A stretch of 64,000 bases of DNA, from assembly GCF_002798405.1 (NCBI RefSeq), contig NZ_PGGV01000032.1, forward strand, positions 62,001 through 126,000, given 5' to 3'. Below the pieces are notes generated by a model, which was not told the origin of the DNA, did not search any database, and was given only the letters and a program-made list of their open reading frames with translations. Shown piece by piece: positions 1 to 64,000 of this stretch. Made by a program: the position numbers and the translations under genes. Every line of letters starts with the position of its first letter. Position 1 is the first letter of the stretch. The stretch is from Glycomyces xiaoerkulensis (GTDB lineage: Bacteria; Actinomycetota; Actinomycetes; Mycobacteriales; Micromonosporaceae).

Positions 1-434
1 GCGAGGCGGTCTACATGCCGGCCGGGAACCTCCACGCCTACCTCGACGGCTTCGGCGTGGAGATCATGGCCGCCAGCGACAACGTCCTGCGCGGCGGCCT
101 GACCAGCAAGCGCATCGACGTGCCGGAACTGCTGCGGGTCCTGGACTTCCGGGCCATGGACGAGCCGCGTGCGCGCAGCCGGGACGCCGGGCCGGTGCGG
201 ACCTGGCCGGTCCCGATCGACGACTTCTCGCTGCGGCGCATCGAGGTCGGGACCGAGGAGCGGGCGCTGGACCTCGACGGGCCGCGGATCTGCCTGTGCA
301 CCGGCGGGTCGGTGACCGTGGCCGACGACGAGGGCGGGTACGAGCTGTCGCCCGGCCGGGCCGCGTTCTCGGCGGCCACGGCCGGACGGCTCCGGGCCTC
401 GGGGTCCGGCGAGCTGTTCGTGGCCTCGGTGTAG
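1..434 (+). CDS. manA: Mannose-6-phosphate isomerase, class I, C-terminal part (cut by window edge)
   Basis: Only the last ~144 codons are present; the reading frame is open at the left edge. The visible part holds the conserved segment 'MPAGNLHAYLDGFGVEIM' followed by 'SDNVLRGGLTSK', which is the C-terminal half of the cupin metal/active-site region of class I (zinc) phosphomannose isomerases. The enzyme interconverts mannose-6-phosphate and fructose-6-phosphate in the cytoplasm, feeding GDP-mannose for glycans. The last ~80 residues form the small terminal beta domain. It converges on the next gene with only 7 bp between stop codons. In mycobacteria manA also lies near sahH and mtrAB. Family assignment is secure; completeness cannot be judged. 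Confidence 0.9.
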   Translation, partial: EAVYMPAGNLHAYLDGFGVEIMAASDNVLRGGLTSKRIDVPELLRVLDFRAMDEPRARSRDAGPVRTWPVPIDDFSLRRIEVGTEERALDLDGPRICLCTGGSVTVADDEGGYELSPGRAAFSAATAGRLRASGSGELFVASV

Positions 435-441
435 GCCCGTA

Positions 442-1473
442 CTAGGCGAGCTTCTTCTGGACCGCGAGCTCGCGGAAGAACGGCCGGTAGCCGATCGCCT
501 CGTTGATGTCGATCATGTGGCTGTTGACCTCGGCGTTCCAGGTGATCACGTAGCGGACCATCGGCCGGTGGCGGCGCAGGCGGCGCTGGTTGGCGATCTT
601 GAGGACCGTGCCGAGGCGCCTGCCGCGGTGCCCGGGGTCGACGATGGTGTCCCCCTGCCAGACCGAGTCCTCGTCGCCGGGGTCGACCCGGATGGAGGTG
701 TAGCCGGCGACCTGGCCGGAGGCCGCGTGCCGCACGGCCGCGGCGATCTCGAGCGCCCCGTGCTCGCGTCGGACCCGCTCGTCGTCGCGGATCCGGTCGA
801 CGTCGTAGACGGCCGGGCGGATGTCCAGCTCGCCGATGGGCGGGTCGGTCCACATGCGGGCCTCCATGCGGGCGACGCCCTCGGCGACGTCGTCGGGGAC
901 CCGGTCGGTCCATTCGACCAGCTCGTAGCCTTCGGCCCACTTCCAGGCCGCGGCGTAGCGCTCGGTGAGCTCGCCCTCGTCGACGCCGGTCAGGTCGTTG
1001 CGGCGGCAGATCTCGGTGTCGCCCACGGCATAGCCGTGCTTCGCGGCGAAGTGCTTCCCGGGCGTCTCGGCCCCGGGCCGGCCGAAGATCTCGTCGACGG
1101 CGTAGGCGATGACGGTGTCGCGCCCGTTGCGCTTGACGCGCTCCTCGAGGAACTGGAGCAGGCGGGTGCCGACGCCGTCGCGCCGGCGGTCCGGACGGAC
1201 CTCCAGGTCGCACTCGGCCATGTGCCGGTTGTCCTTCTCGAACATGTGCAGGGTGATATGGCCGGCCACGTCGCCGTCGGCCACGGCGGCCCAGCGCTCG
1301 ATCTTCATCGAGGCGGGCGCGGAGAGCAGGCGCAGCCGCGAGGCGGCCGGATTCGGCTCCGGGAAGCCCGCAAGGTCCCGGCGGACGGCGGCGGTCTGCT
1401 GGTCGATCCAGGAGCGGACGAGATCGCCGTCGGCCGGATCAATCGGTACCAGGGTTATGTCGGGATTGCTCAC
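442..1473 (-). CDS. GNAT family N-acetyltransferase, two GNAT domains
   Basis: About 343 residues. Residues ~10-165 form a first GNAT domain with the acetyl-CoA loop region 'RPDRRRDGVGTRLLQFLEE'; residues ~190-343 form a second one with 'VDPGHRGRRLGTVLKIAN' and a C-terminal 'NEAIGYRPFFRELAVQKK' strand. This twin-domain layout is common in actinobacterial acetyltransferases of unknown substrate, and both Q/RxxGxG/A-type loops look intact. I chose GTG at 1473 because 'VSNPDITLVPIDPAD' is a typical N-terminus; an in-frame ATG at 1575 would add 34 residues lying across the terminator-like hairpin at 1561-1592. The gene has a near-consensus promoter ~230 bp upstream and that hairpin between promoter and start, so its expression may be attenuated. 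Confidence 0.8.
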   Translation of the reverse strand: MSNPDITLVPIDPADGDLVRSWIDQQTAAVRRDLAGFPEPNPAASRLRLLSAPASMKIERWAAVADGDVAGHITLHMFEKDNRHMAECDLEVRPDRRRDGVGTRLLQFLEERVKRNGRDTVIAYAVDEIFGRPGAETPGKHFAAKHGYAVGDTEICRRNDLTGVDEGELTERYAAAWKWAEGYELVEWTDRVPDDVAEGVARMEARMWTDPPIGELDIRPAVYDVDRIRDDERVRREHGALEIAAAVRHAASGQVAGYTSIRVDPGDEDSVWQGDTIVDPGHRGRRLGTVLKIANQRRLRRHRPMVRYVITWNAEVNSHMIDINEAIGYRPFFRELAVQKKLA

Positions 1474-1553
1474 AACGACGACGATTCCGGAAAGCGGGGG
1501 GCCGCGCAATCGGATTACCGGCGTGTCGGGGCGGTGTCGGAGGGCGCCGGACG

Positions 1554-1674
1554 CAAAAATGTGCCGGGCGGCCACCCCAGACCGCCCGGCACTCCCCCCG
1601 GTTTGGTTCCCCCGCGCGTCACCTGCGATGTTCTGCGACCTATACCGGCCGCCGCACCGCTGTGACGCTGCGTA
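1554..1674 (-). ncRNA. Candidate small RNA or attenuated leader RNA upstream of the GNAT gene
   Basis: A near-perfect sigma70-type promoter on the minus strand (TTGACA at 1703-1708, 16 bp, TAATAT at 1681-1686) would start RNA near 1674. The RNA would meet an 11-bp perfect hairpin (arms 1561-1571 and 1582-1592) followed on the minus strand by ATTTTT (1555-1560), a textbook intrinsic terminator. The product would be ~120 nt with internal G-rich segments, including GCGGGGGAACCAAACC. Either this is a free-standing small RNA, or a leader whose terminator controls the GNAT gene at 1473. I cannot match it confidently to a known riboswitch class. Confidence 0.45.
1561..1592 (-). terminator. Intrinsic terminator or attenuator hairpin
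   Basis: Arms GTGCCGGGCGG (1561-1571) and CCGCCCGGCAC (1582-1592), loop of 10 nt, followed on the minus strand by ATTTTT. It lies 88 bp upstream of the GNAT start, downstream of a strong promoter, so it would act as an attenuator or as the end of a small RNA. Confidence 0.6.
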
Positions 1675-1680
1675 TCTGCA

Positions 1681-1708
1681 ATATTACCCACCGCCCCACG
1701 AGTGTCAA
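1681..1708 (-). promoter_or_regulatory. Near-consensus sigma70-type promoter
   Basis: On the minus strand TTGACA (1703-1708) and TAATAT (1681-1686) are separated by 16 bp. This is one of the strongest promoter matches in the window and faces the GNAT gene through the terminator-like hairpin. Confidence 0.6.
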
Positions 1709-1723
1709 GCCGAAACGGGGATT

Positions 1724-1747
1724 GACACGGATTATTTTTTCCGTGTC
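1724..1747. repeat. Inverted repeat GACACGG-N10-CCGTGTC upstream of sahH
   Basis: Perfect 7-bp arms (1724-1730 and 1741-1747) around an A/T spacer ATTATTTTTT, in the divergent region between the GNAT gene and sahH. It could be a dimeric-regulator operator or an RNA hairpin. Which gene it serves is unknown. Confidence 0.4.
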
Positions 1748-1790
1748 CTGTCACACCACGGCGCTGTAAGTCCCGCTCAGGCGCGGCGCG

Positions 1791-1803
1791 TAGCATTTTC
1801 CAC

Positions 1804-1804
<1 letters not shown>
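1791..1804 (+). promoter_or_regulatory. Likely leaderless promoter of sahH (-10 TAGCAT)
   Basis: TAGCAT at 1791-1796 ends 7 bp before the ATG at 1804, and no Shine-Dalgarno sequence precedes that ATG. This spacing is typical of actinobacterial leaderless transcripts, where transcription starts at or next to the start codon. Confidence 0.5.
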
Positions 1805-3249
<1,445 letters not shown>

Positions 3250-3266
3250 GCCGTTCGCGGCCCGAA

Positions 3267-3304
3267 GAGGCCCCGGCGCGGCTCGTCGGCCGCGCCGGGG
3301 CCTC
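3267..3304 (+). terminator. Hairpin terminator of sahH
   Basis: Perfect 16-bp arms (3267-3282 and 3289-3304) around a TCGTCG loop, 17 bp after the sahH stop codon. There is no clear T-run, as is usual for actinobacterial hairpin terminators. Confidence 0.75.
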
Positions 3305-3456
3305 GGCCGTTTCACCGGCGCGCGCCGGGCAAACGATTGCTCTCGGTCAAGGAGCACCTCCGCCCCTATCACTCGCCGGCCTCCGCCGAACCGGTCCAAC
3401 GGGCATGAATCGGGCGAATCTCCATGCTGGACGGGATCGAGCGCGCAAAACTTTCT

Positions 3457-3468
3457 GCAACCGGTTGC
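3457..3468. promoter_or_regulatory. LacI-type operator GCAACCGGTTGC upstream of the pectate lyase
   Basis: A perfect 12-bp palindrome with the central CG step typical of LacI/CcpA-family operators. It lies 10 bp upstream of the -35 element at 3479. No LacI-family gene is in the window, so the regulator would act from elsewhere. Confidence 0.55.
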
Positions 3469-3478
3469 GCCAAAACCC

Positions 3479-3508
3479 TTGACCCGGGGAAAGCCCTTTC
3501 TTTAGCCT
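3479..3508 (+). promoter_or_regulatory. Predicted promoter of the pectate lyase gene
   Basis: TTGACC (3479-3484), 18 bp, TAGCCT (3503-3508). The predicted start point falls inside an imperfect dyad ATTTAT-N8-ATAAAT (3510-3529), a possible second regulator site. A strong ribosome-binding site AGGAGG (3539-3544) follows. Confidence 0.5.
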
Positions 3509-3552
3509 CATTTATATACATCGATAAATATCCCCTTTAGGAGGCGGAACCG

Positions 3553-5568
3553 ATGCGACGATCGATAGCAGTTCGACTCGGGACGGCGGTGGCCACGGCG
3601 GCCGTGGTCGCGGCCGGTGTGGCGCTGTCAATAACACAGGCGTCCGCCGCGACCGGCAGCGCCACCGGGTTCGCGACCCAGAACGGCGGGACCACCGGCG
3701 GCGCGGGCGGACAGACGGTGCAGGCCAGCACGGGCACCGAGATCCACGCGGCCCTGTGCGACCGGGCCAGCACCAGCACCCCGGTCATCATCGAGGTCGA
3801 AGGGACCATCAACCACGGCAACACCACCAAGGTGTCGGGCGACAGTTGCGACACCGACGACGACCGGATCGAGCTCAAGCGGATCAGCAACGTCACCATC
3901 ATCGGGGTCGGCGGCGGTGCCGTCTTCGACGAGCTGGGCATCCACATCCGCGAGTCGAGCAACATCATCATCCAGAACGTGACGGTCCGGAACGTCAAGA
4001 AGTCGGGCTCGCCCACCTCCAACGGCGGCGACGCCATCGGCATGGAGGCCGACGTCCGCAACGTCTGGGTCGACCACGTCACCCTGGAGGCCTCGGGCGG
4101 AGAGGACGAGGGCTACGACGGGCTGTTCGACCTGAAGAACAACACCCGGTACGTGACGCTGTCCTACAGCATCCTGCGCGACTCCGGCCGCGGCGGCCTC
4201 ATCGGCTCCAGCTCGGGTGACACCTCGAACGGGTACATCACCTTCCACCACAACCGGTACGAGAACATCGACTCCCGCACTCCCCTGCTGCGGGCCGGGA
4301 CGGCGCACAGCTACAACAACCAGTTCACGGGCCTGGTCAAGTCCGGCATCAACTCCCGGGTCGGCGCCGAGGTCAAGGTGGAGAACAACTACTTCGAGGA
4401 CTCAAAGGACGTCCTCGGCACCTTCTACACCGACGATATGGGCTACTGGGAGGTCAGCGGCAACATCTACGACAACGTGACCTGGTCGAGCGACGGCAGC
4501 GACAACCACCCCGCCGGCCCCGATCCGCAGTCGACCACCACGGTCAACCTCCCGTACTCCTACGACCTGGACGACGCCGGCTGCGTGCCGGAGGTCCTGG
4601 ACCAGACGGCGGGCGCCGGCCGGGGCCTGCGGGTGTCGGACGGCAACTGCTCCTCGGAGCCTCCCACCGACGAGCCCAGCGCGGACCCGACCGACGATCC
4701 GACCGACGACCCGACCGATGAGCCCACTGACGAGCCCACCGACGAGCCGACCGACGAGCCGACCGATCCCGGCGGCACCAACCTCAGCATCGGGGCCGGG
4801 TCCGACGGCTCCAGCAAGGCGAGCGGGACCAGCTACGGCAACGTCCGGGACGGGGACATGAGCACCTACTGGTCGCCGACGGGCTCGACCGGCCGCATCT
4901 CGATCAAGTGGGACGAGGACCCCACCGTGTCCTCGATCATCATCCGCGAGGCGGCCGGGTCCGAAGGCAACATCGGTTCCTGGCAGGTGGTCGACCACGA
5001 CAGCGGTGACGTCCTGACCACCGGCAGCGGGGCGGGCGTCATCGGCTTCTCCCCGGTGACGCTGCGCAAGATCGACTTCGTGATCACCGGTTCCAGCGGC
5101 ACCCCGCAGGTCGCCGAGTTCGAGACCTACGCCGGCAGCCCGCCGGACGACCCGACCGACGAGCCGACGGACGATCCGACCGACGAGCCCGTGCAGACCC
5201 GGTTCGAGGCCGAGGACGCCTCCGCGACCTGCGACGGCGCCATCGAGTCCGAGCACGCCGGGTTCTCCGGCAGCGGCTTCTGCAACACCGAGAACACCAC
5301 GGGGGTGGCCGCGCAGTTCGAGATCACCGCCGAGGGCGGCACCGCCGAGATCACCGTCCGGTACGCCAACGGCGGCTCGGGCGACCGTCCGGCGGACGTG
5401 ATCGTCAACGGCTCCACGGCGACCACGGCGACGTTCGCCGACACCGGCGCGTGGACGAACTGGGCCACCGAGACGGTCACCGTGCCGCTGAACGCCGGCG
5501 ACAACACCGTCCGGCTCGAGGCCACCGGCTCCGACGGCCTGCCGAACGTCGACTACCTGGAGATCTAG
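3553..5568 (+). CDS. Secreted pectate lyase (PL1) with two C-terminal carbohydrate-binding-type domains
   Basis: 671 residues. Residues 1-33 are a Sec signal peptide (RR, hydrophobic core, cleavage after 'TQASA'). Residues ~40-350 are a family 1 pectate lyase beta-helix: 'VWVDHVTL', 'DGLFDLKNNTRYVTLSY' and the catalytic-arginine motif 'RTPLLR' are visible. A Pro/Thr/Asp linker of repeated TDDP/TDEP units (~375-408) leads to a discoidin-like (F5/8 type C-like) beta domain (~410-530), a second TDEP linker, and a CBM35/CBM6-like domain (~549-671) ending in 'GLPNVDYLEI'. The enzyme should cleave polygalacturonate outside the cell by beta-elimination. The start is fixed by AGGAGG 8 bp upstream. 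The LacI-type site upstream suggests induction by pectin breakdown products, together with the rhamnogalacturonan lyase at 59.5 kb. Confidence 0.92.
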   Translation: MRRSIAVRLGTAVATAAVVAAGVALSITQASAATGSATGFATQNGGTTGGAGGQTVQASTGTEIHAALCDRASTSTPVIIEVEGTINHGNTTKVSGDSCDTDDDRIELKRISNVTIIGVGGGAVFDELGIHIRESSNIIIQNVTVRNVKKSGSPTSNGGDAIGMEADVRNVWVDHVTLEASGGEDEGYDGLFDLKNNTRYVTLSYSILRDSGRGGLIGSSSGDTSNGYITFHHNRYENIDSRTPLLRAGTAHSYNNQFTGLVKSGINSRVGAEVKVENNYFEDSKDVLGTFYTDDMGYWEVSGNIYDNVTWSSDGSDNHPAGPDPQSTTTVNLPYSYDLDDAGCVPEVLDQTAGAGRGLRVSDGNCSSEPPTDEPSADPTDDPTDDPTDEPTDEPTDEPTDEPTDPGGTNLSIGAGSDGSSKASGTSYGNVRDGDMSTYWSPTGSTGRISIKWDEDPTVSSIIIREAAGSEGNIGSWQVVDHDSGDVLTTGSGAGVIGFSPVTLRKIDFVITGSSGTPQVAEFETYAGSPPDDPTDEPTDDPTDEPVQTRFEAEDASATCDGAIESEHAGFSGSGFCNTENTTGVAAQFEITAEGGTAEITVRYANGGSGDRPADVIVNGSTATTATFADTGAWTNWATETVTVPLNAGDNTVRLEATGSDGLPNVDYLEI

Positions 5569-5633
5569 CTCGGCGGCACCCCGCACGCAGCCGAGTGCGA
5601 GACCTGCGCCCCGCCGCGGCGCAGGGGCGGCAG

Positions 5634-5661
5634 AAGGCCCGGTCCGTTGGGACCGGGCCTT
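5634..5661. terminator. Bidirectional hairpin terminator between pectate lyase and moeZ
   Basis: Perfect 12-bp arms AAGGCCCGGTCC / GGACCGGGCCTT around a GTTG loop, in the 107-bp gap between two convergent genes. The A/T ends of the arms supply short U-runs in both directions. Confidence 0.8.
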
Positions 5662-5675
5662 CGCTCGCTGCGGTG

Positions 5676-6854
5676 CTAGTAGGTCGGCAGGCTGGGGTCG
5701 ACCTGGTTGATCCAGCCGAGGACGCCGCCTTGGACGTGGACGGCGTTCTTGAGGCCGGCGGCCTTCGCGGCGGCCAGCGCCTCGGCGGAGCGGACTCCGG
5801 CCTTGCAGTAGAAGACGGCCTGCCGCTCGGTCGGCAGATCGCTCAGCGCGGCCCCGGAGACGATGTCGCCCTTGGGGATCAGCCGCGAGCCGGGGATCTT
5901 GACGATCTCGTACTCCGCGGGCTCGCGGACGTCGATCAGGTCGATGTCGCGGCCGTCCTTGATCCAGGACTCGAGCTCGCGGGCGGTGATGGTGGAGCCG
6001 GCGGCGGCCTCGGCGGCCTCGTCGGTGACCGCGCCGCAGAAGTCCTCGTAGTCGATCAGTTCGGTGACGGTCGGGTTCTCGCCGCAGAGCTCGCAGTTCG
6101 GGTCCTTGCGGACGTTGATCTTGCGGTACTCCATCTCCAGGCCGTCGTAGACCATCAGCTTGCCGACCAGGGGCTCGCCGATGCCGGTGATGACCTTGAT
6201 GGCCTCGTTGACCTGGATCGAACCGATGGAGGCGCACAGGACGCCCAGGACGCCGCCTTCGGCGCAGCTCGGAACCATGCCGGGCGGCGGCGGCTCGGGG
6301 TACAGGCACCGGTAGCAGGGTCCTTGGTCGGCCCAGAAGACGCTGGCCTGGCCGTCGAAGCGGAAGATCGAGCCCCAGACGTAGGGCTTGCCCAGCAGCA
6401 CGGCGGCGTCGTTGACCATGTAGCGGGTGGCGAAGTTGTCGGTGCCGTCGACGATGAGGTCGTACTGGTCGAAGATGTCCATGACGTTGTCGTTGTCCAG
6501 AGCGGTGTCGTGGATGACGACGTTCACGTTCGGGTTGACCTCGCCGATGCTGGCCGCCGCGGACTCGGCCTTGGGGCGGCCGATGTCGGACTGGCCGTGG
6601 ATGACCTGGCGCTGCAGGTTCGATTCGTCGACGGTGTCGAAGTCGACGATGCCGAGGGTTCCGACCCCGGCGGCGGCGAGGTACAGCAGCGTCGGGGACC
6701 CCAGTCCACCGGCGCCGACGCACAGCACGCGGGCGTTCTTGAGGCGTTTCTGGCCTTCCATCCCGACGTCGGGGATGATCAGGTGGCGCGAATAGCGGCG
6801 CACCTCGTCGACCGAGAGATCGGCTGCGGGCTCGACTAGCGGCGGCAAACTCAT
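5676..6854 (-). CDS. moeZ: Adenylyltransferase/sulfurtransferase MoeZ
   Basis: 392 residues. The N-terminal ThiF/MoeB-type E1 domain (~20-270) has the nucleotide loop 'GAGGLGSP', the 'NLQRQ' adenylation motif and two zinc CxxC pairs ('CYRC' and 'CELC'). The C-terminal rhodanese domain (~295-392) has the active-site loop 'YCKAGVRS'. The protein adenylates the C-terminal glycine of small sulfur carriers (MoaD/CysO/ThiS type) and then transfers sulfur to give the thiocarboxylate, for molybdopterin and cysteine synthesis. It is followed on the same strand by nothing before the terminator at 5634 and preceded by the DUF3152 gene, 72 bp away; this neighbourhood (moeZ, DUF3152, TetR, DUF3107) also occurs in mycobacteria. 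Confidence 0.95.
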   Translation of the reverse strand: MSLPPLVEPAADLSVDEVRRYSRHLIIPDVGMEGQKRLKNARVLCVGAGGLGSPTLLYLAAAGVGTLGIVDFDTVDESNLQRQVIHGQSDIGRPKAESAAASIGEVNPNVNVVIHDTALDNDNVMDIFDQYDLIVDGTDNFATRYMVNDAAVLLGKPYVWGSIFRFDGQASVFWADQGPCYRCLYPEPPPPGMVPSCAEGGVLGVLCASIGSIQVNEAIKVITGIGEPLVGKLMVYDGLEMEYRKINVRKDPNCELCGENPTVTELIDYEDFCGAVTDEAAEAAAGSTITARELESWIKDGRDIDLIDVREPAEYEIVKIPGSRLIPKGDIVSGAALSDLPTERQAVFYCKAGVRSAEALAAAKAAGLKNAVHVQGGVLGWINQVDPSLPTY

Positions 6855-6926
6855 ATATCCAATAATGCCTGCCCAGTGTGTGGAAATTCCGGCGGCAGGG
6901 GGTGTGTGGGTGGTCTCACCCGGGTA

Positions 6927-7790
6927 TCAGCGGTCGGCGTACTCGTCGGGGGGCAGTGCGGGCCCGCCGTACTCCCCGGCCGGGCCCTCCAGGTAGGTCT
7001 CGCCGTCGGGGTAGGGCCAGGCGTTGCTTTCGCATCCGGCGAGCTGGAAGGTCTGCTGGGCCATCACCGGGGACTTCTCGCCTTCTTCGGGGCACACCTC
7101 GTGGGGGTGGCCGAGGCGGTGGCCGATCTCGTGGTTGACCACGTATTGGCGGTAGGTCTCCAGCGTGCCGTCCCAATGGCCGACGGCGGTGATCCAGCGT
7201 GCGGAGTTGATGACGACCCGGTCGCCGTTGCGGCAGGAGACCCGCGTGCCCGGGTGCCGGCACAGGGCCGAGCGCTGCTCGGGGCTGGCCAGGTAGACGG
7301 TGAAGTCGGCGCCGCTCTTGCCGACCTGCTCGAAACGCCAGCCGCCGCCGGCGGTCCAGGAGCGCTCGTCGGCGAGGGTGGCGTGGACGAAGTCGCTGAA
7401 CCGGTCGACGTCGATCTCGAGGCCGTCTTCGACGGCGACGTTGTATCGCAGCAGCTCGCCGGAGTCGCCGAGGACGTCCCCGGGGCGGGCCGGGGCGTAG
7501 CTCCAGGTGCCGGTGCCCGAGTAGTAGAGCGGGGGCGGGGTGGGTTCGGGGGCCTCGGTGGGTCCGGTGATGTCGGATCCGGGGTCGGCCTCGATGTCGC
7601 GGTAGGTGGTCACGGCCCCGGTGGTGGGGCGGGTGTCGGCCTCCATCGCGCGGGGGAAGGGGCCGCGGTCGCCGACCGAGGTGGAGAGGGCGAAGCCGCT
7701 GCCGGCCGCCGCCATGACGATCAGGACCGCCACCAGTGCGAAGCGCTGCTTCCTTCGCAGGCGTCGGCGCGCCGATGATCCTTCCGTCAC
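6927..7790 (-). CDS. DUF3152 membrane-anchored, metzincin-like metalloprotease
   Basis: 287 residues. A basic N-terminus 'RRRLRRKQR' precedes one transmembrane helix (~20-38), then a Pro/Thr-rich linker and an outside catalytic domain. Residues 220-230 read HEIGHRLGHPH, an exact HExxHxxGxxH zinc signature of metzincins, followed by a 'SPVMAQQ' segment in the right place for a Met-turn. Four or five cysteines may form disulfides. The substrate is unknown. The GTG start at 7790 overlaps the upstream hydrolase stop in a GTGA box, so translation is probably coupled. The domain of unknown function is well conserved in Actinobacteria; the protease reading is my inference from the motif. Confidence 0.85.
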   Translation of the reverse strand: MTEGSSARRRLRRKQRFALVAVLIVMAAAGSGFALSTSVGDRGPFPRAMEADTRPTTGAVTTYRDIEADPGSDITGPTEAPEPTPPPLYYSGTGTWSYAPARPGDVLGDSGELLRYNVAVEDGLEIDVDRFSDFVHATLADERSWTAGGGWRFEQVGKSGADFTVYLASPEQRSALCRHPGTRVSCRNGDRVVINSARWITAVGHWDGTLETYRQYVVNHEIGHRLGHPHEVCPEEGEKSPVMAQQTFQLAGCESNAWPYPDGETYLEGPAGEYGGPALPPDEYADR

Positions 7791-8788
7791 AACCGTGAGT
7801 TTAGGCCAGCGACGGTCCGTGGCGGACCGGCCCCGCGGGATCGGCGGCTCTCCTCGATCAGTGCGGCCATCGCGCGGGCGACCGCGGTCGGCAGCTCCAT
7901 CATCGGCACGTGCCCGGCCCGGTTGAGGATGAGCAGCCGGGAGTCGCGGATGACCGCGCCGGTCTCGGGGGCGGAGCGGACGTCGATGACGCGGTCCTGC
8001 TTGCCCCACACGACCAGCGTGGGCGCCTCGATCCTGCGGGCGAGGCGCCACAGCGAGTGGCTGCCGGGCACGAAGGCCTGCAGGAAGGAGGCCATCAGGC
8101 CGCGGTAGGTGGAGATGTAGGCACTGGAGTTCCACGGCACGGCCAGCCGCCGGCGGGCCTCGGCGATCGCCTCGCGGCGACGCTGCGGGTGGATGCGCTC
8201 GGGGTCGGCCCAGGTGCCGAGGATGATCTCGTCGACCACCTGCTGGGGGGTGCGCGAGCGCATCGCCCGGTCGGCCAGGCGGGACAGGTTCGGCAGCATC
8301 AGCATGGGCACGAACTTGGCCTGGTGGGACCGGCGGGGGTTGCCGAAGGGCATCGCCGGGGCGATGAGGGTGATGGTCCGGATGAGGTGCGGGCGGGTGG
8401 CGGCGAGGTACACCGACACGGCCCCGCCCAGGGAATGCCCGGCGAGGTGGACCGGGCCGCGCCCGGATTCGATGATCCAGGCCGCCACGTCCTGCGCCAG
8501 GGAGGGGATGGTGACCCGGCGCATCGGGGCGGAGTGGCCGAAGCCGGGGAGGTCGACCGCGTCGGCCGCGACGTGGTCGGAGAGCGTGTCGGCCAGGTCG
8601 GTCCAGTTCTGCGCCGAGCCGCCGAGCCCGTGCACGAACACCGCCGGTTCGGCGTCCGGGCTCGTGGCGGGGGTGTGCCGGATGAACAGGCGCCGGCGGC
8701 TCAGCTCGTGCTCGATGCCGGGCCACGGCGGGTGCGGCCGCGTGAGGGTTCGGACCTCGCTCGCCTCCACCAGCCGTGCGCGCCTCAT
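7787..8788 (-). CDS. Alpha/beta-fold hydrolase
   Basis: 333 residues. The fold 1 signature is complete: oxyanion 'HGLGGSAQNW', nucleophile elbow 'GHSLGG', acid strand 'LVVWGKQDRVID' and catalytic histidine in 'NRAGHVPMMELP'. It belongs to the broad esterase/lipase/C-C hydrolase group; the substrate cannot be told. I chose ATG at 8788, preceded by AGGA, instead of a longer in-frame start at 8911 that would lie inside the upstream gene. It starts 5 bp after the Pro-rich gene ends and overlaps the DUF3152 gene by 4 bp, so the three form one operon. Confidence 0.88.
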   Translation of the reverse strand: MRRARLVEASEVRTLTRPHPPWPGIEHELSRRRLFIRHTPATSPDAEPAVFVHGLGGSAQNWTDLADTLSDHVAADAVDLPGFGHSAPMRRVTIPSLAQDVAAWIIESGRGPVHLAGHSLGGAVSVYLAATRPHLIRTITLIAPAMPFGNPRRSHQAKFVPMLMLPNLSRLADRAMRSRTPQQVVDEIILGTWADPERIHPQRRREAIAEARRRLAVPWNSSAYISTYRGLMASFLQAFVPGSHSLWRLARRIEAPTLVVWGKQDRVIDVRSAPETGAVIRDSRLLILNRAGHVPMMELPTAVARAMAALIEESRRSRGAGPPRTVAGLNSRL

Positions 8789-8793
8789 GGATC

Positions 8794-10287
8794 CTAGTGT
8801 GCCACTTCGGCCGCCAATGCGGACAGTGTCGCCGAAACGACGGCGCGGGAACGCTCGGCGGTGACCACGGCGGCGCCCGCCAGGCGCCGGACCGAGGTGC
8901 CGTCCATCCACAGCACGGTGACGACCGCGGTCTTGACCGGGCCGGTAGTCACGATCGAGGCGTGCTCCACTTCGACCCGTGTCTCGGTCGCTCCGAAGTA
9001 GGGTCGCAGCGCCTCCACAGTGGCCGCGGCGGCGGCGTGCTGCACGTGCCAGTCGATCGGCGGGACGGTCACCGCGCCGGCCGACTCGTGGCCGCCGATC
9101 GCGAGGGTGACGCCGACCTCGGCGTCGAGCCCGGACGAGTCGATCTCGACCCTCTGCAGCTCGACGGCGCCGACGACGGGGAGTTCGGCCTCGGCGGGCT
9201 CGGCGGGTTCGAGTTCGGCCCGGGGCTGCTCGCCGTCCTCGTCGGTCGTCTGCGGCCCGGGATCGGTGGCGCGGTGCTCGGCGACGACCGCCGAGACCGC
9301 GGCGTGGACGGCGTCGGGGTCGACCCCGTCCTCCAGTTCCAGGCGGAGGCTGGAGCCGCCGTCGCGGGCGGTCACGTGGTAGGCGTCGCGCACCCCGGGG
9401 ACCTGGCGGACGGCCGCCAGGAGCGGCTCGTCGCCTCCGGCGGGCTCTTCGTCGGGCGAGACCGGCGGAGTGGGCTCGGCGACCGGCTGGCGCGGCGCCG
9501 GCGGAGTGCGCGGCGGAGCCTGCTCGGTCACCGGCGGCGACGGCAGGGGCGGGGTGCTGGGGGTCGGGGTCGGGTCGGGAGACGGCGTGCGGCTCGGCGT
9601 CTCCTGGCGGAAGCCCTCGGCAACCTGCTGCGGGCCGGTGTGCGGGCCCGGTTCGGCTTCGGACGGGGGCTGCGCCGGGGTGGCCGGAGGGGCCTGGTGC
9701 GAGCCGTCGGGAGCGCCCGGGGCGGGCGGGCTCGGCGTGCCGTGCTGCCGCTGGTTCGTCCCCTGCGGCGGTGCGCTCGGCGGTTCGCTCGGTGCGTCGC
9801 CCCGGTTCGGCGGCGTGCCGACCGCGTTGTCGGCACCCTGCGGCGGCGCGCTGGGCGGGTGGTTCGCACCCTGCGGCGGCGCGCTGGGCCCCTGGTTCGC
9901 ACCTGGCGGCGCGAACTGTGAATCCTGCTGCGTACGGAGCTGATCCTGCCGACGGTGGGGAGCCTGCGGGATGGGGTCGAACTGCTCCCCCGGGGCGGGC
10001 CGCCTGGTGGCCGGCACCGTCGGGCCGGTCTCGGCGATCTCGACCGGTACGTTCGGCACCTGTCCGGTCGGCTCCTCGCTGTATCGGTGGCGGCGGCCCC
10101 GATCGGGGTCGAACCGGTACTGCTCAGGGGCCTGCCCGTACCCCTGCTGCGCCTGCCCGACTCTGCCGGGCTCCTCGGCCTCGGCGGGTTCCTCCGCCGG
10201 ACCCCACGAGCGGCCCAGACGGCGGCGCGCCGGCTTCTCGTCCCCCGCCGGACGTTGCGGCTCTTCCGGTCGGTTCTGGTCATACAC
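8794..10287 (-). CDS. Proline/glutamine-rich protein with conserved C-terminal domain
   Basis: 497 residues, GTG start at 10287 with AAGGAG about 10 bp upstream. Residues ~1-285 are low-complexity, rich in P, Q, G, E and R, and include imperfect repeats of the type 'SAPPQGANHPP' / 'SAPPQGTNQRQ' around residues 125-180. Residues ~290-345 and ~380-497 form two compact alpha/beta segments ('VPGVRDAYHVTARDGGSSLRLELEDG' is split by a charged linker from the last segment). There is no signal peptide or membrane helix, so it is probably cytoplasmic with a disordered N-terminus. I do not recognise the family. It is the first gene of the operon with the hydrolase and DUF3152 genes and is divergent from tetR. 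Confidence 0.75.
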   Translation of the reverse strand: MYDQNRPEEPQRPAGDEKPARRRLGRSWGPAEEPAEAEEPGRVGQAQQGYGQAPEQYRFDPDRGRRHRYSEEPTGQVPNVPVEIAETGPTVPATRRPAPGEQFDPIPQAPHRRQDQLRTQQDSQFAPPGANQGPSAPPQGANHPPSAPPQGADNAVGTPPNRGDAPSEPPSAPPQGTNQRQHGTPSPPAPGAPDGSHQAPPATPAQPPSEAEPGPHTGPQQVAEGFRQETPSRTPSPDPTPTPSTPPLPSPPVTEQAPPRTPPAPRQPVAEPTPPVSPDEEPAGGDEPLLAAVRQVPGVRDAYHVTARDGGSSLRLELEDGVDPDAVHAAVSAVVAEHRATDPGPQTTDEDGEQPRAELEPAEPAEAELPVVGAVELQRVEIDSSGLDAEVGVTLAIGGHESAGAVTVPPIDWHVQHAAAAATVEALRPYFGATETRVEVEHASIVTTGPVKTAVVTVLWMDGTSVRRLAGAAVVTAERSRAVVSATLSALAAEVAH

Positions 10288-10318
10288 GGCTTAGCAACTC
10301 CTTCGTCTTCCCGACCTG

Positions 10319-10328
10319 AAGGTACCTT
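10319..10328. promoter_or_regulatory. Palindrome AAGGTACCTT in the divergent tetR promoter region
   Basis: A perfect 10-bp palindrome in the 179-bp region between the Pro-rich gene and tetR. It is a candidate TetR operator, but short palindromes arise by chance and nothing else supports it. Confidence 0.25.
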
Positions 10329-10466
10329 GGGGACACGAGCGCCGTGAAGCCGCGCTTGGCGGCCCCGTACGCTGGGAAGCTGATTTCAGGTTTCTCTAAA
10401 CTACGTTCGGGCCGCAAGGGAAGGCCGCTGACGGATGCGCGACACGACGCGAAGAGAGGTGCCACG

Positions 10467-11099
10467 GTGAACAGCGCCGGAGAAGGCAGAGTCCGACTGC
10501 CCAGGAGCGAACGCCGGGCGCAGTTGCTGCAGGCGGCCCAGGAAGTGTTCGTCTCCCGCGGCTACCACGCGACCTCCATGGACGACATCGCCGACCGCGC
10601 GGGCGTGTCCAAGCCCGTGCTCTACCAGCACTTCACTTCGAAACTGGATCTGTACCTGGCGTTGCTCGACGGGCGCGCGACCGAGCTGGTCGCCCGCATC
10701 CGGGAGGCGATGGACCGCTCCGAGGACAACAAGGAGCGGGTCAACCAGGCCATGCGCGCCTACTTCGACTTCGTCGACGCCCAGGGGGAGGCGTTCCGGC
10801 TGGTGTTCGAATCCGACCAGCGCAACGATCCGGCCGTGGCCGAGCGGGTCCTGCGCATGGAGGCCGAGTGCGTGGCGGCGCTGTCCGACACGATCATGGC
10901 CGACACCCAGGTCGACAAGGACCGTGCCGAAATGCTGGCCACGGGGCTGGTCGGGGCCGCCGAGGTGGCCGCGCGCAAGTGGATCGCCTCGGGCCGGGTG
11001 GTGCCGAAGGACGAGGCCATCCAGCTCATGGCCACGCTCGCCTGGCGGGGCATCTCCCACTTCCCGCTCGAAGGCGGAGCCGAGAGCGGGAACGAGTAG
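10467..11099 (+). CDS. TetR/AcrR family transcriptional regulator
   Basis: 210 residues. The N-terminal TetR helix-turn-helix is clear: 'RRAQLLQAAQEVFVSRGYHATSMDDIADRAGVSKPVLYQHF' spans ~13-53 with the typical recognition helix 'VSKPVLYQHF'. The helical ligand-binding part follows. GTG at 10467 is chosen because AGAGAGGTG lies just upstream; the frame stays open further upstream from 10344. It is the counterpart of the TetR gene that in mycobacteria lies between DUF3152 and DUF3107 genes. The last codons are part of a 26-bp sequence that is repeated immediately after the gene. Confidence 0.92.
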   Translation: MNSAGEGRVRLPRSERRAQLLQAAQEVFVSRGYHATSMDDIADRAGVSKPVLYQHFTSKLDLYLALLDGRATELVARIREAMDRSEDNKERVNQAMRAYFDFVDAQGEAFRLVFESDQRNDPAVAERVLRMEAECVAALSDTIMADTQVDKDRAEMLATGLVGAAEVAARKWIASGRVVPKDEAIQLMATLAWRGISHFPLEGGAESGNE

Positions 11100-11132
11100 G
11101 CACGGTCCGCTCGAAGGCGGAGCCGAGAGCGG
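11064..11132. repeat. Two identical 26-bp hairpin repeats at the tetR 3' end
   Basis: The 26 bases at 11064-11089 recur without change at 11107-11132 (period 43). Each can fold on itself: CCGCTC pairs with GAGCGG at the ends and GGC with GCC inside. The first copy codes for the TetR C-terminus; the second is noncoding. They may act as a double terminator or arose by local duplication. Confidence 0.6.
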
Positions 11133-11251
11133 AAACGACCGACCCCGCGTTGTTCGCTGCGGGCGCACCCTCGGTGACCGACCCCCGCTCCCGCCCCGAG
11201 TAACCTTGCCTCGTCCGCAGACGTCAGAGGAAATCTGTTTGAGGAGGGCCC

Positions 11252-11479
11252 GTGGAGGTCAAGATCGGTGTCCAGCACGCCCCGCGTGAACTGGTCCTGG
11301 AGAGCAAGCTGTCGTCGAAGGACGTGGCCGAGACGATCGACAAGGCCGTCAGCGAGGGCGGCATCCTGCGCCTCGAGGACGACAAGGGCCGGCAGGTGCT
11401 CGTCCCGGTCGAAAAGGTCGCCTACGTGGAGATCGCCGCCCAGTCGCCTCGCCCGGTCGGATTCACCGTCGACTCTTAG
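11252..11479 (+). CDS. DUF3107 small protein
   Basis: 75 residues, GTG start preceded by GAGGAGGG. The sequence 'VKIGVQHAPRELVLESKLS' and 'LEDDKGRQVLVPVEKVAYVEI' is the whole DUF3107 domain, a small beta-rich protein conserved across Actinobacteria with unknown function. It always tends to sit next to the TetR/DUF3152/moeZ cluster, as here and in Mycobacterium, which supports a shared role, but the role is unknown. Confidence 0.92.
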   Translation: MEVKIGVQHAPRELVLESKLSSKDVAETIDKAVSEGGILRLEDDKGRQVLVPVEKVAYVEIAAQSPRPVGFTVDS

Positions 11480-11492
11480 GCATCAGCTTTTC

Positions 11493-11523
11493 GCGCGGCC
11501 CGGGGCGGTGCCCCGGGCCGCGC
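11493..11523. terminator. Bidirectional hairpin terminator between DUF3107 and lpqB
   Basis: Perfect 14-bp arms (11493-11506 and 11510-11523) around a GGT loop, in the 46-bp gap between two convergent genes. Confidence 0.8.
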
Positions 11524-11525
11524 CG

Positions 11526-13265
11526 CTAGTCGAGGAGCGTGAACGGGGCCGTGCCGGCCGTGGGCTGGCCGTCGCCCTCGTCGCCGACCGGCTGCAGGGT
11601 TGAGGTGTGGACGCGGTACAGGCCCCCGTTGATGGCCACGTAGACCGGCTCGCCGCGGATCTGGTCGGACTCGGTCGGATCGGCCGGATTCGCCGCCACC
11701 TGCTCGATGGTCGGGAACGGCGAGGTCCCCGACTGGGCCTCGACCCGTGAATTGTCGATCGCGACCTGGAACAACTGCTCGTCACCGGGGCCGTCCCCCG
11801 CCACCCAGACGAAGTTCTCCGAGCTCCAGGCGACGTCGGTGACGTCGCCGATGCTCAGGCCGATCCGGCGGCTGGTCTCCTGGATCTGGAAGTTGCCGTC
11901 GGCGTTCTGGCTCAGCGGCACCGCCCAGGCGCGGCCGTCCTCGACGTAGAGGATCCGGCGGCCGTCGGGGGCCGGGGCGAGCGAGGAGACCTCCTCGCCG
12001 CCGAGCACCTGGATCGAACCGTCCGCGACGGTGACGGCGGTCAGGACGCCGTCGTCGATCAGCAGCACCGTCTCCTCGTCGAGCCAGTGCGGATCGCGCA
12101 GGTCGCCCTCGAGTTCGTCGACCGTCTCCATGTCGTCGCCACCGGTCCCGATCCGGAGGCGGGCCTCGTCGTCCTCGGCCACGACGGCCGCGATCCGGCC
12201 GTCCTCGGCTGGGGCCGCCTCGCGGAGCCCGGGCGCCTCGAAGCCGACCCAGTCGTGTTCGGCCGAGGCGCGGCCGACCGAGTCGTTGCGGACCAGCCAG
12301 ACGGTGTCCTCGGCGATGAAGTAGCCGGTCTGGTCCCGGATGCGGGGGATCGCGTTCCATCCGCGCCATTCGTCGAGTTCGCCGGAGGCGACCGTCTCTC
12401 CCCCGATGCGCAGCTCGAACGGCCCGGTCAGGCGGAGGCTCCAGGCGACCTGGGCGGCGATGGCCTCGATGTTCTGCTCGCTCACGTCGGCGACGTCGCC
12501 CGGGGTCAGGTCGATGACGTCGGTGCCGTCCTCCTCGCCGACCTCGCCGGTCGTGCCGATGGGGATGGCCGAGATCGAGGACTGGTTGGCCCAGTCGGAG
12601 GGGCCGAGCAGGAGCCATTCGAGGCGGAGGTTCCGCTCGGTCGCCTCGTCGAGTCGGCCGTATATCCACCGCAGGTCGGACACCACCAGGTCGTTGCGGC
12701 CGGAGGCCGGGAAGTATAGGGGCGCCTGCTCGTAGGCGTCGTCGAACTGGTCGTAGAGGAGCGTCACCTGGCTGGGCAGCTCCATGATCGTCCACTCGCC
12801 GCCCGGCTGCGAGCGTTCGAGGGCGAACTCGGCCTCGTAGTCGCGGGGCGCGGAGTACATGCTGACGCGGCCGTCGGGCTGGTAGGAGCCGGCGACCGAG
12901 CCGGTGACGGTGACGGTGGCGGTGTTGATGTCGCCGCTCTCGTCGGTGTCGTATTCGACGCCCTCGAGCAGGTCGATCCCGGCCGAGGAGCCGGAGAACT
13001 CCTTGCGGGTCTCGGTGAACTCGTTGAGGCGCTCGTCGAGGGCGGCGGTGTCCGGGTCGCCGGAGGCGGCCCGGAGGAAGTGCTCGACGGTGGTGCGGGC
13101 GTTGTCGGTGGGCCGGAACTGCTCGACCTCGACCGAGGAGGGCGCCTCGAAGTCGGTGGGGGCCTCCTGGACCACCTCCGGCCCGGAGCCGTCCGGGATG
13201 CCGCAGGAGGCGAGCAGGGGCGCGGCCAGCCAGACGGCGGACGCGGCGGCGAGTCTAGTTCGCAT
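11526..13265 (-). CDS. lpqB: Lipoprotein LpqB, MtrAB accessory protein
   Basis: 579 residues. A lipoprotein signal peptide ends in the lipobox 'LLASC' (Cys at about residue 21). The N-terminal half (~25-300) is the GerMN/sporulation-type domain of LpqB; the C-terminal half (~310-579) is a beta-propeller-like region with repeated 'D-x-R-x-L' strands. LpqB is outside the membrane and, in mycobacteria, modulates MtrB sensing and cell-wall growth. ATG at 13265 lies inside the mtrB 3' end (11-bp overlap), so the two are co-translated. It is the last gene of mtrA-mtrB-lpqB and ends at a strong terminator. Confidence 0.93.
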   Translation of the reverse strand: MRTRLAAASAVWLAAPLLASCGIPDGSGPEVVQEAPTDFEAPSSVEVEQFRPTDNARTTVEHFLRAASGDPDTAALDERLNEFTETRKEFSGSSAGIDLLEGVEYDTDESGDINTATVTVTGSVAGSYQPDGRVSMYSAPRDYEAEFALERSQPGGEWTIMELPSQVTLLYDQFDDAYEQAPLYFPASGRNDLVVSDLRWIYGRLDEATERNLRLEWLLLGPSDWANQSSISAIPIGTTGEVGEEDGTDVIDLTPGDVADVSEQNIEAIAAQVAWSLRLTGPFELRIGGETVASGELDEWRGWNAIPRIRDQTGYFIAEDTVWLVRNDSVGRASAEHDWVGFEAPGLREAAPAEDGRIAAVVAEDDEARLRIGTGGDDMETVDELEGDLRDPHWLDEETVLLIDDGVLTAVTVADGSIQVLGGEEVSSLAPAPDGRRILYVEDGRAWAVPLSQNADGNFQIQETSRRIGLSIGDVTDVAWSSENFVWVAGDGPGDEQLFQVAIDNSRVEAQSGTSPFPTIEQVAANPADPTESDQIRGEPVYVAINGGLYRVHTSTLQPVGDEGDGQPTAGTAPFTLLD

Positions 13266-14850
13266 CTGGGGCCTCCCGGTCGAGTTGCAGCGGGATCGGG
13301 GAGGAGACCACCCGGTTGCCCGACTGGAGCGGCAGGGTGAGCACGAACAGGGTGCCGCGGCCGGGCGCTCCGGTGGCCTCGAGCCTGCCGGAGTGGAGCT
13401 TGGCGTCCTCCAGGCTGATGGCCAGGCCGAGTCCGGTGCCGCCGGTCTTGCGGGCGCGCGACGGGTCGGCCCGCCAGAAGCGGTCGAAGACCCGGTCGGC
13501 GTGGCCGGGCTTGAGCCCGACACCGTGGTCGCGCACGCCGATCGCGACCGCCGTCTCCGACTCGGCGACGGTGACCTCGACGGGCTTGCCCTCGGCGTGC
13601 TCGATCGCGTTCGAGACGAGGTTCCGCAGGACGCGCTGGACGCGCCGCGAATCGACCTCGGCGACCACCCGGCGGGCGGGCCTGGCCACCTCCACGGTGA
13701 CGCCGCATTCCTCGGCCAGGCCGTCGAACGTCCGCACGACGTCCTCGACCAGCGGATTCACATCGACGGCGTCGACCTCGAGCGAGGCGAACCCGGAGTC
13801 GAACCTGGAGATCTCCAGCAGCTCGGTCAGCAGCTCCTCGAAGCGGTCGATCTCGTTCTGCAGCAGCTCGGTGGACCGCTTCGTGACCTCGTCGAAGTCG
13901 TCGCGGAGATCGTAGAGCAGGTCGGCGGCCATCCGGATCGTCGCCAGCGGCGTGCGCAGCTCGTGCGAGACGTCCGAGGTGAACCGGCGCTGCATCATCG
14001 ACATCTCCTCCAGGCGCCGGATCTGGCTCTGGAGGTTCTCGGCCATGAGGTTGAACGAGCCGGCCAGTCTGGCGAGGTCGTCGGAGCCGCGGACCTCCAT
14101 GCGCTCGTGCAGGAGCCCGGCGGCGAGCCGCTGCGAGGTGCGCGCGGCCTCCCGCACCGGGGTCACCACCAGGCGCGTGACCAGCGCGGCGATGACGCCG
14201 AGCAGCAGCACCAGAGCCACGCCGGCCAGCGCCAGGTTGGTGCGGAGCAGCCCGATGGCGTCCTGCTGGGACGAGAGCGGGTAGAACGCGTAGAGCTCGT
14301 AGTCGACGCTGAGGTCGATGTGAGCGCCCACGACCAGGTACGGCATGGTCTCGGCGCCCTCGAAGTCGTAGCTGCCGTACTGGCTGACGACGTTGCCGTC
14401 GCGGACGAGCTCGGCCATGTCGACCGAGGGGGCGGCGACCTCGCCGACCGGGTGGGACTTGGTGACCTGCCCGTCGGAGGTGCGCATGAGGATGACCGGG
14501 GCGAAGACCGGGTCCTCGGCGAGCTCGTTGACCACCCCCTGCATGCTGGGGGCGAGGGCGGTGTCGGCCGAGGAGGTGTAGGTCTGGAGTTCCTCGGCCG
14601 CGAATTCGACGGCGTTGGCGGTCTCGTCGACGGCGGTGTCCTGCCGGTCGCTGAGCAGCCCGGAGGTGACCGACCCGGCCACGACGAAACTGAAGGTGAG
14701 CACCAGGACGGTGGAGGCTACGAGCGTGGCGGTGACGACCCGCAGTTGGAGGGAGGCGCGGTAGGCGGAGAGGGTGGGTTCGGCCGCGCGGGCGGCGAGG
14801 TTCCGCGCTCGCCCGCCGAAGTCGCGGAGTCGGGAGAGGGTCCGGCGCAC
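13255..14850 (-). CDS. mtrB: Sensor histidine kinase MtrB
   Basis: 531 residues. A transmembrane helix at ~38-60, an extracellular sensor region of ~145 residues, a second helix at ~205-227, HAMP (~228-280), dimerisation/phosphorylation domain with 'SDVSHELRTPL' (His296), and an HATPase domain with N box 'RNLVSNAIEHA', 'DHGVGL', 'FDRFWRAD' and 'GGTGLGLAI'. It phosphorylates MtrA in control of cell division and wall hydrolases in Actinobacteria. The GTG start at 14850 shares one base with the mtrA stop (TAGTG), a sign of translational coupling. Confidence 0.96.
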   Translation of the reverse strand: MRRTLSRLRDFGGRARNLAARAAEPTLSAYRASLQLRVVTATLVASTVLVLTFSFVVAGSVTSGLLSDRQDTAVDETANAVEFAAEELQTYTSSADTALAPSMQGVVNELAEDPVFAPVILMRTSDGQVTKSHPVGEVAAPSVDMAELVRDGNVVSQYGSYDFEGAETMPYLVVGAHIDLSVDYELYAFYPLSSQQDAIGLLRTNLALAGVALVLLLGVIAALVTRLVVTPVREAARTSQRLAAGLLHERMEVRGSDDLARLAGSFNLMAENLQSQIRRLEEMSMMQRRFTSDVSHELRTPLATIRMAADLLYDLRDDFDEVTKRSTELLQNEIDRFEELLTELLEISRFDSGFASLEVDAVDVNPLVEDVVRTFDGLAEECGVTVEVARPARRVVAEVDSRRVQRVLRNLVSNAIEHAEGKPVEVTVAESETAVAIGVRDHGVGLKPGHADRVFDRFWRADPSRARKTGGTGLGLAISLEDAKLHSGRLEATGAPGRGTLFVLTLPLQSGNRVVSSPIPLQLDREAPDAN

Positions 14851-15545
14851 TAGCCCAATCCGGCTTTGTAGCCGACCCCGCGGACGGTCTGGATGAGCTG
14901 CGGACGCTCGGGGTCGGGTTCGATCTTGGCGCGCAGGCGCTGCACGTGGACGTTGACCAGGCGGGTGTCGGCCGAGTGCCGGTACCCCCAGACCTGCTCC
15001 AGGAGCACCTGCCTGGTGAAGACCTGGCGGGGCTTGCGGGCAAGGGCCACCAGCAGGTCGAATTCGAGCGGGGTCAGTTTCACCTCGGCGCCGTTGAGGG
15101 TCACCTGGTGGGCGGGGACGTCGATCTGGACTTGGAGGCCGGGTTTGCCGATCTCCAGGCGTTCGGGCGTGACGTCGTCGCCGCGGCGCAGGCGGGCGCG
15201 GATGCGGGCGACCAGTTCCTTGGGTTTGAACGGCTTGACGATGTAGTCGTCGGCGCCTGACTCGAGGCCGAGAACGACGTCGACGGTGTCGGATTTGGCG
15301 GTGAGCATCACGATGGGGACGCCTGATTCGCCGCGGATCGCCTTGGCGACGTCGATGCCGCTCATGCCGGGCAGCATGAGGTCGAGCAGGACGATGTCGG
15401 GGCGGTGTTCCTTGAACGCGGCGAGGGCCTTCTCGCCGTCGGTGACGAATGTGGGGGTGAAACCTTCGGTCCGGAGGATGATGCCGAGCATCTCCGCCAG
15501 GGCCGGGTCGTCGTCAACGACGAGTACGCGTGCTCTCATGGACAC
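14850..15545 (-). CDS. mtrA: Response regulator MtrA (OmpR family)
   Basis: 231 residues. Receiver domain (~5-115) with acid pocket 'DDD' (12-14), phospho-acceptor Asp55 in 'LLDLMLPG', and 'KPF' lysine; winged-helix DNA-binding domain (~130-228) with 'LTPLEFDLLVALARKP' and 'VNVHVQRLRAKIEPDP'. It is very close to mycobacterial MtrA, an essential regulator of cell-cycle and cell-wall genes. I chose GTG at 15545 because GAGGTGG lies 7 bp upstream; ATG two codons later is possible. Only 25 bp separate this start from the hairpin at 15571-15600, so its promoter must sit in or before the ndh end, or transcription must read through. Confidence 0.97.
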   Translation of the reverse strand: MSMRARVLVVDDDPALAEMLGIILRTEGFTPTFVTDGEKALAAFKEHRPDIVLLDLMLPGMSGIDVAKAIRGESGVPIVMLTAKSDTVDVVLGLESGADDYIVKPFKPKELVARIRARLRRGDDVTPERLEIGKPGLQVQIDVPAHQVTLNGAEVKLTPLEFDLLVALARKPRQVFTRQVLLEQVWGYRHSADTRLVNVHVQRLRAKIEPDPERPQLIQTVRGVGYKAGLG

Positions 15546-15570
15546 CAGTTTTCCACCTCACAAAAGCCGA

Positions 15571-15600
15571 GAGCACCACGGGTGGTCACCCGTGGTGCTC
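15571..15600 (-). terminator. Perfect hairpin between ndh and mtrA
   Basis: Perfect 14-bp arms GAGCACCACGGGTG / CACCCGTGGTGCTC with a 2-nt centre, 12 bp after the ndh stop codon; TCGGCTTTTG follows on the minus strand. It looks like the ndh terminator but lies only 25 bp before mtrA, so it could equally be an attenuator or operator for mtrA. Confidence 0.6.
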
Positions 15601-15612
15601 CAACTGTATCGG

Positions 15613-16989
15613 CTAATCGGTCGTGGGTTTGGCCCTGACCGGGTCGGCGCCTGCGGCGATGGCCTCGAACGGCTCGCGTCCGAGGCCGATCTCGCCGAGC
15701 TGGACCATCTCGCGTTTGGTGAAGAATCCGACGATCCAGTCGGCCAGGATGCGGCCCTTGCGGCCGACGCCGGGCACCCGCGACAGGTGGTAGCCGCGGT
15801 GCATGAGCCAGGCGAGCATGCCCTTGGCCTTGAATCCGTAGGTGTTGGCGACGCCCTTGTAGAGGCCGAGGCCGGCCACCGAGCCGATGTATTTGTGGTG
15901 GTACGGCTTGAGGGCCGCGCCGACGTGGGCGGCGTGGACGTTGTCGGCCAACCGCGTGGCCTGGCGGACGGCGTGCTGGGCGCTGGGCGTGCAGTAGGGC
16001 AGCGGGAAGTCGGTGGTGTCCGGCACCTGGGCGGAGTCGCCGGCGCCCCAGGCGCCTTCGACGACCTCGCCGGTCTGGTCGGTGGCGGCCTCGACGCCGG
16101 TGGCGACCTGGAGGCGGGTGTTGACCTCGAGGTGGCCCTTGGGGCCGATGGGCAGGTCGGACTTCTTGAGCAGCGGGTTGGGCATGACGCCCGCGGTCCA
16201 GATGATGGTGTCGGAGTCGAACTCCTCGCCGTCGGTGAGGACGACGTGGCCGCCTTCGCAGGACTTCAGGGTGGTGCCGAGGCGGATGTCGATGCCGCGC
16301 TTGGTGAGCTGGCGGGCGGCGTAGGCGCCCATCTGGGGGCCGACCTCGGGCAGGATCTTGTCGGCGTATTCGACGAGGTACCACTTGATCTCGTCGGGGT
16401 CGATCTCCGGGTAGTTGTCGACGATCGAGGCGGTGAGGTCCTCGAGTTCGCCGAGGGTCTCGGCGCCGGCGAAGCCGCCGCCGACGGTCACGAAGGTGAG
16501 GGCCTTGCGGCGGAGGTCGGGGTCCTCGGTGGCGGCGGCGACGTCGAAGCGCTGGAGGACGTGGTTGCGCAGCCAGATCGCCTCGCCCATGGTCTTGATG
16601 CCGATGGCGGTGTCGGCGAGGCCGGGGATGGGCAGGGGGCGGGAGACCGAGCCGGGGGCGAGGACGACCTGGTCGTATTCGACCTCGCGGGTGGGTCCCG
16701 CGAGCGGCTGGACGACCAGGCGCCGCTCGGCGTGGTGGATCTCGGTGACGCCGCCGGTGAGGATCGTGCAGTGCTTGAGCGCCTGGCGCAGGGGCACGAC
16801 GCCGTGGCGGGGCGAGATGTTCCCGGCAGCCGCTTCGGGCAGGAACGGCTGGTAGGTCATGTGCTGGTTGGGGTCGATGACCATCAGTTCGACGTGGCCG
16901 CGCTTGATGTCGCTTCGCAGCTTCTTGCTCAAGCGTTCGGCGACGTAAAAACCGACGTGACCGGCACCTATCACGACAATACGTTTCAC
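15613..16989 (-). CDS. ndh: Type II NADH dehydrogenase (NDH-2), FAD-dependent oxidoreductase
   Basis: 458 residues. FAD-binding Rossmann loop 'VVIGAGHVGF' at the N-terminus, 'HMTYQPFLPEAAAGNISP' characteristic of NDH-2, NADH-binding loop 'VTVGGGFAGAETLGEL', and 'WAGDSAQVPD'-type C-terminal FAD motif ('GAGDSAQVPD'). It passes electrons from NADH to menaquinone at the membrane without pumping protons. The C-terminal ~100 residues carry the membrane-binding amphipathic part. It follows the MoxR/DUF58 operon by 20 bp on the same strand and may be its last gene. Confidence 0.93.
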   Translation of the reverse strand: MKRIVVIGAGHVGFYVAERLSKKLRSDIKRGHVELMVIDPNQHMTYQPFLPEAAAGNISPRHGVVPLRQALKHCTILTGGVTEIHHAERRLVVQPLAGPTREVEYDQVVLAPGSVSRPLPIPGLADTAIGIKTMGEAIWLRNHVLQRFDVAAATEDPDLRRKALTFVTVGGGFAGAETLGELEDLTASIVDNYPEIDPDEIKWYLVEYADKILPEVGPQMGAYAARQLTKRGIDIRLGTTLKSCEGGHVVLTDGEEFDSDTIIWTAGVMPNPLLKKSDLPIGPKGHLEVNTRLQVATGVEAATDQTGEVVEGAWGAGDSAQVPDTTDFPLPYCTPSAQHAVRQATRLADNVHAAHVGAALKPYHHKYIGSVAGLGLYKGVANTYGFKAKGMLAWLMHRGYHLSRVPGVGRKGRILADWIVGFFTKREMVQLGEIGLGREPFEAIAAGADPVRAKPTTD

Positions 16990-17009
16990 GTGTTCAAGTC
17001 TGACCGGCT

Positions 17010-17627
17010 CTAGCTGGGGTTGTGTAGCGAACGCGCGAGGACGTAGATCACTGTGAGGGCGGCCATGATGCCGACGCCGACGGCCACGGCCGCGGGGATG
17101 GCGGCGAAATAGGAGGTGAACAGCGCGAAGGCGACGGTCAGCGAAACCGTGGCAATGGTGACGATCCCCAGGTGCCGGGCCCAGGTGAGGATGATCTCAG
17201 CATCCACGTCGGTAGTGGTGCGGAAACGCTGTGCGATCGCGGCGGTCGCGTGTCCGGCGTAGAGCAGGAGCGCGACCGAGGCGGCGAGCCAGAGACCGGC
17301 GGTGTGGGCCGGGTCCACGGCGCTGGCGATGATCCAGGCGGCGATGACGAACCCGGTGGTCGCCAGCGGGGCGACGCCGCCGGGGGCGAGCGCGGCGAAC
17401 AGGGCGGCGGCGGCCGCGACACCGGCGAAGGCGGCGGAGGTGGCCCAGCTCGGCGGTACGGCGAGTTCGGCGGCGGCGAAGTAGGCCAGGCCGACGGTGA
17501 GGCGCAGCAGCACCGCGGCCGGGGCGATCCGCCGCAGCCAGGTGCCGAGGCGTCGCCGTCCGTTGCGGGCGCGGAGCAGGGCGCCTTCGCGGAGGGCCTG
17601 GAGCAGGCCGCGTTCGATGTCGGTCAC
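17010..17627 (-). CDS. Hypothetical multi-pass membrane protein in the MoxR/DUF58 operon
   Basis: 205 residues. An N-terminal amphipathic segment with many arginines (~1-32) is followed by about six hydrophobic helices, the last just before the C-terminus. I see no catalytic motif and do not recognise the family. GTG at 17627 overlaps the DUF58 stop in a GTGA box, so it is translated with the MoxR/DUF58 genes and is probably part of the same membrane or envelope function. Confidence 0.8.
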   Translation of the reverse strand: MTDIERGLLQALREGALLRARNGRRRLGTWLRRIAPAAVLLRLTVGLAYFAAAELAVPPSWATSAAFAGVAAAAALFAALAPGGVAPLATTGFVIAAWIIASAVDPAHTAGLWLAASVALLLYAGHATAAIAQRFRTTTDVDAEIILTWARHLGIVTIATVSLTVAFALFTSYFAAIPAAVAVGVGIMAALTVIYVLARSLHNPS

Positions 17628-18975
17628 CGGTATCGCCTCCGGGTCAACTGGGCGAGGACGGAGTCGAGGGAGGCCGAGTCCTCCCAGGGCTCGACGGGGA
17701 CGCCGAGCTCGCGCAGCTCCATGATGGTGTTCTCGCGGCCGAGCCGCCAGATCCGCTCGGCGTGGTGCGTCCAGTGGGTGCGGGTCGGCGGGGAGACGTG
17801 GCCGGGCAGGGTGTCGACGCACAGCACCGGTCGGCCGGAGCGGGCCAGCTCGGCGACCAGTCCGATCGAGCGTTCGGCCAGCAGGGGCGTGAAGACCACG
17901 TGGAGGCTGCGCTGCTTGTTGAGCATGCGGCGGAGCATCGCGATCGACGGCGGGAGCGGGTCGGGCGGGATGTCGACCGAGGCGAGCCAGCGCAGGAGGG
18001 CGAGGTTGTGGCGGCGTCCGGCGCCGGCTCTCATGCGGCGGGCGCGGGCGCCGAACTCGATGCAGCCGACGCGGTCGCCTTGGACCGCGTAGTGGGCGGC
18101 GACGGCGCCGGCGGCCCGGACGGTGAGGTCGGCGACCGAGGCGCTGCCGTCGACGCCGCCGGACCGGCCGGCCTCGAGCTGGAGGTCGAGGATGAGGGTG
18201 ACGTCGGTGTCGCGCTCGGAGAGGGTGGCGTTGACGTACAGGTCCTGCGACCGGGCCGAGGTGCGCCAGTCGATGCGGCGCAGACGGTCGCCCGGCTGGT
18301 AGAGGCGGACTTCGGCGAGTTCGCCGGAGTCGCCGAGGCGCCGGGAGCGGTGGACGCCGGCGACGCCGTCGGCGAACGGCAGGGATTCGGCCGATTCGAA
18401 CCAGTCGGGCACCGGCAGCACCCAGATCATCGTGCCCGGGAGGGTCTGGACGGTGGTCTCGATGAGGCCGCCGCAGGCGAAGGACTGCGTCTGGACGGGG
18501 CCGATGTGGTGGCCGCCCCAGCGTTCGGCGCGGCCGGCGACGACCATTTCGCGGGTGGTGGCCGGCCCGATGCGTTCGGCGAAGTCGCCGCGGCCGGTGT
18601 GGAGGTCGATCCAGGGGTCGGCGACGGCGGTGACCAGCGTGGTGACCGGGACCGGCTCGGGGTTGGCGACCCGGAGCGCCGCCGAGGCGGTCTCGCCTTC
18701 GGCGCAGGTCTGGTCGTCGGTGTCGAGGGTCCCGCGGGGCGGCCGCTGCGGCCGCCGGTGCAGCAGCAGGGCGGTGCCGACCGCGAAGGGCGCGGCGAGC
18801 AGGACCAGGTCGACCCGTCCGAACACGACCGATGCGAGCAGGCAGAACGCCGGTACGGCGAAGGCCCGGGACAGGGAGGCGGTGCGCCGCCACTCGACGG
18901 GGCGCTCCGGGGTCTTCCTGCGCAGCGGCCGGGGGTTGTCGGTGGGCAGGTTCAGGGCGGGGTCGACTGCGAGGC

Positions 18976-18979
<4 letters not shown>
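17624..18979 (-). CDS. DUF58 domain-containing protein
   Basis: 451 residues. Two hydrophobic helices near the N-terminus (~38-72), then an outside or cytoplasmic beta segment, and the DUF58 signature 'GVHRSRRLGDSGELAEVRLYQPGDRLRRIDWRTSARS' (about residues 205-240), followed by a von Willebrand A-like region ('VTLILDLQLEAG' with Asp). DUF58 proteins are the regular partners of MoxR ATPases and are thought to act with them in assembly or activation of metal-dependent or envelope complexes. ATG at 18979 overlaps the moxR stop in ATGA. Confidence 0.9.
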
Positions 18980-20012
<1,033 letters not shown>

Positions 20013-20013
<1 letters not shown>

Positions 20014-20522
20014 TAAATCTCCTCGATGTTTCGTAGGTACTGGTCGAGCTGCCAGTCGGTGGGGCAGTCGGCGACGGGTCGGGTGAGGAAGGCGTAGGTG
20101 CGCTCGCCGAGCACGGCTCGGCACTGGTCCGGGTGGTCGGTCAGCGACAGGCCCCGACGCAGGCGGAGCCGCTCGTCGACCAGCTCGACGAGGTCCCGCT
20201 TGGCGGCGCTGGTCTCGAACTGCCCGGGTTTGGTCTCGGCGAAGATGAACCGGTCTTCCCACCGGTTGACTTGGATGAAGGGGCGCCAGGTGGGGGTGTT
20301 GACGGTGTGCACCACCAGGTCGGGCGGCGCCTCGGTGTCGGCCCGCATGGAGGAGACGATGGCGCCGGAGGCCAGTGCGGCCAGCGCGAGCAGGAGGAGC
20401 TGCCAGAGCGCGGGGTCGATCCCGGACAGGCGGGCCATGGACCAGAAGAGCAGCGCGGCGGCGACGCAGCCGGCCGCGGGCCAGAAGCGGAGCCGTCCGA
20501 AGGGCGCGAGGAACTCCTTCAT
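20013..20522 (-). CDS. Hypothetical membrane protein in the MoxR operon
   Basis: 169 residues. Two hydrophobic helices (~12-30 and ~38-60) precede a soluble domain with 'WEDRFIFAETKPGQFE' and a C-terminal 'YLRNIEEI'. It takes the place where DUF4350 proteins are often found in such operons, but it is much shorter than that family and I cannot assign it. ATGA overlap with the DUF4129 gene upstream and TAATG overlap with moxR downstream show it is a genuine operon member. Confidence 0.75.
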
Positions 20523-21211
20523 CGGGCCTCCCGGACGCCGAGTTGGCGTTGCAGGTCGACCAGGGCGTCGCGGGCCCGGTCGCGGTCGGTCTCGTCGACG
20601 TCGTGCGGCGAGTAGCGCGCCCGCAGGTAGGCGCCGGACAGCCGCGACAGGGACGACCGTTCCAGGTCGTGGTGGTCCAGGAGCTTCTGGACCAGGTCGG
20701 AGGGCGTATCGGAGGCCTCGCGCGAGATCCCCACGGCCTCGCTGGCCCGCTCGAAGTGCACCCAGCAGGCCATGATCGCCGACCGGGGGTCGGTCCCGAC
20801 GTCGATCTCGGAGAGTCCGGCGGCGACCGCCTCTTCTACGAGTCTGATGTCCCGCCGCTGGTGGTGGGTCTCGCTCTCGACTTCGGGGACGGTGATCTCG
20901 GAGCGGATCAGCCACGAGACGATCCTGCGGGTGAGGAACACCAGCAGCAGGGCGGCGGGGACGCCGACGAAGATCGCCAGCAGCAGCCAGGACACCCACG
21001 GTGGGAGCTGCGCGCCTTCTTCGTCCTGCGGCTGCGGGAGCGCTTCGGTGGTCTGGGTGGGGCTGTCCTCGATGAAGAGCTCTTCGGCCTCCTGCGTGGG
21101 GCGCTCCCAGTCGAGGTCGCGCTCGCCCCATTGGAGCCCGGATCCCTGCGCGGCGATCCCGACGACGATGAGTCCGGCCACGACCAGCAGCACCGGCGCC
21201 CAGCGACGCAT
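20519..21211 (-). CDS. DUF4129 domain-containing membrane protein
   Basis: 230 residues. A first hydrophobic helix at ~4-24, an acidic outside region, a second helix at ~75-98, then the cytoplasmic DUF4129 helical region with 'AIMACWVHFERASEAVGI' and 'TPSDLVQKLL' and 'LSGAYLRARYS', characteristic of the family. DUF4129 proteins are often fused to or encoded next to transglutaminase/MoxR/DUF58 genes. I chose ATG at 21211 rather than ATG at 21217 because GGAGG lies 6 bp before the former and directly abuts the latter. It is the first gene of the operon. Confidence 0.88.
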   Translation of the reverse strand: MRRWAPVLLVVAGLIVVGIAAQGSGLQWGERDLDWERPTQEAEELFIEDSPTQTTEALPQPQDEEGAQLPPWVSWLLLAIFVGVPAALLLVFLTRRIVSWLIRSEITVPEVESETHHQRRDIRLVEEAVAAGLSEIDVGTDPRSAIMACWVHFERASEAVGISREASDTPSDLVQKLLDHHDLERSSLSRLSGAYLRARYSPHDVDETDRDRARDALVDLQRQLGVREAR

Positions 21212-21468
21212 CAGCATCCTCCGCCGGCGCGGGGGCGCGGGCGGGTACGCGCTTGCTCCGCCGGCTGGGCGGCTGTGTGGTTCATGGGGACCTCGAAGGG
21301 GCGTCTTCGTACCGGTGCGACGGCTTCCACCATATGCCCTCCCCTCACCCCATCCGCATCGACCGCTCCTCGCCTGCAGGGTTCACCGATGGCGAGTCCG
21401 CGCACCCGAGCCGCCTTTGTTGCGTTTATTTCGATTATTTCGTATGATTCGAGTAGGAGGTGTTCCGA
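21212..21468. other. Intergenic left edge of the accessory island
   Basis: 257 bp between divergent genes. Base composition drops to A/T-rich towards 21420-21450 (TTTATTTCGATTATTTCGTATGATTCG). A likely -10 TATGAT (21443-21448 region) precedes the antitoxin gene. I see no terminator or RNA gene. Confidence 0.5.
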
Positions 21469-22017
21469 ATGACCAGCATCGGGTCCGTCAGCTCCGTCGA
21501 GCCGGACGACGTCGACGCCGAGGCCGCACAGCGAGCCTTGCGCCGAATCAAGGACTACCTGGCGAAGCATCCGTCGGAGCCGGAGACGATCGAGGTCCTC
21601 GTCGAACACGGGGAGCCTTCGCTCGTCCTGCCTCGCCCCGCCGTCACACTCTTCGCGCAGATTCTCGCTCAGCTCGCCGAGGGCCGAGGGGTATCGGTGA
21701 TCCCGTCGCAGGCGGAACTCACCACCCAGCAGGCCGCGGACCTGCTCGGTGTCTCCCGCCCCTATCTGATCGGGCTGCTCGAAGGCGGCGACATCCCTCA
21801 CCGCAAGGTCGGTCGACACCGCAGAGTCGCTCTCTCGGATCTGTTGGTCTACAAGCGAACAGACGACGAGAAGCGTCGGGAGGCGGCCGACGACCTGGGA
21901 GCCCTGGGTCAAGAGCTGGGGAGGTTATCGACTTCGGGGCCGAACGAGTCCCGGCCTGCCTCCGATGCGTCGCACACTCCTGCCACAACCCTTCCGAAAC
22001 GATCGGCGGCGCGCTGA
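21469..22017 (+). CDS. Antitoxin-like protein with excisionase-type helix-turn-helix (orphan)
   Basis: 182 residues. The N-terminal part 'RALRRIKDYLAKHPSE' and middle 'VIPSQAELTTQQAADLLGVSRPYLIGLLEGGDIPHRKVGRHRRVALSDLLVYKR' (~79-132) match the HTH antitoxins that pair with PIN-domain toxins in Actinobacteria. Normally the protein ends soon after 'AADDLGALGQELG' (~150) and the toxin gene follows. Here the last ~30 residues are unrelated, because the reading frame runs into the 3' remnant of the toxin gene in another frame. ATG at 21469 has AGGAGG 8 bp upstream. The antitoxin probably remains able to bind DNA, but its toxin is gone. Confidence 0.8.
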   Translation: MTSIGSVSSVEPDDVDAEAAQRALRRIKDYLAKHPSEPETIEVLVEHGEPSLVLPRPAVTLFAQILAQLAEGRGVSVIPSQAELTTQQAADLLGVSRPYLIGLLEGGDIPHRKVGRHRRVALSDLLVYKRTDDEKRREAADDLGALGQELGRLSTSGPNESRPASDASHTPATTLPKRSAAR

Positions 22018-22073
22018 CCCAACTCGAACGCTCTGGACTGATCGAATCGACCGCAGAACTCCGGTCAACCTGA
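21969..22073 (+). pseudogene. 3' remnant of a PIN-domain toxin gene
   Basis: In the frame beginning at 21969 the DNA reads VAHSCHNPSETIGGALTQLE then RSGLIESTAELRST before a stop at 22071. This looks like the C-terminal helix of PIN toxins that follow this kind of antitoxin (pattern 'NPP.T....L..LE..GL..T...LR'). The catalytic acidic residues, which lie earlier in such toxins, are missing, so roughly the first three quarters of the toxin have been deleted and the remnant joined to the antitoxin's 3' end. Confidence 0.5.
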
Positions 22074-22146
22074 AGCGTCTCGCGCTCCGCAAGCCGACGA
22101 CCAGGGCGAACAGGTGACAAGGTCCCGAGCCTTTGATACCCGAGTG

Positions 22147-22215
22147 GCGGCCAAATTAAAATTCGTCTCGCGGCCATCTTAAAACAGAGGTGGCGGCCAG
22201 ATTAAAATAGAGTCC
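22147..22215. repeat. Three 23-bp tandem repeats, GCGGCCANNTTAAAA core (IS21-like end)
   Basis: GCGGCCA starts at 22147, 22170 and 22193, an exact 23-bp period, each followed by an A/T-rich TTAAAA core. Multiple short repeats with a GGCCA...TTAAAA pattern resemble the terminal repeats of IS21-family elements. No transposase gene is present, so at most one end is left. Confidence 0.5.
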
Positions 22216-22302
22216 CGTATGCTCTCGAAGCTCCTCGCAGTACCGATCTCGGCGCCCTGGGGGAATTCGGCCCGAGTGACGCGTGCCATGCGGAGACATA
22301 CC

Positions 22303-22518
22303 CCAAAAGTGTTCGCAGACGCGAAATTAATTGTACCGAACAAATTCGGGGACACCGATCAAGCGCCGAAGCAAACGAAGGGGTGCCAGGGGCGGTTCTC
22401 CCCCACCGCAGCCAGGGCCTCGGCCGGAGTCGCTCCGGCGGCGCAGCGGCGGTGGTAGTCGATCATCATCTCGGCGGCCACGTCGGCGAGGACTCGACCG
22501 AGGCTCGAGACGACGGTG
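22303..22518. repeat. 216-bp direct repeat, copy A (downstream of fic)
   Basis: Aligns without gaps to 23530-23745 (constant offset 1,227 bp), with about 16 mismatches by hand comparison. It contains the last ~53 codons and stop of the CHAT gene plus ~55 bp of downstream DNA. It ends 3 bp from the fic stop codon. Confidence 0.9.
22359..22518 (-). pseudogene. Duplicated 3' fragment of the CHAT protease gene
   Basis: The minus strand reads TVVSSLGRVLADVAAEMMID and so on to 'VCFGA' stop, the same as the last ~53 residues of the intact CHAT protein at 23586 with a few substitutions (for example VLADVAAEM versus VPDDLAAEM). It lacks a start and both catalytic residues, so it is a dead duplicate inside repeat copy A. 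A reading frame continues upstream only through antisense fic sequence. Confidence 0.85.
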
Positions 22519-22521
22519 AAG

Positions 22522-23523
22522 CTATCGGCGCTTGTATCGCGAAGCCCGGTATTCCTCCACCGCTTCAGCGCTGCTGACCCACTGCCCGGATTCGTTCTTC
22601 GCCGCCCGCAGGCGTCCTCGAATCGCCGCCGCTCTGAGCGCCGGCTCGCCGAGGTCGTCGGACGCCAGGCTCGCCAGGGGCGCCAGATGGGTGGAGGTGG
22701 CGAGCGCAGGCAGCGCGAATCGCTCAATGCTGTCGAGCACCTGCCGCGCGAGGAGTTCGGCCAGGCTCGAGATCCTGCCCGCATCCGCCGACTGCAGGGC
22801 GTCCAAGTACCGGTCACGGCGCCGCTTCTCGATGACGATGGGCACGAAACCCCGCCTGACCAGCAATAGATTCAGCAAAAGGCGGCCGGTACGGCCGTTG
22901 CCGTCCAAGAACGGATGGATCAGCTCGAACCGGTGGTGGAGATAGGCAAGGCGCTCCACGGCATGCTTCCCCGGGATGCCGTCGAAATCGCAGGCTTCGT
23001 CGACCCAGGTACGCGTCAGCGAGTCGACCTCGGTCCATGACGGCGGTTTCATGCCGCCTGGAAACTCGGCGATCTGATGGCGGCGGAAGGATCCGGGACC
23101 TTCTTCGGGACTCGCATGGGGGTGCGGTGCCACCTCCCAGACCAGTCGCATGGTTTGAAAGTGCAGGTGGCGGACCTCCTGCATAGTTACCAGCGGCGCC
23201 TCGTCCGTTTGCACGCGTCCATCCGCCGCCTGGGCGTAGACCCACTTGGCGGCGTCCGCATAGCCTCGCACCTCCAGGTACTCGGCCATGGGCTTCGCAT
23301 GCGCGGTCCGATCCCGCTCGAGTAGCTGCTCGACATCGCTCAGGGCCAGCGTGTTCCCTTCGATCGCGGTGCTGTGGTGGGTATCCCGGTGCCACAGATC
23401 CGACCAGACGTCGGCGGCTTGGTCCGCGCCCGGAAGTCCTCCGTAAACCTCATGCAGCTCGGCGACCGCGGTGTCGAGGCGCGCATACAGCGTCTCCCGC
23501 GACGGCCTTCCCCGCGGCGACAT
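22522..23523 (-). CDS. Fic family protein (AMPylase-type), class II with N-terminal inhibitory motif
   Basis: 333 residues. The core Fic motif is complete: 'HPFLDGNGRTGR' at 203-214 with catalytic His203. An N-terminal inhibitory motif (S/T)xxxE(G/N) is present as 'STAIEGN' at 51-57, placing it in class II, where the Glu blocks ATP until relieved. A DUF4172-like N-terminal helix and a C-terminal winged-helix-like tail (~285-333, 'AAAIRGRLRAAKNESGQWVSSAEAVEEY') are typical of the larger Fic proteins. The reaction is expected to be transfer of AMP to a hydroxyl side chain of a target protein. ATG at 23523 has GGAGG upstream. The gene begins 7 bp after repeat copy B and ends 3 bp before copy A, as if it were the cargo of a small cassette at the end of the CHAT operon. 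Confidence 0.93.
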   Translation of the reverse strand: MSPRGRPSRETLYARLDTAVAELHEVYGGLPGADQAADVWSDLWHRDTHHSTAIEGNTLALSDVEQLLERDRTAHAKPMAEYLEVRGYADAAKWVYAQAADGRVQTDEAPLVTMQEVRHLHFQTMRLVWEVAPHPHASPEEGPGSFRRHQIAEFPGGMKPPSWTEVDSLTRTWVDEACDFDGIPGKHAVERLAYLHHRFELIHPFLDGNGRTGRLLLNLLLVRRGFVPIVIEKRRRDRYLDALQSADAGRISSLAELLARQVLDSIERFALPALATSTHLAPLASLASDDLGEPALRAAAIRGRLRAAKNESGQWVSSAEAVEEYRASRYKRR

Positions 23524-23529
23524 GGCCCT

Positions 23530-23745
23530 CCAAAAGTGTTCGCATACGAGGAATTAATTGTACCGAACAAATTCGGGGGCCCCTGTCAAGCGCCGAAGCA
23601 GACGAAGGGATGCCAGGGGCGGTTCTCCCCCACCGCAGCCAGGGCCTCGGCCGGAGTCGCTCCGGCGGCGCAGCGGCGGTGGTAGTCGATCATCATCTCG
23701 GCGGCCAGGTCGTCGGGGACGCGGCCGAGGCTGGACACGACGGTG
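23530..23745. repeat. 216-bp direct repeat, copy B (CHAT 3' end and fic leader)
   Basis: Partner of copy A at 22303. It carries the CHAT gene's 3' end and the short CHAT-fic intergenic region, including an inverted pair TGTTCG...CGAACA around TACAATTAATT. The fic ribosome-binding site straddles its border. Confidence 0.9.
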
Positions 23746-26099
23746 GAAGTTCCTGCGTGGAGCAGCGCCGCGGTGAAGCCGAGAGTCTCGTTCCCGACCG
23801 CGACGGTCGAGCGGCCGAGGTCGCAGGAGGACAGGACCACATGGCCGGGAGGCTGGTCGAGGCCGAGGAGCTCGTAGGCGTTGAGCGGGCCTTGACCGAA
23901 GTCGAGACGGGAGAAGAGGACGTTGTCGGGCTCGTGGTGGCCGTGGGCGGCGAGGTGGGCGACCGAAGCTCCGTCCAGGGCCTTCAGTACGAGTTCGGGG
24001 TCGGAGTCATCGGCCGGCATCAGGTTCGCGCCCGGATAGAGTCCTCCGATCGCGCTGATCTCGGTTCCAGCGGTATTCAAACGTGGCCCCGCGGCGGCCA
24101 GCGGCGGACCGTTGGGCCTCCGCCGAGTCGTTGCACGCCACCAGGCTTCGGCCGAGGGGGAGACGGTGATCGCTCTGCCGCGCAGCGGGGGCAGGAGCGG
24201 CCAAGGCACCCAGGCCAGTTTGCTATGAGGCACGATCACCACGTCACGATCACCGATCAGTTCACTGATCGGGTCCCAGATGCCTCTGGAAAGGATTTCG
24301 GCATTCCGGCGAACGGAAGCCTCGACGCTTTGCCGCAGGCGGTCCGGGAGAGGGTATGGTGCGCCGAGCGCATCGAGGTCGGCTCCTAGTCGCCGCCCGG
24401 ACTCGACGGCCTCCTCCAATTTCATCAACTGGACATTCCGCAGTCCGCCCACCCCTGCCACGAGCGCCACCAGGTGATCGTTGATCCCATAGAGACTGAC
24501 GATCACCGTTCCACGCTCTTCAGCCAGGAGCTGAATCTGTTCCGGTGTAATGCGTTCGGCCTGCAGGCGGGGACCCGGCTTGCTCCGGTCGTACGCACGG
24601 ATCTCCTCTTCCAGCTCACGGACCCGCCGCATCGCCTCCGTGTCATCGCGTCCATCCATCTGAATGTCCCACAGCCGCTGACGGGCTTGCCGGAGCCGAC
24701 CGATGGATTCTCGGGCGTCCGGGTCGGCGCTTGACTTCACCGGAGGAATACGTAGGGCCTGTGCGCGGCACCGCTCGGCCCATGCGAACATCCAAGCAGG
24801 ATCTCCGTCTTCAGTGGCCCAGTGCAGGCCGCGGCTGGCCAACTGAATTCCTATGGCTGACACCCCGGCCTGGAACTCGATCGACCCGAATTCAGTTCGA
24901 TATTCGTCGAGCTTGTTCAGTCCGGCCTGGAGCTCGGGAAAGGGATCGTCGTCCTCGGCCCTGGCCAGTTCGGCCAATGCGAGATGCCGTGCCAGAGTTG
25001 CCGACAGAGCGCCATATCCGTGGCTTTCGACTGGCCTCTCCAGGTGCTCTTGCGCCGTTTCGAACGCTTGATCTCGGATGTAGGAGCGCGCGGCGAGAAT
25101 TCGAGCCTGCTCCATCCGCATAGTCCAACCGCGGTTGTCGAGCGCGGCGCAGAGCATCTCGACCTTGGTCGAGAAGTCCGAACCGGCCCGTTCGGAGTCG
25201 AAGAGCGCCTGAAGCGCAAGCAGCTTCGAAAGAAACGCCCACGTCTCGATCCCCATTCCGTAAAATGTCTCCATCGCCCGATGTGCCCAGAGTTCGGCCT
25301 CGGCGTAGTCCGTGGCCTCCAAGGCGACGATCGCGCGGAAGAACTCACCCGTAGCGGCGGTCCGCAAGTCGCCCTGCAACCGAACGCCGGCGATCGCTTC
25401 TTCCCACAGCTCCGCCGACTGACGGTACATGCCGACTCTCATCAGTGCATCGGCGTAAGCGGAGACCAGCCGGGCCTCGTGTTCGGGAGCGTGCTCCCGA
25501 TAAAGACGCCTGAGATCCTCGAACTCCCTGATCGCACGGGTGACCTCGCCGAGCTCCAGCCACAGGAGTGCGCCCATGTGGCGGGCCTTGATCAGGTTTA
25601 TGGTTCCCCCTAGAGCTGCGAACAGCTCCTGGGCCCGCTGGGTACTTTCCAGACCTTTTTGGAAATTGCCGAGATCCCGCCATACACCGGCGCGATTCAT
25701 GTAAAGCCCGGCATACAGCCAATCCGGACCCCGCCGTTCAAGTATCGGCTCGGCCTTGTGAAACCATTCCAACGCCTCAGCGAGGCGCCCGTTCTGCCAG
25801 AGAATCAGGGCTCTCTGGTGCACGACGATGCCGCGATCCCGCGGGTCGACGAATTCCTCCGCTTGGTCGAGCATCCTCATGCCTTTCCAAGCCTGCCCTG
25901 AGAAGGTGAGCCCGGCGGCGCGGCTGGCCAATAGCCTTGCAATCAGCCGCGCACGGGAGGTACCCGGCGTGGGGGTGCGCTCTGGATCCCATTGGAGCAG
26001 TGCCAGGGCCTGGTTGTGAGCTTCGGCCGCTTCGATCACGCGGCCACGACTCTGCAGTCGCCGGCCGCGATCGTACAAACGCCAGGCGCGGGGGAGCAT
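23586..26099 (-). CDS. TPR-CHAT protein: caspase-like protease with tetratricopeptide repeats
   Basis: 837 residues. Residues ~1-430 are helical pairs of TPR type ('RAGVWRDLGNFQKGLESTQRAQELF', 'EARLVSAYADALMRVGMYRQ' style). A charged coiled stretch (~440-510) leads to the CHAT domain (~545-837), the caspase-like fold of separase/caspase families. The catalytic dyad is visible: His719 in 'HLAAHGHH' and Cys759 in 'HVVLSSCDLG'. It has no signal peptide or membrane helix, so it acts in the cytoplasm. TPR-CHAT proteins are activated by partners binding the TPR part; Csx29 of type III-E CRISPR is one. It lies 10 bp after the small protein gene in an operon with a sigma factor and a subtilase. Its 3' end is duplicated beyond fic. 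Confidence 0.92.
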   Translation of the reverse strand: MLPRAWRLYDRGRRLQSRGRVIEAAEAHNQALALLQWDPERTPTPGTSRARLIARLLASRAAGLTFSGQAWKGMRMLDQAEEFVDPRDRGIVVHQRALILWQNGRLAEALEWFHKAEPILERRGPDWLYAGLYMNRAGVWRDLGNFQKGLESTQRAQELFAALGGTINLIKARHMGALLWLELGEVTRAIREFEDLRRLYREHAPEHEARLVSAYADALMRVGMYRQSAELWEEAIAGVRLQGDLRTAATGEFFRAIVALEATDYAEAELWAHRAMETFYGMGIETWAFLSKLLALQALFDSERAGSDFSTKVEMLCAALDNRGWTMRMEQARILAARSYIRDQAFETAQEHLERPVESHGYGALSATLARHLALAELARAEDDDPFPELQAGLNKLDEYRTEFGSIEFQAGVSAIGIQLASRGLHWATEDGDPAWMFAWAERCRAQALRIPPVKSSADPDARESIGRLRQARQRLWDIQMDGRDDTEAMRRVRELEEEIRAYDRSKPGPRLQAERITPEQIQLLAEERGTVIVSLYGINDHLVALVAGVGGLRNVQLMKLEEAVESGRRLGADLDALGAPYPLPDRLRQSVEASVRRNAEILSRGIWDPISELIGDRDVVIVPHSKLAWVPWPLLPPLRGRAITVSPSAEAWWRATTRRRPNGPPLAAAGPRLNTAGTEISAIGGLYPGANLMPADDSDPELVLKALDGASVAHLAAHGHHEPDNVLFSRLDFGQGPLNAYELLGLDQPPGHVVLSSCDLGRSTVAVGNETLGFTAALLHAGTSTVVSSLGRVPDDLAAEMMIDYHRRCAAGATPAEALAAVGENRPWHPFVCFGA

Positions 26100-26109
26100 T
26101 CTTCAAATG

Positions 26110-26643
26110 CTACAACCGCACAGCGGGTGTTACGACCACCGCAGGCAATCCTTCCCTCTGCAGTTCCTCATCAGGCCGGATGACCAGTTGGAACATTTCT
26201 CCCTGAGGCAGCCCGTCGAGGACGAACCTGCCGCTTTCCTCGGTCACGGCCCGTCGTACACCCTCTGGACTGCGCAGCTCGACCTCGTACGTGCCCTCGG
26301 GCCCGATCCAGCCATCCAGCCGCACCTCCCCCGGCGTGGCCGGGCGAGGCGTGACCATGACGGTCAACGCCTCGCAGTCGAAGGTTATGGACGCCGGGTC
26401 ACCCTGGCCCACAGCCACTTCGGTCTCACCTCGAACGAGCGTCGGTTCCGGTGGCCGAGCCACCCCCGCTACGCGGGCATCCAGCTCGGCCTCCAACTGC
26501 AAGGCGAACAGCACACGCTCGTTAAGATCATCGGGTATCGGATCATCTCGATTATGGAGCTCGTCGATCACCGCCAGAATACGCTGATCGCAGGAGTCCA
26601 ACGGCTCGCTCTCACCCTGAGACTCAGGTTCACGCCGCATCAT
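26110..26643 (-). CDS. Small acidic protein with carboxypeptidase-regulatory-like beta domain; candidate CHAT substrate or anti-sigma
   Basis: 177 residues. The N-terminal ~65 residues are acidic and helical ('ILAVIDELHNRDDPIPDDLNERVLFALQLEAELDARV'), a layout seen in some sigma-associated regulators. The rest is a beta domain with 'VRLDGWIGPEGTYEVELRSPEG' and 'ESGRFVLDGLPQGEMFQLVIRP', the pattern of transthyretin-like/carboxypeptidase-regulatory folds. No membrane helix. ATG at 26643 (GGAG 7 bp upstream) lies inside the sigma gene, a 14-bp overlap, so it is translated together with the sigma factor. That coupling suggests it binds the sigma factor. Anti-sigma function is an inference; it could instead be a scaffold or protease substrate. 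Confidence 0.75.
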   Translation of the reverse strand: MMRREPESQGESEPLDSCDQRILAVIDELHNRDDPIPDDLNERVLFALQLEAELDARVAGVARPPEPTLVRGETEVAVGQGDPASITFDCEALTVMVTPRPATPGEVRLDGWIGPEGTYEVELRSPEGVRRAVTEESGRFVLDGLPQGEMFQLVIRPDEELQREGLPAVVVTPAVRL

Positions 26644-27244
26644 CGTCCCGCTCCTCACCTCTGCTCCAAGCCGGATCGGCCAGTAGCGTCCTTCTCAGTT
26701 TGTTCAAGCAGCGTCCCCTCGTGGGGCCGATGCTTCCCCTCTTCATCCCCAGTGCTTCGGCGATGTCGTCGTAATCCGGCCGATCGACGGCGGCCACATA
26801 GGCCAGCAGTCGTCGGCACCTGTCATCCTGGGCAAGGAAGGCACGTCGCACGGATTCGTGCTCGGCGCTGCGGACCAAGTCCTCCTCAACGCCGTCGATC
26901 ATCGGTTCTTGAATATCCACTGGATCGCTCACGACTTCACGTCGAGAACGACCCGCCAGCCTCCAGGCTTCGCGTCGGACGGTGGTGAGCATCCACTTCG
27001 TCAGCGCAAGCGGATGCTCCAGCTCAGTGCTCGGACGCCAGAGGCGGAGCCATGCAGTCTGGACGGCGTCGGCGGCGCTTTCTCGGTCGAGACCCGCCCG
27101 ACGGGCCACTCGCCAGAGAAGCACGTTGAGCTCCTCGACCAAGGTGCGCTGCGCTCCCTCATCACCTGCGCGCGCCGCCACGTACAGTTGCGCGCGCCGG
27201 TCGTAATCCACAGCGGCCGCAGAATGAGCGGAAGTCGCGTTCAT
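26630..27244 (-). CDS. Sigma-70 family (ECF-type) RNA polymerase sigma factor
   Basis: 204 residues. Region 2 is seen in 'NVLLWRVARRAGLDRESAADAVQTAWLRLW' with the DAVQ/W motif (~40-70); region 4 in 'YDDIAEALGMKRGSIGPTRGRCLNKLRR' (~158-188). The spacing fits an ECF sigma factor with only sigma2 and sigma4. Its target promoters are unknown. It begins 9 bp after the subtilase gene and overlaps the next gene by 14 bp. The combination with a TPR-CHAT protease resembles the sigma-factor output arm of type III-E CRISPR loci, but here without CRISPR. Confidence 0.92.
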   Translation of the reverse strand: MNATSAHSAAAVDYDRRAQLYVAARAGDEGAQRTLVEELNVLLWRVARRAGLDRESAADAVQTAWLRLWRPSTELEHPLALTKWMLTTVRREAWRLAGRSRREVVSDPVDIQEPMIDGVEEDLVRSAEHESVRRAFLAQDDRCRRLLAYVAAVDRPDYDDIAEALGMKRGSIGPTRGRCLNKLRRTLLADPAWSRGEERDDDAA

Positions 27245-27253
27245 GGCTCCAGG

Positions 27254-28792
27254 CTAACGGTTCTTCAACCGCTCGATCGCCCCACGAGCGCGAGCGGCGG
27301 CCTTCGCCGAATCCTCCACCACATCCGGACCGAGTTCCGCCATAGTGTTGACCAGGAACGAGGCAGCGATCGGCGCGGCGAAGGAGGTGCCTCCCCAAAC
27401 CGCAAACCCTGAGGAGAAGTCGTCGGGATCATGACTCTCCCGGTGCCGGTCCGCGAAGGTCGCCCTCGTCCGCCGGTCCGGCATCAGCGAGCCTCTCGCT
27501 TCCTGGGGGAAGGTGCTCACCAATCCGGCCCCGGTCGCGAAGCAGGACACCCAGGGCCCGTCGTTGGAGAACATCGCCACATTCCGGTTCGGGTTGAGGG
27601 CACCGACACTGAGGACCGGTGCCGAATCATCCGGGCGTGGGAATGCTGCGAACGCGGCGGGGAAGAACGGCCTGTCGGACGATTGATTTCCCGCAGCCGC
27701 GACGACGGTGACTCCAAGGGAGGTGAGCCGCTGGATAGCGACGCCCATCCAGGTCTCGGGTTCGTCATCGGGATCCTCATCGACATAGCCCATAGCCAGG
27801 ACGACCACATCGGCGGCGACGGCCTCGGGATCGCCTCCACGAGCAGCCTCAACCTGGTCCGCCACGTGGTGCAACGCTCCTACCAGCTCATGTTCGTAGG
27901 CGAGACCATCATTGTGGACGACACGCAGCGAGTACACCTGGGCATCGGGTGCCATCTGCCGTATTAGACCGGTCATGAACGTTCCGTGACCGAAGTGGGT
28001 TGCGACCTCACCAAGTAGTGTGTCCTCGTGGACGGGCCCCTCCCACGGATCATCAAGGGGCGGCGCCGGACTGTCCGAGCCCTCGGCAAGTTTGTGTTGG
28101 AATTCCTCATCGACCAGCACAAACGCATCCTCGTCGGACCTGCGGTCCGCGACAGTGAACGCGGAATGGCTCTGGGGCACACCAGAGTCGACAATGGCGA
28201 CTTTGACGCGATTGTCCTTCGGCCGGCGAAGCGGCATCGGATTCACCATGTCGACCGGGATCCGGCCAAGCGGCTTCAGCGGACTCGAGTCAGGCGGTTC
28301 GGCACCGCTGATGTTGGGAGACATGCAGGCCACCAGCAGGTGCTCCAGTCTCACTCGGTCGGTGACCTCTGAGGCCAGCCGCCCCTCGTTGGTAGCGGTA
28401 CGGAGCGATTGAAGCAGTGCCCATGCGTCAACAGCAGTGGGGTCCCCTTGTCCGGTAAGGGAAACCGGCACTCTGTGCGATCCTTGACCGGGGGTGATGG
28501 TGCGGCCCGCTTCACATTCCAATCGCAACCCGATCGGCCTGACGGCGCCTTCAAGGCGACGGCGCAGCGAGTCGTCCATGATGATCGACTCATCGACGAG
28601 GAGCCGGTCGTATCGGTAGATCGTGCCGACGGGCATTGCCGTGCCTGGGGCCCGAACCGCCTGACCCGGCCGCAGGACTCGGCCACTGTGCCGGTCAAGC
28701 GTCGGCGGAGACAAACTGGGCACGCCGGTCATGCGGTCGCGCTGGTCGTTTCGCTCTAGATGGGGTTCTTCATGGCTGAAGACCAAACGCAT
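27254..28792 (-). CDS. Cytoplasmic S8 family serine peptidase (subtilase)
   Basis: 512 residues. The subtilase triad is complete: Asp202 in 'VAIVDSGVP', His269 in 'HFGHGTFMTGLI', Ser470 in 'GGTSFAAPIAAS', with oxyanion Asn369 in 'AAAGNQ'. There is no signal peptide; the N-terminal ~190 residues are an extra domain of unknown fold rather than a classical I9 propeptide. So the enzyme is probably cytoplasmic and controlled by this N-terminal domain. ATG at 28792 has AGGAG 7 bp upstream. It is the first gene of the operon, read from the promoter at 28826-28854. Its likely role is regulated proteolysis together with the CHAT protease. Confidence 0.93.
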   Translation of the reverse strand: MRLVFSHEEPHLERNDQRDRMTGVPSLSPPTLDRHSGRVLRPGQAVRAPGTAMPVGTIYRYDRLLVDESIIMDDSLRRRLEGAVRPIGLRLECEAGRTITPGQGSHRVPVSLTGQGDPTAVDAWALLQSLRTATNEGRLASEVTDRVRLEHLLVACMSPNISGAEPPDSSPLKPLGRIPVDMVNPMPLRRPKDNRVKVAIVDSGVPQSHSAFTVADRRSDEDAFVLVDEEFQHKLAEGSDSPAPPLDDPWEGPVHEDTLLGEVATHFGHGTFMTGLIRQMAPDAQVYSLRVVHNDGLAYEHELVGALHHVADQVEAARGGDPEAVAADVVVLAMGYVDEDPDDEPETWMGVAIQRLTSLGVTVVAAAGNQSSDRPFFPAAFAAFPRPDDSAPVLSVGALNPNRNVAMFSNDGPWVSCFATGAGLVSTFPQEARGSLMPDRRTRATFADRHRESHDPDDFSSGFAVWGGTSFAAPIAASFLVNTMAELGPDVVEDSAKAAARARGAIERLKNR

Positions 28793-28825
28793 GGGAGCTC
28801 CTCTCGGGTCGGGGGTGTATGCAGT

Positions 28826-28854
28826 TGTGTAACGAGGAGAACGATACTTGTCAT
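28826..28854 (-). promoter_or_regulatory. Predicted promoter of the S8-sigma-CHAT-Fic operon
   Basis: On the minus strand ATGACA (28849-28854), 17 bp, TACACA (28826-28831), ~35 bp upstream of the subtilase start. It resembles a housekeeping-type promoter, which would mean the operon is transcribed before its own sigma factor is freed. Confidence 0.35.
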
Positions 28855-29243
28855 TGATGCTCCTCGCTGTCCCTGAGGCGCATGGTCCCAGGTCGGTTGT
28901 TCAGGCCCGGGGGCACTCAAGCCCGGAACGCGGCCGTTGTCATGTGCTGGACCGGTATCAACCGCGTTCACCGGTAAAGAGCGCTCATCGTGACCGCAGA
29001 TACAGCGCCCCGCAGAATTTTCCTCGGAATTCTGCGCAGGCGGGTGCGCGACCGGGTCGAATACCGTGCCGGTCAGCGGTTCGTGAAGGAACAGGGCCGC
29101 ATCGATGGCGCCCCTGGTCGGCGGCACTGGAGGCCGGGTCCGCCCGCGCCGGGCGAGTCGTTCGGGCACAGGGCGAGTAGGCGTACTGCCGGTCAGCGGA
29201 GCCGCGTGTCCGCGGCCCGAGAAGGGGCTCTACGGGCCGGCGG
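28855..29243. other. Intergenic right edge of the accessory island
   Basis: About 390 bp without a convincing gene. It holds a perfect inverted repeat CGCAGAATT-N8-AATTCTGCG (29011-29036) and two copies of TGCCGGTCAGCGG (near 29068 and 29188). The composition changes back to GC-rich across this stretch. Short open frames here lack ribosome-binding sites and family resemblance. Confidence 0.5.
29011..29036. repeat. Inverted repeat CGCAGAATT-N8-AATTCTGCG
   Basis: Perfect 9-bp arms (29011-29019 and 29028-29036) in the gap between the island operon and the DUF397 gene. It may be a terminator, an operator or the trace of an element end; nothing decides between these. Confidence 0.5.
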
Positions 29244-29525
29244 CTAGCGGTCGTCCTCGATCACTTCGACGATCGGCTCGTTCTCCCAGCTCTCGATGTC
29301 GAACTCGCCGTCCTTGACGCCCTCGACGAAGGCCTTCCACTCCGAGGGGGTGTAGATGAGGACGTCGCCGTCGGGGTCCTCGGCCAGGCGCAGCGCCACC
29401 ATGCCGTTGTCGGCGTAGCCGATCTCCAGCGCCGCGGGCGTCCCGTCCTCGCGCGTCGTCCGCTCCCAGCGGGCCGATGAGGTGTCGAACTCTCCCTTGA
29501 GCGGGTGCTCACGCTTCGTCATCAC
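29244..29525 (-). CDS. DUF397 domain-containing protein
   Basis: 93 residues. 'FDTSSARWERTT' and 'VALRLAEDPDGDVLIYTPSEWKAFVEGVKDGEFD' are the hallmark of DUF397, small actinobacterial proteins that usually sit beside an XRE-type regulator and behave like antitoxin-like partners or developmental regulators. Here no XRE gene is adjacent, so it is a solitary copy. GTG at 29525 or ATG at 29522 may start it; neither has a clear ribosome-binding site. It borders the accessory island and could mark its edge. Confidence 0.85.
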   Translation of the reverse strand: MMTKREHPLKGEFDTSSARWERTTREDGTPAALEIGYADNGMVALRLAEDPDGDVLIYTPSEWKAFVEGVKDGEFDIESWENEPIVEVIEDDR

Positions 29526-29536
29526 CCAAGGATAAA

Positions 29537-29564
29537 GGGACCCGGAGCCGACGCCCCGGGCCCC
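29537..29564 (-). terminator. Imperfect hairpin after pruA
   Basis: GGGACCCGG (29537-29545) and CCGGGCCCC (29556-29564) pair with one mismatch, 12 bp beyond the pruA stop codon on its downstream side. Probable weak terminator. Confidence 0.4.
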
Positions 29565-29576
29565 TTCCGGTGAGAC

Positions 29577-31205
<1,629 letters not shown>

Positions 31206-31299
31206 CGCACTCTCCCATTGATTCGATGGCCATCTACGGGCATAGCCCATTATTCCAGAGGCTACCCCACGGCTTCCCTCCTCGTCATCCTCGCACAGT

Positions 31300-31322
31300 T
31301 CGCACCCCGTGACCCGGTGCGA
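31300..31322. promoter_or_regulatory. Inverted repeat TCGCACC-N9-GGTGCGA between pruA and a membrane protein gene
   Basis: Perfect 7-bp arms (31300-31306 and 31316-31322) in the 179-bp divergent promoter region. It could be the operator of a regulator of proline catabolism or of the divergent gene. Confidence 0.4.
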
Positions 31323-31384
31323 TGTGAACAAAAGCCGACCCCGCCGATTGGAGCCCCGCGGGCGCCCGTACGTACGCTTGGCCG

Positions 31385-32680
31385 GTGACCGATACACAGG
31401 ATTCGCCGCCGACCGGCGAGGTCGACCTGGCCCGGGCGCCGAAGCGGGAACCGCGCTGGGCGGCGGTCGTGCTCGGGGTCGGCGCGCTCGCCTCGCTCGG
31501 CGGGGTGCTGTACTCGCTCTACTCCCTCACCGGCATGGCCGACGGGCTCGACCAGACCGGCGTCATGATCCTGGCGCTGAGCCTGTTCAGCCCCGTCATC
31601 GTCGCCATGTTCGCCGGGGCCGTCGGCGGAGTGACGGCCGCTCGCCTGGACCGGCCGCGGCTGCCGGCGACCGCACTCGGGTCCGCCGCGGTCGGCCTGC
31701 TCGCCGGCGCGACGGCCTATGCGCTGTTCAGCGTCGACGCCGCCATCGCGCTGGCGCTGGCCCTGCTGCTGTTCGGGTCCGCGCTCGTCGGCGGAGCGCT
31801 GGCGATGCCGCGGGGGCGGATGCCCGTCGTCGCCGGACTGGGGGCCGCGCTGGTGCTGCTGATGTCCATGTTCCTGCGCGGGCTGCTGGACTCGGCCTCC
31901 AGGAGCCTGTTCAGCGACCCGCTCGACCGGTACAACCTGCTGGGCGCCATCGCCCCGTTCGCCGTCGGCCTGCTGTGCGGGTTCGCGGCATTCGGGCTGC
32001 TGCGCGCGGCGCGGTCCGGCTCCAAGCTCTACGGCCACCTGTTCGCCGGTGCGCTCCCGGGCCTGATCTGGTTCCTGGCGACCATCGTCGCCCAGATCGG
32101 CGTCGAGGTAGTGCTCGCGCTCGGGGCCGACCGGGTCGCCCCGGCCGACGAGGCGTCCCTGGCGCTCACCTTCCAGTGGCAGTACAACGGGTCCATGACC
32201 GTGCTGTTCGCCGGAGCGGTCTGCTCGGTACTCGCCTACGGCCTGCTGCTGCCCAAGACCCCCAAGAGCTCGTTAAGCTCCGACGGGGCGTACCAGTCCA
32301 GGACGTGCCGCTCCACCTCGTCCAGGTCGGGCGGGTCGGAGGCGGCGATCGCCTCGGCCGCGTCGGCGTCGTCGACGTGGACCGCCGCGACCCTCGCCAG
32401 CTTGACCACCCCGTCCAGGTCCGCCGCGGTCCCCTCCCGCTCGGACAGGAGGCGCTCGGGCACGTCGGCCGACACCACCGCCCGGCGCGGCACCTGCCCG
32501 ACCAGGAGGGCCACCGCCGCCAGCGCGGCGTCGGCGAACGCGGTGTACTCCAGGTCCTCCAGGCCGGCATCGGGCGCGGCCGCGCGCAGCTCGGCGGTCA
32601 CCATGTGCACCGGCGCGGCCGGCCCCAGTTCGCCGGAGTCGGCCAGCGTCCGCAGCATCGCGAGGTTCGCGGGAACGTAG
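31385..32680 (+). CDS. Multi-pass membrane protein; its reading frame runs antisense through the DUF6912 gene
   Basis: 431 codons. Residues ~25-295 contain about seven hydrophobic helices ('WAAVVLGVGALASLGGVLYSL', 'FSPVIVAMFAGAVGGVTAA', 'VVAGLGAALVLLMSMFL' and others), then 'LLLPKTPKSS'. From ~300 onwards the product is a Ser/Thr/Arg/Ala-rich tail that is simply the antisense frame of the DUF6912 gene and has no protein character. A stop TAA occurs at 32274-32276 in another frame, so a one-base shift near 32255-32270 would end the protein at a natural length of ~297. Either the gene is frameshifted or it lost its stop. GTG at 31385 seems leaderless: TACGCT at 31373-31378 lies 6 bp before it. 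The family is unknown. Confidence 0.6.
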   Translation: MTDTQDSPPTGEVDLARAPKREPRWAAVVLGVGALASLGGVLYSLYSLTGMADGLDQTGVMILALSLFSPVIVAMFAGAVGGVTAARLDRPRLPATALGSAAVGLLAGATAYALFSVDAAIALALALLLFGSALVGGALAMPRGRMPVVAGLGAALVLLMSMFLRGLLDSASRSLFSDPLDRYNLLGAIAPFAVGLLCGFAAFGLLRAARSGSKLYGHLFAGALPGLIWFLATIVAQIGVEVVLALGADRVAPADEASLALTFQWQYNGSMTVLFAGAVCSVLAYGLLLPKTPKSSLSSDGAYQSRTCRSTSSRSGGSEAAIASAASASSTWTAATLASLTTPSRSAAVPSRSDRRRSGTSADTTARRGTCPTRRATAASAASANAVYSRSSRPASGAAARSSAVTMCTGAAGPSSPESASVRSIARFAGT

Positions 32681-32691
32681 ATGCGGGTCAT
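32236..32691 (-). CDS. DUF6912 family protein
   Basis: 151 residues. 'TRIYVPANLAMLRTLADSGEL' at the start and 'AVHVDDADAAEAIAASDPPDLDEVERHVLDWYAPSEL' at the end match the small actinobacterial family found just downstream of secA. Function unknown. Its ATG lies 4 bp after the secA stop codon, so it is co-translated with secA. Its whole length is overlapped on the other strand by the tail of the membrane protein frame. Confidence 0.85.
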   Translation of the reverse strand: MTRIYVPANLAMLRTLADSGELGPAAPVHMVTAELRAAAPDAGLEDLEYTAFADAALAAVALLVGQVPRRAVVSADVPERLLSEREGTAADLDGVVKLARVAAVHVDDADAAEAIAASDPPDLDEVERHVLDWYAPSELNELLGVLGSSRP

Positions 32692-32695
32692 GCGC

Positions 32696-35656
<2,961 letters not shown>

Positions 35657-35740
35657 GGATCAAGGGTGGATTTCGCGTTCAATAGTACGCGTCGAAACCT
35701 GGTCGACCTCCGGACGGCCGCTGCGGCACAATCGTTCGGT

Positions 35741-36850
35741 ATGGATCCGGTCACCCTCCAAGCAGAAGGCCTGCGGCTCGTCCCCTGGGAGGCGCGGCAC
35801 CTCCCCGATCTGCAGCGCGTCTACGACGACCCGCTCGTCGAGCGGTTCCTGGTCATGCCGCTGCCGTGGACCGGGCAGGAGCGCGACCGGTTCCTCGAGG
35901 TGTGCCGGCGGCACTGGCGGGCCGGCAATCCGCGCTGGGCGATCGTCGACGAGGCCGGGGCCCTGCTCGGGTCGGCGGCGCTGTCGCACTCGTTCGCCCG
36001 CGAAGCCTCGATCACCTACGTCACCGCGCCCTGGGCGCGGGGCCGGGGCGTGGCGCAGCGGGCGATCCGCGCGGCGGTGCGGTTCGCGTTCGACAACCTG
36101 GCCATGCAGCGCGTCTCCTGGGACGCGATCGTGGGCAACCACGCCTCCCGGCTGGCGGCGGTCCGCACCGGCTTCACCGTCGAGGGCATCGCCCGGAACG
36201 GGGTCTACCAGCGCGGCACGCCGCGGGACTGCTGGATCGGCGGGATCGTCCCCGGCGAGCTGCGTGGCCCCGACGACCCGCCGGCCGACTACGCGGTGCT
36301 CAAGGCGCAGGCGGGGTTCTTCATGGCCGAGCAGCCGGTGCTGGGGACCGACGTGGCCGGGCTGCGGCTGCGGCCGCTGCGCGAGGGCGACCTCGACGAC
36401 GTGGCCGCGACCTGCGCGGACGAGGAGACGCAGCGGTACACCAGCGTGCCGGCCGGGTACACGCGCTCCGACGCCGACGATTTCCTCCGGCTGACGCGGT
36501 CGAGATGGGACCGCGGCACGAACGTCTACTATGTTCTGGCCGATGACGCCGACCGGTTCTGCGGGGCGGTCGAGCTGTCGCTCGGCGAGCCCGGTGAGGC
36601 CGAGATCGGCTACATGTGTTCGCCGTGGGCCCGCGGCCGCGGCTGGACGAGCGCGGGGGTGAAGCGGATCTGCCGCCTGGGGTTCGAGGAGCTCGCGCTG
36701 GAGAAGGTCGACTGGCGGGCGGTGGTCGGCAACGAGGCGTCCCGGAGGGTGGCCGAGAAGGCCGGGTTCGTCGTGGAAGGCACGAGGCGGCATTTTCTGC
36801 ACAGACCGGGCGAACGGCTTGACTCGTGGGTCGGCTCCCTGCTTGGCTGA
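35741..36850 (+). CDS. GNAT family N-acetyltransferase with two RimJ-type domains
   Basis: 369 residues, two tandem GNAT domains (~5-180 and ~205-365). Each has an acetyl-CoA loop ('PWARGRGVAQRAIRAAV' and 'PWARGRGWTSAGVKRIC') and the RimJ/RimL-type C-terminal pattern 'NHASRLAAVRTGFTVEG' / 'NEASRRVAEKAGFVVEG'. ATG at 35741 is used; CACAAT at 35727-35732 lies 8 bp before it and there is no ribosome-binding site, so the mRNA may be leaderless. The next gene encodes a further twin-domain GNAT protein, suggesting local duplication. Substrate unknown. Confidence 0.85.
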   Translation: MDPVTLQAEGLRLVPWEARHLPDLQRVYDDPLVERFLVMPLPWTGQERDRFLEVCRRHWRAGNPRWAIVDEAGALLGSAALSHSFAREASITYVTAPWARGRGVAQRAIRAAVRFAFDNLAMQRVSWDAIVGNHASRLAAVRTGFTVEGIARNGVYQRGTPRDCWIGGIVPGELRGPDDPPADYAVLKAQAGFFMAEQPVLGTDVAGLRLRPLREGDLDDVAATCADEETQRYTSVPAGYTRSDADDFLRLTRSRWDRGTNVYYVLADDADRFCGAVELSLGEPGEAEIGYMCSPWARGRGWTSAGVKRICRLGFEELALEKVDWRAVVGNEASRRVAEKAGFVVEGTRRHFLHRPGERLDSWVGSLLG

Positions 36851-36854
36851 GGGC

Positions 36855-37826
36855 GTGTATGTCATCGAGCCGGTCACGACGGCGGCTTTCACTCTGCGCC
36901 AGGCGGACGACGATGCGAAGATCGAATGCGGGTTCGAACCCGACCTGGTGGCGGTCGCGCCCGAGGGCGACGGGCTTTGGGGGGCGATGCGCCTGACCGA
37001 GGCCGACGGGGTCGTGTCGGTCCGGTTCTGGGTGGCCCCCGAGCAGCGCGGCAGAAAGCTCGGCGCGGCCATGCTGAAGGCGGCGGCGCCGCCGCTGTTC
37101 GCCTCGGGGGTCCGCCGGATCGAGACGCGCCCGCCGGTGCGGGAGCCGGCGGCGATCCGCGCGGCCATGCGGGCCGGGTTCCGCCCCGATTCGGGGGTGA
37201 TCCGCGGCGGCGCGTACGACGGGGGCGACGCGCTCGGGCTGGGGCTGCTGGCCGGCGACGGCCGCGGACCGGCACCCAGGGTGCTGCCCGACCTGGCCGG
37301 CGGGGAGCTGACCGACGGCACGGTCTCGCTGCGGCCGCTGCGGCCGGACGACTTCGAGGCCCATCTGCGGCACCGCACCAGCCCCGACGTGTACTCGGGG
37401 GCGGCGCTGCCGCTGCCGCCGAGCGTCGGCGAGGTGGTCGAGATGTGCGAGTGGCGGGCGGCGGTGGACTGGCTGCTGGGTCGGGCGGCGCTGATGGTCA
37501 TCGACGACGGCGCCGGCTACCGGGGCACGATCGGGCTCTACGACGTGGCGCGGCTGATCGGCACGGCGATGATCGGCTACGACCTGAGTGCCGACGCCCG
37601 CGGCAAGGGCTACGCGACCGGGGCGGTCCGGCTGATCTGCCGGTGGGCGTTCGAGGAGGTCGGACTGGACCGGGTCTGGGCCGGAACCGACGTCCACAAC
37701 GCCGCCTCGCAGGCGGTGCTGCGGCGTACGGGCTTCAGGCTGGAGGGCGTCGAGCGGGGCGGACTCCCGTCGGTGGACGGAACCAGGCGGGACACCTTGG
37801 TCTGGGCCACACTTTCCCGGACCTGA
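36855..37826 (+). CDS. GNAT family N-acetyltransferase, two domains
   Basis: 323 residues. The second domain (~155-320) is a full RimJ-type GNAT with 'SADARGKGYATGAVRLICRWAFEEVGLDRVWAGTDVHNAASQAVLRRTGFRLEGV'-like sequence; the first (~10-130) is shorter and more degenerate, with 'VAPEQRGRKLGAAML' as its CoA loop. GTG at 36855 is chosen, 4 bp after the previous stop codon; the frame is open upstream from a TTG at 36819. Together with the preceding gene it makes a two-gene acetyltransferase operon. Confidence 0.82.
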   Translation: MYVIEPVTTAAFTLRQADDDAKIECGFEPDLVAVAPEGDGLWGAMRLTEADGVVSVRFWVAPEQRGRKLGAAMLKAAAPPLFASGVRRIETRPPVREPAAIRAAMRAGFRPDSGVIRGGAYDGGDALGLGLLAGDGRGPAPRVLPDLAGGELTDGTVSLRPLRPDDFEAHLRHRTSPDVYSGAALPLPPSVGEVVEMCEWRAAVDWLLGRAALMVIDDGAGYRGTIGLYDVARLIGTAMIGYDLSADARGKGYATGAVRLICRWAFEEVGLDRVWAGTDVHNAASQAVLRRTGFRLEGVERGGLPSVDGTRRDTLVWATLSRT

Positions 37827-37861
37827 ACCGCAACCTTCCCCGGTGTGATGCGCGTCCAATA

Positions 37862-37867
37862 TATAGT
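37862..37867 (+). promoter_or_regulatory. -10 element TATAGT of the L,D-transpeptidase gene
   Basis: TATAGT lies 33 bp upstream of the TTG start and ~35 bp after the preceding stop codon. I see no good -35 match. Confidence 0.35.
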
Positions 37868-37900
37868 GAACAGGTCGCATCATTCAGTGGAGGAATCCCC

Positions 37901-39058
37901 TTGAAGTTCTTGCCCGCCCGCGTGCTCGCGGCCACCATCGTGCTGCTGTTCGCCGGTGCCTGCGGCGCACCGCAGCAGGGTGCCTTCACCCCTGCCCCCA
38001 TCGTCCCCGAGATCGGTTTGGAGGCAGGCGATCCGCAGGACCCGACCGAATCGTTCACCCTTACCGCCGTCGACGGGATCCTCGAGGAGGTTTCGGTCAC
38101 CTCCGACCGCGCCAAGACCATCGAGGGCGCCTTCAGCGAGGACCTCACCGAATGGACCTCCGAAACGGTCATGGACGCCGGAAGCACCTATACCGTGACC
38201 GCCATGGCCGTCAGCTCCGACGGCACCGTGACCTCCATCGAAGAGGAATTCGTCACCGAGAGCCGCGACGACTCCGGCTTCGCCGTACTCGACGTGACCC
38301 CCGCCATCGAGGGCGAGACCGTCGGCGTCGGCGCGCCGATCATCGTCACCTTCACCGAGGCCGCCCCCGACCGCGCCCGGGTCGAGCAGCAGCTCCGGGT
38401 GGAGTCCGAGAAGGACCACGAGGGCGCCTGGCGGTGGATCAGCGACTCGCAGGTGATCTACCGGACCAAGGAGTACTGGGAGCCGCACCAGACGGTGACC
38501 TTCACCGCCGCGTTCGACGGCGCCCTCCTCGGCGACGGCGCCTGGGGCGGCGAGGACCACTCGGTGGACATCGAGGTCGGCGCCTCCCAGATCACCTACG
38601 CCGATGTGAGCTCCCACAGCATGACCGTGGAGATCGACGGCGAGGTCGCCAAGGAGATCCCCATCAGCTACGGCTCGGGTTCGGAGTGGGAGTACCACAC
38701 CGCCACCGGCGTGCACCTGGTGATGTCGAAGGTCGAGCACAAGGTGATGGTGGCGCCCGGCAAGGACGAGGACGACCCCGACTACTACGAGACCCCGGTC
38801 AACTGGGCCACCCGCATCAACGCCTCCGGCGAGTTCATCCACGGCGCGCCGTGGTCGGAGTGGGCCCAGGGCAACACCAACGTCTCGCACGGCTGTCTGA
38901 ACGCGAGCGACGAGAACGCGAAGTGGTTCTACGAGATCGCCCAGCGCGGCGACCCGGTCGAGGTCGTCGGCTCCCCGCGCGAGATGCCGTGGACGAACGG
39001 CTGGGGCTACTGGATCCTGTCGTGGGAGGAATGGCAGCAGGGCTCGGCGCTCGAGTAG
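37901..39058 (+). CDS. L,D-transpeptidase lipoprotein (YkuD domain)
   Basis: 385 residues. A lipoprotein-type signal peptide ends at 'LFAGAC' (Cys ~23). Two Ig-like domains (~45-135 and ~140-240; the latter with 'VLDVTPAIEGETVGVGAPIIVTF') precede a YkuD catalytic domain (~245-370) with the full motif 'HGAPWSEW...NTNVSHGCLN', including catalytic Cys. It makes 3-3 cross-links in peptidoglycan outside the membrane, like LdtMt2. The start is a TTG at 37901; GGAGG (37889-37893) seven bases upstream decides this. It is a single gene ended by strong hairpins. Confidence 0.93.
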   Translation: MKFLPARVLAATIVLLFAGACGAPQQGAFTPAPIVPEIGLEAGDPQDPTESFTLTAVDGILEEVSVTSDRAKTIEGAFSEDLTEWTSETVMDAGSTYTVTAMAVSSDGTVTSIEEEFVTESRDDSGFAVLDVTPAIEGETVGVGAPIIVTFTEAAPDRARVEQQLRVESEKDHEGAWRWISDSQVIYRTKEYWEPHQTVTFTAAFDGALLGDGAWGGEDHSVDIEVGASQITYADVSSHSMTVEIDGEVAKEIPISYGSGSEWEYHTATGVHLVMSKVEHKVMVAPGKDEDDPDYYETPVNWATRINASGEFIHGAPWSEWAQGNTNVSHGCLNASDENAKWFYEIAQRGDPVEVVGSPREMPWTNGWGYWILSWEEWQQGSALE

Positions 39059-39076
39059 ACGGCTCCGGACGCACCG

Positions 39077-39104
39077 GAGGCCCCGAGCGTTCGCTCGGGG
39101 CCTC
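39077..39104 (+). terminator. Hairpin terminator of the L,D-transpeptidase gene
   Basis: Perfect 13-bp arms GAGGCCCCGAGCG / CGCTCGGGGCCTC with a TT loop, 18 bp after the stop codon. Confidence 0.75.
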
Positions 39105-39110
39105 TCGGCC

Positions 39111-39143
39111 GGTCCGGATGCCACCCCTCAAAGCATCCGGACC
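39111..39143. terminator. Second hairpin between convergent genes (probably hpf terminator)
   Basis: Perfect 10-bp arms GGTCCGGATG / CATCCGGACC around a 13-nt loop, 24 bp beyond the hpf stop codon. Confidence 0.6.
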
Positions 39144-39166
39144 GATGGGACAGGTCTCGGTGGCGG

Positions 39167-39898
39167 CTACAGGTCGAGCCGCAGCAGCCCGTAATCGTAG
39201 GCGCGGCGGCGGTAGACGACCGACGGTTTGCCGCTCTCCTTGTCGTGGAACAGGTAGAAGTCGTGTCCCACGAGCTCCATGTTCTCGAGGGCGTCGTCGA
39301 CGGTCATCGGCTCCCCCGGGTGGATCTTCTCGCGGGCGATCCGTCCGGGCAGGTGCTCCTCGACCAGGCCCTCGTAGTGGTCGACATCCTCAGAGATGAA
39401 GTGCGCGTTCGCGTAGTCCTCGCGTTCGGGGCCGGCTCCCACGCCTCTCGGCTCGGTGAGCGTTCCGCGGCTGCTCATCGGTTGGGCCCTGCCGGCGCGC
39501 CCCTGCCGGTAACCACCGTGCTCCATCTGCGCGGCCGCCGTGGCCTCGGCCAGTGAGATCGGCCGCGACTTGCCGCCGCGGTGGACCCGCTTGCGGTCGG
39601 AGGCCTTCCGCAACTGGTGGCCGAGCTTGGTGCAGGCCACTTCGAATGCGGAGCGGAAGTCCCCGGAGCTGGCCTCGGCCCGCATCACCGCGCCGTTGGG
39701 GCGGCAAGTGATCTCGACGCGCTGGGCATGGTCGTTCTGACGGGGGTTGGGCTCGTGGTACAGCTCGACGTCGATGTCGATCGCGTCGCCGTCGTACCGT
39801 GCCAGGTACTTGGCGATCTTGGCTTCGATCTTCTCTTCGACGAGCTCCCGGTAGTGGTCGGGAACCTCTACGTTACGGCCCTTGACGACGATTTCCAC
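39167..39898 (-). CDS. hpf: Ribosome hibernation-promoting factor, long form (HPF/RaiA)
   Basis: 243 residues, the length of long HPF. The N-terminal S30AE/RaiA domain (~1-105) begins 'VEIVVKGRNVEVPDHYRELVEEKI' and has basic ribosome-binding stretches; after a linker the C-terminal dimerisation domain (~180-243) reads 'PGEPMTVDDALENMELVGHDFYLFHDKESG' to '...YGLLRLDL'. It dimerises 70S ribosomes into 100S particles in starvation or stationary phase. The GTG start at 39898 is fixed by GGGAGG 7 bp upstream; an ATG at 39919 has no such site. In mycobacteria hpf lies between comF and secA, as nearly here. Confidence 0.94.
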   Translation of the reverse strand: MEIVVKGRNVEVPDHYRELVEEKIEAKIAKYLARYDGDAIDIDVELYHEPNPRQNDHAQRVEITCRPNGAVMRAEASSGDFRSAFEVACTKLGHQLRKASDRKRVHRGGKSRPISLAEATAAAQMEHGGYRQGRAGRAQPMSSRGTLTEPRGVGAGPEREDYANAHFISEDVDHYEGLVEEHLPGRIAREKIHPGEPMTVDDALENMELVGHDFYLFHDKESGKPSVVYRRRAYDYGLLRLDL

Positions 39899-40258
39899 CT
39901 CTGAACCTCCCAGGTGCATTCCGCGGGTACGGCGATGCTGACGATGTTCTGCTAGCTGGGTCCGGAGCCGGTAGCCCGGTACGGCGGAAGGAAGAAACCT
40001 CCTCTCGACGGGGGACGACAGGCGGTCCGGGTAGCTCTCCGGCAGGGAGAATTCACTTCCGGTACAGCGGTAAGCCACCTGTTCCCGGCCGTCTCGTTAC
40101 CGATCTGAGATTTTGAGACTATCCCTTGGATCACCGAAAGTCGACCCCCTTGATATTGGAATTCTCCAACGCCGGGGGGCGTGCGCGCGCGCATTTCACC
40201 AGAGTGACGGCAACTTTTCGCAAGTGCGTCCAAACCGTGAGCAATACCGTCGCCTCAC
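39899..40258. other. Intergenic region upstream of hpf
   Basis: 360 bp between comF and hpf, both on the minus strand. The stretch 40100-40175 is A/T-richer and probably holds the hpf promoter; it includes TTGGA-ATTC-TCCAA (40157-40170 region), a small dyad. I see no gene or strong terminator here. Confidence 0.45.
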
Positions 40259-40900
40259 TCATCGTGCCGCCAGCGCTACCGCCAGTGGCACCGCGACGCC
40301 GGCCCGTCGCAGGACCGCGGCCGCGGCCGCGAGCGTGGCGCCGGTGGTGACGACGTCGTCGACCAGGACCGCCGGCCGCCCGGAGGCGGCCAGCGCGGCG
40401 GCCCTGCCGGGGACGGCCTCGAGGCTCCGCCGGGCCGCACTGCGCCGCTGCGCGGGGGTCAGGCCGACCGAGTCGGGCCGGGGACCGGCGGTGAGGCAGC
40501 GTCGCACCTCCCCCGCCGGGCGGCACAGGGCGGCGACGTGGTCGAAGCCGCGTTCGCGCCGGGCGGCGCGGGTGGGCGGGATCGGTACGAGCACGGCTCC
40601 GGGCGCCTCCTCGGCGGTGAGCGCGAGCGGGCGCCGGAGGAGGCCGGACAGGGTGGGGGCGAGCTCGCGGCGGCGGCGCTCCTTGTATTCGTTGATCGCC
40701 TCGGCCAGGACACCGTCGTAGGCGCCGGCCACGACCACCGGCGGTGCCTCGCGCTCGCGCGGGATGGCGAGTCGGGGCGGGCCGGCGGGGAGCGCGTCGC
40801 CGCAGGGGGCGCACAGTCCCCCGGCGGCGGACGGCTCCCGTCGGCAGGCCGCGCAGGCGGCGGGCAGGAACAGTTCCCGGAGGGCCTCGGCGATCGTCAC
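40259..40900 (-). CDS. comF: ComF family phosphoribosyltransferase-like protein
   Basis: 213 residues, GTG start. N-terminal zinc-finger-like cysteines 'CAACRREPSAAGGLCAPCG', then a type I phosphoribosyltransferase domain with the PRPP-binding motif 'AVLVDDVVTTGAT' near the C-terminus and 'GFDHVAALCR' in the middle. ComF proteins take part in DNA uptake in naturally competent bacteria; in most Actinobacteria the role is unknown. It lies downstream of the permease gene by 73 bp and upstream of hpf, matching the mycobacterial lpqB-comF-hpf order in part. Confidence 0.88.
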   Translation of the reverse strand: MTIAEALRELFLPAACAACRREPSAAGGLCAPCGDALPAGPPRLAIPREREAPPVVVAGAYDGVLAEAINEYKERRRRELAPTLSGLLRRPLALTAEEAPGAVLVPIPPTRAARRERGFDHVAALCRPAGEVRRCLTAGPRPDSVGLTPAQRRSAARRSLEAVPGRAAALAASGRPAVLVDDVVTTGATLAAAAAVLRRAGVAVPLAVALAAR

Positions 40901-40973
40901 GTCCGGCGTAACGAGGGAGGTGGGGGCCCGGTCACTGGCAGGCGAATGACCGGGCCCGGTCCAGGGGCGGCCC

Positions 40974-42194
40974 TCAGGTTCTGAGGGTGATGGCGGGCGG
41001 GATGCGGGAGGCGCGCCAGGCGGGGTAGACCCCGGCGACGACGCCGACGGCCCCGCCGACGGCCGGTCCGGCGGCGAACAGGACCGGTTCGAACACCACC
41101 TGCCAGTCCCGGGCGAGCGAGACGAGCGCGACCACGTTCACCCCCAGCACGGTCCCGACCAGCCCGCCGATCAGGCCGATGAGGGTCGACTCCCACACGA
41201 ACTGCATCGCCACCGCCCGCCGCGCGGCCCCGACCGCGCGGCGCAGGCCGATCTCGCTGCGGCGCTCCATGACGCTGACCAGGGCGGTGTTGGACACCGA
41301 GACCGCCCCGATCACCAGCGAGACCGCGGCCAGGCCCAGCAGGAGCGCCTGCATCTCGTTCTCCACGCCCTTGCGGAAGCTCCGCAGGTCGCCGGGTTTG
41401 GACACCGAGAGGCTGCCCGGCCCCTCGGGGAAGACGGCCACCGGTGCGGTGGCGGCGACCTTGTCGGCCGCGCCCAGGTCGGTGCGGATGTACACCTCCG
41501 CGGGCGAGTAGTCCTCGTCGGCGCCGGTGCACGGGCCCGGCGGGACGACGATCGCGTTGGTCAGCTTCGCCTCCCCTTCGGGCGCCTCGAACACGCCGAT
41601 CAGGGCGTGCCCGACCCCGTCGAGGTAGACCATCGGGGCGCCTTCGAGGGAGCCGTAGCCCAGGTCGCGGGCCGCCGAGGTGTCGATGACCGCGACCCGG
41701 TCGCCGCGCTCGACGTGCCCGGAATCGAACGGGCCTCCCGCGGTGAAGTCGAACCCGTAGGCGGCCATCGCGCCCGGTTCGGCGCCGAACACCGGGAAGC
41801 CGCGGGTGTAGTAGCCCTCGGCCGTCCGCGAGGCCGGCACGTCCTCGCCGGAGGCGCACAGGACGCCCGCCTCGACCACCCCGGCGATGCCCCGCACCCG
41901 CCGGGCCGACTCCAGGCTCGGCGCGTGTCCGGCATCGCGCATCGAGTTCGAGAACGACACGGTCACCTCGGTGGCCTCGGTCGCGTCGAACCGCTCGGCG
42001 ATCGCCGCCGCCGAGGTCGAGGACAGCCCCACCGTGGCGACGGTGGCCGCGATGCCCAACGCGATCCCGATCGCGGTCATCCAGGTCCGCACCGACCGGC
42101 CGCGGAGACTGGCCAGGGCCTCGTGGGCGATCCCGAGGCCCACGGCCCCGAAGCGGCGGCCGGACCCGGCCCTACGGGCCCGCCGGCGCGCCAT
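40974..42194 (-). CDS. FtsX/MacB-type ABC transporter permease
   Basis: 406 residues. An N-terminal helix (~35-58), a large outside MacB-like periplasmic domain (~60-275), and three C-terminal helices within the FtsX domain ('LLLGLAAVSLVIGAVSVSNTALVSVMERRSEIGLRRAVGA' and following). The 'RRSEIGLRRAVGA' motif is the coupling helix that normally contacts an ATPase. The gene overlaps the upstream HlyD-like gene by one base. Such permeases come with an ATP-binding subunit, usually encoded between the two; none is present here. Confidence 0.9.
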   Translation of the reverse strand: MARRRARRAGSGRRFGAVGLGIAHEALASLRGRSVRTWMTAIGIALGIAATVATVGLSSTSAAAIAERFDATEATEVTVSFSNSMRDAGHAPSLESARRVRGIAGVVEAGVLCASGEDVPASRTAEGYYTRGFPVFGAEPGAMAAYGFDFTAGGPFDSGHVERGDRVAVIDTSAARDLGYGSLEGAPMVYLDGVGHALIGVFEAPEGEAKLTNAIVVPPGPCTGADEDYSPAEVYIRTDLGAADKVAATAPVAVFPEGPGSLSVSKPGDLRSFRKGVENEMQALLLGLAAVSLVIGAVSVSNTALVSVMERRSEIGLRRAVGAARRAVAMQFVWESTLIGLIGGLVGTVLGVNVVALVSLARDWQVVFEPVLFAAGPAVGGAVGVVAGVYPAWRASRIPPAITLRT

Positions 42195-43438
42195 CAGCGG
42201 CCGTCCCGATCCCGCCAGGCCACCACGACCCGGTCGCCGCCTTCGAGCTCGCCTCCGACCGGCTCGACGGCCCCGCGGCCCTCGTGCCGCACGGTCACCT
42301 CCACCTCCACGTGCCGCTCGGCCTCGCCCTCGCCTGCCTGGACGGTCACCAGCGTCGCCCCGGCCGCGTCGGTCCACAGCGCCGACAGCGGCACGATCAG
42401 CGCCCCCTCCTCGCTGCGGGCCCGCACCAGCACCACCTCCTGCTCGGTGCCCGGCACCAGCTCGCCGGCATCGTCGAGGTCGGACTCGGACAGCTCGAAC
42501 ACCGCGACCGTCCGCTCGACCGGCTCGGCCGACTCGGCGGCCCACGGGTCGGCCTGTTCGGGCTCGACCTCCCGCCGCTCCAGCTCGGGCGCGGCCGCCT
42601 CCAGCCCGTCGAAGGGACCGGAGCCGTACTCGAGCTCGGCGTCCTCGCCGAACTTCGCCAGCTCGGCGGCCTCGGCCTCCGACAGCTCGGCCTCCAGCTT
42701 CCAGTCGCCGGAGACCAGGGTCATCACCGTGCCCTCCACCGGCGCCGACTGCTCGGCCCCGACCTCGCCGACCTGCATCGGCAGCTCGGGCAGGAACACC
42801 GCCTCCGAGGCCGGCAACCGCACCCGCTCGACGGTGCCGGTCCGCGCCCCGCCGCCCTCGGGCGGCACCTCGCCCTCGGCCGGGTCGGGCTCGACCGCCG
42901 CGGCGACCGTGTCCGCCTCATAGCCGAGGTTCTCGTAGAGCCGCTCGACGTCGTCGGCGGTCCGCGCACCGAACTCCCCGGTCACCGGGGTCCCGTAGAA
43001 CCAGGACAGGGCCCGCTGCAACTGCTCCACATCCGGACCCGAATCGCCCTCGGCCAGATCGCGGTAGGCCGGCACGTCCCCCGGCAGCGCGATCATCGGC
43101 CGCCCCGACACCTCCAGCAGCACCGTCCCGGCGCCCACCTCGTCACCGGCCTCCAGCGGGACCCCCGAGGCCAGCGCGACCTCCGCCCCCGCAGGGGCCG
43201 ACGGGGCGCCGACGGCGAAGCCCCCGGTCCGGTCGAGCTCGGCGCTCAACGACACCGTGTCGACCAGCCGCCCCTGCTCGACCGGAACGGTGACGACGCT
43301 GTCGGCCGGTTCAGCGGTCGCCTCGGCCCGCTGCGCCGGGGTGCGGGCCTGCGCCGCGAAGTACCAAGCCGCCCCAGTGGCACCCAACAGCGCCACCGCC
43401 AGCACCCCGCTCACCACATGGCTACTCGAAAGCCGCAT
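42194..43438 (-). CDS. Membrane-anchored HlyD-like protein with peptidoglycan-binding domain (efflux periplasmic adaptor)
   Basis: 414 residues. One N-terminal transmembrane helix (~7-28), a HlyD/biotinyl-lipoyl-like beta region ('GRLVDTVSLSAEL...GVPLEAGDEVGAGTVLLEVSGRP'), a PG_binding_1-type domain (~125-165; 'GDSGPDVEQLQRALSWFYG'), and further beta-barrel strands to the end. Such proteins bridge FtsX/MacB-type permeases to the cell wall. ATG at 43438 (GGAG 6 bp before) is preferred over ATG at 43462. It is acidic and E/P-rich in the middle. Co-translated with the permease. Confidence 0.85.
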   Translation of the reverse strand: MRLSSSHVVSGVLAVALLGATGAAWYFAAQARTPAQRAEATAEPADSVVTVPVEQGRLVDTVSLSAELDRTGGFAVGAPSAPAGAEVALASGVPLEAGDEVGAGTVLLEVSGRPMIALPGDVPAYRDLAEGDSGPDVEQLQRALSWFYGTPVTGEFGARTADDVERLYENLGYEADTVAAAVEPDPAEGEVPPEGGGARTGTVERVRLPASEAVFLPELPMQVGEVGAEQSAPVEGTVMTLVSGDWKLEAELSEAEAAELAKFGEDAELEYGSGPFDGLEAAAPELERREVEPEQADPWAAESAEPVERTVAVFELSESDLDDAGELVPGTEQEVVLVRARSEEGALIVPLSALWTDAAGATLVTVQAGEGEAERHVEVEVTVRHEGRGAVEPVGGELEGGDRVVVAWRDRDGR

Positions 43439-43517
43439 TCCAAGCTCCACCTCCGCTCCCATGACGCGTACCGCCGCAGGCGGAGTTGCGGTGCGTGAAT
43501 CTCGATTCGGTAACGGC

Positions 43518-44192
43518 TCAGTTGTTGAGGCCGACCGACCGCATGCGTTCCTGGTGGGCTCGGGTGAGGACGCGGAGCACCGATTCGAAGGAGTCGTCGC
43601 CGCCGATGAGATCGGCGAGGCTCTCGTGGGTGGAGGCGACGGCTTGGGCGCGGTTGATGCCCTCTCCGACCAGGCGCCGGGCCCACAGCGAGAGCCGGCC
43701 GGAGGCGGTGGGGTCGTCTTCGACCGCGGCCCGGATCTCTCCGGCGGCGAACTCGGCCGCGGTGCCTTCGGCGAGGACCTGGTCGATCAGGCGCCGGTCG
43801 GCGTCGTCGAGCCTGGCGGCGACGGCGCGGAAGAAGTCGTCGGCGACCGCGTCGCCGACGTAGACCTTGACGAGGGCTTCGAACCAGTCGCGGGGGGCGG
43901 TCTTGGCGTCGAAGGCGCGGAATGCCTCGCGGAAGGGGTCCATGGCGTCGGCCGGTTCGACGCCGAGTTCGGTCAGGCGGTCGGCCAGGAGCCGGAAGTT
44001 GCGGATCTCACCTACGGCCGCTTCGGACAGGTGGGCGCGGCGGCCCAGGTCGGGGGCCAGGCGGGCGTCGACGGCCATTCGTTCGAACGCGAGCAGTTCG
44101 CCGAGGGCAAGCAGCCCAAGGAGATCGATGACGGCCTCGCGGCTGGGGCGCCACTGGCCGGGGCCGGACTGGTCGGTTGGTTCGGACACCAC
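43518..44192 (-). CDS. Ferritin-like fold protein
   Basis: 224 residues. Helical, with 'LLALGELLAFERMAVDARLAPDLGRRAHLSEAAVGEIRNF' at ~25-65 and a second pair of helices with 'DWFEALVKVYVGDAVADDFFRAVA' (~108-132), the layout of the ferritin-like/MiaE-like diiron family. Some iron ligands can be guessed (Glu32, Glu37, His54, Glu61), but I have not verified a complete set. The start is GTG GTG (44192/44189); TAACCT lies 6 bp before the second GTG, so it may be leaderless. It is divergent from rhlE, as its counterpart is in mycobacteria. Confidence 0.8.
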   Translation of the reverse strand: MVSEPTDQSGPGQWRPSREAVIDLLGLLALGELLAFERMAVDARLAPDLGRRAHLSEAAVGEIRNFRLLADRLTELGVEPADAMDPFREAFRAFDAKTAPRDWFEALVKVYVGDAVADDFFRAVAARLDDADRRLIDQVLAEGTAAEFAAGEIRAAVEDDPTASGRLSLWARRLVGEGINRAQAVASTHESLADLIGGDDSFESVLRVLTRAHQERMRSVGLNN

Positions 44193-44474
44193 GGCAGGTT
44201 ACCACCGGGCCTGGAGGGGCACTCGCTTCCGAGGGCGCGCGAGCGGCGCAACGAGACGTTCCGCTCGCGACCGCGTACGATGGTGGTTGAGGCTGCGGCC
44301 CTTAAGTGGCAAAATCCCTGAACAACGCAGTCCTCGAAGCGGCTACGACGCCTGCGCGTCGCAGCGCGATTGTTAAGCGGCGACACACCGATGTCCGGGG
44401 GGTCGTCGCCGCTGTGTAGACGAGACAGAATGTGGCGCTGAGTTCCCGGACCTCTCAAAGTTCTCCGCCACGAG
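44193..44474. other. Divergent promoter region and structured rhlE leader
   Basis: 282 bp. Contains a 9-bp perfect stem AGCGGCGAC (44376-44384) / GTCGCCGCT (44405-44413), ~60 bp before rhlE. RhlE-type helicase genes often have long cold-responsive leaders, so this stem may be regulatory. No gene is seen. Confidence 0.4.
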
Positions 44475-46022
44475 GTGAACAGAGTGAACGAAGTGAACAA
44501 GGACGGGCCCCGGCAGAGCGGGCCGACCTTCGCCGATCTAGGCGTGCGCGAAGAGACCGTGGAAGCGCTGGGCGCGCTCGGAATCGAGCGGGCTTTCGCC
44601 ATCCAGGACTACGCGATCCCCATTGCCCTGCGCGGCTCCGACATCATCGGCCAGGCCCCCACCGGTACTGGAAAGACATTCGGATTCGGCCTGCCCATCA
44701 TCGACCGCATCCGGTCCTCCGAGGAAGGCTCCGACGGTCGTCCGCAGGCGCTCATCCTCGTGCCCACCCGCGAGCTGGGCCTCCAGGTCGCGAGGGACCT
44801 CGAGGACGCCGGCAAGACCCGGTCGATCCGGGTCCTGCCGATCTACGGCGGCCGCGCCTACGAGCCCCAGATCGAGTCGCTGCGCCGCGGCGTCGACATC
44901 ATCGTCGGCACCCCGGGGCGGCTGCTCGACCTGTACAAGTCCAAGCACCTGAAGCTGGACGCGGTGGCCCACTGCGTCCTCGACGAGGCCGACCGCATGC
45001 TCGACCTCGGCTTCTCCGAGGACGTCGAGCGCATCCTGGGGCTGCTGCCCGAGCAGCGCCAGACGATGCTGTTCAGCGCGACCATGCCCGACACGATCAT
45101 GTCCCTGTGCCGCCGGCACATGAACCGGCCGGTCACGGTGACCGCCGACGTGACCGGGCCCGACCAGGAAGCGGCCTCGAAGACGCGTCAACTGGTGTAC
45201 ATGACCCACGCGCTCAACAAGGTCGAAGTGGCCGCCCGGATCCTGCAGGCGCGGGGCCGGGGCCTGACGATCATGTTCTGCCGCACCAAGCGGGCCGCGC
45301 AGAAGCTCTCCGACGAGCTCGACTTCCGCGGATTCGCGGTCGGTTCGGTCCACGGCGACCTGGGGCAGAACGCCCGCGAGCGGGCGCTGCGGGCCTTCCG
45401 CTCGGGCAAGATCGACGTGCTGGTGGCCACCGACGTGGCCGCTCGCGGCCTCGACGTCCCGGCGATCACGCACGTGATCAACTACGACTCGCCCGAGGAC
45501 GCCGAGAGCTACATCCACCGGATCGGACGCACCGGCCGCGCTGGCGCCGACGGCATCGCGGTCACCTTCCTGACCTGGGAGGACGTGGCCCGCTGGAAGA
45601 TCATCGTCAAGGCCAACAACCTGGACCTGGGCGACCCGGTGGAGACCTACCACACCTCCGAGCACCTGTACACCGACCTCGACATCCCCGAGGGCGCCCC
45701 GCCGGCGCTGCCGAGCGAGGAGCGCAAGCGCGACGGCCTGGGCGCCGAGCGCGAGGAGAACGTCGAGGGCGGTGGCGGCAAGCCGCGCGGACGCGGACGC
45801 GGTCGCGGCGGTCAGCGCCGCCCCGAGGGCGGCGGCCAGGGCGGCGGAGGGAACCGCCGGCGGCGCCGCAGTCGCGGAGGGAAGCCCGCGCAGCCGCGCC
45901 AGGCTCAGGCCCAGCGCGCCCCGGAGACGGGGAGCGGGTCCGGTTCCGACGGTGCGCCCCCTCGGCGGCGCCGCCGTCGCCGCCGCTCCGGCGGTTCCGG
46001 CGACCGGCCGGGTGAGCAGTAG
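44475..46022 (+). CDS. rhlE: DEAD-box ATP-dependent RNA helicase RhlE
   Basis: 515 residues. All DEAD-box motifs are visible: Q motif 'FAIQDYAIP', Walker A 'APTGTGKT', 'PTRELGLQ', 'TPGRLLDL', 'DEAD' ('VLDEADRMLDLGF'), 'SAT', and the C-terminal 'HRIGRTGRAG'. The last ~115 residues are basic, Arg/Gly-rich (RGG-like) and disordered, for nonspecific RNA binding. It remodels RNA, for instance in ribosome assembly and the cold. The start is unsure: three in-frame GTGs occur at 44475, 44484 and 44493 in a GTGAAC repeat; the GAGG at 44472-44475 best fits 44484. Confidence 0.94.
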   Translation: MNRVNEVNKDGPRQSGPTFADLGVREETVEALGALGIERAFAIQDYAIPIALRGSDIIGQAPTGTGKTFGFGLPIIDRIRSSEEGSDGRPQALILVPTRELGLQVARDLEDAGKTRSIRVLPIYGGRAYEPQIESLRRGVDIIVGTPGRLLDLYKSKHLKLDAVAHCVLDEADRMLDLGFSEDVERILGLLPEQRQTMLFSATMPDTIMSLCRRHMNRPVTVTADVTGPDQEAASKTRQLVYMTHALNKVEVAARILQARGRGLTIMFCRTKRAAQKLSDELDFRGFAVGSVHGDLGQNARERALRAFRSGKIDVLVATDVAARGLDVPAITHVINYDSPEDAESYIHRIGRTGRAGADGIAVTFLTWEDVARWKIIVKANNLDLGDPVETYHTSEHLYTDLDIPEGAPPALPSEERKRDGLGAEREENVEGGGGKPRGRGRGRGGQRRPEGGGQGGGGNRRRRRSRGGKPAQPRQAQAQRAPETGSGSGSDGAPPRRRRRRRRSGGSGDRPGEQ

Positions 46023-46031
46023 GCGCCGCTC

Positions 46032-46259
46032 ATGAGCGGTGAAGGGACCTACGAGGGACCGCCTGCGAACGTCCCGCCGCCTCCGGGGTGGCGGGTCGAG
46101 ACGGTGGCGGTCCCCGATGCGCCCCGGCGGATGCCGAAGCAGGACCACGCGGCCATCGACGCTGCCGAGCAGCGCGCCAAGCTGGTGACGCACTGGGCGG
46201 CGCTGGTGGCGGTGATGCTCATGTTCATCGTGGTCGTCATCGGCATCGTGCGCCTCTGA
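46032..46259 (+). CDS. Small single-pass membrane protein downstream of rhlE
   Basis: 75 residues. A Pro-rich N-terminal half ('GPPANVPPPPGW') and a C-terminal transmembrane helix 'WAALVAVMLMFIVVVIGIV' (~55-73). It starts 9 bp after rhlE and is probably co-transcribed. The start ATG is in the middle of a perfect palindrome CCGCTCATGAGCGG (46026-46039), which could fold and block initiation unless rhlE is being translated. Family unknown. Confidence 0.7.
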   Translation: MSGEGTYEGPPANVPPPPGWRVETVAVPDAPRRMPKQDHAAIDAAEQRAKLVTHWAALVAVMLMFIVVVIGIVRL

Positions 46260-46264
46260 CCGGC

Positions 46265-46819
46265 CTAGAGGTCGACCTTCGGCTCCCAGACCATGGTCGA
46301 GCCGGTGTCGCCCGACATGACGACCATCCAGGCCGCCAGGCCGAGCAGGGCGAAGACGATCAGGCCCAGGACCAGCATGAAGATCCGGCGGCCGGAGGCG
46401 GCCGGGTCCTCGCCCGGTGGCGGGGCGGCCTCGCCCTCCTCCTCGTCGGCGGGCGCCGGCTCGCCGTTGCGGGCCGCTGCCGTGCGGCGGCCGCGTTCGA
46501 GCGCGGCGAACAGCCACCAGACCGGGATGAGCCCGACGAGGATCCACAGCAGGCGCCAGCCGTAGTCGTGGTGCTCGGATACGTTCGCGGGCCAGTTGCC
46601 CGCGCCGTAGCTGAAGTCGGCGAGCTGCTCGCCGCTCCAGATGGCGCCGTACACGACGGCCGGGGCGATGAAGGTCAGGGCGGCGACGACCCATCCGATG
46701 CGTCGGCGCAGGGGCGGCACGAACAGGTAGATCAGTCCGAACAGCACCAGCAGCGGGACGAGGATGACGGGAGCGTGCACCGCGAGCGGGTGTATGGGCA
46801 AGTCAAGGATCGTACTCAT
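46265..46819 (-). CDS. DUF2231 domain-containing membrane protein
   Basis: 184 residues, four hydrophobic helices: ~12-33, ~40-62, ~88-108 and ~145-168. 'ILDLPIHPLAVHAPVILVPL' at the N-terminus with paired histidines is the hallmark of the DUF2231 family, which may bind haem or other redox groups. An acidic Glu/Pro loop lies before the last helix. Function unknown. It converges on the 46032 gene with 5 bp between. Confidence 0.88.
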   Translation of the reverse strand: MSTILDLPIHPLAVHAPVILVPLLVLFGLIYLFVPPLRRRIGWVVAALTFIAPAVVYGAIWSGEQLADFSYGAGNWPANVSEHHDYGWRLLWILVGLIPVWWLFAALERGRRTAAARNGEPAPADEEEGEAAPPPGEDPAASGRRIFMLVLGLIVFALLGLAAWMVVMSGDTGSTMVWEPKVDL

Positions 46820-46861
46820 AGGTCCAATTGAACCTCATGGAGAACGGCGCCGGTGTCCGGC

Positions 46862-47476
46862 TCAGGCGTTCTGGAACACCTCGACGTAGCCCATCACCGC
46901 ATCGGCGATGAGCTGTACCGCGATCGCGGCCAGCAGCACGCCGGAGATGCGCGTGAGGACCTCGATGCCGCCGCGCCGCAGGACCTTCACCAGCACGCCG
47001 GAGAAGCGCATCACCAGATAGATCACCACGTGGATGAACACGATCGCCAGCGCCACCCAGAGGTAGTCCACAGTGCTGGTCGCCTGCTGCACGAACAGGA
47101 TGACCGCCACGATCGCACCCGGGCCGGCCAGCAGCGGCGTCCCGAGCGGGACCAGCGCGATGTTGGAGGTGCTGTGGTGGTGCGACTCGTCGGCCTCGCC
47201 GGTCAGCAACTGGAGGCTGACCAGGAGCAGCAGCAGGCCGCCGGCGCCCTGCAGGGCCGCCAGGTCGATGCCGAGGTAGTTGATGATCTGCTGGCCCAGC
47301 AGCGCGAACAGCGTGATGACGCCGAGAGACAGGGCCGTGGCCTGGACGGCGGCGCGCCCGCGTTCGCGGCGGTCCATCGTCCCGGTCAGGGCCAGGTAGA
47401 TCGGCACGATCCCGGGCGGGTCCATGATGACGAACAGCGTCACCACGACGGTGATGATGTACTCCAGTTCCCCCAC
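46862..47476 (-). CDS. MarC family integral membrane protein
   Basis: 204 residues, six transmembrane helices. 'FVIMDPPGIVPIYLALTG' at ~16-33 and 'LLAGPGAIVAVILFV' in the middle are the twin repeat motifs of MarC/UPF0056. The family's transport role is not settled; the old link to multiple antibiotic resistance was withdrawn. GTG start at 47476. The gene stands alone on the minus strand, 42 bp before the DUF2231 gene. Confidence 0.93.
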   Translation of the reverse strand: MGELEYIITVVVTLFVIMDPPGIVPIYLALTGTMDRRERGRAAVQATALSLGVITLFALLGQQIINYLGIDLAALQGAGGLLLLLVSLQLLTGEADESHHHSTSNIALVPLGTPLLAGPGAIVAVILFVQQATSTVDYLWVALAIVFIHVVIYLVMRFSGVLVKVLRRGGIEVLTRISGVLLAAIAVQLIADAVMGYVEVFQNA

Positions 47477-47529
47477 GCCGCGAGTATGTCAGGGCCGGGA
47501 TGCGGCGGCGCGACGCTCGCGTACGGCTG

Positions 47530-48705
47530 TTAGATGTAGCTCTGCACCGGCCGCAGTGCGCCCTCGGGCGGGGTGAGGCTGGACCGGGTGACCGAACCGT
47601 CCTCGGCGAATTCGATCATGGCCCAGGTCTCGTCACCGGTGTCGAAGCTCATCGCCCAGCGGTCGCCCGGATCGACGAGGACGTTCTCCTTGTCGTAGAA
47701 GCCGTCCCGCTCGGCGTCGGGTTCGGTCTCCTGGAGGAGTTCCCCGCCCTCGGGGGGATCGGGCAGTTGCGGCATGTCGGCCGAGGCCCGCTCCACCAGG
47801 TCGGTGACGGGCGCGCCGCCGGAGGCCGATCGGAGGTGCGAGCGCATCTCCTGGTCGCCGAAGTCGCCGCATTCCTCGGATTCGGAGGCGCCGAAGCCCG
47901 GTTCGAGGTCGGAGACGCACATGTACGACGGGTCGTTCCAGTCGAGGACGACCGCGGACTCGTATCCGGCCGTGCCGATCGAGTCCAGACCCCAGTCGAA
48001 CTGGTCCTCGAAGTAGTATTGGCCGCCTTCGCCGCCGGTGGTGCCGAACAGGTCGGCCGATACGACGACGACGTCGTCGCTCCAGTCCTGGAGGGTGACC
48101 TCGTAGGACAGTTCGAACGTGATCGGCTCGGGCTCCTCGGGCAGGTCGGTCGGGTGGATCCGGTAGCTCTGGCGCTCCACGTCGTCGCTGTAGGTGGCGA
48201 TCGTGAACGAGGTGGCCTGGGAGTTGACGCCCAGGTGGTGGTCCTCGGGCACGTCCTGGAAGGTGGACCCTTCGCCGCCGCCGGGCGGCATCACCGTGAC
48301 CGCGGAGGGCTCGTCGATGAGGTAGGCGTCCTGGACGCGGAAGACCGACAGCGGGTCGGTCTCCACCGGCAGCGGCACGAAGTCGTCTTCGGCGGTGAGC
48401 ACCCCGTACTCGCCGCCGCGTTCGGCCACGAACTCGACGTCGAGGTCCCGCTGGACTTCGTCGGCGCTGGTCGGCGGGATCGTCGGGTCGCGATCGAGGA
48501 CGTCGGTCAGCGGATTCCACATCACGACGGCCGCGCCCAGGACGAGCAGGCCGAGACCGCCCGCGCCCGCGGCGACGCGGCGCCAGCGGCGGATGCGCCG
48601 CGCGCCGGAGATGGCGGCGTCGGCCATGCGGTCGTCCGGCACGAAGGGGGTCCCGGCGCGGGAGGCGAACTCGGCGCGCAGTAGGTCCTCGAAGTCATCG
48701 TTCAC
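47530..48705 (-). CDS. Membrane-anchored anti-sigma-like protein, partner of the SigE-type sigma factor
   Basis: 391 residues. A short cytoplasmic N-terminus ('NDDFEDLLRAEFASRAGTPFVPDD', ~1-25), basic segment 'RRIRRWRR', one transmembrane helix (~44-64), and a large outside domain of ~325 residues with no motif I recognise. GTG at 48705 overlaps the sigma factor stop in GTGA, so the two are co-translated. This arrangement is the rule for SigE70 sigma factors and their membrane regulators. It is likely to hold the sigma factor inactive until an envelope signal appears; the signal is unknown. Confidence 0.8.
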   Translation of the reverse strand: MNDDFEDLLRAEFASRAGTPFVPDDRMADAAISGARRIRRWRRVAAGAGGLGLLVLGAAVVMWNPLTDVLDRDPTIPPTSADEVQRDLDVEFVAERGGEYGVLTAEDDFVPLPVETDPLSVFRVQDAYLIDEPSAVTVMPPGGGEGSTFQDVPEDHHLGVNSQATSFTIATYSDDVERQSYRIHPTDLPEEPEPITFELSYEVTLQDWSDDVVVVSADLFGTTGGEGGQYYFEDQFDWGLDSIGTAGYESAVVLDWNDPSYMCVSDLEPGFGASESEECGDFGDQEMRSHLRSASGGAPVTDLVERASADMPQLPDPPEGGELLQETEPDAERDGFYDKENVLVDPGDRWAMSFDTGDETWAMIEFAEDGSVTRSSLTPPEGALRPVQSYI

Positions 48706-49247
48706 GCCGCCTCCTCCGACCGCGCGGAAAGGCCGAGGGCGGTGGCCGGGCTGCCCAGGCGCTTCCGCAGCCCGGCCAGGGCCCTCGATGCCTGGCTCTT
48801 GACGGTGCCGGTGGAGATGCCGAGGATCTCGGCGATCTGGGCGTCGGTGCGGTTCTCGTAGTACCGCAGGACCAGGACGGCCCGCTGGCGCTTGGGGAGG
48901 GCCGCGACGTGGCGCCACATGGCGTCGCGCACGGCGGTGCGCTCGGCGAAGTCGCGGGAGGCGTCGGGGCGGTCGTCGACGATCTCGGAGGGCTTCTCCC
49001 GGTTGGAGCGCTTGCGCCACCAGGAGGCGTTGGTGTTGTAAAGGACCCGCCGGGCGTAGGCGTCCACCGAATCGGTGGTCCGTATCCTGCCCCACGCCAG
49101 GTAGGTCTTCGTCAAGGTCGTCTGCACCAAGTCCTCCGCTGTCGCCCAGTTCCCCGTAAGGAGATACGCGGCGCGGTGCAGCGAAGCCGAGCGCGCCGCT
49201 ACGTACTCGCGGAACTCCTCGTCCTGGGACGATTTGGTCTCGCTCAC
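48702..49247 (-). CDS. SigE-family RNA polymerase sigma factor
   Basis: 181 residues. Region 2 with 'LHRAAYLLTGNWATAEDLVQTTLTKTYLAW' (~22-52) and region 4 with 'LPKRQRAVLVLRYYENRTDAQIAEILGISTGTVKSQASRAL' (~112-152) are the signature of the actinobacterial SigE70 (ECF) group. GTG at 49247 has AGGGAG 5 bp upstream. It heads an operon with the membrane anti-sigma-like gene. It is unrelated in sequence to the sigma factor at 26630. Confidence 0.93.
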   Translation of the reverse strand: MSETKSSQDEEFREYVAARSASLHRAAYLLTGNWATAEDLVQTTLTKTYLAWGRIRTTDSVDAYARRVLYNTNASWWRKRSNREKPSEIVDDRPDASRDFAERTAVRDAMWRHVAALPKRQRAVLVLRYYENRTDAQIAEILGISTGTVKSQASRALAGLRKRLGSPATALGLSARSEEAA

Positions 49248-49403
49248 GCGTCTCCCTAAGGGGTCCGAACGACAGACGTCATACCCCCGGCGGAAGGTTG
49301 CTTCGCGGCTGGGAATTCTGCCAAACCGGTAGTGCTCGGGGCAACCGAGGGTGCCATGTCGCGCAGTATACGCAGGAAGCGCCAACCGCGGGGTCCGGCG
49401 GGT

Positions 49404-50231
49404 TCACGCGTCGGCGCCGGATTCCTTCCGCTCCTCCTCGTCGAGCAGCTCCTCTTCCTCGTCGCTCTCGCGGGCGTCGACCGCCTCGGGCTCGTACATC
49501 TCCTCGCACATCTGCAGGTACAGCTCGTTGGGGTTCGGCAGGTGCGGGACGTTGCGGAGCGCCTGGTCCTGACCTGCGGATTCGATGATGAACTCGCCGT
49601 AGTTGAGCATCCGGCCCATCGGGGTCTGGGCGTACTTCATGTCGGTGACGCGGCCGAGCGGCATCATCGCGACCGAGCGGGTGATGACGCCCTGGATCAG
49701 CATGATCCGCTTGTTGGTGAGGATGAAGCGGTCCATGTACCAGTCGAGGATCTTCCAGCCGACGTAGCCGAGGATCGCCAGCCACACGATGACGGTGACG
49801 GTGAGGGCCGTGTCGCGCGAGGTGTCCTCCCACTTCATGAGCAATCCGGAGGCGAAGCCCATGATGAAGGTCGCGAGGGTCCCGATGATGTACCAGGGCA
49901 TCAGGTGGATCCAGTGGCGGCGCCACTCGCCGCGGTACTTCTCGGTGGGGAAGAGGTAGCGGGCCGAGATCGGCGACGGGACGTCGGGGACGGTCGGGGC
50001 GCGACCGAAGGAGGCGAAGAGGCCGCCGGGGGGACTGTCGTCGAAGCGGACGCCGTCGATGTCGGCGGCGGCCGCGGCCGGGGCGCCCCCGACCGTGGCT
50101 CCGGTCTCGAACTCGCGCGTGGCGTCGTCGTCTTGGGGTACGGGGTTCTCGGCGGGCTCGCGGGGGGCGGGTGGCTCCAGCGGCTCGGTGTCCTTCTTGT
50201 CTCCCGAGCCGCCCGCACCGGTGTCGGTCAT
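49404..50231 (-). CDS. PH-domain (bPH2/YdbS-like) membrane protein
   Basis: 275 residues. A disordered acidic N-terminus (~1-90), two transmembrane helices (~112-132 and ~140-162), then a bacterial PH domain (bPH2, DUF304) 'WYMDRFILTNKRIMLIQGVITRSVAMMPLGRVTDMKYAQTP' (~164-205) and an acidic tail. Such proteins sit in the membrane and have unknown roles. It follows the 52-residue membrane protein gene by 13 bp. Confidence 0.88.
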   Translation of the reverse strand: MTDTGAGGSGDKKDTEPLEPPAPREPAENPVPQDDDATREFETGATVGGAPAAAAADIDGVRFDDSPPGGLFASFGRAPTVPDVPSPISARYLFPTEKYRGEWRRHWIHLMPWYIIGTLATFIMGFASGLLMKWEDTSRDTALTVTVIVWLAILGYVGWKILDWYMDRFILTNKRIMLIQGVITRSVAMMPLGRVTDMKYAQTPMGRMLNYGEFIIESAGQDQALRNVPHLPNPNELYLQMCEEMYEPEAVDARESDEEEELLDEEERKESGADA

Positions 50232-50244
50232 CGCTCGGGCGTCC

Positions 50245-50403
50245 TCAGGTCACCAGGTTGGTGAGGAACGTGGCGAAGCCCTCGCCGACGTCGCCGATGG
50301 CGCCGGCGATCGTGTTGACGACGCCGCCCGCCTCGGTCGGCCTGAAGGCGATAAAGAACACCAGGAACGCCAGTCCGCCCCAGGTTAGAATCTTCTTCAA
50401 CAT
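50245..50403 (-). CDS. Small membrane protein (52 residues)
   Basis: The minus strand from ATG at 50403 reads MLKKILTWGGLAFLVFFIAF, then a polar part rich in Gly and Ala with 'GAIGDVGEGF' and ends 'TFLTNLVT'. One transmembrane helix (~5-21). GGGAGG lies 7 bp before the ATG, a strong ribosome-binding site. A similar pattern (KKIL-hydrophobic-...-small helix) is often found before PH-domain genes in Actinobacteria. Function unknown. It is short and easily missed. Confidence 0.7.
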   Translation of the reverse strand: MLKKILTWGGLAFLVFFIAFRPTEAGGVVNTIAGAIGDVGEGFATFLTNLVT

Positions 50404-50731
50404 CCTCACCCTCCCATCAAAGGGACCTGGCCAAACATTCGTCCCGCACAGGCTCGGTTCAGTTTATCGTACGAATATGACAGGACCTACGACTTTGCCT
50501 CGGGCGGCCCGGTGCCTGCCGACCACCCGCAAAGCCTAGCGCCTCCGCCCCACTGGCGTGCGACTTCGCTGTCCGCCTGCGGAGCAACATATCCGCTGTT
50601 CCACGACGCAGCCTACCTTAAGTAGCCTTCCATTGGCACAATGTAGCCACAAAGGCCGCCGGGCCCTAGGAAAGCGTCAGGTATCCGACACCGGGGGTCC
50701 ACTCCAGTGTGCCCCAGCGGGCGGCGAAGCG
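50404..50731. other. Intergenic region upstream of the 52-residue protein
   Basis: 328 bp. On the minus strand TACGAT occurs about 60 bp upstream of the small gene and may be its -10. No RNA gene, repeat or open frame with a ribosome-binding site was seen. Confidence 0.4.
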
Positions 50732-51382
50732 CTATCCCCCGAGCGGACGCTGTCCGAACACGTGCTCCCGGATCCACGCGTGCATGGCGATCCCGCTGGC
50801 CACGCCCGCGTTGATCGAGCGCGTCGATCCGAATTGGGAGATCGAGCAGACCGTCCGGCACACCTCGCGGACCGGCCCCGACAGGCCGGGGCCCTCCTGG
50901 CCGAAGACGAGGACCGCCTTCCGCGGCAGCGGTGCGGTCTCGATCGGCACCGATCCGGGGAGGTTGTCGATGCCGACCACGGCCAGCTCCTCGGCCTTCG
51001 CCCAGGCGAGGAACGCCTCCACCGTCGAGTGATGGGCCACGTGCTGGTACCGGTCGGTGACCATCGCGCCGCGGCGGTTCCAGCGGCGCTTGCCGATGAT
51101 GTGGACGGCCTTCGCCCCGAAGGCGTTGGCGTTGCGCACCACGGTGCCGATGTTGAAGTCGTGCCGCCAGTTCTCGATCGCGACGTGGAAGTCGTGGCGG
51201 CGCTCGTCGAGGTCGGCCACGATGGCCTCGCGGCGCCAGTAGCGGTAGGGATCGACGACGTTGCGGCGGTCGCCGTGCTCGAGCAGCTCGGGGTCGTAGC
51301 GGGGGTCGTCGGGCCAGGGCCTCTCCCACGGGCCGACGCCGACCTCGTCCGGGCCGCTGTCCTCATCTCTCACGCGCACCAT
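50732..51382 (-). CDS. TrmH/SpoU family RNA methyltransferase
   Basis: 216 residues. The knotted SPOUT domain is complete: 'ENWRHDFNIGTVVRNANAFGAKAVHIIG' (motif 1), 'LVFGQEGPGLS' (motif 2) and 'SINAGVASGIAMHAW' (motif 3). It would transfer a methyl group from SAM to ribose 2'-O of tRNA or rRNA; the target site is unknown. ATG at 51382 is chosen as there is no homology before it, although the frame is open to 51502. No clear ribosome-binding site. Confidence 0.9.
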   Translation of the reverse strand: MVRVRDEDSGPDEVGVGPWERPWPDDPRYDPELLEHGDRRNVVDPYRYWRREAIVADLDERRHDFHVAIENWRHDFNIGTVVRNANAFGAKAVHIIGKRRWNRRGAMVTDRYQHVAHHSTVEAFLAWAKAEELAVVGIDNLPGSVPIETAPLPRKAVLVFGQEGPGLSGPVREVCRTVCSISQFGSTRSINAGVASGIAMHAWIREHVFGQRPLGG

Positions 51383-51519
51383 TGGACCACGCCGGATCGC
51401 GCCGCCCCGGCGGCTACGGGGGAAACCGACCGGGGCGACACGAAACATACTAACTACCGGTTGCGTGCGACCAGGCACACACCTAATTGAATCCCCTTGC
51501 ACCGTAAAGAGATCCGATT

Positions 51520-53733
51520 CTACTTGGCACCTGACCCACCACTGTGCACTCCCTTAACAGGCACCCCAGCCGTCGCGGCCTCGGCCTTGAACGAACGCAG
51601 GCGCTGGGAGTTGGCGACCACCGAGACGCTCGAGAAGGCCATCGCCAGGCCCGCGATCATCGGGTTGAGCAGTCCGAGGGACGCCAGCGGGATCGCGGCG
51701 ACGTTGTATCCGAACGCCCAGCCGAGGTTCTGGCGGATGGTTCGCAAGGTGCGCCGGGCCAACCGGATCGCGTCGACCGCGACCAGCAGGTCGCCGCGCA
51801 CCAGGGTCATGTCGCCGGCGGCGATCGCCACGTCGGTGCCGGTGCCCATGGCGATCCCCAGGTCGGCGGCGGCCAGCGCGGCAGCGTCGTTGACGCCGTC
51901 GCCGACCATCGCCACGACCTTGCCGTCGGCCTGGAGGCGGGCGATGTGGTCGAGCTTGTCCTCGGGCATGACCTCGGCGATGACCTGCTCGATGCCGACC
52001 TCGGCGGCGACCGACTCGGCCACCGGTGCCGCGTCGCCGGTCAGCAGGACCGGGGTCAGGCCGAGCCGGCGCAGTTCGGCGACGGCGCGGGCGCTGCCGG
52101 GCTTGACGGTGTCGGCGACGGCGACGGTGCCGATCGGTTCGCCGTCGACGGCGACCTCCACGACGGTGGCGGTGTCGCGGCCGCCGTTGCCGCCGGCCGG
52201 TCGGCCGACGGTGACGGTTCTGCCCTCGACCCGGCCGGTGACGCCGACGCCGGGGCGTCCGGCGAAGTCGGCCACGTCGGGGAGGTCGCCGAACCGGGCG
52301 CGGGCGGCCGCGGCGATGGCGCGGGCGATCGGGTGCTCGGAGGCGTCCTCGACCGCTCCGGCGTAGCGCAGGGTCTCGTCGCCGGAGTGGTCGACGACGC
52401 TCATCTCGCCGCTGGTGACGGTCCCGGTCTTGTCCAGGACGACCGTGTCGATCCTCCGGGTCGATTCGAGGATCTCGGGGCCCGCGATGAGGATCCCCTC
52501 CTTGGCGGCGCGGGAGGTGCCGATCATCAGGGCCATGGGCGTGGCCAGGCCGAGGGCGCACGGGCAGGCGATGACCAGGACCGCGACTGCGGCGGTGACG
52601 GCCGGCCCGAGGTCCCCCGCGGCGGCCCACGCCGCGAGCGCGCCGGCGGCGATGAGGACGACGATGGGGACGAAGACCGCGGAGATGCGGTCGGCCAGTC
52701 GCTGGACGGCGGCCTTGGAGGCCTGGGCGTCCTCGACCATGCGGGCCATCTGGGAAAGCTGGGTGTCGCCGCCGACGCGGGTGGCGCGCACGACCAGGCG
52801 CCCGGAGGCGTTGACGGTGGCGCCGGTGACGGTGTCGCCCTCGGCGACCTCGATCGGCACCGACTCGCCGGTGAGCATCGACTCGTCGACCGCGGAGGCG
52901 CCGTCGGCGACGGTGCCGTCGGTGGCGATCTTCTCGCCGGGGCGGACGACGAACCGGTCGCCGACGGCGAGGTCGGACACGGGGACGCGGACTTCGCGGC
53001 CGTCGCGGAGGACGGCGACGTCCTTGGCGCCCATTTCCATCAGGGCGCGCAGGGCGTTGCCGGCCTGGCGCTTGGAGCGGTGTTCGAGGTATCGGCCGAG
53101 CAGCACGAAGGCGGTGACGCCGGCGGCGGCCTCGAGGTAGATGTTGGCGGCGGCCTCGCCGCGTTCGGCGGTGAGGGAGAACGGATGGGTCAGGCCGGGC
53201 GTGCCGGCGTCGCCGAGGAACAGGGCCCACACCGACCACAGGAAGGCCGCGAGGGTGCCCATGGAGACCAGCGTGTCCATGTTGGCGGCGCCGTGGCGGA
53301 GGTTGATCGCGGCGACGCGGTGGAACGGCCAGCCGCCCCAGGCCACGACGGGTGCGGCGAGGGTGAGCGAGAGCCACTGCCAGTACTCGAACTGGAGGGC
53401 CGGGACCATCGCGAGCGCGATGACGGGGGCGGCCAGGGCGAGCGAGCCGATGGTGCGCCGGCGGAGGCCGCTGAGCTCGGCGTCCTCGGGTTCGGGTTGC
53501 TCGGCCGTCTCGGGCCGCTCGGGCCGGATCGGGGCGGCGCCGTAACCGGTGCGCTCGACCACGGCCACGAGGTCGTCGGTGGAGACCTCGCCGTCGACGG
53601 CGACGCGGGCGCGTTCGGTGGCGAAGTTGACCGTCGCGTCGGCCCCTTCGACGCGGTTCAGTTTCTTCTCGATGCGGGCGGCGCACGAGGAGCACGTCAT
53701 CCCGGAGATATCGAGATCGATGATGTTGGCCAT
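51520..53733 (-). CDS. Heavy-metal-translocating P1B-type ATPase (copper exporter CopA-like)
   Basis: 737 residues. N-terminal heavy-metal-associated domain with 'GMTCSSC', eight predicted membrane helices, the ion-binding 'CPC' in '[16 protein letters not shown]', phosphorylation motif 'DKTGT', 'HP' motif in 'EHPIARA', and '[10 protein letters not shown]'. The CPC, with Asn in helix 7 and '[15 protein letters not shown]' in helix 8, indicates Cu(I). The start at 53733 is set by the metal-binding domain and a leaderless promoter. A CsoR-type operator overlaps the promoter, so expression is probably induced by copper. No csoR or copZ gene lies next to it. Confidence 0.95.
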
Positions 53734-53740
53734 GCGGGAA

Positions 53741-53760
53741 ATGATACCCCCGAGGGGTAT
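53741..53760 (-). promoter_or_regulatory. CsoR-like operator and leaderless promoter of the copper ATPase gene
   Basis: ATACCCC-CGA-GGGGTAT (53744-53760) is a perfect 7-bp dyad like known CsoR sites. It overlaps a -10 element TATCAT (minus strand, 53741-53746) that lies 7 bp before the ATG at 53733, so the mRNA should be leaderless. Confidence 0.65.
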
Positions 53761-53867
53761 GAACGGCAACCACGCGGCCGCCGCCGGCCGCGGGCATCGG
53801 GCACCACCGGCAGCAGTGCGGAGCCCGCGGGCGGTGGGCGGCCCCCACGGTGAACGCCGGGGCGCGG

Positions 53868-55790
53868 TCAGCGCAGGAACGCGCGGAGGGCTTCGGGGTT
53901 GGCCAGGGCGTCCTTCGAGATCGCCTCCTCGGGCTTGACGCCCTTGAGGATCTTCTTGACCGGGATCTCCACCTTCTTGCCGCTCAGCGTCCGGGGCACG
54001 GCCGGGACCTCCTGCACCGAGTCCGGGACGTGGCGCGGCGAGAGCTGCTCGCGGAGCGTCAGCAGGATCCGGCGGCGCATCGCATCGTCCAGGCTCACGT
54101 CCTCGTTGCAGGCGACGAACAGCATCAGCCGGTCCTCGTCATCGTCGTCCAGGTGGACCACGAGCGAGTCGGCCACACCCGCGATCGACTCGACCACCGA
54201 GTAGAACTCCGCGGTCCCCATGCGGACGCCGCCGCGGTTGAGCGTGGCGTCGCTGCGGCCGGAGATGACCGCCGAGCCGCGGTCGGTGATGGTGATCCAG
54301 TCGCCGTGGCGCCAGATCCCCGGGAAGTCCATCAGGTAGGTGTCGCGGTAGCGCTGGCGCAGCGGGTCGCCCCACAGCCCCACCGGCATCGACGGCATCG
54401 GCGAGACGACCACCAGCTCCCCTTCGCGGCCGGTCACGGCGTGCCCGTCGGTGTCGAACGCCTGCACGTTCGCGCCCAGGCAGCGGCAGGAGAGCTCGCC
54501 GCGCCATACCGGGACGGTCGGGGCGCCGCCGAGGAAGCCGGTGCACACGTCGGTGCCGCCCGACAGGGACTGGAGCTGTGCGCTCGGAGCGACGTGCTCG
54601 TACACGTAGTCGAACCCCGCCGGCGGCAGCGGCGCGCCGGTGGAGCCGACGCCGCGCAGCCGCGACAGGTCGGCCTCGCGGTCCGGCTCGATCCCGCGGC
54701 TGCGGCAGGCCATCAGGAACGGCGCCGAGGTGCCGAAGTAGGTCGTGGCGGATTCCTCGGCCAGGCGCCACATGCCCACCGGGTCGGGCGCGCCGTCGAA
54801 CAGCACCACCCCCGCGCCCACGATCGGGGCCGACACCAGGTAGTTCCACATCATCCAGCCGGTGGTCGAGTACCAGAAGAACCGGTCCCCCGGCCCGAGG
54901 TCGTGGTGCAGGGAGTGCATCTTGGCGTGCTCGACGGCCATGCCGCCGTGGCCGTGCACGATCGCCTTCGGCAGCCCGGTGGTGCCCGAGGAGTACAGGA
55001 CGTAGAGCGGGTGGTCGAAGGTCACCGGTTCGAACTCGACGCCGTCGTCGTAGGCGCAGAACCGGTCCCAGGTCTCGCCTTCGGGGTCGGAGGCACCGAG
55101 GTACTGGAGGGTGACCACGCGGCGCAGCCCCGGCAGGGCGGCCGCGACCTCGCGGACTTCCTTGGTCCGGTCGATCTCCTTGTTGCCGTAGCGGTAGCCG
55201 TCGACGGCGACCAGGATCTTCGGCTCGATCTGGGAGAACCGGTCGATCACCGCGCGGGTGCCGAACTCGGGGGCGCAGGAGGAGAAGACCGCGCCGAGGC
55301 TCGCCGAGGCGAGCATGAGCGCGAGCGTCTCGGGGATGTTGGGCATCCAGGCGGCCACCCGGTCGCCGAGCCCCACGTCGTGGCTCAGGAGCCCGGCCCG
55401 CGCGCGGGCGACGGCCTCGCGCAGGTCGTCGGCGGTCCACTCGACCGGGGCCCGGGTGTCGGAGTAGCCGCTCACCAGCACCTCGTCGCCGTCCACGCCG
55501 GGCGCGGTGAGCACCGAGCGGGCGTAGTTGAACGACTCGTCGGGGAACCAGACGGTGTCGGGCATGTTCTCGTCGGCCAGGACCCGGTGCTCGGGCACGG
55601 TCTTGCCGAGCCCGAAGTACTCCCACACCGAGCCCCAGAAGGGCCGCAGGTGCTCCACCGAGTACTGCCAGAGCGCGGGATATGAGGTGAGATCGCGCTC
55701 CTCACGGCGCGACAGCCATTGGCCGAACTTCCCGATGTTCGTCGTCTCCACCGCATCGGGTCGCGGCAGCCACAGCACCTCGTTCGTCAC
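53868..55790 (-). CDS. Acetoacetyl-CoA synthetase (acetoacetate-CoA ligase)
   Basis: 640 residues. Adenylate-forming enzyme with A3 motif '[15 protein letters not shown]', '[11 protein letters not shown]', '[10 protein letters not shown]', and the C-terminal Lys in '[10 protein letters not shown]'. The N-terminal '[10 protein letters not shown]'-type ACS domain and length match acetoacetyl-CoA synthetases. It activates acetoacetate to acetoacetyl-CoA in the cytoplasm for ketone body use or polymer/isoprenoid synthesis. GTG at 55790 has GGAGG upstream. Confidence 0.93.
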
Positions 55791-55829
55791 GGTCGCCTCC
55801 CAACCTCCGCACCGGTGTGGCCCACAACA

Positions 55830-57083
55830 CTATCGTGGCACGGCCCAAGGGGACCTCTGGGACCGGGGGCTGCTATGAGGCAATTGATCCTCGATGTAAC
55901 GATCCCGCGTCAGATAGAGCCCGGAGATCATCTGGGCCCCGATGAGGACGAACAGGAGTCCGAACGGCAGCGCCCACGCCGAGGTGAGGCCGTACAGCCA
56001 GCCGACCGCGAGCGGCCCGACCCCGGCCAGCAGGTAGCCGCCGGACTGGGCGAACCCCGAGAGCGCGGCGGTGCCGCCGGCGGTGCGGGCGCGCAGTCCG
56101 AACAGGGTCAGCAGGAGCGGGAACGTCGCCGAGGCGACGGCCGTCAGGGCCGACCAGATCCAGGTGGACCAGTCGCCGCCGAAGACCCACAGGCCGCCGA
56201 CGCCGATCGGATAGCAGACCGCCAGCGACAGGAACACCGGGCGCGGGCCGCCCGGGCGGGCCACCAGCAGCGGGACGATCATGAACATCGGGATCTGGAC
56301 GAGGGTGAACACGCCCAGCATCGCGCCGGCCGAGGCGGCGTCCATGCCCCGGGTGCGCAGGAACTCGGTGACCCAGCCGATGACGATGTAGGCGATCGAC
56401 GACTGCGTGCCGAAGGCGACGAGCATCGCCCAGGCCAGCGGCGAGCGCCACACGCCCCGCAGACGCGGGCCTTCGGAGGCGGCGGCGCGGCCGTCGCCGT
56501 CGCGCCAGACCAGCCAGGGCACGACCGCCAGGAGCGCCGGGACGGACCAGGCGGCCAGGGCCAGGCGCCAGTCGCCGGCCAGTTGCGCGATCGGGACGGT
56601 GGCGAAGGCGGGGATGGTGGTGCCGATGGCGAGCATGGCCGTGTAGGCGGTGGTCATGCGGCCGATCGAGTGCGGGAAGTACCGCTTGACGATGACCGGG
56701 ACGGCGACGTTGCCGATGGCGCCGCCGGCGAGCGCGAGCAGGCTGAACAGGAGGAACAGGGCGGCGTGCCCGGAGTAGGCGCGGGCGATGAGGCCGAGGC
56801 TCATCGCCAGCAGCGAGGCGGTGATGACGCCTCGGGCGCCGAAGCGGCGGGTGAGCCGCGGCGCGAGCGCGCCGAGCGAAGCGAAGGCCAGCACGGGCAG
56901 GGTGGTGAGCAGGCCCGCGACGGTCTCGGACATGCCGAGGCCGTCCTGGATCTCGCTGAGCATGGCGCCCACGCTGGTGACGGCGGTGCGGAAGTTGAAG
57001 GCCGCGAGCATGACGCCCGCGACGAGCATCCAGGCGCCCAGGATCGCGGCGCGGGTCGGGCGCGGTCGGGCGGCGGTGGTCAC
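55830..57083 (-). CDS. MFS transporter, CynX/NimT type
   Basis: 417 residues, 12 predicted helices. 'LAAFNFRTAVTSVGAMLSEIQDGLGMSETVAGLLTTLPVLAF' at the N-terminus is typical of the CynX/NimT group (cyanate or 2-nitroimidazole transporters); the substrate is not known. GTG start at 57083. It is divergent from a GntR-family gene, with a dyad operator between them, so the GntR protein probably controls it. Confidence 0.9.
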   Translation of the reverse strand: MTTAARPRPTRAAILGAWMLVAGVMLAAFNFRTAVTSVGAMLSEIQDGLGMSETVAGLLTTLPVLAFASLGALAPRLTRRFGARGVITASLLAMSLGLIARAYSGHAALFLLFSLLALAGGAIGNVAVPVIVKRYFPHSIGRMTTAYTAMLAIGTTIPAFATVPIAQLAGDWRLALAAWSVPALLAVVPWLVWRDGDGRAAASEGPRLRGVWRSPLAWAMLVAFGTQSSIAYIVIGWVTEFLRTRGMDAASAGAMLGVFTLVQIPMFMIVPLLVARPGGPRPVFLSLAVCYPIGVGGLWVFGGDWSTWIWSALTAVASATFPLLLTLFGLRARTAGGTAALSGFAQSGGYLLAGVGPLAVGWLYGLTSAWALPFGLLFVLIGAQMISGLYLTRDRYIEDQLPHSSPRSQRSPWAVPR

Positions 57084-57121
57084 GCGGGCGTTTCCTCATC
57101 CTTCCGAGTCCGGGACCGTCC

Positions 57122-57140
57122 TAATTCATGGGATGAATTA
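57122..57140. promoter_or_regulatory. GntR-type operator TAATTCAT-GGG-ATGAATTA
   Basis: Perfect 8-bp dyad with a 3-bp centre between the divergent MFS and gntR genes. Its size fits FadR-subfamily operators. Confidence 0.6.
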
Positions 57141-57174
57141 ACGGCCTGTCAACGATATCCCGGCCGCAGTCTGC

Positions 57175-57188
57175 TTTAATCCTTCTAG
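57175..57188 (+). promoter_or_regulatory. Leaderless promoter (-10 TTTAAT) of the gntR gene
   Basis: TTTAAT (57175-57180) ends 7 bp before the GTG at 57188 and no ribosome-binding site precedes that codon. Confidence 0.45.
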
Positions 57189-57901
57189 TGTTGGGAGACA
57201 CACAGCCCCATTCGGAGAGGTCGGGACCGTCAGTGGCACTGCAGTCGACACGGAAGTCCGCACTGGTCGATCAGGTGATCGAGCAGTTGCGCGGGCAGAT
57301 CAGCGACGGCGAGTGGGCCGTCGGTTCCCGCATCCCCACCGAGAGCGAGCTGTCCGAACTGCTCGGGGTCGGCCGGAACACCATCCGCGAAGGCGTCCGC
57401 GCCCTCGCCCACGCCGGCCTGCTGGAGATCCGGCAGGGGGCCGGGACGTTCGTCGTCGGCCACTCCGAGGTCACCGCCGCCGTGCGGCGCCGCATCGCCG
57501 CCAGCCCGGCCTCCGACGCGATGGAGGTCCGCCGCGGGCTCGAGGTCGAGGCCGCCCGGTTGGCGGCCCGCCGCCGCAACGAGGCCGACGTCACCCGCCT
57601 GCGCGTCCTGCTGTCGGAGCGGGAGGCCACCCACCAGGCCGGCGACACCGAGGCGTTCATCGCCGCCGACATCGCCCTCCACCAGGCCGTGGCCGAGGCC
57701 GGCCACAATCGGCTGCTGATCGATCTGTACTCGGAGCTGGCCGATTCGCTGCGCGAGACCGTGCGCGCCGGAGCGGGCCCGAACCTCGCGGCGGCCCCGC
57801 ACATCGACCACACCCGGGCGGTCGAGGCGATCATCGCCGGCGATCCCGAGCTCGCCGCCGCCGAGACCATCGCCTACCTGCGCGAGCTGATCGAGGACTG
57901 A
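57188..57901 (+). CDS. GntR family transcriptional regulator, FadR subfamily
   Basis: 237 residues. Winged helix-turn-helix at ~24-90 with 'VGSRIPTESELSELLGVGRNTIREGVRALAHAGLLEIRQGAGTFV'-type signature, and a helical FCD ligand-binding domain (~105-232) with metal-site residues ('AADIALHQAVAEAGHN', 'HTRAVEAI'). GTG at 57188 would be a leaderless start; GTG at 57233 is an alternative. It likely represses itself and the divergent MFS gene through the dyad at 57122. Confidence 0.9.
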   Translation: MLGDTQPHSERSGPSVALQSTRKSALVDQVIEQLRGQISDGEWAVGSRIPTESELSELLGVGRNTIREGVRALAHAGLLEIRQGAGTFVVGHSEVTAAVRRRIAASPASDAMEVRRGLEVEAARLAARRRNEADVTRLRVLLSEREATHQAGDTEAFIAADIALHQAVAEAGHNRLLIDLYSELADSLRETVRAGAGPNLAAAPHIDHTRAVEAIIAGDPELAAAETIAYLRELIED

Positions 57902-57974
57902 CGCGGCGCCGACGCCCGGGGATAGAGTCATTACGCACCCCTGTGCGGGTGAGGCCACGTCGGAAGGAGACTCA

Positions 57975-58436
57975 ATGCGCTTGTCCGCGCGCGTCGACTA
58001 CGCCCTGCGGGCGGCCGTGGCGCTCGCCGGTTACGGCGACCGCTGGGTGTCGGCCGAGCACATCGCCGAGGACCAGGACATCCCCCGCAAGTTCCTCGAG
58101 TCGATCCTGCTCCAGTTGCGGCGCGGCGGCATCGCCGTCTCCAAACGCGGCCCCGAAGGCGGGCACCAGTTGGCGAGGGCCGGGGACCACATCAGCCTCG
58201 CCGACGTCATCCGCGCCGTCGACGGCCCCCTGGTGGGGGTGCGGGGCTCGCGCCCCGAGCAGGTCGCCTACACCGGATCGACCCGGGCGCTCACCGACGT
58301 CTGGGTGGCGCTGCGGGTGAACGAGCGCAACATCCTCGAGTCGGTCTCCCTGACCGACGTCGCCACCGGACGGCTGCCGCGGGCGGTCTCCGAACTGCTG
58401 GAAGACCCCGACGCCTGGGCCATCCGCGGCGCCTGA
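57975..58436 (+). CDS. Rrf2 family transcriptional regulator lacking cluster cysteines
   Basis: 153 residues. Winged helix-turn-helix 'MRLSARVDYALRAAVALAGY...SAEHIAEDQDIPRKFLESILLQLRRGGIAVSKRGPEGGHQLA' is clearly Rrf2. There is not one cysteine in the protein, so it cannot hold the 2Fe-2S cluster of IscR/NsrR/RsrR in the usual manner. It may sense another signal. GGAAGGAG precedes the ATG. It lies between gntR and yihY on the same strand, but has its own leader with TAGAGT ~45 bp upstream. Confidence 0.93.
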   Translation: MRLSARVDYALRAAVALAGYGDRWVSAEHIAEDQDIPRKFLESILLQLRRGGIAVSKRGPEGGHQLARAGDHISLADVIRAVDGPLVGVRGSRPEQVAYTGSTRALTDVWVALRVNERNILESVSLTDVATGRLPRAVSELLEDPDAWAIRGA

Positions 58437-58517
58437 CCGGACCCTGCGCGCACTCGCGCCGACGTGTGCCGCGGCACACGCCAGCGCCGCACGTTGGATC
58501 TTTGACAGAATCGTGAC

Positions 58518-59438
58518 GTGAAGTTCCCTGATGTGGGGGCGTGGTTGGACCGCGTCGTGACCGCGGGCCGGAGCCGGTGGGGCTTCGCCGACCACGCCTG
58601 GCGCGCCCAGGAACGATTCTTCGAGGTCCACGCCGGGCAACTGGCCGCCGCCATCTCCTATTACGCCTTCTTCGCGGCGTTCTCGATGTCGCTGCTGGCG
58701 CTGTCGATCTTCGGTTACCTGCTCAACTTCCCCGGCGTCTACCGCACCGTCGAGTCCTGGCTGGAGACGAACCTGCCGGTGATCGACATCGGCGTATTGG
58801 AGGACTCCCGGCAGTCGGTCACGATCCTGGCCGGGATCGCGCTGGTCGTGGCGGGCGTGGCGTGGGTGCAGTCGGTGCGGGCGTCGATCCGCCAGGTGTG
58901 GGGCCTGGACGCCCAGCCGGGCAATCCGATCCTGCGCTGGTTCATCGACCTGGTCGTGCTGTTCGGTCTGTCGGTGCTGCTGCTGATCACCATCAGCGCC
59001 ACCGCCGGCGCCGAGGCATTCCTCGCCTGGCTCGAGCTCGATCCGGCCGAAGGCCGGCCGGCGCTGCTGATCCGCGGCGCCTCGGTCCTGGTGGGCCTGC
59101 TGGCGAACGCCCTGCTGGCGGCGGTGCTGCTCCAGGCGCTGCCGCGCCTGGCCCTGCCGCCCCAGCGGGTCCTGGCGGCCTCGATTGCCGTCGCGGTCGG
59201 CCTGGAGCTGCTCAAGACCGCCGGCCGGATCTACATCCTCAACGTCTCCGACCGACCCGCCTACCAGGCGGTCAGCACCGCGGTGGGTCTGCTGATCTTC
59301 CTCTACCTGTTCAACATCCTGCTGATGATCGCCGCCTCCTGGACCGCGACCTCCCCGCGGGGCACCGCCATCGACCTCTACCAGCGCACCCGCATCACCA
59401 ACGGCGAGCGCTTCAGGCCCGGCGAGCCGATGCCGTGA
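58518..59438 (+). CDS. YihY/BrkB family inner membrane protein
   Basis: 306 residues. Six hydrophobic helices; 'HAGQLAAAISYYAFFAAFSMSLLALSIFGYLL' at ~38-70 and 'GLLIFLYLFNILLMIAASWTA' near the end are the family's conserved segments. Once mislabelled as RNase BN; the true role is unknown. GTG at 58518 with CAGAAT six bases upstream and no ribosome-binding site suggests a leaderless mRNA. It ends at a strong terminator. Confidence 0.92.
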   Translation: MKFPDVGAWLDRVVTAGRSRWGFADHAWRAQERFFEVHAGQLAAAISYYAFFAAFSMSLLALSIFGYLLNFPGVYRTVESWLETNLPVIDIGVLEDSRQSVTILAGIALVVAGVAWVQSVRASIRQVWGLDAQPGNPILRWFIDLVVLFGLSVLLLITISATAGAEAFLAWLELDPAEGRPALLIRGASVLVGLLANALLAAVLLQALPRLALPPQRVLAASIAVAVGLELLKTAGRIYILNVSDRPAYQAVSTAVGLLIFLYLFNILLMIAASWTATSPRGTAIDLYQRTRITNGERFRPGEPMP

Positions 59439-59442
59439 CGCG

Positions 59443-59480
59443 GAGGCGGCCCGGGCGCTGTGCCGCCCGGGCCGCCTCCC
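59443..59480. terminator. Bidirectional hairpin terminator between yihY and rhamnogalacturonan lyase
   Basis: Perfect 16-bp arms (59443-59458 and 59465-59480) around a CTGTGC loop, in a 73-bp gap between convergent genes. Confidence 0.85.
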
Positions 59481-59511
59481 ATCCACTGTCCGGTTGGAGT
59501 TGTGAGGGTGG

Positions 59512-62271
59512 TCAGGCCGCGGTGCAGATGCGGCCGTTCATCAGGAACATGCCCGGATCGTCCGGGTCGCCGGTGCCCCGGAAGCCGATCTGCCGGGTCT
59601 TGCCCGGGCGGATCGAGTCGCCCCAGAAGTGCGGATCGGCCGTGAGGGTGCCGTCCGAGGCCTCGATCGAGGCGCCCCAGGAGACGTCGACGGCGTCGAC
59701 GCCCGAGCCCTTCCAGACCAGGTTCCAGTCCTCGATGGTGGTGTCACCGGTGTTGGTGACCTCCAGCCGGGCGGTGAATCCCTTGCCGCGGTCGGAGGGG
59801 ACGATGTAATCGACCTGGCAGGAGCCGAAGGCGTACGGCGCCTCGGCCTCGTCGCGCGGCTCGTCGCCGGTGACCGGCTTCCACTCCGGTTCGTCCATGT
59901 CCCAGCCGACGAAGAAGCTCGGCCACGGCGGCTGGTTGTACGACTCGTTCTGCCAGGCGATCGCCAGGCGGTACTGCGGGTCGTGCATCAGCGTCGGAAT
60001 GGAGTGCTCGGTCTCGATCGCGGTGGTGTACAGGCGCACCCCGTCGTTCGATTCCTTGCGGAGCAGGACCTCCTCGCGCCAGTCGCCGAACAGGTCGGCC
60101 GTCAGCACCGGGTTGCCCTTGGTGCCGTTGTTGGTGTGCACGCCCTCGGGGGTGAAGATCTCCTCCTGGGAGTCGGACTCGTGGTCCCACTCGGCGATGT
60201 AGGGGTAGATCGGCACGTAGTCCGGCTCGTTGAACTCGTGGTCGAGGATCTCCCGGCCCAGGTCGCCGTCCCACCAGACCATGTGGTTGGCCGACGGGAT
60301 CGAGTTCGAGATCAGGGTGCCGTCGGCGGCGCGCAGCTCGCCCTCCTTGGAGTCCCAACTGCCGTCGGCGCTGACCGCCCAGCATTCGGCGCCCGCGTGG
60401 TCGGGGTCGATGTCGCCGCAGGTGCCGCGGCCGATGTCGCTGTCGCCGGGCATCGACCAGATGACCTCGCCGGTCTCGCCGTCGCGCAGGGCGGCGCCGA
60501 TGCCGCCCGAGCAGCCCATGCATTCGAACGGGGAGAAGATCTCCTGGCCTTCGTCGGACGGGTCCAGGTCGGACACGTGCAGCGCGTCGCCGTGGCCCAG
60601 CTCGGAGCTGTACAGCGGCGTGCCGTCGTCGTTGAGGGTCATGGCCCCGTAGACGATCTCGTCGCGGCCGTCGAGGTCGACGTCGGCGATCGACAACTGG
60701 TGATTGCCCTGGCCGGTGTACTGGGGACCGAAGTCGGTCGACAGGAAGTGCCAGCGCCGGGTGAGGCTCTCGCCGTCCCAGTCCCAGGCCGAGAGCTCCG
60801 ACTTGGTGTAGATGCCGCGGCTGGTGACCAGGCTCGGCGAATCGCCGTCAAGGTAGGCCACGGCGGCCATCATGCGGTCGCCGCGGTTGCCGTAGCAGTC
60901 GCCCCAGTCGCAGATGTCGCCGCGGTCGGGCTGGTAGTCGACCGTGTCCAGCGCAGCGCCGGTCTCGCCGTCGAAGACGGTGAGGTACTCCGGGCCGGTG
61001 AGGATGTAGCCGCCGTCGTTGCGGTGGTCGGCCTCGGGGTCGCCGATGACCGTGCCTTCGCCGTCGACGCTGCCGTCGCCGGTCTTGAGCGCGAGCTCGG
61101 CCTTGCCGTCGCCGTCGAAGTCGTAGGCGCTCAGCGAGGTGTAGTGCGCCCCGGCCCGGATGTTGACGCCCAGGTCGATGCGCCAGAGCTGCTCGCCGTC
61201 CAGTGTGTAGGCGTCGATGTAGACGTTGCCGGTGTGGCCGGACCGGGAGTTGTCCTGGGAGTTGGTCGGGTCCCACTTCTGGATCAGCTCGTAGGTCCCG
61301 TCGCCGTCGAGGTCGGCCACCGTGGCGTCGTTCGGCTGGTAGGTGTAGTCGCCGCTTTCGGTGGTGCCGCCTTCGGGGCGGTTCATGTCGATGTCGACGT
61401 ACTGGTCGGACCACACGTCGACCGCGTCGGTGTAGCCGGTCTCGGCCCCGTCGGCGACGGTGGCGATCCAGTAGGTCGAGTCGACGGTGCCGGCCTCGTC
61501 GGTCAGGTTGGTCGCCTCGGTCGGCTCGTCGGTGATCGGCTCGCCGTCGCGGTAGACGTTGAAGGCGGTTCCCTCGGGGTCGCTCGCGAAGGCGCGCCAG
61601 GACAGGTAGACCCCGTCGTCGACGCTGACGGCGACCGGAGCGCGGTCGATGCTCTCGACGGCCGCGGCGCAGTCCTCGCAGGGCTCGTCGGGTTCATCGT
61701 TGCCGTCGGGGACGTCGCCGACGCGGGTCAGCTCGAGGCCGTTGAGGTGTCCGGTCCGGCCGCTGACGGTCATGTCGAGTCGGCCGTCCTCCACGAAGAC
61801 GCCCGCGAATTCCTCGGTGTTGACCGACTCCGATCCGGGGCTGATCGAGCCGTGGGCGCGGCCCTCGAACGCGAAGTCCGATTCCGCCGAGCCGATGTAG
61901 TCGCCGACGGTGACCGCGGCGGTGTAGTTGCCGTTCGGCACGTCGACGGCGAAGGTGTACTCGCCGCCGAACCAGGCGATGAAGTCGCGGCCGACCGGGT
62001 CGTCCTCGGCGCCCCGGTCGCGGTCGAGCGAGGGGGTCATGTCGGTGGTGAAGCCGTGGCCGGCCTCGGCGGAGTAGGCGGTGCCGCGGTCGACTCCGGC
62101 GTAGCCTTCGGCCACGGTCTGGCCGGCCGGGCCGAAGTCGTACTTCCAGTCGTCGGTGGTTTCTTGGGCCTGGGCCGACGAACCCGCTGCGAGGAGCCCG
62201 CCGGCGGTCGCGACCGCCGCGAGTCCCGCGAGGGCGCGGCGGCGCCGTCGAGGAGCACTATCGGGTGTCAT
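59512..62271 (-). CDS. Secreted rhamnogalacturonan lyase (PL11) with malectin-like and CBM2 domains
   Basis: 919 residues. A signal peptide with five arginines (~8-12) and a hydrophobic core is cleaved after 'GSSAQA' (~35); the arginine run may mean Tat export. Residues ~40-185 are a malectin/galactose-binding-like domain ('KYDFGPAGQTVAEGYAGVDRGTAYS', 'GNYTAAVTVGD'). Residues ~205-790 are the eight-bladed propeller of PL11 rhamnogalacturonan lyases (YesW/YesX type) with Ca-binding loops 'DLDGDGTYE', 'DFDGDGKAE', 'DVDLDGRDE'. The last ~100 residues are a CBM2 with two flanking cysteines. It cleaves the rhamnose-galacturonate backbone of pectin. GGAAG fixes the start at 62271, not the earlier in-frame TTG at 62319. 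Confidence 0.93.
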   Translation of the reverse strand: MTPDSAPRRRRRALAGLAAVATAGGLLAAGSSAQAQETTDDWKYDFGPAGQTVAEGYAGVDRGTAYSAEAGHGFTTDMTPSLDRDRGAEDDPVGRDFIAWFGGEYTFAVDVPNGNYTAAVTVGDYIGSAESDFAFEGRAHGSISPGSESVNTEEFAGVFVEDGRLDMTVSGRTGHLNGLELTRVGDVPDGNDEPDEPCEDCAAAVESIDRAPVAVSVDDGVYLSWRAFASDPEGTAFNVYRDGEPITDEPTEATNLTDEAGTVDSTYWIATVADGAETGYTDAVDVWSDQYVDIDMNRPEGGTTESGDYTYQPNDATVADLDGDGTYELIQKWDPTNSQDNSRSGHTGNVYIDAYTLDGEQLWRIDLGVNIRAGAHYTSLSAYDFDGDGKAELALKTGDGSVDGEGTVIGDPEADHRNDGGYILTGPEYLTVFDGETGAALDTVDYQPDRGDICDWGDCYGNRGDRMMAAVAYLDGDSPSLVTSRGIYTKSELSAWDWDGESLTRRWHFLSTDFGPQYTGQGNHQLSIADVDLDGRDEIVYGAMTLNDDGTPLYSSELGHGDALHVSDLDPSDEGQEIFSPFECMGCSGGIGAALRDGETGEVIWSMPGDSDIGRGTCGDIDPDHAGAECWAVSADGSWDSKEGELRAADGTLISNSIPSANHMVWWDGDLGREILDHEFNEPDYVPIYPYIAEWDHESDSQEEIFTPEGVHTNNGTKGNPVLTADLFGDWREEVLLRKESNDGVRLYTTAIETEHSIPTLMHDPQYRLAIAWQNESYNQPPWPSFFVGWDMDEPEWKPVTGDEPRDEAEAPYAFGSCQVDYIVPSDRGKGFTARLEVTNTGDTTIEDWNLVWKGSGVDAVDVSWGASIEASDGTLTADPHFWGDSIRPGKTRQIGFRGTGDPDDPGMFLMNGRICTAA

Positions 62272-62306
62272 ATTCACTTCCATAGCGAAGGGAGGGGCAC
62301 TCGCCA

Positions 62307-62318
62307 TGAATCGATTCA
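62307..62318. promoter_or_regulatory. LacI-type operator 1, TGAATCGATTCA
   Basis: Perfect 12-bp palindrome with central CG, about 40-50 bp downstream of the predicted transcription start of the rhamnogalacturonan lyase gene. Confidence 0.65.
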
Positions 62319-62364
62319 ATTTCTTGAGCAGTCTTCACGGCGAGCGACTACTATTTGCTGAGGG

Positions 62365-62393
62365 ACGCTACCTGCAGCTCTCTGGAAAGTCAA
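62365..62393 (-). promoter_or_regulatory. Predicted promoter of the rhamnogalacturonan lyase gene
   Basis: Minus strand TTGACT (62388-62393), 17 bp, TAGCGT (62365-62370). It lies between the two matching operators. Confidence 0.55.
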
Positions 62394-62455
62394 TACATGT
62401 CGATCCTTGCAATGGAGGGCTGTGGGAGAGTTGCGCTCACGGCACGCGATTTCAA

Positions 62456-62471
62456 CATGAATCGATTCATG
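62456..62471. promoter_or_regulatory. LacI-type operator 2, CATGAATCGATTCATG
   Basis: Perfect 16-bp palindrome sharing its 12-bp core with operator 1, 151 bp away centre to centre and upstream of the promoter. The pair would allow repression by DNA looping. Confidence 0.65.
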
Positions 62472-62498
62472 ACCGCGGCCGCCCGGCCTCGGCTCGGC

Positions 62499-63569
62499 TC
62501 AGTCCGGCAGCAGCGCCGCCAGCCGCGCCTCGGCCGGCCGCAGATCGATCCCCTGCTCGGCGAGCCATCCGTCGTCGAAGTAGCTCGAGCCGTACCGGCC
62601 GCCGGAGTCGCACAGCAGGGTCACCACGCTGCCGCGGCGGCCCGCCTCGCGCATCTCGGCGATGATCGCGAGCGCGGCGACCAGGTTGGTCCCGGTGGAG
62701 CCGCCCAGGCGGCGGCCGAGGCGCTCGGAGGCCCACCGCAGGCACGCGACGGACTCGGCGTCCTCTACTTTGATCATCCGATCGACCAGGTCGGGCACGA
62801 AGGACGCCTCGACGCGCGGGCGCCCGATCCCCTCGATGCGCGAGCCGCGGTCGGCCTCGGCGGCGGGGTCGGAGTCCCGCCAGCCGGCGAAGAACGCCGA
62901 ATGCTCGGGGTCGACCACGCAAAGCCGGGTGTCGTGGCAGCGGTAGCGCACGTACCGGCCGATGGTGGCCGAGGTCCCGCCGGTGCCGGCGCCGACGACG
63001 ATCCAGGCCGGCACCGGGTGCCGCTCCAGGCTCATCTGCTGGTAGACCGATTCGGCGATGTTGTTGTTCCCGCGCCAGTCGGTGGCCCGCTCGGCGTAGG
63101 TGAACTGGTCCATGAAGTGGCCGCCGGTCTGCTCGGCCAGCCGCCGGGCCTCGTCGACGGCGGCGGCCGGGTCGTCGACGAGGTGGGCCTTGCCGCCGTA
63201 GAACTCGATCTGGTCGATCTTGGCGCGGCTGGTCGTGGCGGGCATGACGGCGATGAACGGCAGGCCGAGCATGCGCGCGAAGTAGGCCTCGCTGACTGCG
63301 GTCGAGCCGCTGGAGGCCTCGATGACGGTGGTGCCCTGCTCGATCCAGCCGTTGCAGACGGCGTAGAGGAACAGCGAGCGGGCCAGGCGGTGCTTGAGGG
63401 AGCCGGTCGGGTGGACCGACTCGTCCTTGAGGTACAGGTCGACGCCCCAGTCCTCGGGCAGTGGGAAGGGCAGCAGGTGGGTGTCGGCCGAGCGGTTCGA
63501 GTCGGCGGCGACGGCGGTGATGGCCCAGTGCGTCCAGCCGCGGTCGGCGGACCGGTCAATCGACTCCAT
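62499..63569 (-). CDS. PLP-dependent cysteine synthase family protein, Cds1-like L-cysteine desulfhydrase
   Basis: 356 residues. PLP-binding Lys in '[10 protein letters not shown]', phosphate/substrate loop '[27 protein letters not shown]', glycine-rich '[14 protein letters not shown]' and C-terminal '[15 protein letters not shown]'. '[17 protein letters not shown]' is the signature of the Cds1 group (mycobacterial cysteine desulfhydrase, giving H2S, pyruvate and ammonia), not of CysK/CysM. The ATG at 63569 overlaps the 3' end of the lrp gene by 14 bp, so both are translated together and the Lrp protein is likely its regulator. Confidence 0.9.
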
Positions 63570-64000
63570 AGTCCAGCTCGGTCGGCGGGACGGGCTGGGG
63601 CCGGTCCTCCCACTTGGTCGACAGGGTGATGGTGGTGCGGGTCTGGGCGACTCCGGGGATGGCCGAGACCTGGTGGATGAGCTTCTCGAGGTCGGCCATC
63701 TTGGGGACGCGGACCTTGAGCTGGTAGCACTCGACGCCGGCCAGGAAGTAGCACGACTCGATCTGGGGAATGGCGCGGAGCTTATCGCAGATCTCGAGAT
63801 GGTCGGCGCTGTTGTCGGGGATGATGCCGATAAGGGCCGTTATGCCCAGGCCTACGGTCTCTGGATCGACCACCGCCTGGTAGCCGGTGATGACGCCGTT
63901 CTTCTCGAGCTTGGACACGCGGTCCTGTACCGAGGGCGCGGTGAGACCGACTCGGCGCGCCAGTTCGGCATAGGAGGTCCGCCCGTCGGTGCGCAGGAGG
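63556..64000 (-). CDS. Lrp/AsnC family transcriptional regulator, N-terminus cut by window edge
   Basis: At least 147 residues; the start lies beyond the right edge. The visible N-terminal part ends the helix-turn-helix ('[34 protein letters not shown]'), and a RAM ligand-binding domain follows ('[11 protein letters not shown]', '[22 protein letters not shown]', 'TTITLSTKW'). It probably senses an amino acid, perhaps cysteine, and regulates the overlapping Cds1-like gene. Confidence 0.92.

Follow-up and report, generated by a model that had tools for sequence, protein, structure and literature searches.

A CRISPR-free operon of Glycomyces with a TPR-CHAT protease, an ECF sigma factor and a small acidic protein: a candidate protease-gated switch

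In this work we have analysed a stretch of 64,000 nt of the Glycomyces xiaoerkulensis genome, referred to here as the window, in which the genes for an S8 subtilase, an ECF sigma factor, a small protein and a TPR-CHAT protease form one operon. The initial annotation had claimed five minus-strand genes at this locus, the fifth encoding a Fic protein, and all five reading frames were found:

27254-28792, minus strand: S8 subtilase gene, 512 aa (Pfam Peptidase_S8, 6.6e-20)
26630-27244, minus strand: ECF sigma factor gene, 204 aa (NCBIfam sigma70-ECF TIGR02937, 2.2e-14, above the cut-off)
26110-26658, minus strand: small acidic protein gene, 182 aa counted from GTG, start uncertain (176-182 aa)
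23586-26099, minus strand: TPR-CHAT protease gene, 837 aa (Pfam CHAT, 1.5e-25)
22522-23523, minus strand: Fic gene, 333 aa (Pfam Fic, 5.8e-15)

The gaps between them, from S8 to fic, are 9, -29, 10 and 62 nt, the second being -14 if the small gene starts at its ATG. The 177-residue form described earlier for the small protein does exist as a reading frame with an internal ATG start, a reading of 182 aa from GTG being also possible. When the gene set was sought across actinobacteria, the order S8-sigma-small-CHAT recurred far above chance. Of 150 genomes 41 matched, and our first set comprised 40 regions (L031-L070) from 38 of them; this set leaves out G141 and G147, and the window itself represents G000. 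A scan probed with the sigma factor gave at least 596 stretches, at least 585 of them relatives, and the best 80 were analysed as named loci, 20 from Glycomyces or a near MAG and the other 60 non-Glycomyces. Of these best 80 of at least 585 relatives, 79 have the small gene and 73 the complete set of four, and one locus (L117) carries its S8 gene on the opposite strand. The small gene was also found in 22 of 22 Glycomyces, and the four-gene cluster is found across actinobacteria. S8 was not nearby in 15 of the 40 loci of the first set and is therefore not essential. All five other Glycomyces operon regions that were compared have the same neighbours on both sides, and because these flanks are common to all of them the operon does not have the appearance of a mobile island in this genus.

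The Fic protein carries the motif HPFLDGNGR and a STAIEGN motif, the latter presumably placing it in class II. Of 22 Glycomyces, 6 have a Fic homologue anywhere in the genome and 3 have it next to the operon: fic adjoins the CHAT gene in the window and in G165 and lies 1.9 kb downstream in G157. It was found in none of the 40 loci of the first set, and a strong Fic was seen in one of the sigma-probed loci (best 80 of at least 585 relatives). In the window, a 216-nt direct repeat flanks fic on both sides, its copies sharing 93% identity, and duplicates the 3' end of the CHAT gene; the initial annotation does not describe this feature:

23530-23745, minus strand: direct repeat copy 1, CHAT 3' end plus ~55 nt
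22303-22518, minus strand: direct repeat copy 2, an orphan CHAT 3' end directly after the fic stop codon

Could the operon be, as was first proposed, a cascade triggered by phage or stress with Fic as its built-in growth arrest? The place of fic near CHAT in three Glycomyces genomes would suit such a cascade, but its rarity across the loci, its position between direct repeats and an operon site that the five other Glycomyces regions compared all have in common leave this reading with hardly any probability. The phage trigger found no support either: among the five genes only fic matched PADLOC models below 0.01 (PDC-S04 and SoFic), S8 and CHAT reached 0.021 and 0.032 and the sigma and small genes had no match to the PADLOC defence models, and the operon's neighbours are constant in Glycomyces. 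Given its rarity and its repeat-flanked position, Fic was rejected as a core part, and the core module looks like S8, sigma, small protein and CHAT, with Fic as an accessory add-on.

The catalytic residues assigned earlier to the two proteases were confirmed on the DNA, and two further features can be placed beside them:

28187-28189, 27986-27988 and 27383-27385, minus strand: S8 catalytic codons D202, H269 and S470, checked on the DNA
23943-23945 and 23823-23825, minus strand: CHAT dyad codons H719 and C759, checked on the DNA
24060-24062 and 23712-23714, minus strand: codons of the candidate CHAT S1 acids E680 and D796, from conservation and secondary structure
26708-26737, minus strand: sigma signature GSIGPTRGRC, near the C-terminus

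The S8 triad is kept in all 29 sequences of the first set and in 75 of 75 frames from the best 80 of at least 585 relatives; judged without a predictor, the protein has no evident signal peptide, its hydropathy peaking at 1.5 over 19 aa. All ten positions of the sigma signature are invariant in 22 rows. H719 and C759 of CHAT are invariant in 38 of 38 sequences of the first set and present in 72 and 73, respectively, of the 80 frames from the best 80 of at least 585 relatives, the deviants being frames that run off a contig end, are broken into two parts or have a very small length. With its AlphaFold2 model (pLDDT 91.4), Foldseek gave separase as the top match (8.8e-18), followed by Csx29 (1.3e-15) and DdvA (1.0e-12), with modest TM-scores of ~0.3-0.5. 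Separases are listed as cutting after Arg in the section concerned of PMC4357240, and in that of PMC4626109 two acids are modelled as holding the P1 Arg, the first located between beta1 and alpha1, the second close to where alpha4 begins. Acids lie at both of these proposed S1 positions in CHAT, as equated by secondary structure and not by superposition: E680, kept in 32 of 32 rows, is in the helix after strand 667-670, and D796, kept in 31 of 32, opens helix 796-811. CHAT also shares with separase the combination of a helical repeat array and a CHAT/C50-type protease, and differs from it in being a bacterial protein of 837 aa with ~12% identity in the Foldseek alignments.

The structural matches of CHAT include 8rw5 and 8rot, both titled transmembrane anti-sigma factor DdvA. 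In Myxococcus, too, a CHAT protein is paired with an ECF sigma factor, and DdvS turns active upon inactivation of DdvA, as the passage on this pair in PMC4374960 states. Is it possible that our CHAT is likewise an anti-sigma scaffold that does not cut? This seems very improbable to us, since the His-Cys dyad is invariant in 38 sequences and in the intact frames of the best 80 of at least 585 relatives. Furthermore, CHAT looks soluble and no membrane segment stands out clearly (its hydropathy peaks at a borderline 1.68, judged without a predictor), whereas DdvA is titled a transmembrane protein, and here a separate small protein accompanies the sigma factor.

The analogy with the type III-E CRISPR system (Craspase) drawn in the initial annotation stood in part: a TPR-CHAT protease, an ECF sigma factor and a small partner overlapping the sigma gene recur without CRISPR, and a place for Fic in the set is not supported. 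In Craspase, according to the relevant part of PMC10028731, Csx30 binds and blocks CASP-sigma, and processing of Csx30 is proposed to relieve the block. Both systems have a TPR-CHAT protease with a His-Cys dyad, a partner protein and an ECF sigma factor in one locus, and Csx29 is a high-ranking structural match, although the match to the Csx29 sequence model is no better than 0.013, with 14.4 bits where the cut-off is 300. Unlike Craspase, the present system adds an S8 protease and has no Cas7-type domain in its genome and no array in the window. The PF03787 RAMP model gave 0 matches in this genome (40 contigs, 97.65% complete) and matched 4 of 14 control genomes, and no CRISPR-array-like repeat was seen in the 64,000-nt window, so that neither a Cas7-type domain in the genome nor an array in the window was found, in agreement with the operon having been called CRISPR-free. 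The small protein has about one third of the 565 aa of Csx30; compared by sequence only, it had no NCBIfam match, and Csx30 was not among its three PDB profile matches.

What could be the role of this small acidic protein (pI 4.36)? Its AlphaFold2 model (mean pLDDT 86.2, below 50 at residues 70-80) consists of helices 22-38 and 45-67, a low-confidence linker at ~68-90 and an Ig/FN3-like sandwich at 91-162, for which Foldseek found weak FN3-type matches (best 8.8e-4). There is no peptidase fold in the model, and in Pfam the matches to CarboxypepD_reg are sub-threshold only. The protein thus models as a helical hairpin, a disordered linker and an Ig-like domain and not as a peptidase, and we regard it as a candidate anti-sigma factor and a candidate substrate of CHAT, with the predicted cleavage site as follows:

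26431-26433, minus strand: codon for Arg76, the conserved linker Arg of the small protein

Lying where pLDDT is below 50, this is the sole linker residue kept in at least 80% of 47 rows; its position holds Arg in 45 of the 47 aligned rows, the remaining two have Arg two residues earlier, and in every one of the 47 this Arg is followed directly by G, S, A or T. An earlier count used a loose pattern and covered 102 distinct segments, with six proteins unscored and a few segments misplaced.

The gene context of the operon has already been published as ECF54: the section on this group in PMC8999054 describes a sigma factor with genes for a subtilase, a CHAT protein and a protein with a carboxypeptidase domain, gives the group as having no anti-sigma factor and proposes a control based on proteolysis. 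Our operon has the same neighbourhood, membership being by context alone and the "carboxypeptidase" corresponding to the sub-threshold CarboxypepD_reg matches. If the neighbouring proteases acted directly on the sigma factor and kept it off, as that proposal suggests, there would be no anti-sigma factor and the small protein would be a peptidase or a helper. We consider this unlikely, since the small protein is modelled without a peptidase fold, its gene is the most constant neighbour of sigma in the best 80 of at least 585 relatives, and the conserved Arg sits in its own linker. That section names no anti-sigma factor, cut site, promoter or regulon; the domain model of the small protein, its linker Arg, the S1 acids of CHAT and the promoter-like motif with its candidate targets are what is added here. 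Alternatively, the small protein might resemble securin and, instead of acting as an anti-sigma factor, inhibit CHAT or serve as its pseudosubstrate, while the sigma factor only makes the operon. The match of the CHAT fold to separase would agree with this, and a disordered linker with an Arg fits a pseudosubstrate equally well. However, of 41 rows, 37 show the small gene overlapping the sigma gene, the overlap being exactly 4 nt long in 21 (starts picked by script), and none shows it overlapping the CHAT gene, and it stays next to sigma where CHAT is absent, which makes this idea quite unlikely. Sigma-small pairs of this kind, without a nearby CHAT and with the linker Arg kept, were seen at 5 of the 40 loci of the first set and at L127, L161 and L170 among the best 80 of at least 585 relatives, some of them at contig ends. 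At these loci, where the pair and its Arg persist, CHAT would therefore have to work in trans, or else it plays no part. A small-CHAT fusion in L132 was rejected; within its joint frame the Ig-like part is garbled, which looks like a frameshift.

Upstream of the S8 gene lie a promoter-like motif and a leader:

28977-29004, minus strand: motif TGTATC-N17-CTCTT, at which the sigma factor may act (candidate autoregulation)
28793-28976, minus strand: conserved 5' leader that separates the motif from the S8 start

TGTATC is present in 20 of 20 Glycomyces leaders, and the whole motif, which was defined after the leaders had been seen, in 18 of the 19 named Glycomyces loci among the best 80 of at least 585 relatives; exact matches in the window's own genome are confined to the operon site. 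A looser motif gave 37 matches in Glycomyces (22 at operons) and 48 in controls, and since the matches do not exceed the controls, no wider regulon was found there beyond the operon. Among the 60 non-Glycomyces loci (best 80 of at least 585 relatives) the relaxed motif lies upstream of the operon in 18, against a shuffled mean of 0.01, and is missing in 42. Ten genomes picked for a motif-bearing operon contained 63 motif sites versus 3 for reversed-pattern controls, and ten further genomes 42 versus 8. The regions of 52 of the 63 sites were read, the 11 omitted comprising 9 operon sites and 2 close to the start of a contig; 45 of these 52 sites are intergenic, and for random positions the share is 12%. 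Where the first gene is co-directional with the site, its start is no more than 150 nt away in 40 of 43 cases. A simple custom script called the first genes and placed 46; 29 of them and the L147 gene were scanned with Pfam, which at 0.01 assigned no family to 13 of these 30. Sites of the motif class also precede other genes in Phycicoccus and some further genera, four Pfam-recognised hydrolases and three regulators among them. The CTCCT form was at control level in three genomes (Catellatospora 0 vs 1, Amycolatopsis 2 vs 1, the L129 genome 2 vs 2), and the Amycolatopsis-type form had one match each in 2 of 20 genomes and 0 in controls, which is a narrow sample. One motif model scored regions on which it had been trained and is not counted as evidence. 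On the opposite strand the motif was seen upstream of the operon in 12 of the 60 non-Glycomyces loci (best 80 of at least 585 relatives); a divergent gene as shared target was rejected, being clear only in L147 among the loci viewed, with no other locus in tblastn.

On balance we lean towards the operon being a protease-gated, self-amplifying sigma-factor switch, in which CHAT cuts the small protein after Arg76 and the freed sigma factor re-induces the operon. The small protein would hold the ECF sigma factor inactive, probably through its N-terminal helical hairpin, until the TPR array sensed a signal and the separase-like CHAT cut the disordered linker after Arg76. The freed sigma factor would then transcribe from TGTATC-N17-CTCTT-type promoters, and because it would act first at its own operon, S8, sigma, small protein and CHAT would rise together. 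S8 probably degrades the cut partner or serves as an effector; it could also be the enzyme that uses Arg76 instead of CHAT. For Glycomyces no target other than the operon was detected; genes preceded by the same promoter class may be served as well in Phycicoccus and some further genera. Perhaps, although we hold this only tentatively, it is a CRISPR-free separase-like switch used across actinobacteria, in which CHAT cuts a dedicated anti-sigma factor after Arg, and sigma re-induces the proteases and in some lineages also fires phospholipases, proteases and a peroxidase. Such a commitment-type programme might be self-destructive or serve attack, and the protease arm of Craspase could share its ancestry. 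If this is true, transcription control of the caspase/separase type would be a common stand-alone signalling device in actinobacteria, beyond the documented CRISPR case. Arg76, the promoter motif and the list of candidate targets offer three direct handles for testing, and the list is also a clue to the purpose of the system, which the published context alone did not supply.

The leader between the motif and the S8 gene had no match in Rfam. A conserved leader peptide was considered and rejected: some Glycomyces leaders contain a short frame, which single-base indels break in an alignment read by eye. The leader nucleotides themselves have a mean column identity of 70% over 14 leaders chosen among carriers of the exact motif.

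The five genes lie on the window DNA at the positions the initial annotation had given, and family profile searches bore out the families it had named; the length of the small protein needed correcting, and may be 176 to 182 aa according to the start codon. Since a profile search gave no RAMP-domain match anywhere in the window's genome and no CRISPR array-like repeat was found within the window, the operon is without a type III-E effector. At 11064-11138 the window has two direct repeats of 32 nt (97% identity), whose starts are 43 nt apart. The small protein query matched in all 22 genomes of the genus and in 41/150 of the order, and its profile in 34/296 genomes of the phylum, some of these matches being weak. 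Sigma adjoins the small gene in 40/40 fetched order loci, which contain CHAT in 35 cases and S8 in 25 (including one truncated by a contig end), S8 lying either ahead of sigma or between the small gene and CHAT. A sigma-only scan gave at least 585 relatives, the best 80 of which were taken as the named set; within these 80, the small gene was found in 79 loci (in 60/60 of those outside Glycomyces) and all four genes in 73, and the loci closest to the window sigma factor were from Glycomyces except for one MAG. Five other Glycomyces operon regions (L031, L032, L033, L093 and L094) can all be aligned with the window on both operon flanks. The module is real and widespread, and its gene context is already known from the published sigma group ECF54 (PMC8999054); the mechanism predicted here is sharper and testable. 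In four of the 40 order loci, doubled S8 or CHAT genes flank one sigma–small pair: L049, L050 and L051 have two S8 and two CHAT genes, and L044 has two S8 and one CHAT. This suggests parallel protease inputs. In Glycomyces artemisiae a second sigma copy (L115) was seen, with the small, S8 and CHAT genes absent from the 14.6 kb examined.

The fifth gene, fic, had been counted as part of the operon. It is indeed next to CHAT in the window, but the annotation had overlooked that a 216-nt repeat, made up of the CHAT 3' end, flanks it on both sides. A Fic homologue occurs in 6/22 Glycomyces, is absent from all 40 order loci and is matched strongly in just one (L113) of the best 80 of at least 585 sigma relatives, which speaks against its membership; Fic is treated here as an add-on to the operon. 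In the window genome it adjoins the operon; in genome G165 it comes immediately after CHAT, and in G157 1.9 kb after CHAT. In G154 the 50% relative is on a different contig from the operon. An inverted repeat, TGTTCG...CGAACA, at 23537-23569 between CHAT and fic is a possible operator of fic, and it occurs in the second copy of the 216-nt repeat as well. Downstream of fic is a further gene:
21460-22017, plus strand, HTH_17/excisionase-type DNA-binding protein (TIGR01764, 3.9e-11; PADLOC mad1, 3e-5)

The model of the small protein has helices at 22-38 and 45-67, a low-confidence linker and then a seven-strand sandwich with weak likeness to FN3-type domains (best E 8.8e-4). The matches in Pfam were all sub-threshold, to the carboxypeptidase regulatory-like domain, and we infer that these may be the origin of 'carboxypeptidase' in the description of ECF54. 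Arg stands at column 76, in the linker, in 45/47 aligned rows, and in 40 of these it is preceded by Val or Ala; in the remaining two rows Arg lies two residues earlier. The linker Arg is followed by G, S, A or T in 47/47. The confident CHAT model (pLDDT 91.4) found human separase first in Foldseek (8.8e-18), Csx29 next (1.3e-15) and, lower down, entries titled anti-sigma factor DdvA (1.0e-12), with modest TM-scores of about 0.3 to 0.5. In a sequence-profile search the CHAT part hit the DdvA chain (3.3e-7) and chains of Csx29 (3e-5), both much weaker than the TPR matches, and the window CHAT protein as a single sequence matched no PDB chain at 0.01. PMC4357240 lists separases as cutting after Arg, and a modelling study (PMC4626109) places two acidic residues in the separase P1 pocket, one from the beta1-alpha1 interval and one from near the start of helix alpha4. 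E680 (32/32 rows) and D796 (31/32) of CHAT lie in matching elements and are candidate P1 acids, the equivalence being placed via secondary structure and without superposition.

The anti-sigma step and the cleavage step of the module are predictions. In Craspase (PMC10028731), CASP-sigma is held inactive by bound Csx30, and Csx29 is proposed to lift this block when it processes Csx30. The present module would operate similarly, but it falls outside type III-E: the genome has no Cas7-type domain and the small protein no Csx30 match. Searches of open-licence papers listed none that describes the operon promoter or treats the small protein as a substrate.

Ahead of S8, at 28977-29004, is the promoter-like motif TGTATC-N17-CTCTT. 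TGTATC is invariant in 20/20 Glycomyces leaders, and the full motif occurs in 18/19 named Glycomyces loci, the exception (L100) having TTCTT. The leader also holds a conserved block:
28912-28933, Glycomyces operon leader, hairpin-like block (TTCCGGGCTTGAGTGCC region), no Rfam match
The exact motif has a single match in the window's genome and 23 across the 22 genomes, vs 1 control; judged by position, 21 of the 23 belong to the operon. A looser pattern gave 37 matches vs 48 controls in Glycomyces, so no wider regulon was seen there. Outside the genus a relaxed motif precedes the operon in 18/60 loci (shuffled mean 0.01). Twelve of the 60 (L118, L126, L127, L130, L133, L136, L147, L160, L164, L169, L171 and L172) have an opposite-strand motif upstream; this second copy points away from the operon, mostly without an evident gene, and could be the promoter of a short gene or small RNA. 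In ten genomes selected for carrying the motif (five Phycicoccus, Pedococcus, Ornithinibacter, a Dermatophilaceae MAG, Pseudactinotalea and Nocardioides), GTATCA-N15..17-CTCCT gave 63 sites vs 3 controls. Ten further genomes gave 42 vs 8, the excess coming mainly from Pseudactinotalea (9 vs 0), Nostocoides (10 vs 0), Cellulomonas (5 vs 0) and a Jatrophihabitans MAG (5 vs 1). Among 52 regions read, 45 sites were intergenic, vs 12% of random positions, and co-directional first genes started at most 150 nt from the site in 40/43 cases.

By position, the operon's own S8 accounts for 6/52 regions. The other first genes include enzymes (a Tle1-like phospholipase, a zinc phospholipase C, a second subtilase, an M43 metalloprotease, a haem peroxidase and a PLP-dependent decarboxylase), regulators (two BTAD, one LuxR-type) and genes for a DUF6345 protein, an Hcp-domain protein, a VWA-type protein, a TrkA-type channel and a DUF1508 protein; 13/30 proteins scanned matched no Pfam family at 0.01. 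This motif-based list hints at a response that would include hydrolytic enzymes. Closely related target pairs between two genomes are L253/L268, L255/L267, L258/L264 and L246/L251. The related motif-preceded proteins of L255 and L267 come from two Phycicoccus genomes. An Hcp domain was matched in the L255 protein (T6SS_HCP, 1.6e-19), whose leader looks twin-arginine-like by eye.
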